A DNA stretch of 21,116 nt from a virus. The translations under genes were made by a program, and so were the position numbers. Below, in pieces: positions 1 to 21,116 of this stretch. A model generated the notes under the pieces. The model was not told the DNA's origin and made no database searches. It worked only from the letters and a program-made list of their open reading frames with translations. The stretch covers positions 1 through 21,116 of the IMG/VR virus record IMGVR_UViG_3300009506_000210; one strand, 5' to 3'. The first letter of the stretch is position 1; every line of letters starts with the position of its first letter.

Positions 1-1
1 C

Positions 2-253
2 ATCACCCCAGATACAGCCACATTATTGCGTTTGCGTAACCAATATACCAATGAGGCCATGAGCGGGAACGCCAATCTTCCCCCGTTCAACGAATGGGCA
101 GCCGCTCAAATGCAAGCCGCTCAGCCAACGCAGCCTATGGCCTTAGGAGCATCTGCGGTTCCCCAAACAACCACATTGGGCGCTCCTCAACCTCAATCAA
201 CCCATAGAAGCCGCTTGCTTACTCTAGCGCGGTTATTGATGGGGAATCGGTAA
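2..253 (+). CDS. C-terminal part of an unidentified protein (5' end outside window)
   Basis: The reading frame is open from the left edge to the TAA at 251-253, so this is the last 83 codons of a longer gene rather than a gene starting inside the window; TTG (26) and ATG (59) codons exist in frame but neither has a convincing SD. The visible part has a polar stretch followed by a low-complexity linker rich in Ala, Gln, Pro and Thr (about residues 40-68) and a short basic, Leu-rich end (RSRLLTLARLLMGNR). It lies 58 bp upstream of the small terminase gene on the same strand, so it probably belongs to the same phage. I do not recognise the family; the linker-plus-helix ending would fit many virion or lysis proteins, but no function should be inferred. 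Confidence 0.55.
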   Translation: MTPDTATLLRLRNQYTNEAMSGNANLPPFNEWAAAQMQAAQPTQPMALGASAVPQTTTLGAPQPQSTHRSRLLTLARLLMGNR

Positions 254-311
254 ATTAGCACCAAAACAGTGCAAATGTTGGTATATTTACAAATACTTGG
301 ATTTATACACA

Positions 312-593
312 ATGGCAAAAAGAGGAGCCCCAAAAGGCAACACCAATGCAGCATCCAGATACCCAAAGATATTTGGTGATTTGCTGCGCAAAGTTTCTGT
401 TCAGGAAGACCACAAACGTCTAAAAAAGGGAATCGAGCAACTTTTGAATGATGTGGCCGAAGGCGATAAATTTGCCCTTGGGCTTGTTCGCGATACTTTT
501 GATGGCAAGCCAGCCCAGCAGATTGATCTGGATGCAAGTGTTGACGGCTCGCTGTCGGTTGAGATAGTGCGGTTTGGGGATAAAAACACTTAA
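312..593 (+). CDS. Terminase small subunit-like protein
   Basis: A 93-aa protein from ATG 312. The N-terminal motif AKRGAPKGNTNA is the KRGAPxGNxNA signature common at the start of phage small terminase/packaging proteins, and the later RDTFDGKPAQQ resembles the 'LDGKPAQ' segment of the same group. The middle is a charged helical region. Known role of the family: oligomeric ring that recognises phage DNA and hands it to the large terminase for cutting and packaging. Its position 21 bp before the large terminase gene supports the call. A TTG start at 297 (five residues longer) is possible; neither start has a clear SD. The protein is shorter than P22 gp3 (162 aa), so it may lack part of the usual oligomerisation region. 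Family assignment is good; the DNA site recognised is unknown. Confidence 0.75.
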   Translation: MAKRGAPKGNTNAASRYPKIFGDLLRKVSVQEDHKRLKKGIEQLLNDVAEGDKFALGLVRDTFDGKPAQQIDLDASVDGSLSVEIVRFGDKNT

Positions 594-614
594 AGCAACA
601 AATTATAGAATTAC

Positions 615-2027
615 GTGAAGATTCAGCTTCCAAATAACTGGCGCCCTCGGGATTATCAACTTCCTGCCTGGACATATTTGGAGAATGGAGGCAGGCATGC
701 AGAGCTTGTTTGGGCAAGACGACACGGCAAAGACGAAATATGTCTTCACAGGGCTGCCTGTGCTGCATTTGAAAGAATAGGGAACTATTGGCATATGCTC
801 CCTGAATATGCCCAAGCCCGGAAAGCAATTTGGGATGCAATTAATCCCCATACTGGTCACCGCAGGATTGATGAAGCCTTTCCTCAGGAGCTCAGATCCT
901 TCACCCGAAACGATGAAATGATTATCGGGTTTAAGAATGGATCAACCTGGCAAGTGGTGGGTTCAGATCGTTATGATGCATTGGTCGGCGCTTCACCGGC
1001 CGGAATTGTATACTCTGAGTGGGCTTTGGCAAATCCAGCCGCTAGGGCTTATTTTAGACCTATGCTGGCTGAAAACAATGGCTGGCAGATATTTATAACC
1101 ACTCCTCGAGGAAGGAATCATGCTTACACTACACTCAAAGCCGCTGAACGCAACCCGGATGCATTCGCGCAGATTATAACGGCTGAAGAGTCGGGAGTCT
1201 TCACGCAAGCACAACTTGAGAATGAGCTTAAGGCGTATATAGATGAGTTTGGGGAGGACTATGGAAGGTCAAAATTTGAGCAAGAATTCCTATGTTCGTT
1301 TGAATCGGCAAACCTTGGCGCAATCCTGGCCCGTACACTCGGAATAAGCGAGAAAAAAGGGCTCATCAATGACGAGGTGGATTTTGACCCATTAGGTGCT
1401 CAAATCCAGATAACAGCAGATATAGGACACCGAGACACATCGACATGGTGGTTCTGGCAGCCAAAAATGGGAGGATATTCTGTAATCGAGTGCGATTCAG
1501 GTTGGGGAATTGATGCAGATGAATGGTGTCAGCGATTACATGAAAAACTGAGAAAATACCAAATCAAAGGGCGCCCATCGGCACTCGGAAAGATTTGGCT
1601 TCCCCATGATGCTAGGGCAAAGACATTCGCAGCCAAGCGATCTGCGGTGGAAATCTTCGTTCAATACTTCGGGGCTGACCATGTAGCCATTACGCCCAAC
1701 TCAGCCATTTCTGATCGGGTAAATGCTGCTCGCGTCTTAACACCACGGGTAGAGTTCAACGCAACCAAATGTTCAGAGGGTTTGGATGGCCTGCGAGCTT
1801 GGTCATACGATTATAACGAGGATACTAAGACATTCTCACAAACCCCCAAACATGATTGGGCCTCTCATTATGGCGATGGATACTCATATGGGTGTTTGAT
1901 AATGAAACAAATTGCCCCGCCACCGAAGCCGAAAGAGCCAATGCGCGGAATCACCGTGGGGCACAATACCGTGACAATCAACGAACTTTGGAACGAAAAG
2001 AGACCGCAAACACGAAATAGAGTATAA
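615..2027 (+). CDS. Terminase large subunit (packaging ATPase-nuclease)
   Basis: A 470-aa two-domain packaging motor, a normal length. ATPase domain: a variant Walker A at residues 33-41 (WARRHGKDE, with G38-K39 and D40 in place of the usual T/S), Walker B with catalytic Glu at 131-135 (IVYSE), and the coupling motif ITTPRGR at 161-167. Nuclease domain with RNase H-like fold: acidic residues D269 (TADIGHRD), D332 (PHDAR) and D421 (SHYGDGYSYG), the expected three metal ligands. It acts at the portal vertex, translocating and cutting concatemeric DNA. The start must be GTG 615: a stop lies in frame at 606-608 and the first internal ATG (residue 61) would remove Walker A. The SD is weak, so translation may be coupled to the small subunit. 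The first half of the following 104-bp gap carries promoter-like and hairpin elements. Confidence 0.93.
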   Translation: MKIQLPNNWRPRDYQLPAWTYLENGGRHAELVWARRHGKDEICLHRAACAAFERIGNYWHMLPEYAQARKAIWDAINPHTGHRRIDEAFPQELRSFTRNDEMIIGFKNGSTWQVVGSDRYDALVGASPAGIVYSEWALANPAARAYFRPMLAENNGWQIFITTPRGRNHAYTTLKAAERNPDAFAQIITAEESGVFTQAQLENELKAYIDEFGEDYGRSKFEQEFLCSFESANLGAILARTLGISEKKGLINDEVDFDPLGAQIQITADIGHRDTSTWWFWQPKMGGYSVIECDSGWGIDADEWCQRLHEKLRKYQIKGRPSALGKIWLPHDARAKTFAAKRSAVEIFVQYFGADHVAITPNSAISDRVNAARVLTPRVEFNATKCSEGLDGLRAWSYDYNEDTKTFSQTPKHDWASHYGDGYSYGCLIMKQIAPPPKPKEPMRGITVGHNTVTINELWNEKRPQTRNRV

Positions 2028-2030
2028 AAT

Positions 2031-2059
2031 TTGCAAAAAAATACTAGATATAGTATATA
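2031..2059 (+). promoter_or_regulatory. Candidate sigma70-like promoter overlapping a dyad
   Basis: TTGCAA (2031-2036) and TATATA (2054-2059) are separated by 17 bp; each matches 4 of 6 bases of the bacterial consensus. The spacer and -10 contain a perfect 6-bp inverted repeat (ATACTA, GATA loop, TAGTAT, 2041-2056), which could be an operator or simply AT-rich promoter DNA. It sits 4 bp after the large terminase gene, in front of the portal-capsid genes. Inference only; the pattern is short and AT-rich DNA produces such matches by chance. Confidence 0.35.
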
Positions 2060-2061
2060 GT

Positions 2062-2075
2062 GACCTAGCCAGGTC
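2062..2075 (+). other. Small perfect hairpin GACCT-AGCC-AGGTC
   Basis: A 5-bp perfect stem with a 4-base loop lies just downstream of the candidate promoter and would be at the 5' end of its transcript. No T-run follows, so it is not a terminator; it could stabilise an mRNA 5' end or serve as an operator half-site pair. Short enough to be chance. Confidence 0.3.
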
Positions 2076-2127
2076 GTCGTGAGATAGAAGGGCGCTATTA
2101 ACCAATTCGCCGTGAGGCAGAAGGGTG
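2074..2127 (+). repeat. Imperfect direct repeat, two 21-bp copies 33 bp apart
   Basis: Copy 1 (2074-2094, TCGTCGTGAGATAGAAGGG...) and copy 2 (2107-2127, TCGCCGTGAGGCAGAAGGG...) agree at 17 of 21 positions, and similarity continues about 8 bases upstream. Copy 2 supplies the SD (AAGGG) of the 96-aa gene starting at 2132; copy 1 has the same SD-like core but no start codon at the equivalent position. Either a local duplication of a ribosome-binding region or a pair of protein-binding sites. Confidence 0.5.
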
Positions 2128-2131
2128 AAAA

Positions 2132-2422
2132 ATGAAACCAGACTACACCATTGCCGCTCCTAAAAATGCGGCGACTGTCAATGTGGCATACACCACAACC
2201 GCAACAACCCCTGTAATTTCTAACGCTTCTGTCATTCGAGTGGTAACCACATCGGATGCTTTCATTGAAATATCTGCTGATAGTGCAGTTACTGCTGTTG
2301 CTACAACCGGAATGTTTATGCCGGCCTATACGCCAGAATATTTCTCTTGTGGCTCCACTGTGTATGTTGCTGCCGTCCAAAACACTACTGGCGGCACAGT
2401 TTATGTAACACCTGTTGAATGA
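2132..2422 (+). CDS. Small beta-rich virion protein (probable minor structural/decoration)
   Basis: A 96-aa protein rich in Val, Thr and Ala with predicted alternating beta strands and no charged catalytic pattern. The segment RVVTTSDAFIEISADSAVTA followed by MFMPAYTPEYFSC and a closing GGTVYVTPVE resembles a widespread small podophage virion protein whose sequence runs 'RV..t...wI..g......s..mylPa.tPeyf......vav.q....g.vyvt'. I know that pattern from phage genomes next to terminase and portal genes; a biochemical role is not established to my knowledge. Start ATG 2132 is preceded by AAGGG with 6-bp spacing. It is the first gene after the regulatory patch and lies 34 bp before the portal gene. 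A decoration or head-completion role is inference from composition and place. Confidence 0.6.
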   Translation: MKPDYTIAAPKNAATVNVAYTTTATTPVISNASVIRVVTTSDAFIEISADSAVTAVATTGMFMPAYTPEYFSCGSTVYVAAVQNTTGGTVYVTPVE

Positions 2423-2456
2423 TAATTAAACCCGGATTGCGACCGAGGCAACATGT

Positions 2457-4565
2457 ATGAGCGAACTAATCCCAGATGAAGCCCAGACATGGATTAAAAC
2501 CATTGGGCAATATGACAAGGAATTCAAGAAATGGGAGGGACGCGTTGATAAGATCCTGCGTCGATACCGTGATGAGCCCGAGAATAATCGTGGCTACAAT
2601 CTTGCCAAGTTCAATATTCTTTGGTCGAATGTTCAAACGGCATTGCCTGCTGTCTATTCCAGGCTACCAAAGCCGGACGTTTCCCGACGTTTCCGTGATA
2701 ATGACCCGGTTGGCCGTGTAGCTTCCCTGATTCTAGAGCGTGCACTGACTTATGAAGTTGAGCATTACCCGGATTATAGGGGAACGATGGGTGAGGCTGT
2801 ACTGGATCGATTCTTGGGTGGCCGCGGTACATCATGGGTGCGATATGAGCCTCACAGCCACATGGAGCCCATACAAGGTATGCCGGGAATGGGAATGCCA
2901 GATGATGGATTCCAGATCACCGAGGACACAGATGAAGCGCCAGGCGAGGAAGAAATATTGGATTATGAATGCGCCCCCGTGGATTATGTACATTGGAAGG
3001 ATTTTGGACATACCACCGGACGCACATGGGAAGAAGTTACAGCGGTATGGCGCAAGGTTTATATGGGGCGTGAGGCGCTGATTGAGCGATTTGGAGAAGA
3101 ATTAGGCTCGAAAATCCCCCTTGATACCAAGCCAGACGATAACAAAAAGATGAACGCCAATGTCGAGGGGAATCAGGCGCTTATTTATGAGATTTGGGAT
3201 AAATCCACTGGAAAAGCCATATGGCTATCGAAAACACTCGGCAAGATTCTTGATGAGCTTGATGATCCGCTAGGTTTGGAGAATTTCTGGCCATGTCCGA
3301 AACCACTCTATGCCACTTTAACCAATGAATCATTGATTCCTGTCCCTGATTTTGCCCTCTACCAAGATCAGGCAAACACGCTCGACTTGCTCTGTGATCG
3401 TATTGAGGGATTAGTTAGGGCCTTACAAATTAAAGGGGGATATGATGCATCAATTCCTGAGCTCAAGCGTATCTTTACTGAGGGCGAGAATAATACGCTC
3501 ATTCCGATTGAAAATTGGCAATCCTTCGCTGAGAAAAACGGTTTGCAAGGTTCTATTTCGCTTGTAGATTTGAAACCGATTTATGAGGCTTTGAATGGCT
3601 GTTATTTGGCGATGGATCAGCAAAAGAAGCAGATTTACGAAATAACCGGACTGGCAGATATTATTCGTGGCCAAGGTGTTGCGTCTGAAACCGCGACAGC
3701 CCAGCAGCTCAAGGGGCAATTTGCATCCATGCGTTTAAAGGCAATGCAGGATGATGTAGCTTTGTTTGCGTCTGAATTGCTACAAATCAAAGCCCAGATT
3801 ATTTGCAAGCATTTCCAGCCCGAAACAATCCTACGCATTGGTGGGGCGGCCGAGTTACTTCCAGCAGATCAGCAATATGCTGCTCAAGCTGTTGCATTGC
3901 TCAAGGACTCGGAAATGTCCGAATTCCGCATCGATGTTGAAGCCGATTCAATGGTGATGATGGATGAGCAGGAAGACAAGCAGAGTCGTATTGAGTTCTT
4001 GCAAGCTACCGGCGCATTCTTGGATAAAGCGGTTCAGGCTGGGATGCAAATTCCAGAAATAGCTCCATTGGCTATGGAAATGCTCAAGTTTGGCGTAACA
4101 GGATTCAAGATTGGCAAAACGATCGAGGGTGAATTTGATGCTGCGGCTGAGCAGTTGAAACAAGCTGCAGCGCAAGCAGCCGCACAGCCCAAGCAAGATC
4201 CTGCCATGATTAAGGCCCAGCAAGAACAACAAAAAATGCAGGTCGAAACTCAGGCAGATATGGCCAAGCATCAGATGGAAATGCAAATGCGTGACCGTGA
4301 GCAACAGATGCAGGCCGTTATCGAGCAGCATCGTAACGAAATGGAAGCTCAGCGCCAAGCATACGATGCCCAAACCCAGATGGCCATTGAGCAGATGAAC
4401 AACCGCCACGAAATGCAAATGGAAATGATGAGGCAACAATTCCAGCAAATGCAGAATGATAACCAAAATGCACTCAAATTGATGCTTGGGGAGCTTTCTG
4501 CGCAGGTCGCACTTTCTAAACAGCAGGAATCAACAGCTATTCAAGCCGCGAGGGATATTGAATGA
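2457..4565 (+). CDS. Portal protein (P22 gp1-like)
   Basis: A 702-aa protein, close to P22 gp1 (725 aa). The N-terminal part contains the conserved helix-rich stretch around residues 47-76 (NILWSNVQTALPAVYSRLPK), followed by a mixed alpha/beta wing/stem region with WVRYEP and an acidic loop near residues 140-170. From about residue 559 to the end the sequence is an almost pure helix rich in Gln, Met and Glu, a strong coiled-coil candidate matching the C-terminal barrel of P22-like portals that projects into the head. Twelve copies form the DNA channel at the portal vertex, docking the terminase and later the tail. It follows terminase, precedes scaffold and coat, and its stop overlaps the next start (ATGA 4562-4565). 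SD GAGG at 2445-2448. Confidence 0.88.
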   Translation: MSELIPDEAQTWIKTIGQYDKEFKKWEGRVDKILRRYRDEPENNRGYNLAKFNILWSNVQTALPAVYSRLPKPDVSRRFRDNDPVGRVASLILERALTYEVEHYPDYRGTMGEAVLDRFLGGRGTSWVRYEPHSHMEPIQGMPGMGMPDDGFQITEDTDEAPGEEEILDYECAPVDYVHWKDFGHTTGRTWEEVTAVWRKVYMGREALIERFGEELGSKIPLDTKPDDNKKMNANVEGNQALIYEIWDKSTGKAIWLSKTLGKILDELDDPLGLENFWPCPKPLYATLTNESLIPVPDFALYQDQANTLDLLCDRIEGLVRALQIKGGYDASIPELKRIFTEGENNTLIPIENWQSFAEKNGLQGSISLVDLKPIYEALNGCYLAMDQQKKQIYEITGLADIIRGQGVASETATAQQLKGQFASMRLKAMQDDVALFASELLQIKAQIICKHFQPETILRIGGAAELLPADQQYAAQAVALLKDSEMSEFRIDVEADSMVMMDEQEDKQSRIEFLQATGAFLDKAVQAGMQIPEIAPLAMEMLKFGVTGFKIGKTIEGEFDAAAEQLKQAAAQAAAQPKQDPAMIKAQQEQQKMQVETQADMAKHQMEMQMRDREQQMQAVIEQHRNEMEAQRQAYDAQTQMAIEQMNNRHEMQMEMMRQQFQQMQNDNQNALKLMLGELSAQVALSKQQESTAIQAARDIE

Positions 4566-5116
4566 ACTTCAATCGAGAGGCCAAACGAGCCAAACAATTA
4601 CTGACAGATGGAAAGCTCGGTAGTGTGTATTTAGCCGAGATTCCGGCCGAGGATTTTACTGTTAAACCTGATTGCCTGGTTGCCATGCAAATACCCGTGA
4701 AGATTGTTGGCCAGCATATAAATGAATTGATCGAATACATGCGTGCCGAGCATGAGAAATGTATTGGATTCCATGAAAAGACAGTGAGCGCATGCGGGGC
4801 GAAAAAGGAAGAATGGCTGGATTCCCAAAATATTCCAGTTAATGAGCGCAAGGAAGTTTGGGAACGCAAGCTAGAGCTGGATTTGCGTGTTTCAACCGGG
4901 AACATAATCAGGTCAGCAGATATTATTGACGACATTAAGCCATATAAATCAATGGTTGATGGCTCAATGATTGAATCGAGATCAAAACACCGCGAACACT
5001 TGCGGCGGCATGGGTGTGTGGAAATCGGCAACGAGAAAGTGGAACAAAAGCCGATGCAGACACCTAAAGGGCTTCGTGAAGACATAGCACGCGAAGCATA
5101 TAGACATTGGAATTAA
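4562..5116 (+). CDS. Conserved phage protein of unknown function, translationally coupled to portal
   Basis: A 184-aa soluble protein whose start overlaps the portal stop by four bases, so it is probably made by re-initiation together with portal. The C-terminal part has a striking block at residues 127-157: PYKSMVDGSMIESRSKHREH, then LRRHGCVEIGNE. I recall this 'SR..HREHL+..G..E.GNe' block from proteins encoded directly after portal genes in many podophages, always unnamed. The N-terminal 60 residues include a compact region (VYLAEIPAEDFTVKPDCLVA) and the middle is helical and charged (WLDSQN..NERKEVWERKLELD). No catalytic motif or membrane segment is evident. Position between portal and scaffold suggests a head assembly or head completion role, but that is inference. 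Confidence 0.65.
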   Translation: MNFNREAKRAKQLLTDGKLGSVYLAEIPAEDFTVKPDCLVAMQIPVKIVGQHINELIEYMRAEHEKCIGFHEKTVSACGAKKEEWLDSQNIPVNERKEVWERKLELDLRVSTGNIIRSADIIDDIKPYKSMVDGSMIESRSKHREHLRRHGCVEIGNEKVEQKPMQTPKGLREDIAREAYRHWN

Positions 5117-5128
5117 AGGAGAAATATC

Positions 5129-5503
5129 ATGGCACTTTCTAAAGATTTGATGGGCGGCGGCTTTTCGGCGGGTCAAGCTCGTGCTGTAGGCGGGAATTAT
5201 GCAAGCCCGGCAGCGGCCGGCACAACCCAAGCAACCGCAACTACTATTACAGCATCTAACAATGTGGTAACTGGCGCAAGCGGTACAAACGGCGTTGTAT
5301 TGTCTGGAAATGTAGGTGACAGCGTGGAAATTTTCAACAGTTCTGCAAGTTCCCTACTCGTTTATCCGGATAGCGGCGCGGCGATTGCTGTCCCTGGCAC
5401 TGGTGCCGGTACTGCGAATGCTGCTTACACTCATACAACCTATGCCGTGGTGACTTACAAGAAAGTGACCTCTACACAGTGGTTGCCGAATAAGAGCGCA
5501 TAA
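5129..5503 (+). CDS. Small Ala/Thr/Gly-rich virion protein
   Basis: A 124-aa protein with a strong SD (AAAGGAG) before ATG 5129. The N-terminus (MALSKDLMGGGFSAGQARAV) looks like a short amphipathic helix found on several small podophage head proteins; the remainder is beta-rich: a segment with GDSVEIFNSSASSLLVYP, then a small-residue loop and a final strand ending TSTQWLPNKSA. The 'gd.v.v.N.g...llVYP..g..i' pattern is shared by many short phage virion proteins of unknown role. It lies between the portal-coupled gene and a 52-aa gene, just upstream of scaffold. No enzyme motif, no signal peptide. Probably a minor capsid or decoration component; confidence in a structural role is moderate, in any precise role low. 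Confidence 0.6.
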   Translation: MALSKDLMGGGFSAGQARAVGGNYASPAAAGTTQATATTITASNNVVTGASGTNGVVLSGNVGDSVEIFNSSASSLLVYPDSGAAIAVPGTGAGTANAAYTHTTYAVVTYKKVTSTQWLPNKSA

Positions 5504-5505
5504 AA

Positions 5506-5664
5506 ATGCCTTGGTCACCCGCACAACATCGGCTATTTGAGGCGGCAAAACATGACCCTTCGGTTGCCAAAAGAGTAGGCATCCCGCAGGAAAAAGCCGC
5601 TCAGATGGCGAGTGAGGGGATCAAGGACAAACCCAAGAAAATGGCTAAACTTTTAAGGAGATAG
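5506..5664 (+). CDS. 52-aa conserved helical phage protein
   Basis: Translating from ATG 5506 (2 bp after the previous stop) gives 52 residues beginning MPWSPAQHRLFEAAKHDPSV and ending KMAKLLRR before TAG 5662-5664. The core HRLFEAAKHDP..AKRVGIPQEKAAQMASEG looks like two short helices; 'QH+LFeAaaH.p..akkvGIpqskA.eMa.EGi' is a pattern I recall from tiny genes in the same place of other podophages, which is why I consider it real. It is strongly basic at the C-terminus. Its last codons contain the SD (AAGGAG, 5655-5660) of the scaffold gene, so the two are tightly linked. Function unknown; a helper of head assembly is only a positional guess. Confidence 0.65.
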   Translation: MPWSPAQHRLFEAAKHDPSVAKRVGIPQEKAAQMASEGIKDKPKKMAKLLRR

Positions 5665-5667
5665 AAA

Positions 5668-6687
5668 ATGGCTGAGCAAGAATCGCAGACTACTTTGCGG
5701 GACACAATTGCAGCGAACTTTGATGACCATATTGAGGAAGGTGAAGAGCAGGAGCATCGCCAAGAAACTCAACAGGAACAGCAAGAAGATCAAGCAGCCA
5801 TTGATGCCTCTGCAGAACAGCAGCAAACGCAAGAGGAAATCACAGATCCGCTTGCCGAACTACCCCATCCATCGACCTGGAAAAAGGAATATTACCCACT
5901 TTGGGAAAAACTAGGAAAGGGTGAGCCATTAACAGCCGAGGAAGGTCGGAGGCTGCAGGAATATACCGAACAGCGCGAAAGCCAGTACAAAACCGGCGTA
6001 TCGACCTATAAAGCCGAGGCCGAACAAGCACGCCAACTCCAAGAAGCCATGGCACCATTTATGCCTGAATTGCAGCAGCACGGCATTAACCCGCAAACAT
6101 GGATAAGCAACCTGGGGAACGCCCATCGCGTTTTGTCCTTGGGAAATGCCGAGCAAAAAATGCAGATGTTCGCGCAGTTAGCGCAGGAATATGGAATACC
6201 CTTGCAAGGTGTCGCTCAAATGCTTGATGGGCAACAAGTTGACCCTCTTGCATTACAAATGGCAAATGAGTTACAATCATTGCGAAATCAGACAAACACC
6301 CTGACTTCCTGGCAGCAACAGCAAGAGGAGGCGGGGTTGATGACTGAAATTAACGCGGTGCGGGATGACAAGGAAAATTTCCCCCACTTCGATTTGGTAA
6401 GAGGCCAAATGGCTCAACTCCTTGAGAACGGTGAAGCCCCTGACCTGAAAACTGCTTATGAAATGGCAGCGAAGCCAATTGAAGACCTGAAAGCGCAATG
6501 GATTTCACAATCCGCGCAGACCGGCCAACAAAAGGTAAAGCTCTCAGCTCAAAGCAAAGCAAAAGCCGTAAGTCCCCGCTCGGCCACACCCAGCGGAAAA
6601 GTAACAGACACAACGGTTAATGCACAGGATAGACGCGCCGTTCTTGCTGAGCAAGTAGATGCTCTCCTTGGCGGCGGTAGGGTTTAA
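5668..6687 (+). CDS. Capsid scaffolding protein
   Basis: A 339-aa highly hydrophilic protein, similar in size to P22 gp8 (303 aa). Residues 1-65 are extremely rich in Glu and Gln; residues about 95-235 are long helices with Gln/Glu/Ala heptad-like composition (coiled coil); the tail contains a basic linker (KVKLSAQSKAKA, SPRS) and a final short helix RRAVLAEQVDALLGGG. That order, acidic N-terminus, coiled coil, basic coat-binding C-terminus, together with position immediately before the major capsid gene, is the usual signature of an internal scaffold that directs coat assembly and then leaves. No protease domain is visible. SD AAGGAG at 5655-5660. It carries a 21-bp stretch (6406-6426) identical to one in the gene at 9749. 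Confidence 0.85.
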   Translation: MAEQESQTTLRDTIAANFDDHIEEGEEQEHRQETQQEQQEDQAAIDASAEQQQTQEEITDPLAELPHPSTWKKEYYPLWEKLGKGEPLTAEEGRRLQEYTEQRESQYKTGVSTYKAEAEQARQLQEAMAPFMPELQQHGINPQTWISNLGNAHRVLSLGNAEQKMQMFAQLAQEYGIPLQGVAQMLDGQQVDPLALQMANELQSLRNQTNTLTSWQQQQEEAGLMTEINAVRDDKENFPHFDLVRGQMAQLLENGEAPDLKTAYEMAAKPIEDLKAQWISQSAQTGQQKVKLSAQSKAKAVSPRSATPSGKVTDTTVNAQDRRAVLAEQVDALLGGGRV

Positions 6688-6707
6688 TCTACTTATAGGA
6701 GGCCATC

Positions 6708-7703
6708 ATGGCTTTTGCTAATTCGAGCATTACCGATATTATCGCGACAACGATCCAGTCGCGTTCTGGTGTCCTAGCGGACAACTTAACCAACAACAGC
6801 CCATTGCTGATGCGTTTGAAGCAAAAGGGCAATATCCGGCCGTTCTCGGGTGGTAACGTGATTTTGGAAGAAATCATGTACAACGACACCTCAACGAACA
6901 ATGCCAACTCTTACTCGGGTTATGAGCTGCTGAATATCAGCCCGGACAGCCCGATTTCCGCTGCTCAATTCAGCATTACCCAATACGCCGATGCGGTTAC
7001 CATGTCGGGTTTGGAAATGCTGCAAAACAGCGGTAAAGAGCAAATCATTGATCTGCTGGATGGCCGTATGAAGGTTTCGGAGGCGCGCCTTCTGAACCGA
7101 ATTAACGGTGACTTGTATCTTGATGGTACAGGCAACGGCGGCAAGAACATCACTGGTTTGGCTGCGGCCGTCCCTGATGCTCCTACCTCTGGCACCTATG
7201 GCGGCATTGATCGCTCAACTTGGTCATTCTGGCAGTCTCAGAAATATTCTGGCACTACTGATGGCGGAGCTGCTGTTTCCTCTTCCAACATCCTGCAATA
7301 TATGACCACCCTGGCGCTTAACTTGATTCGTAACCAAGACCGCGCTGACCTGATTGTTGCGGATTCGACATATTATGCTTTGTATGCCAACTCCCTGCAA
7401 TCCATCCAGCGTATCACTGATGAAACCTCGGCTGCAGCCGGTTTCGCCTCTCTGAAGTTCTACGGCGGCGGCACTTCTGCAGACGTTATCATGGGTGGTG
7501 GTATTGGTTCCGCTGCAACCTCTGCTCATATGTGGTTCCTGAATACGGACTATATTTTCTTCCGTCCGCACAAGGATCGCAATTTTGTGCCGATTGGCGG
7601 TGAGCGCCAGGCAGTCAACCAAGATGCCATCGTTAAACTGTACGGCTGGGCCGGAAACCTGACTTGCTCGGGTAGCCAGTTCCAAGGCGTTCTGATCGCG
7701 TAA
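6708..7703 (+). CDS. Major capsid protein (HK97-type fold expected)
   Basis: A 331-aa protein preceded by a very strong SD (TAGGAGG, 6696-6702), as expected for the most abundant virion protein. The N-terminal segment VLADNLTNNSPLLMRLKQKG, then IRPFSGG..ILEEIMYND, matches the start of a large class of podophage coat proteins ('nN.LL.rLk..GnIr.vsGG..I..el.Y'). The long helix region (SGLEMLQNSGKEQIIDLLDG, then RMKVSEARLLNRINGDLYLDG) and the beta-rich distal part ending in a hydrophobic GSQFQGVLIA fit the HK97 fold. Flanked by scaffold and decoration genes. Codons are more uniformly C-ending than in neighbours, suggesting selection for high expression. The fold is family inference; the assignment as coat is firm from context and N-terminal pattern. 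Confidence 0.9.
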   Translation: MAFANSSITDIIATTIQSRSGVLADNLTNNSPLLMRLKQKGNIRPFSGGNVILEEIMYNDTSTNNANSYSGYELLNISPDSPISAAQFSITQYADAVTMSGLEMLQNSGKEQIIDLLDGRMKVSEARLLNRINGDLYLDGTGNGGKNITGLAAAVPDAPTSGTYGGIDRSTWSFWQSQKYSGTTDGGAAVSSSNILQYMTTLALNLIRNQDRADLIVADSTYYALYANSLQSIQRITDETSAAAGFASLKFYGGGTSADVIMGGGIGSAATSAHMWFLNTDYIFFRPHKDRNFVPIGGERQAVNQDAIVKLYGWAGNLTCSGSQFQGVLIA

Positions 7704-7714
7704 GGAGAAACATC

Positions 7715-8251
7715 ATGGCTTATACCATTATTGAAAACAACGTTGTCACCTTGCCGATTGCTTCCACTGATTCGGGCGTGACTTTCCCCAATGCCAGCTC
7801 GGCGGCTCCTACGCCTCCACTGGTTCCCGGCATGATTGTTCGTGCACAAGATCCGACTTATGGCGAGGCTGAATTTATCCTGCTTGCAGGTGTGGCTTCA
7901 ACTACCGTTGGCTCGGTTGTTACCTACAACACTTCTAGCTTTACCACTGCGCTGGCACCGGTTGGCACTTACCTGCCACAGCCAATCGCAATTGCAATGT
8001 CCGCAAATACCTCCGCATCCACATGGGGTTGGTATCAAATCAGCGGTATTGCAGTGGTTAGCAAGAGCTCTGCAGTATCTCTGGCAGCGAATGCCCAAGT
8101 TGGCGTGCTGACTGCTGGCTTCATCGCTGGCACCGGTTCCGGCAAAGAGGTTCAGGGTGCTCTAGTGGCTGCTGTGGCTTCTGCAACTGCTGGCCGCACC
8201 ACAGTCCAGGTTGTTCTGGATCGCCCGCACATGCAGGGACGTATCACGTAA
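7715..8251 (+). CDS. Capsid decoration / minor head protein
   Basis: A 178-aa protein starting 12 bp after the coat gene with SD AAGGAG, so expressed with it. It is beta-rich and dominated by Ala, Ser, Thr and Val. The block PGMIVRAQDPTYGEAEFILLA followed by a GSVVTYN segment is characteristic of a protein often encoded right after the coat gene in podophages, with a repeated barrel-like second half (QISGIAVV..., AQVGVLTAGFIAGTGSGKEV) and a conserved end VVLDRPHMQGRIT. Probable function: cementing or decorating the capsid surface. A strong intrinsic terminator follows 11 bp downstream, setting this two-gene unit apart from the rest. The exact position on the particle cannot be told. Confidence 0.7.
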   Translation: MAYTIIENNVVTLPIASTDSGVTFPNASSAAPTPPLVPGMIVRAQDPTYGEAEFILLAGVASTTVGSVVTYNTSSFTTALAPVGTYLPQPIAIAMSANTSASTWGWYQISGIAVVSKSSAVSLAANAQVGVLTAGFIAGTGSGKEVQGALVAAVASATAGRTTVQVVLDRPHMQGRIT

Positions 8252-8262
8252 TATTGAAGTTT

Positions 8263-8305
8263 ATGGCCTCTTCTATAGAGGGGGCCATTTAATTCATTAT
8301 TTTTA
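8263..8305 (+). terminator. Intrinsic (Rho-independent) terminator after the capsid genes
   Basis: A 10-bp stem (8263-8272 with 8279-8288; GGCC core plus wobble pairs, loop CTATAG) is followed by a T-rich tract (TTAATTCATTATTTTT, 8289-8304). This is a textbook arrangement at the end of the coat/decoration unit. Readthrough or a new promoter must serve the genes downstream, which continue on the same strand. Confidence 0.85.
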
Positions 8306-8315
8306 ATACTACTAT

Positions 8316-8345
8316 TTGAAATATGGATTTCGATGCCATTGCTAT
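8316..8345 (+). promoter_or_regulatory. Possible promoter downstream of the terminator
   Basis: TTGAAA (8316-8321, 5 of 6 to the -35 consensus) and TGCTAT (8340-8345, 3 of 6 to the -10) are 18 bp apart, 32 bp before the DUF115-methyltransferase start. The -10 match is poor; the main argument is the need for transcription to resume after the terminator. Confidence 0.25.
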
Positions 8346-8376
8346 CTCCAATTGCTCGAAATAAACAGGAGAAATA

Positions 8377-9747
8377 ATGCAGCTTCCTTACAGCAATCTC
8401 CAAATCTCCCATCAAAATCCGGGCGCATCCAAGCCTCTGATTTTCCCAATCGAAGTAATTTGCAATACTGACGATGAAATATTGCACGAAAACATCCGAA
8501 TTAACTCGCGCCGCTCAGGTAAATGGATAAAGTTAGAAAAAGAACACGACAAATTGGCCGTTCTTTGTGGAAGCGGCCCTAGCCTGGCGAATTACATCGA
8601 TGAGATACGAGAAAAGCAGGAAAACGGCGCAATTATCTATGCGATGAATGGTGCGGCACAATATTTGGCAAAACGCGGGATTATTCCTCAATATCAGGTA
8701 ATAATTGATGCACGTCCAGAAACAGCAGATTTAGTTGGCCCTGCATTACAACACTTATTTGCCTCTCAAGTGCACCCGGATTGTTTTGATAAAGCCGATG
8801 CGCTCATTTGGCATCTTCAGATTGAGGGAATCGATGATCTGCTCCCTGAGTACAATGATGATTATTGCCTGATTGGCGGGGCGGCATCAGTTGGCAATAC
8901 TGCGACCTGTCTTGCATATGCAATGGGGTTCAGATATCTAGATATATACGGATATGATTCGAGCAACAAGGGTAAAAGCTCTCATGTGGCCCATCAGGCT
9001 ATCAATGATGGAGAGCCCATGGCTTCAGTTAGGTTTGGCGGTAAAGATTATATGTGTAGCCTCACCATGAAGCTCCAAGCCGAAAAATTCATGGATACCG
9101 CGCGCGCTTTGAAATCTTATGGGGTAGAAATCAACGTATTTGGCTATGGTCTTTTGCCTGATATGTGGAAGGCATGGGGCGAAATCGGAAAACTTGATGA
9201 GCAAGCGAAATATGAACTCATGTGGACGCACCCGGAATACCGGAATGTCGCCCCTGGCGAAGAGTGCGCGGATATTTTCATCGAAAAGTGTAAGCCTGCT
9301 GGCAGAGTGATAGATTTTGGCTGTGGTACGGGGCGCGGCGGTTTGAAAATCAAGGAATCAGGCTGTGAGGTGCTATTACTTGATTTTACCGAGAATTCAC
9401 GCGACTTGGAGGCAATGACACTTCCGTTTATGCAGGTTGATCTGACTAAGCAAATCGACGTTACGCCAGCCGAGTTCGGATACTGTACCGATGTAATGGA
9501 ACACATCGAGCCGGGAAAGGTTGAGGATGTGATTCGCAATATTCTGGCAGTTGCCCGGAATGTATTTTTCCAGATTTCTCTTGTTCCTGATGCCATGGGC
9601 GCACTCATTGGGCAGGATCTTCATTTATCAGTCCACCCATATACATGGTGGGCCGATAAGTTTGCTGAGCTTGGTTATTCGGTCAATTGGTCGATCGATC
9701 AGGGAATTTCGGCAATCTATTACGTTTCCAACCACTTGGAGAATTAA
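8377..9747 (+). CDS. Fusion: DUF115/MptE-like domain + SAM-dependent methyltransferase
   Basis: A 456-aa protein with SD AGGAG. Residues about 55-260 match the DUF115 superfamily: GSGPSL at 65-70, then YAMNGAAQYL..RGIIPQYQVIID with D111, IGGAASVGNTATCLAYAMGF at 166-185 and DIYGYDSS at 189-196. Characterised relatives are archaeal 6-hydroxymethylpterin pyrophosphokinase MptE and bacterial Maf flagellin glycosyltransferases. Residues about 285-456 are a class I methyltransferase: motif I VIDFGCGTG (311-319), acidic D336 after strand 2, and TDVMEHI (371-377), the usual motif IV area. The two domains are joined by a linker (LDEQAKYELMWTHPEYRNVA) like that preceding phage Methyltransf_11-type domains. 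It sits in the virion operon between capsid and adaptor genes, so a virion or surface glycan modification is plausible but unproven. A target of pterin, nucleotide or sugar cannot be chosen from sequence. Confidence 0.8.
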   Translation: MQLPYSNLQISHQNPGASKPLIFPIEVICNTDDEILHENIRINSRRSGKWIKLEKEHDKLAVLCGSGPSLANYIDEIREKQENGAIIYAMNGAAQYLAKRGIIPQYQVIIDARPETADLVGPALQHLFASQVHPDCFDKADALIWHLQIEGIDDLLPEYNDDYCLIGGAASVGNTATCLAYAMGFRYLDIYGYDSSNKGKSSHVAHQAINDGEPMASVRFGGKDYMCSLTMKLQAEKFMDTARALKSYGVEINVFGYGLLPDMWKAWGEIGKLDEQAKYELMWTHPEYRNVAPGEECADIFIEKCKPAGRVIDFGCGTGRGGLKIKESGCEVLLLDFTENSRDLEAMTLPFMQVDLTKQIDVTPAEFGYCTDVMEHIEPGKVEDVIRNILAVARNVFFQISLVPDAMGALIGQDLHLSVHPYTWWADKFAELGYSVNWSIDQGISAIYYVSNHLEN

Positions 9748-9748
9748 A

Positions 9749-10432
9749 ATGTTAGCTTCCGACCTAGACAATCCAGAATATGCAGGTGCACAAAACCCGG
9801 ACAATCGCCTTGCTGTGCAGTTCTACATCAAAGCGGTGAAAAATGAATTCGAGAGCCAACAACAAGGGCGGCCAATATTTCAGGATATGGATTTCGTGAA
9901 AATATTTGTGCCTGGCGACTCCACAAGCGTCATTGATACGATCGCACGCGATGACCACAAGCGCCGGTTCCCGATTCAGTGGGCACGCTTTCAGAATAGC
10001 AAGGAACAGGAAACCTACGAAATGGGAACGCCTATTTCAGAATGGCCGCGAGTTACCAAATCCCAAGCAGAAATGCTGCGTGCGCTAAAATTCTACACTG
10101 TGGAATCGATTGCAAGCGCATCTGATTCACAAATTCAGAGCATTGGGATGCTGGCCGGCACTTCCCCGTACAATTTCCGCGACATGGCCCAGAATTTCCT
10201 GAAGTCTGCCCAAGGTGAGGTGATACTGAATGAAGTCGAGCAAAAAGCCACTTTTGCCGAGCAGGAAAATGAAGAATTGCGCGCCCAACTTGCCGAAAGT
10301 AATAGGCAAAACGAAGAAAACACTGCTAAACTTGCAGAGCTTCAAGAGCAAATGGCTCAACTCCTTGAGCAGAAACCAGTGCCAGCTAAGCGTGGCCGCA
10401 AGCCAAAGGCAACGCCGGAGGCTTCTGAATAA
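9749..10432 (+). CDS. Coiled-coil phage protein with basic AT-hook-like tail
   Basis: A 227-aa protein from ATG 9749, one base after the previous stop; the frame is open 198 bp further upstream but that overlaps the methyltransferase, so the coupled ATG is preferred. Residues 1-100 contain a conserved block seen in many podophages (GRPIFQDMDFVKIFVPGD, DDHKRRFPIQWARFQ). A helical middle (FKxYTVESIASASDSQIQSI-like region) leads to a coiled coil at about 155-210 rich in Glu/Gln/Leu, and the end KRGRKPK resembles an AT-hook-type DNA-binding tail. The position before the adaptor suggests a head-tail or DNA-associated morphogenesis role; no function is known to me. It carries the 21-bp sequence (10349-10369) shared exactly with the scaffold gene. 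Confidence 0.7.
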   Translation: MLASDLDNPEYAGAQNPDNRLAVQFYIKAVKNEFESQQQGRPIFQDMDFVKIFVPGDSTSVIDTIARDDHKRRFPIQWARFQNSKEQETYEMGTPISEWPRVTKSQAEMLRALKFYTVESIASASDSQIQSIGMLAGTSPYNFRDMAQNFLKSAQGEVILNEVEQKATFAEQENEELRAQLAESNRQNEENTAKLAELQEQMAQLLEQKPVPAKRGRKPKATPEASE

Positions 10433-10443
10433 GGAGTTGAGTT

Positions 10444-11349
10444 ATGTCAGCAACAATGCTTCAATTGGTAACACAGGCCACGGGGGAGCTGGGTATTCCT
10501 GTTCCCTCGTATGTTGCTGGAAACACAAATCAAGATGTAACCCAAATCCTCGCATTGCTGAATGCGTGCGGTTATGAACTTTCCCGCGAATATAATTGGC
10601 AGGCACTCAACAAATCCTATATATTCACGGTTTCCTATACCTCAATCACTGGTGATACAACTGATGGATCGAGCAACCTCACGAATGCAAGTTCCATTTC
10701 CGGCATCGATTCGACTTATCAGATTAGTGGTGATGGGCTAAATCAAGCCACCTATGTATCTGGAACGCCGTCCGGTACCACTATCGGCCTGTCACAACCT
10801 GCAACCTCAACCAATATCGGCTCAACCTATACGCTTGGAAAGGTAAAATATTCTCTTCCGAGTGACTACGATCGCCTTATTCCCCGTACTCATTGGGACA
10901 AATCAAAGCATTGGGAAATGATGGGGCCAGAAACTCCGCAACAATGGGAATGGCTGATTTCCGGCTATATCTCGACCGGGCCGCGTGTTCGGTGGCGCTT
11001 ATTCGGCAATTATTTCCAGCTCTGGCCGCTGATTTCCACGTCTGAAGTTTTAGGCTTCGAGTATGTATCGAATGCTTGGGCGGCTGATACCGGAGGAACT
11101 GCGCAATCTTCTTTCACTGCTGACACTGACACATGCATTTTCCCTGATCGCCTGATGGTTCTTGCGCTCAAAAAGAAATACATGGAGATAAAGGGATTTG
11201 ATACTACAGCAATTGAGCGCGATTATCTGACCCAATTGGGAATTGCCAAGTCTGCAGATGGTGGCTCGCCAAATCTCTCATACTCTCCGCGCATCAGTAC
11301 AATACTGATTGGCTGGGAGCAGATCCCAGATTCCGGATATGGCTCATAA
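10444..11349 (+). CDS. Head-tail adaptor (P22 gp4-like position)
   Basis: A 301-aa protein with SD AAGGAG and a 1-base stop/start overlap with the next gene. The N-terminal helices (MLQLVTQATGELGI, QILALLNACGYELSREYNWQAL) and the block SLPSDYDRLIPRTHWDKSKH followed by MMGPETPQQWEWL (about residues 138-172) are typical of the podophage adaptor/tail accessory protein family, whose members bind under the portal and seat the tail. Residues about 62-135 are a Ser/Thr/Gly-rich insertion that looks like a small beta domain, larger than in P22 gp4 (166 aa). The C-terminal half, with FPDRLMVLALKKKYMEIKGF, is helical. Its order before the gp10-like hub matches P22 (gp4, gp10). Confidence 0.75.
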   Translation: MSATMLQLVTQATGELGIPVPSYVAGNTNQDVTQILALLNACGYELSREYNWQALNKSYIFTVSYTSITGDTTDGSSNLTNASSISGIDSTYQISGDGLNQATYVSGTPSGTTIGLSQPATSTNIGSTYTLGKVKYSLPSDYDRLIPRTHWDKSKHWEMMGPETPQQWEWLISGYISTGPRVRWRLFGNYFQLWPLISTSEVLGFEYVSNAWAADTGGTAQSSFTADTDTCIFPDRLMVLALKKKYMEIKGFDTTAIERDYLTQLGIAKSADGGSPNLSYSPRISTILIGWEQIPDSGYGS

Positions 11350-11687
11350 TGCTAAATTACCAGCAAACACGTACCGGGACACCCACAAGGATGGCGCAGG
11401 CTTCCTTGTCGGCGTCCCCTGCAGCCATTTACACCGCAACATCAAACCAGCGTGCGGCAATCACTGATATTCTGATTTGCAATACCACCGCATCAGATTT
11501 GACGGTTGATTTGTATGTGGGTTCCGCAGCAACTACATCAGAAGCTATTCTTTATGGCGCTACTGTTTCTGCCAATTCCACATTAAGTATGACTGGATTT
11601 GTTGTGATGAATGGGGGAGATACGATTACCGGCACAGGCTCGGCGGTTGGGCTTACTGCAACGATTTCAGGAATGGAGGACATATGA
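11349..11687 (+). CDS. Small beta-sandwich-type virion protein
   Basis: A 112-aa protein starting inside the previous stop (TAATG) and ending in an ATGA overlap, so translationally coupled on both sides. After a short N-terminus the sequence follows the pattern 'aiYt...n.raaItdI.icNtt.sd.tv.ly+g......ailyg..vsAns.l.....vvmn.GDti.g....vGlt.tisG.e', which I recognise from many small phage structural proteins (head-tail interface or tail decoration). Strongly enriched in Ala, Thr, Ser and Ile, no Cys pair (one Cys), no charged active site. Located between adaptor and another beta protein. A structural virion role is likely; whether on head or tail is not decidable. Confidence 0.65.
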   Translation: MLNYQQTRTGTPTRMAQASLSASPAAIYTATSNQRAAITDILICNTTASDLTVDLYVGSAATTSEAILYGATVSANSTLSMTGFVVMNGGDTITGTGSAVGLTATISGMEDI

Positions 11688-12208
11688 TCCTCACACAAAT
11701 TCCTATTGGCGAAATCGTTACTGTTGATGAAATCCATGAGAATATTGAAAAGGGCGTTTTCTTTTCTGGCGGGTATTATAATGCAGCCGTAACAGCTTCC
11801 AGCACTTTACAATTATTGGTGCAAGTTTCAACCAATATTATTCATCTACATTTATACGGAACGTGCAGTCAAGATATGACGCTTGAGTTATATGAAGGGC
11901 CGACTTTTTCTGCGGCTGGCACTTCTGTCACCATGTCGAATCACAACCGGACTTCTGCCAAAACAACCACGACAACTGTCACCCATACCCCAACAATTAC
12001 GGGGACGGGGACGCAATTAAACTCAACGCAATATGTACCATCTGGTGCCGGAGGGGGAGCAAGTGGCGGGGGCTCGGGGGACTTTGCAGGCGCATTATCT
12101 GATTTTTACTTAAAATCAAACACGGATTATCTGATTCGATATACGAATATTGGGGCAACGACCGCAAAACTTGGCGGCTCACTTGCTTTTTATGAGGTTG
12201 GATTATGA
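11684..12208 (+). CDS. Virion protein of unknown role (beta-rich, GGG-linker)
   Basis: A 174-aa protein coupled by ATGA overlaps to its neighbours. The N-terminal part contains 'vHenie.G..f..Gyy' (IHENIEKGVFFSGGYYNAAV), then a hydrophobic beta region (LHLYGTCSQDMTLELYEGPT), MSNHNRTSA, a Thr-only run (TTTTTV), a Gly/Ser linker (SGAGGGASGGGSGDFAG) and a C-terminal YLKSNTDYLIRYTNIG. The combination 'yEGpT...G......N.nR.s...........LK.ntdYliR.tN' recurs in short unnamed podophage proteins encoded next to gp10-like hubs. The Gly-rich linker looks like a loop inside a beta sandwich. No enzymatic motif. I infer a particle component, perhaps a head fibre or tail accessory. Confidence 0.6.
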   Translation: MILTQIPIGEIVTVDEIHENIEKGVFFSGGYYNAAVTASSTLQLLVQVSTNIIHLHLYGTCSQDMTLELYEGPTFSAAGTSVTMSNHNRTSAKTTTTTVTHTPTITGTGTQLNSTQYVPSGAGGGASGGGSGDFAGALSDFYLKSNTDYLIRYTNIGATTAKLGGSLAFYEVGL

Positions 12209-13725
12209 AGCGTGTTTCTCGATCAACTTCGATTCAAGCCCCAATTCTGGGTTGGAATACGCGCGATCCTATCTCGAATATGTCAATCCAGAATGCGGCC
12301 ATCCTTACAAACTGGTTTCCCAATGCTACTGACCTGAGATTACGCAAGGGCTACTCAAATCATGTTACCGGAATTGGCAATGAGGTTCAATCTTTGATGG
12401 TTTATTCCGGGGCGGCTTCTGCAAAAATGTTCGGGGCGGCCGGCACTGATTTCTATAACGTTTCCTCGGCAGGAGCAGTCGGGGCGGCGGTGGTAACTGG
12501 CCTATCAAATTCAAAATGGGAATATGAGAATATTTCTACCTCTGGCGGCAACTTCATGTTGTGCGTTAATGGTGCGGATAAATTACGCGGCTATGATGGT
12601 ACAAATTGGTGGGCTGATGGCGATGGGACACATGACATAACCGGGTTTGATACTTCGACAGCCTCCAATATTCTTTTGTTCAAAAATCGAATCTGGATGA
12701 GCAAGAAGCAAACACTTGATTTGTACTATCTCGGCACTTCTTCAATCGGCGGGGCGGCCTATCTGTTCCCCCTTCAATCCATAGCGAGGAAAGGTGGCTA
12801 TATCGTTTGCATGGCAGCCTGGACGATGGATGCCGGTTATGGTGTGGATGATATGGTGGCCTTTATGACTTCCAACGGTGAGGTCATTGTTTACAGGGGC
12901 ACAGATCCTTCCAGCGCATCAACGTGGACGCTTGTTGGTGTTTGGGAAATCGGTTCCCCGGTTGGTACTCGGTGCATGTTCAAATGGTCTGGGGATTTGC
13001 TGGTATTGGGGCAGGATGGTTTGATGCCAATGTCCGCTGCTTTGCAGTCCACCCGAATCAATAACACAATGGCCCTCACAAATATCATCCAGCCAACTAT
13101 TTCCAGCTCAATGATGACTTACGGCTCAAATTTCGGCTGGGAGATTCAATACTACCCTGGCGCAAATATGCTGTTGATTAATGTTCCGATTGCCCTTGGA
13201 TCACAAGAACAATATGTGATGAATACTATTACAAAAGCATGGTGCCGATTTACTGGATGGAATGCGAACTGTTTTGCAATCTTTAATGATGAGCTCTATT
13301 TCGGAGGTTCCGGAGTGGTTTGCAAGGCATGGAATGGATTTACGGATAATGCTGCCTCGATCAGCGGGGAAGCTGCACAAGCATTTAGCTATTTTGGGAA
13401 TCCGGGGCAGACAAAACGCTTTACTATGATGCGGCCTCTATTGGCCACAACTGGCAGTGTTTCGCTTCAGGCATCAATGAATATTGATTTTTCGACCCAG
13501 AGCAATTATTCGCCCCTTTCCTTGACTCCTATTACCTATGCAACTTGGGATGCGGCAACCTGGGATACTTCACCATGGGCTGATTCCTTGACCATTAGCC
13601 AGCAGTGGCAGGGGGTGGCCGGGGTTGGATATTCAGGAGGGGTAGAGATTGAGGCCATGACAAACGGCGTAGATTGCCGGTGGATTTCAACCGATATTGT
13701 TTATGAGCTCGGGGCCGTACTGTGA
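12205..13725 (+). CDS. Tail hub / DNA-stabilisation protein (P22 gp10-like)
   Basis: A 506-aa protein (P22 gp10 is 472 aa). The N-terminal block APILGWNTRDPISNM, NAAILTNWFPNATDLRLRKG (about residues 12-50) is the diagnostic start of a large podophage family annotated as packaged-DNA stabilisation or tail hub proteins. The middle shows repeated Gly/aromatic blades (VNGADKLRGYDGTNWWADGD, WSGDLLVLGQDGLMPMSA, FNDELYFGGSGVV) consistent with a beta-propeller, and the C-terminus is beta-rich. It closes the portal after packaging and serves as attachment hub for fibres. Coupled to the upstream gene by ATGA and to the GNAT gene by GTGA. Assignment is by N-terminal block, length and gene order; the P22 analogy is functional rather than by strong similarity. 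Confidence 0.8.
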   Translation: MKRVSRSTSIQAPILGWNTRDPISNMSIQNAAILTNWFPNATDLRLRKGYSNHVTGIGNEVQSLMVYSGAASAKMFGAAGTDFYNVSSAGAVGAAVVTGLSNSKWEYENISTSGGNFMLCVNGADKLRGYDGTNWWADGDGTHDITGFDTSTASNILLFKNRIWMSKKQTLDLYYLGTSSIGGAAYLFPLQSIARKGGYIVCMAAWTMDAGYGVDDMVAFMTSNGEVIVYRGTDPSSASTWTLVGVWEIGSPVGTRCMFKWSGDLLVLGQDGLMPMSAALQSTRINNTMALTNIIQPTISSSMMTYGSNFGWEIQYYPGANMLLINVPIALGSQEQYVMNTITKAWCRFTGWNANCFAIFNDELYFGGSGVVCKAWNGFTDNAASISGEAAQAFSYFGNPGQTKRFTMMRPLLATTGSVSLQASMNIDFSTQSNYSPLSLTPITYATWDAATWDTSPWADSLTISQQWQGVAGVGYSGGVEIEAMTNGVDCRWISTDIVYELGAVL

Positions 13726-14147
13726 TTGTTTACGGGCCAGAATGGAATGATATTCTCGGGCAATGGTTGAGTGAAAAGAATGGCGGCCAGTATGTCCCGG
13801 GCAGTATGACTTGCTTGGGATTATTGGGCGAAGACAAGGTAATAGCGGCCTGCGGGTTTGAGAATTACATCGTCAATTCAATTTGCGGCCACATTGCCTT
13901 GGATGGGAAGCCTGGAAAAAAGTTTCTTGTTTTCCTTGGAATGTGTTTCCAATATGTATTTCACCAAACGAAGGTGAAAAAGCTGATTGCCTTTGTGGAT
14001 AGTGAAAATGAGAAATCAGTCCGCCTTAATAGGCATATGGGTTTTGTCGAGGAAGGCCGGATAAAGGATGCCGGAAAGCATGGTGATATGATAATTTTTA
14101 CGATGACTGAAGACCAATGCTATATCTTGCAAAAATATTTGAAATGA
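13722..14147 (+). CDS. GNAT-family N-acetyltransferase
   Basis: A 141-aa protein starting at GTG 13722 inside the hub stop (GTGA), with no SD of its own, so made by coupled re-initiation. It has the layout of a compact GNAT domain: an early strand (VIAACGFENYI), a central region with KFLVFLGMCFQYVF helix, and the C-terminal signature FVDSENEKSVRLNRHMGFVE (residues 91-110), matching the GNAT 'v...N..s..ly.k.GF.e.g' strand-loop-helix. The acetyl-CoA pyrophosphate loop (Q/RxxGxG/A) is not clear; GKPGKK at 62-67 may take that place. The family transfers acetyl from acetyl-CoA to amines; here the substrate is unknown. GNATs occur next to tail genes in several podophages, so modification of a virion protein is possible. 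Confidence 0.75.
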   Translation: MIVYGPEWNDILGQWLSEKNGGQYVPGSMTCLGLLGEDKVIAACGFENYIVNSICGHIALDGKPGKKFLVFLGMCFQYVFHQTKVKKLIAFVDSENEKSVRLNRHMGFVEEGRIKDAGKHGDMIIFTMTEDQCYILQKYLK

Positions 14148-14163
14148 CTTATCATTTCCACAA

Positions 14164-14190
14164 GTTCGGGCTACCTCGAATAATTCTTAA
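14164..14190 (+). terminator. Weak hairpin with T-rich tail, possible terminator or RNA structure
   Basis: TTCGGG (14165-14170) pairs with CTCGAA (14175-14180) through a CTAC loop, including one G-T wobble, and is followed by TAATTCTTAATACT. The stem is short and the U-run is interrupted, so termination would be partial. It occupies most of the 57-bp gap between the GNAT gene and the ejection-protein genes. Confidence 0.25.
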
Positions 14191-14204
14191 TACTAGGAGT
14201 TATT

Positions 14205-15218
14205 ATGGGTAGCAAATCAGGCGGTACACCTCCACCAGCACCGGACTACACCGGAGCGGCACAGGCCACAGCGCAGGGTAATCTTCAGGCGGCACGCGCT
14301 ACGCAAGCCGGTTCTCTGATTGGTCAAAATACCCCATATGGTTCACTGAGTTATTCACAGAGCGGCACGGATCAGTTCGGCAATCCGATGTACACCGCAA
14401 ATGTACAACTCACTCCAGAACAGCAGCAATTGATGAATGCCCAGCAGGCGGGATCTATGGGCTATTCTACCCTTGCTAATCAGGGGTTAATGAATAGCTG
14501 GAATACGCTTGCCAATCCGGGGCTCAATCAGTCTACCCTCCCACAGGCACCGATTAATGCAGGTACTACTGCGCAACAAGCCATAATGACGCGCTTGCAG
14601 CCGCAAATGACCCAGCAGCAAAACGCCCTGAATCAGAATCTAGCCAATCAGGGTATTGCAATAGGATCTGAAGCATGGAAAAACGCCCAAACTCAATTGG
14701 GGCAGCAACAAAATGACCTGATGAACCAAGCTGCTTATACCGGCGTTGGGATGGATCAGGCCGCACGCCAACAGGCAGTGCAAGAGCAATTGGGGAATCA
14801 GGGCGCGATGCTAAACCAGTTGAATGCTTTACGTACCGGTGGGCAGGTTTCGATGCCTCAGTTTATGAATACCCCGCAGATGCAGGGCGTGACCGGGCCA
14901 GATATTCTCGGTGCTACCGCGGCACAGGGTACATATAACCAAGGTTTATATAATGCCCAAGCTGGCCAAGGTGCTGGCATGATGGGAGGCCTATTCGGGT
15001 TAGGTAGTGCGGCCATTAATAAATGGTCGGATAGACGCCTCAAAAAGAATATTGAACGCATTGGCACGCATCCTTGTGGTGCACCATTGTATAAATTCGA
15101 TTACATCTGGAATCAGCCTGGAATTGGTGTTATGGCTGATGAATTGGCTGAAATTATGCCAGAAGCGGTTATTCATACCCGCAGCGGTTTTGATATGGTG
15201 GATTATAGCAGATTATGA
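14205..15218 (+). CDS. Probable DNA-ejection/internal virion protein with short C-terminal S74 chaperone domain
   Basis: A 337-aa protein (SD TAGGAG). The start GSKSGGTPPPAPDYTGAA and the block NTPYGSLSYSQSGTD...GNPMYTA are typical of a podophage family encoded between hub and ejection proteins. Residues about 70-260 are Gln/Asn/Ala-rich helices with a recurrent LANQG motif, as in P22-type injection proteins. Residues 275-337 match the intramolecular chaperone (peptidase S74) domain: SDRRLKKNIERIG at the self-cleavage Ser-Asp, LYKFDYIW, GVMADELAEIMPEAV, and a final VDYSRL. The domain is only 63 residues, shorter than the usual 100 or more, and ends at the point where full-length domains continue. 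It overlaps the next start by four bases. Role in ejection is inferred from position and composition. Confidence 0.75.
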   Translation: MGSKSGGTPPPAPDYTGAAQATAQGNLQAARATQAGSLIGQNTPYGSLSYSQSGTDQFGNPMYTANVQLTPEQQQLMNAQQAGSMGYSTLANQGLMNSWNTLANPGLNQSTLPQAPINAGTTAQQAIMTRLQPQMTQQQNALNQNLANQGIAIGSEAWKNAQTQLGQQQNDLMNQAAYTGVGMDQAARQQAVQEQLGNQGAMLNQLNALRTGGQVSMPQFMNTPQMQGVTGPDILGATAAQGTYNQGLYNAQAGQGAGMMGGLFGLGSAAINKWSDRRLKKNIERIGTHPCGAPLYKFDYIWNQPGIGVMADELAEIMPEAVIHTRSGFDMVDYSRL

Positions 15219-16000
15219 GCATATTCGGCGGCGGTGGATTAGTTGGATTGGCGCGAAAGTTTCAACCTTCGCATGTTGTTTCGTACCTGAAGCAAAGCCC
15301 AATCGCGCCTGGCTCCGATTTGCGAACTTTGTTGAGTCCTCGAAACGCCGTTACTTCATTGGTTAAAAGCAAGCCAATCGGGCAAAGTTTGGGATTGTGG
15401 GGTGAGAATTCCAAGCTTGGCACCATGGAAAACGCCATGCAAAAGGATTGGGTGAGGGCTGCGGAACATCCGGGGCAACTCAGTTCAGTATTGCCTGCCA
15501 TTGACCCAGCCTCGGCACACTTTCGGGCATGGCTGTCGGGGGATAAGTCTTACACGCCGGGTGGAGATATAGGTTCGGCCCATAATACTGGCTTGAGCCA
15601 GCAGCAGGAAATGAATCTGGCTTCCGCAGTCGCTTTGGCGGCGATGGGTGGTGGCATGTTTGGTGGTAGTGGCTCAGGTGCGGCCGGGGGTGCTAGTGGT
15701 GCGGGTGAGGCAGGAACCGGGGCGGCCGGAACAGGTACGGCGGGAGCTGGTACCGGGGCGGGAACATCAAGCGGCTGGGAAAGCCTTTTGTCCTCTATGC
15801 CTAATCCCATGGGTGGCCAGCAACAAAGTGGCCCGACACAAGGACAAATTACTCAGCAGCAAATGCAGCAACAGACTCAACAATTAATGCAGAATCAGCA
15901 AAACATGCAGGATGCAATGAAAAATCAGCGTTTGGCTAATTTGTTGAATCAGATCAATACCCAGAATAATCTGAATATGGGTGGTGGCTTATATGGCTAG
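15215..16000 (+). CDS. Gly/Ala/Gln-rich putative DNA-ejection protein
   Basis: A 261-aa protein coupled by an ATGA overlap. Domains in order: a short hydrophobic/basic N-terminus (MSIFGGGGLVGLARKF), a polar region about 30-130 with DPASAHFRAWLSGDKSYTPG, then a low-complexity Gly/Ala/Thr/Ser segment at about 143-188, and a Gln/Met/Asn-rich helical end. The central hydrophobic stretch (MNLASAVALAAMGGGMFGG) could cross or sit in a membrane. This composition is what P22 gp7/gp20-like ejection proteins show, and the gene lies between the S74 protein and two further ejection candidates. I do not recognise a named family. The Gly/Ala tract is GC-rich relative to neighbours but is in frame and intact. 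Confidence 0.6.
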   Translation: MSIFGGGGLVGLARKFQPSHVVSYLKQSPIAPGSDLRTLLSPRNAVTSLVKSKPIGQSLGLWGENSKLGTMENAMQKDWVRAAEHPGQLSSVLPAIDPASAHFRAWLSGDKSYTPGGDIGSAHNTGLSQQQEMNLASAVALAAMGGGMFGGSGSGAAGGASGAGEAGTGAAGTGTAGAGTGAGTSSGWESLLSSMPNPMGGQQQSGPTQGQITQQQMQQQTQQLMQNQQNMQDAMKNQRLANLLNQINTQNNLNMGGGLYG

Positions 16001-16967
16001 AGATTACAACGCAGAATTGCTTGGAGCGGAACAGCAGCGCAAAACCGCGCAATTGTTGCGTCAGCAAGCTTCGCAGACTCCGCAAGGTGGCACTTATGGC
16101 GGCTGGTATGTTGCGCCCTCCCCCCTCCAATATCTCGGTCAACTTGCCCAGCAATACGTGGCAAAAAGTGATGAGGAAAAGGCAGCGCAGCAAGAGCAGA
16201 ATATTGCAACAGCCAAAAATAAAGAACTTGCTGGACTGTTGAAAAGCTATGGCCAAACTCCAAGCCTTGAGGAGCGCCAACGGCTGATGGAGCTCGACCC
16301 GAATATGGGCAAAGTAATGGAAGCCGAAAACATGTTGCGCCAGAAGCAGCAATTCCAATTGCAGCATCCACAGGGAGGCAATCAGCCATATTTCACAAGC
16401 CAGCCCACTACCAAAGGTTATTATACTTTGAATGCGCGTACTGGCGAATGGAGTCCTGCTGTTGTAGGTGGACAACCCCTGATCCCGCCACAATATGATC
16501 CCACGCGCCAATCCGAACTGGCACAATCGAAATCATACGGAACCGGGCAAGGAACAGCGGAATCCACTCTTGCCGGGATTAAAGGTTCGCTTCCTCAATT
16601 GACCCAAACTGTCAATGATTTGAAAGAATTGTCGAAAAAGGCAACGTTTACACTTGCGGGACAGGCGCGTGATGCTGTTGCGCGGCAATTTGGACATGCT
16701 ACTGAAGGCGCGATCAACCGTGAGAAATATATCAGCACGGTTCGCGATGTGCTGTTCCCGTTATTGCGTCAGACTTTCGGCCCACAATTTACAGTGGCGG
16801 AAGGCGAAGCCCTTATTTCCACTCTTGGCGATCCAAACAAGACACCAGAGGAGCGCAGCGCGGCGCTAGATACATTCATTGAGCAGAAAAAACGCCACAT
16901 GAAAGAATTGCAAGGGCAATTGGGTCAAACTCCGTCACCATCGCAACCAACGGTATCTAATTGGTAA
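15993..16967 (+). CDS. Putative DNA-ejection protein (P22 gp20-like position)
   Basis: A 324-aa protein taken from ATG 15993, eight bases inside the previous gene; a GTG at 15981 would add four residues but is less likely. The N-terminal region is helical and Gln/Ala-rich (AELLGAEQQRKTAQLLRQQA). A middle beta-type stretch (GGNQPYFTSQPTTKGYYTLN) precedes a C-terminal helical domain with REKYISTVRDVLFPLLRQTF and AEGEALISTLGDPNKTPEER, a block I recall from podophage internal virion proteins ('llr.tfGpqfTe.EG..i..tl.dp..sp.er'). It stops one base into the start of the next gene (TAATG). It probably travels in the head or tail and enters the host envelope with the DNA; this is inference from gene order and the C-terminal pattern. 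Confidence 0.65.
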   Translation: MARDYNAELLGAEQQRKTAQLLRQQASQTPQGGTYGGWYVAPSPLQYLGQLAQQYVAKSDEEKAAQQEQNIATAKNKELAGLLKSYGQTPSLEERQRLMELDPNMGKVMEAENMLRQKQQFQLQHPQGGNQPYFTSQPTTKGYYTLNARTGEWSPAVVGGQPLIPPQYDPTRQSELAQSKSYGTGQGTAESTLAGIKGSLPQLTQTVNDLKELSKKATFTLAGQARDAVARQFGHATEGAINREKYISTVRDVLFPLLRQTFGPQFTVAEGEALISTLGDPNKTPEERSAALDTFIEQKKRHMKELQGQLGQTPSPSQPTVSNW

Positions 16968-18622
16968 TGAGAACGATAACCTTAACATTTCAGGACGGAA
17001 GCCAGCATGTTTATAACAACGTGCCGGATACGGTTACGCCAGATCAAATCCAGGCAAGAGCCGCGCAGGAATTTAACAAACCCATAGCTGATATTAATGG
17101 TGGGCGCCCTGCTGTTTCACGTGAAACCCAAGCACCCGAGGACAAAGGGGTTTTGCAAAATCTTGGTATGGGAGCACTTAAAGGTGCAGCTGATATTGGC
17201 GCTACCGCCATGTATATTCCTGATGTTCTGGGGATGACAAATAAAACCCCCGAGCAACGCCGTGCTGATCTTTCCCAATTCTTTCAAGAGCACGCAAATC
17301 CGGAATCGCTCTCTTTTGGTGCAGGCGAACTTGGAGCAGATATTGCCGGAACTGCGGGGGCCGGCGGTCTTATTGCAAAGCCATTAATGGCGGCTGGTAA
17401 ACTTATTCCGGCAGCTGCTAATCTTGGCCGGGCGGTGGAGGCTGGCGGGTTGGCCGGTGAAGGTATGGGAACGCGACTGGCTGGTGGTGCGATTACTGGC
17501 GGAGCAATGGCTGGCGCAGTTAATCCAAAAGATGCCACAACCGGCGCTATGATTGGTGGTGCATTCCCAGGGCTCGGGAAAGTAGCTGGGAAAGTAGGTG
17601 AAAAGGTTGGCGAAACACTCTCTGCCTCCCCTGAAGTACAAGCACTTGCCGAAAAAGCTCGGGCAATGGGTGTTAAAGTTCCGCTTGATCGGCTGCTAAA
17701 TAGTCCGGCATTGAATGCTATGGCAGCCTCCTTAAAATATGTTCCATTCAGCGGACGAACCCAAACAGAGCATCAAATGGAAAAAAGCCTGCAGCGTGCA
17801 CTGTCTAAGACATTTGGGCAGGATTCCGAGAATATCACCATGGCGCTCAGAAATGCCCGGGAAAAGCTTGGGGCTCAGTTTGACTCAACCCTGAAGAATA
17901 ACGCCGTCAAACTGGATGAAAATTTCTTGAATGATGCCTCGGCCACGCTGCAAAAGGCACAGGATGAGCTTTCTGATAATGAGTACAAGATCATCCAAAA
18001 ACAGGTGGATAACATTCTTGGTAAAGCCCAGAATGGCGTAGTTGATGGGCAGGCTGCCTACAATATCAAGAAAGTTCTGGATCGCATCGGCGGACGTAAT
18101 ACCAATGAAGCATGGTATGCCAACCAGCTCAAAAAGGACTTAATGGGGGCCCTAAATCGTTCCCTCGGGCCAGATAAGGCTGAAGAATTCGCGCAAGTGC
18201 GCCAACATTATGGGAATATGCTCGACCTTGAGCCACTGGCAAAAGCCGGTGCCGAGGGTGATATTTCAGTTGCCAGACTGGCAAATATGCGTGGAATTAG
18301 GAATCCTGAAATGCGGGATATTGCCGATGTAGCGGCTCAATTTGTGAAGGGGCGCGAGAACCCCCATGGCGCAATGCAGAGAGTAATGATTGGCGGCTTG
18401 GCTGGTACAGGTGGTCTTGGATATGGGGCGGCTACAGGCGATTATAGCAATCCTGTTACAGCTCTTTTACTTGGCGCAGCAGGGGGAAGGGCATTGAATA
18501 CTGCGCTAAATAATAGGCTTGCAGAAAAAATGCTAATCTCGGGCGGTAGTAGATCGGCTAAATTAGCCGATTTGTTGCGCAATCCGGCATTACGTGCGGC
18601 TGTTATTTCTGGCGGTGAATAG
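16967..18622 (+). CDS. Large DNA-ejection protein (P22 gp16-like)
   Basis: A 551-aa protein from ATG 16967, overlapping the previous TAA by one base; TTG 16961 would add two residues. Residues 1-38 form a small module (ITLTFQDGSQHVYNNVPDTV, then TPDQIQARAAQEF) found at the N-terminus of many phage internal virion proteins. Residues about 55-215 are rich in Gly/Ala with several hydrophobic stretches (ELGADIAGTAGAGGLIA, AGGAITGGAMAGAV, GAMIGGAFPGLG) that could insert in membrane, as expected of proteins forming the ejection conduit. The rest is helical (about 220-460), ending with another Gly/Ala hydrophobic segment (VMIGGLAGTGGLGYGAATG). P22 gp16 is 609 aa and last of its ejection genes, as here. 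A perfect 19-nt palindrome (18553-18571) lies near the 3' end. Confidence 0.75.
   Translation: MRTITLTFQDGSQHVYNNVPDTVTPDQIQARAAQEFNKPIADINGGRPAVSRETQAPEDKGVLQNLGMGALKGAADIGATAMYIPDVLGMTNKTPEQRRADLSQFFQEHANPESLSFGAGELGADIAGTAGAGGLIAKPLMAAGKLIPAAANLGRAVEAGGLAGEGMGTRLAGGAITGGAMAGAVNPKDATTGAMIGGAFPGLGKVAGKVGEKVGETLSASPEVQALAEKARAMGVKVPLDRLLNSPALNAMAASLKYVPFSGRTQTEHQMEKSLQRALSKTFGQDSENITMALRNAREKLGAQFDSTLKNNAVKLDENFLNDASATLQKAQDELSDNEYKIIQKQVDNILGKAQNGVVDGQAAYNIKKVLDRIGGRNTNEAWYANQLKKDLMGALNRSLGPDKAEEFAQVRQHYGNMLDLEPLAKAGAEGDISVARLANMRGIRNPEMRDIADVAAQFVKGRENPHGAMQRVMIGGLAGTGGLGYGAATGDYSNPVTALLLGAAGGRALNTALNNRLAEKMLISGGSRSAKLADLLRNPALRAAVISGGE
18553..18571. repeat. Perfect 9-bp inverted repeat inside the 3' end of the gp16-like gene
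   Basis: ATCGGCTAA, centre A, TTAGCCGAT: both arms are exactly complementary. As RNA it folds to an 8-bp stem with an AAT loop, followed by TTGTTG. It is coding (within RSAKLADLL), about 50 bases before the stop. It may attenuate transcription or mark an mRNA processing site. Confidence 0.5.
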
Positions 18623-18690
18623 CTTTATATACACCGTAGAAAAAGCATAAGATGATGAAAATTATTAACTTAATTTTGAGATAGGTAATC
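18623..18690 (+). other. 68-bp AT-rich gap before the Dps-like gene
   Basis: The gap contains no recognisable terminator or strong promoter. AGGT at 18683-18686 is the likely, weak SD for the gene at 18691. A 10-codon ATG ORF (18652-18684) lies in it but has no SD or conserved look. Confidence 0.4.
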
Positions 18691-19050
18691 ATGGAAGAAG
18701 CCAAAAAATTTATTGCTCTGTTGTTCCTCTCTCGGGACTATGCCCACAAGGCGCACTTTAACACGGATTCCTTTGCGCGTCATATGGCTTTAGGTGAGTT
18801 TTACAGCACCATAATCGAATTGGCCGATACATTCTGTGAAACATGGATGGGACGCAACGGAGAAAAAATTGGCGAAATCCCAACCCTGGCATCGAAAAAA
18901 GGAGATCCGCTTAATGTGCTTTCCCATCATTTGGTCATGGTTCAGACAGCTAGGGAATTTTGCAAAGATGATACGGTTTTGAGCAATATTGCTGATGAAA
19001 TCGAACAGGTTTATTCGCGCACGCTTTACAAACTGAAGCAGTTGAAATAA
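18691..19050 (+). CDS. Dps/ferritin-like mini-protein
   Basis: A 119-aa all-helical protein. H19, H31, D46 and E50 keep exactly the spacing of the E. coli Dps ferroxidase ligands H51, H63, D78 and E82 (H-x11-H-x14-D-x3-E), and D46-T-F-C-E50 parallels Dps DTMAE. The C-terminal part CKDDTVLSNIADEIEQ parallels Dps AKDDDTADIL and its following helix. The residue at the place of Dps D67 is G35, with E36 beside it. It is shorter than Dps (167 aa): most of the N-terminal tail is missing and the loop between the helix pairs is about 14 residues shorter. Dps proteins oxidise Fe(II) with peroxide inside a 12-mer cage and can bind DNA. A stop at 18682-18684 rules out upstream extension. Phage proteins of this look are sometimes filed as a DUF (possibly DUF5856). 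Confidence 0.65.
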   Translation: MEEAKKFIALLFLSRDYAHKAHFNTDSFARHMALGEFYSTIIELADTFCETWMGRNGEKIGEIPTLASKKGDPLNVLSHHLVMVQTAREFCKDDTVLSNIADEIEQVYSRTLYKLKQLK

Positions 19051-19059
19051 GGAAAAGAC

Positions 19060-20331
19060 ATGGCACGGAACGGATCAGGAACGTATAGCCTAGCCTCTGG
19101 TAATCCGGTTGTAACTGGTACAACAATTCAATCAACTTGGGCAAATAATACCCTTGATGATATTGCAACGGCTCTCACGGCATCAATTGCAAATGATGGT
19201 CAAACACCGATTTTGGCAAATCTTCCTATGTCCGGTTATCGTCATACTGGCGTTGGTGCGGCTTCGGCGAGGACAGATTATGCCCGTACAGATCAAGTGC
19301 AAGATTCCTCCCTGACATGGGGTGGAAGTGCAGGGGGTACGGGGGATGCTTTAACTCTTACCCCGACACCGGCAATCACTGCCTATTCTGCTGGCCAGAG
19401 TTTTACATTCAAGGCCACGGCTTCTAATACTACGGCCACCACTATTGCCATTTCAGGGCTTTCTGCTATTGCTGTGCAGGTAAATGGTGCGGCTTGTGTT
19501 GGTGGTGAAATTACTTCTGGCCAGTGGTATTCGGTAAGGCTTGATACCACCACCACAGCACAATTGACGCAAGTGGGTGCCCAATTGTGGCTCGGCACGC
19601 CGACTTACCTTGTAGGAACCAATATTACAGGAACCGCGGCGGCGCTCAATATCGGTGGTAATGCTGCTACTGCTACCTCCTCCACAAATGTCGCGGGTGG
19701 CGCAACTGGCGATGTTTTGTATCAGAGCGCGGCCGGCACAACTGCATTCCTTTCGCCTGGTGCCACAGGGATTCCGTTGGTTTCTCAAGGTGCCGGGGTT
19801 GCGCCTGCATTTTCCACTGCTCAGATTGCCGGTGGGGGTACGGGAGCGACTACGGCGGCTGCGGCTGCAGCTTCCCTCGCATTCCTGGCAAACGGATTTG
19901 TTGCGGAACAATCTCTTGCCTCAACAGGTATCACAGTGACTGGTGTTGCCAATGCCAAACGCCTGACCATCTTTATGCGTGCCTATGCCGATAGTACCAA
20001 TGGTGACACATTAAGCCTGCAACTTGGCACCTCTGGTGGCGTTGTAACAACCGGATATGTAACAGGTGGTAATGTGACCAATACGACCGGATATTTTACC
20101 ACTGGACTTGCAAATACCGTTACTTGGGGCGCAATCGCTCAATTTACCCAGATCGCCACAGATGTATGGTATGGGACATTCCAAGTCCTTGCTGAAAACT
20201 CAACCAATGCTGGTTTGGCCAGTTATACACAGGGATATATTAGTTTGGGTGGAAACTTGGATCGATTCAAGCTAACTCCATCCTCATCCACAATCACTGC
20301 TGGTACCGTTTCGTACATGGTGGAATACTAA
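19060..20331 (+). CDS. Tail fibre protein
   Basis: A 423-aa protein with SD AAGGAA. Residues 1-82 are the particle-anchoring domain of many podophage fibres: MARNGSGTYSLASGNPVVTG, an IQSTWANNTLDDIATALTAS helix, ANLPMSGYRHTGVG and SARTDYARTDQVQ. A beta-rich shaft follows (GDALTLTPTPAITAYSAGQS, a region with WYSVRLDTTTTAQLTQVG). Residues about 185-285 hold fibre repeats such as TGTAAALNIGGNAATAT and GGGTGATTAAAAAASL. The C-terminal 140 residues (from about SLASTGITVTGV) form a probable receptor-binding domain rich in Thr, Gly and aromatics, ending VSYMVEY. It would trimerise and bind a host surface polysaccharide or protein. No enzymatic tailspike (beta-helix lyase/hydrolase) motif is seen. No tail-chaperone gene follows. 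Confidence 0.88.
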   Translation: MARNGSGTYSLASGNPVVTGTTIQSTWANNTLDDIATALTASIANDGQTPILANLPMSGYRHTGVGAASARTDYARTDQVQDSSLTWGGSAGGTGDALTLTPTPAITAYSAGQSFTFKATASNTTATTIAISGLSAIAVQVNGAACVGGEITSGQWYSVRLDTTTTAQLTQVGAQLWLGTPTYLVGTNITGTAAALNIGGNAATATSSTNVAGGATGDVLYQSAAGTTAFLSPGATGIPLVSQGAGVAPAFSTAQIAGGGTGATTAAAAAASLAFLANGFVAEQSLASTGITVTGVANAKRLTIFMRAYADSTNGDTLSLQLGTSGGVVTTGYVTGGNVTNTTGYFTTGLANTVTWGAIAQFTQIATDVWYGTFQVLAENSTNAGLASYTQGYISLGGNLDRFKLTPSSSTITAGTVSYMVEY

Positions 20332-20346
20332 CTAAAGGGAAGAGTT

Positions 20347-20628
20347 ATGAGCTCAGAAGGTGCAGAACAACAAGAAAAATGGCACGTTGGGAAAGAAATA
20401 CCCATAATGATTATTTTTGCGATGTTCATGCAAACGGTCGGCTTTGTTTGGTGGCTTGCAAGTTTTCAGGCAACAGTTATCACGAAACTTGATGACCAAT
20501 CCTACCAAATGGCGGCACTCAATACGAATGCCTACTCCAAAAGCGATGCGGCCAAGGATGGTGCATTGTATCTTCAAAAGATTGACGCAAACACGGAACG
20601 CATTAAAACTCTTGAAAGGAAAAAATAA
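20347..20628 (+). CDS. Small one-TM membrane protein, holin/spanin-type candidate
   Basis: A 93-aa protein. After a charged N-terminus (KWHVGKEIP) there is one strongly hydrophobic segment at about residues 18-40 (IPIMIIFAMFMQTVGFVWWL), then a polar helical tail ending in Lys/Arg residues (IDANTERIKTLERKK) that could be a coiled coil. The 'VGKEIP..mi...l.QT.g..WW' start recurs in phage genes between fibre and lysis genes. In T7-type phages the gene after the fibre is the holin, which fits the place; an inner-membrane spanin-like role is an alternative. The endolysin that would settle the matter is not in this window. SD AAAGGGAAGA before ATG 20347; its stop overlaps the next ATG by one base. 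Confidence 0.6.
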   Translation: MSSEGAEQQEKWHVGKEIPIMIIFAMFMQTVGFVWWLASFQATVITKLDDQSYQMAALNTNAYSKSDAAKDGALYLQKIDANTERIKTLERKK

Positions 20629-20819
20629 TGGATCTTATTAAGGAAGCCCAAAAACGCCAAGCACAACAACAAATCCAAGAGGGCAAGCAAATTGTGCAGG
20701 AAGGCCGCGGCCGTGCTATTAATGATGGAAAAATGCGCGAAATGGTGACAAAAGGCCAGCAAATCAATAATGGAATTAGGCTAAAAATGGACAAGCATCT
20801 TCCAGGGTCGAAAAAATGA
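20628..20819 (+). CDS. 63-aa basic helical protein, unknown function
   Basis: A short protein coupled by a one-base TAATG overlap to the membrane protein. It is almost entirely polar and helical, with a repeated Gln/Glu/Lys heptad-like stretch (KEAQKRQAQQQIQEGKQIVQ) and a basic second half. No membrane segment, signal peptide or catalytic pattern is seen. Coupling to the holin-like gene suggests related timing of expression, perhaps in lysis or fibre assembly. I do not recognise the family; the coupled start and intact frame are the evidence that it is a gene. Confidence 0.55.
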   Translation: MDLIKEAQKRQAQQQIQEGKQIVQEGRGRAINDGKMREMVTKGQQINNGIRLKMDKHLPGSKK

Positions 20820-20843
20820 AAATCTCCGCACATAATGGAGTGA

Positions 20844-21116
20844 ATGATGATTGTAAATACAGGACTTCGTAGAAACTTAGGCGGTGGTGTTGCTGCATCG
20901 CTTGCCCATGCAGGATTTATTCAGCCTCTTCAATCATCACTTGCTTTAACTCGCGGTTCTGGAACGGCGACGGATACTCGTGCATTGGCTGCTTATGCAT
21001 TCAATTCGTCTGGTAATCTTGCTTCTGTAGCCGCAAATACAGCACGGTTCAATTATGCAAATGGAGTTTCACTTGGATTTTTGAGCGAGCAAGCGTCTGC
21101 AAACGTACTAGCCGCA
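20844..21116 (+). CDS. N-terminal part of a second fibre/spike or lectin-type protein (cut by window)
   Basis: The frame runs open from ATG ATG at 20844/20847 to the right edge (91 codons). GGAG at 20837-20840 is the SD; spacing favours the second ATG (20847). A CTCC at 20823-20826 could pair with that GGAG and partly hide it. After MIVNTGLRRNLGGGVAAS the sequence contains ALTRGSGTATDTRALAAYAF, NSSGNLASVAANTARFNYA and GVSLGFLSEQASANVLAA, matching the pattern 'ftR.s.aT......G.l..va.n.pRf.y....s.GlliE...tNll' that introduces carbohydrate-binding or head/tail spike modules in many phage proteins. Probable role: receptor binding or a virion lectin domain. The downstream domains are outside the window, so the enzymatic or binding activity is unknown. 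Confidence 0.65.
   Translation, partial: MMIVNTGLRRNLGGGVAASLAHAGFIQPLQSSLALTRGSGTATDTRALAAYAFNSSGNLASVAANTARFNYANGVSLGFLSEQASANVLAA

What the first reader, a model, noticed from the sequence alone, without database searches (positions are those of the whole stretch)
8377..9747. DUF115/MptE-like domain fused to a SAM methyltransferase inside the virion operon
The N-terminal half carries GSGPSL, a conserved Asp (D111) and GGAASVGNTATC, the hallmarks of the DUF115 superfamily (MptE pterin pyrophosphokinase, Maf flagellin glycosyltransferases). The C-terminal half is a complete methyltransferase with GCGTG and DVMEHI. The pair in one chain, placed just after capsid and decoration genes and behind its own terminator/promoter gap, suggests a two-step modification such as adding a sugar or nucleotide group and then methylating it. 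Virion proteins rich in Ser/Thr are the nearest candidate targets.
Basis: partly seen in the sequence, partly recalled or inferred. Interest (0 to 1): 0.7.

Follow-up and report, generated by a model that had tools for sequence, protein, structure and literature searches.

The report
Maf-like transferase–methyltransferase in phage virion operons
An uncultured phage carries, inside its coat-gene operon, one enzyme made of a sugar-transferase-like half and a methyltransferase half, and the same two activities are paired again and again, in different arrangements, among the virion genes of unrelated phages, which suggests a widespread way for phages to decorate and cap their own particles.

Summary
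ORF 8377-9747 (456 aa) joins a DUF115 domain (PF01973, E 3e-17) to a class I SAM methyltransferase, between the decoration gene and head-tail genes. An AlphaFold model (pLDDT 91) matches the catalytic domain of the flagellin glycosyltransferase Maf best (Z 21.7), then archaeal pterin pyrophosphokinase (Z 14.7), then GT42 sialyltransferases (Z 10.6). Nucleotide-site residues of both halves are invariant in 44 diverse homologues. The fusion is common: 239 relatives in IMG/VR. In 76 of the 80 best loci the decoration gene is found and lies upstream; in the rest the contig is cut. The same pair also occurs in reversed order (about 49 loci), as separate neighbouring genes, and with a different methyltransferase plus a glycosyltransferase in one chain, in virion modules of unrelated phages. 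Sulfotransferase genes adjoin some pairs. This favours glycan work over pterin chemistry. Best reading: a phage-encoded virion glycosyltransferase with a methyl-capping domain. Donor and acceptor are unknown; the adjacent decoration protein is the leading candidate (24 of 24 co-occurrence, but few independent events). It works like Maf but is not a Maf. The concept is known from mycobacteriophages; this enzyme architecture is a new variant. Nothing was tested biochemically.

The parts
8377..9747 (+). Fused DUF115 (Maf/MptE-like) - class I SAM methyltransferase gene, 456 aa
   Evidence: 239 relatives in IMG/VR; AF2 model pLDDT 90.8
8377..9174 (+). DUF115 / Maf-catalytic-like domain, residues about 1-266; invariant S69, N91, D111, G192, D194, H203, Q207, Q234, G258
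   Evidence: VIA-align to Maf 5mu5 Z 21.7, rmsd 3.4, 222 aligned; MjHPPK Z 14.7; Cst-I/II Z 10.6; invariants in 64 sequences
9175..9192 (+). Linker, about residues 267-272
   Evidence: relative L038 is split into two ORFs at this place
9193..9744 (+). Class I SAM methyltransferase domain, residues about 273-456; G315-x-G-x-G, D336, D372-V-M-E-H
   Evidence: fold Z about 17-20 to class I methyltransferases
8263..8287 (+). Hairpin between decoration gene and fusion gene (terminator-like or transcript-setting)
   Evidence: MFE z -3.3; a strong fold follows the decoration gene in 76 of 76 loci
7715..8251 (+). Decoration/virion structural protein (phrog_29386); leading candidate acceptor
   Evidence: co-occurrence with DUF115 24/24 vs 4/37, few independent events
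6708..7703 (+). Major head protein (phrog_9953)
   Evidence: 48-51% identical to MCPs of Mx8, Mx9, ppBjS10J-1 and BUCT555
9749..10432 (+). Next gene (phrog_20268, function unknown), starts 2 nt after the fusion's stop

Best explanation
The gene encodes a bifunctional virion-decorating enzyme. The N-terminal half is a Maf-like glycosyltransferase that most likely moves a sugar (perhaps a nonulosonic acid or Kdo from a host CMP-sugar) onto a phage structural protein in the cytoplasm before or during assembly. The tethered C-terminal half uses SAM to methylate the added sugar, capping it. The first candidate acceptor is the adjacent decoration protein. Shown here: both folds, both intact nucleotide-site motifs, the recurrent coupling, and the place in virion modules. 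Inferred: that DUF115 transfers a sugar, that the methyl goes on that sugar, the donor, the acceptor, and the benefit (altered surface, evasion of degradation, binding or recognition).
For: (1) DUF115 model nearest to Maf: Z 21.7 over 222 residues, against 14.7 for archaeal HPPK and 10.6 for GT42 sialyltransferases. (2) Invariant putative active-site residues across both domain orders and standalone copies. (3) The same genome slot in phages with related head proteins holds DUF115 alone, DUF115-MTase, GT-DUF115 (L248) or GT-DUF115-Methyltransf_24 (L237, L305); the GT is phrog_1962, 'glycosyltransferase', 1e-33 to 1e-39. (4) Independent pairings: reversed MTase-DUF115 fusions in other phages; MTase followed by a DUF115-like gene right after the MCP in ctUtU524 and a Lysobacter dokdonensis prophage; around standalone MTases, DUF115-type genes 43 within 1.6 kb versus 1 outside, sulfotransferase 11 versus 0, GT 6 versus 0. 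(5) Synteny decoration-fusion-g9749 in the informative loci. (6) Precedent: phage O-methyltransferase plus glycosyltransferase genes whose products modify capsid and tail tube proteins (PMC11600133, citing Freeman et al. 2023). (7) Maf accepts CMP-Neu5Ac and CMP-Kdo (PMC11339370).
Against: No biochemical or mass data. No CMP-sugar synthetase in 13 longer relatives, so the donor would have to come from the host. Cultured relatives live without the gene. DUF115 folds also serve as pyrophosphokinases (8sd5). Two profiles in the neighbour count (small DUF115 and sulfotransferase) were trained on the same loci. The decoration-protein link rests on 4-5 independent changes (sign test not significant), and adjacent genes can move together. 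The P0004-type partner is only weakly tied to DUF115.
Confidence: 0.6

Rival explanations
1. Two separate protein modifications: DUF115 glycosylates virion proteins, while the methyltransferase methylates the virion protein itself (for example lysine), not the sugar.
For: Flagellins of Aeromonas caviae and Shewanella carry both nonulosonate glycans and lysine methylation (PMC9290775). The methyltransferase fold is generic and does not tell the substrate.
Against: Tight fusion in two orders and swapping with an unrelated methyltransferase family (Methyltransf_24) next to a glycosyltransferase suit serial work on one glycan better.
Confidence: 0.17
2. The enzyme alters a host glycan (surface polysaccharide, glycolipid or precursor) during infection, for instance to exclude superinfecting phages, and only shares late expression with virion genes.
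For: Related folds (Cst-I/II) act on lipooligosaccharide; phrog_1962 is classed 'moron, auxiliary metabolic gene and host takeover'.
Against: Persistent location between decoration and head-tail genes or elsewhere in late structural modules in many lineages. Late expression is a poor time to alter the host surface.
Confidence: 0.1
3. An MptE-type enzyme: the DUF115 half is a pyrophosphokinase (or other nucleotide-group transferase) making a modified pterin or nucleotide that the methyltransferase then methylates.
For: Pfam name and curated hit PF01973; MjHPPK is the second-best fold, Z 14.7.
Against: Maf is clearly nearer (Z 21.7). Position N91 is Asp in MjHPPK. No GTP cyclohydrolase in 13 longer relatives. 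Fusion to glycosyltransferases in the same slot.
Confidence: 0.08

Closest known systems
Maf flagellin O-glycosyltransferases (Magnetospirillum Maf, PDB 5mu5)
   Same: Central Maf_flag10/DUF115 catalytic domain over its full length (Z 21.7); GxGPS, the FGxD Asp, and the His and Gln after it are shared; a Rossmann methyltransferase-like domain accompanies it
   Different: Maf's N-terminal domain is only weakly similar to methyltransferases and its C-terminal domain is helical (PMC11339370); here a complete methyltransferase stands C-terminal, no helical domain, no flagellin, phage virion operon
Archaeal 6-hydroxymethyl-7,8-dihydropterin pyrophosphokinase MptE (PDB 8sd5)
   Same: Same Pfam family PF01973 and fold (Z 14.7)
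   Different: No pterin genes found, fused methyltransferase, N91 versus Asp, lower structural similarity than Maf
GT42 sialyltransferases Cst-I/Cst-II
   Same: Fold of the DUF115 half (Z 10.6)
   Different: No sequence match in the profile search; acceptor is lipooligosaccharide (general knowledge)
Mycobacteriophage virion glycosylation loci (O-methyltransferase plus glycosyltransferases; Freeman et al. 2023, cited in PMC11600133 and PMC13313380)
   Same: Phage-encoded sugar transfer plus methylation applied to capsid and tail tube proteins
   Different: Separate genes in actinobacteriophages; homology to the DUF115 gene was not tested here
Uncultured Caudovirales 'MptE-like' proteins in BFVD (A0A6J7XC21, A0A6J5PVH5, A0A6J5L5C1)
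   Same: Best viral structure matches (E 5e-25 to 7e-20); probably the same family
   Different: Annotated by name transfer only; no function or coupling described in the record

Membership tests
DUF115 / MptE-like superfamily (PF01973) | Score above Pfam's curated cut-off | tested here: met
   63.2 bits vs 34.6
DUF115 / MptE-like superfamily (PF01973) | Fold shared with solved members | tested here: met
   5mu5 Z 21.7; 8sd5 Z 14.7
Maf flagellin glycosyltransferase | Central Maf_flag10 catalytic domain | tested here: met
   222 residues aligned, Z 21.7, rmsd 3.4
Maf flagellin glycosyltransferase | Three-domain layout with N-terminal Rossmann-like and C-terminal helical domain around the catalytic one | tested here: not met
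   Window protein has no N-terminal domain and no helical C-terminal domain
Maf flagellin glycosyltransferase | Flagellin as acceptor, gene linked to flagellin genes | tested here: not met
   No flagellar gene recognised; the neighbours identified are phage virion genes
Maf flagellin glycosyltransferase | Transfer of a CMP-nonulosonic acid to Ser/Thr | not testable with these tools
   needs enzymology
MptE / archaeal HPPK | ATP:6-hydroxymethylpterin diphosphotransferase activity | not testable with these tools
   needs enzymology
MptE / archaeal HPPK | Accompanying pterin pathway genes | tested here: inconclusive
   no GTP cyclohydrolase I in 13 relatives, but these may be incomplete contigs and the host could supply it
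Class I SAM methyltransferase | Rossmann fold with motif I GxGxG and acidic end of strand 2 | tested here: met
   G315/G317/G319, D336 invariant in 44; Z 17-20 to class I enzymes
Phage virion glycosylation system | Sugar-transfer and methyltransferase genes encoded by the phage | tested here: inconclusive
   met by fold and by GT fusions in the same slot, but sugar transfer itself is not shown
Phage virion glycosylation system | Glycosylated capsid or tail proteins | not testable with these tools
   needs mass spectrometry of virions

The most novel reading that the evidence does not exclude
A widespread, modular virion-glycan writer: a Maf-like transferase that phages of unrelated lineages have joined several times, in either order, to exchangeable tailoring modules (two methyltransferase families, a GT-A-type glycosyltransferase, sulfotransferases), kept inside the head/tail module and matched to the decoration protein it modifies.
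Probability: 0.45. Interest if true: 0.75.

Novelty: new variant of a known kind. Interest (0 to 1): 0.58.

Why it matters
Phage virions are usually treated as bare protein. If these enzymes glycosylate and methylate particles, surface glycan writing is common among uncultured phages, comes from an enzyme family known mainly from flagellin, and is modular. It would give a marker gene for glycosylated phages, a new source of protein O-glycosyltransferases for glycoengineering, and a concrete acceptor hypothesis (the decoration protein) to test. It would also correct the name 'MptE-like pterin kinase' now attached to these phage proteins.

Tried and rejected
Pterin/queuosine-type pathway: no GTP cyclohydrolase I in 13 longer relatives. 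Phage-made CMP-sugar: no PF02348; GT2 family: none. Defence function: no PADLOC match. Own promoter: none in the gap. Named phages with the whole fusion: none in 50,697 records; only the methyltransferase half in ctUtU524. Ser/Thr richness as acceptor clue: not discriminating. Homology between the decoration protein and the phrog_644 proteins that flank the reversed fusions: none found. Decoration-protein co-occurrence: strong by counts (Fisher 3e-13) but only 4-5 independent changes, not significant on the tree. Short decoration protein of DUF115-less relatives versus the long one: only a weak profile match (probability 15%). C-terminal domain of the L298 fusion: no family or PDB match. Literature searches found no paper on phage DUF115 proteins in the held library. 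The papers on the Maf structure and on mycobacteriophage glycosylation are not held, so they are cited through others. Other fold families absent from the structure lists are not excluded.

Full report
What is there. ORF 8377-9747 (+) codes for 456 residues. Pfam places PF01973 (MptE-like, DUF115) at 56-197, far over its cut-off, and methyltransferase models at 303-410; PHROGs gives a methyltransferase family at 309-433. The window is the whole of a 21,116-base virus record, probably a fragment. Its other genes are a terminase, portal, scaffold, major head protein, decoration protein and head-tail/tail genes of a phage whose portal and head proteins are 34-51% identical to those of Myxococcus phages Mx8/Mx9, Bradyrhizobium phage ppBjS10J-1 and Stenotrophomonas phage BUCT555. 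The next gene starts two bases after the fusion's stop. A strong hairpin follows the decoration gene, and a strong fold is found there in 76 of 76 loci. No promoter-like site lies in the gap. The hairpin probably lowers expression of the enzyme relative to the coat genes (inference).

Structure. AlphaFold2 with 44 sequences gave pLDDT 90.8; the DUF115 half alone with 64 sequences gave pLDDT 94.1 and pTM 0.91. The second-look aligner gave Maf 5mu5 Z 21.7 over residues 2-267, Methanocaldococcus HPPK (MptE) Z 14.7, Cst-I/Cst-II sialyltransferases Z 10.6, mammalian sialyltransferases 7-9 and thiamin pyrophosphokinases 7-9. So the match to Maf covers the whole first half, beyond the Pfam stretch. 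The second half matches class I methyltransferases at Z 17-20 with no one substrate class standing out. Across both domain orders and standalone copies S69, N91, D111, G192, D194, H203, Q207, Q234 and G258 are invariant. In the profile alignment with Maf, S69, D194, H203 and Q207 are kept, D111 is Glu and N91 is Gly; HPPK has Asp at N91 (read from the printed alignment). The methyltransferase motifs are invariant too. Both halves look catalytically intact.

Relatives of the whole protein. A viral-contig scan found 239 relatives, 80 kept, 41-73% identical, nearly all full-length fusions; one (L038) is split into two ORFs at the linker. The order head protein - decoration - fusion - g9749 - tail recurs: the decoration gene was found in 76 of 81 records (window included), the head protein in 72 and g9749 in 70, and the missing cases are mainly contig ends. 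No named phage in the collection searched holds the fusion, and Mx8, ppBjS10J-1, BUCT555 and ctMlz233 lack it at the same place. In bacterial genomes the one scan found the fusion in phage-like contexts, among them a 649-kb Isosphaeraceae contig (L088, probably a prophage), plus standalone methyltransferases in Chlamydiae and others; the scan used methyltransferase motifs, so fusions lacking them would be missed.

Recurrent coupling. The two domains meet in several further arrangements. Reversed fusions (methyltransferase first) occur in about 49 loci, mostly of phages without homologues of the window's virion genes; most lie between two related phrog_644 proteins downstream of a virion structural gene, and L093 follows a gene that looks capsid-like by eye (no Pfam match). 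In siphovirus ctUtU524 and a Lysobacter dokdonensis prophage the methyltransferase is followed by a DUF115-like gene directly after the major head protein (in Lysobacter the head protein is named by its likeness to that of ctUtU524). Around 52 standalone methyltransferases, DUF115-type genes numbered 43 within 1.6 kb (151 kb searched) and 1 outside (310 kb); sulfotransferases 11 and 0; phrog_1962-type glycosyltransferases 6 and 0. The small DUF115 and sulfotransferase profiles were trained on these neighbours, so their counts are partly circular; the glycosyltransferase profile was trained on other loci. The small neighbour family is a remote DUF115 relative (hhalign probability 97.5%, E 5e-12), and PF17784/PF13469 identify the sulfotransferase. 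Some loci of this group have a major head protein upstream and a minor tail protein downstream.

The slot itself. A scan with the window's head protein gave, with four cultured relatives, 61 loci with a usable downstream anchor. DUF115 is present in 24: 12 with this methyltransferase and 12 without. The latter are DUF115 alone, GT-DUF115 (L248), GT-DUF115-Methyltransf_24 (L237, L305) and DUF115 with an unknown C-terminal domain (L298). A dedicated glycosyltransferase fused to DUF115 at this very place, and a different methyltransferase family recruited beside it, are the strongest pointers to glycan work.

Candidate acceptor. All 24 DUF115-bearing loci have the decoration protein, against 4 of 37 without DUF115 (Fisher 3e-13). 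Many DUF115-less relatives have instead a protein of about 97 residues that matches only the first part of the decoration protein, weakly. On the head-protein tree there are only 5 changes of DUF115, the sign test is not significant, and the genes are neighbours, so this is a lead, not proof.

Mechanism. Most likely the DUF115 half transfers a sugar from a host nucleotide sugar to a virion protein and the methyltransferase caps it. Maf enzymes accept CMP-Neu5Ac and CMP-Kdo (PMC11339370), and CMP-Kdo exists in most Gram-negative hosts (general knowledge), which would fit the lack of a CMP-sugar synthetase in 13 longer relatives. Phage O-methyltransferase plus glycosyltransferase genes whose products modify capsid and tail tube proteins are known in mycobacteriophages (PMC11600133; PMC13313380). 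Steps shown: folds, intact motifs, coupling, place. Steps inferred: sugar transfer, methyl on sugar, donor, acceptor, benefit.

Comparison. It is a DUF115-superfamily protein and a class I methyltransferase by test. It is not a Maf in the strict sense, since the flanking Maf domains and flagellin are missing, but probably works like one. The label 'MptE-like' should not be read as a pterin kinase. The idea of phage virion glycosylation is not new; the Maf-like/methyltransferase architecture and its repeated assembly are a new variant. Limits: uncultured sequences, redundancy among contigs, name transfer, and no chemistry.

Noticed in passing
L092:4448-5872, L093:2168-3616 and L102-L148: The same two domains fused in reversed order (methyltransferase then DUF115) in other phages; most lie between two related phrog_644 proteins.
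   Followed up: yes
L237:6180-8486, L305:6580-8577, L308:1141-3264: Triple fusions glycosyltransferase (phrog_1962) - DUF115 - Methyltransf_24; in L237 and L305 the gene occupies the same genome slot as the window's fusion.
   Followed up: yes
L171:6546-7142, L186:1582-2175 and others (11 loci): Sulfotransferase genes next to a small DUF115-like gene and a methyltransferase inside phage structural modules.
   Followed up: partly
L004:9305-10132 and L016:9362-10129: A second, standalone DUF115 gene directly after the fusion gene.
   Followed up: partly
L094:6968-9204 (Lysobacter dokdonensis DS-58): Prophage in a cultured strain with head protein, methyltransferase, DUF115-like gene and head-tail connector in a row; a practical test system.
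   Followed up: partly
L095:7965-8603, L096:3307-3918, L097:7989-8597: Standalone relatives of the methyltransferase in Chlamydiae MAG contigs without obvious phage neighbours.
   Followed up: no
L298:4575-6257: DUF115 with an unidentified C-terminal domain of about 295 aa at the same slot; looks GT-B-like by eye only.
   Followed up: partly
window 13722-14147: GNAT acetyltransferase gene inside the tail module, conserved in Mx8-like phages with or without the fusion.
   Followed up: no
window 8252-8376 and relatives: Strong hairpin after the decoration gene in 76 of 76 loci, probably setting lower expression downstream.
   Followed up: partly
L254:6015-6305 and similar: Relatives without DUF115 carry a short (about 97 aa) protein in place of the 178-aa decoration protein.
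   Followed up: partly
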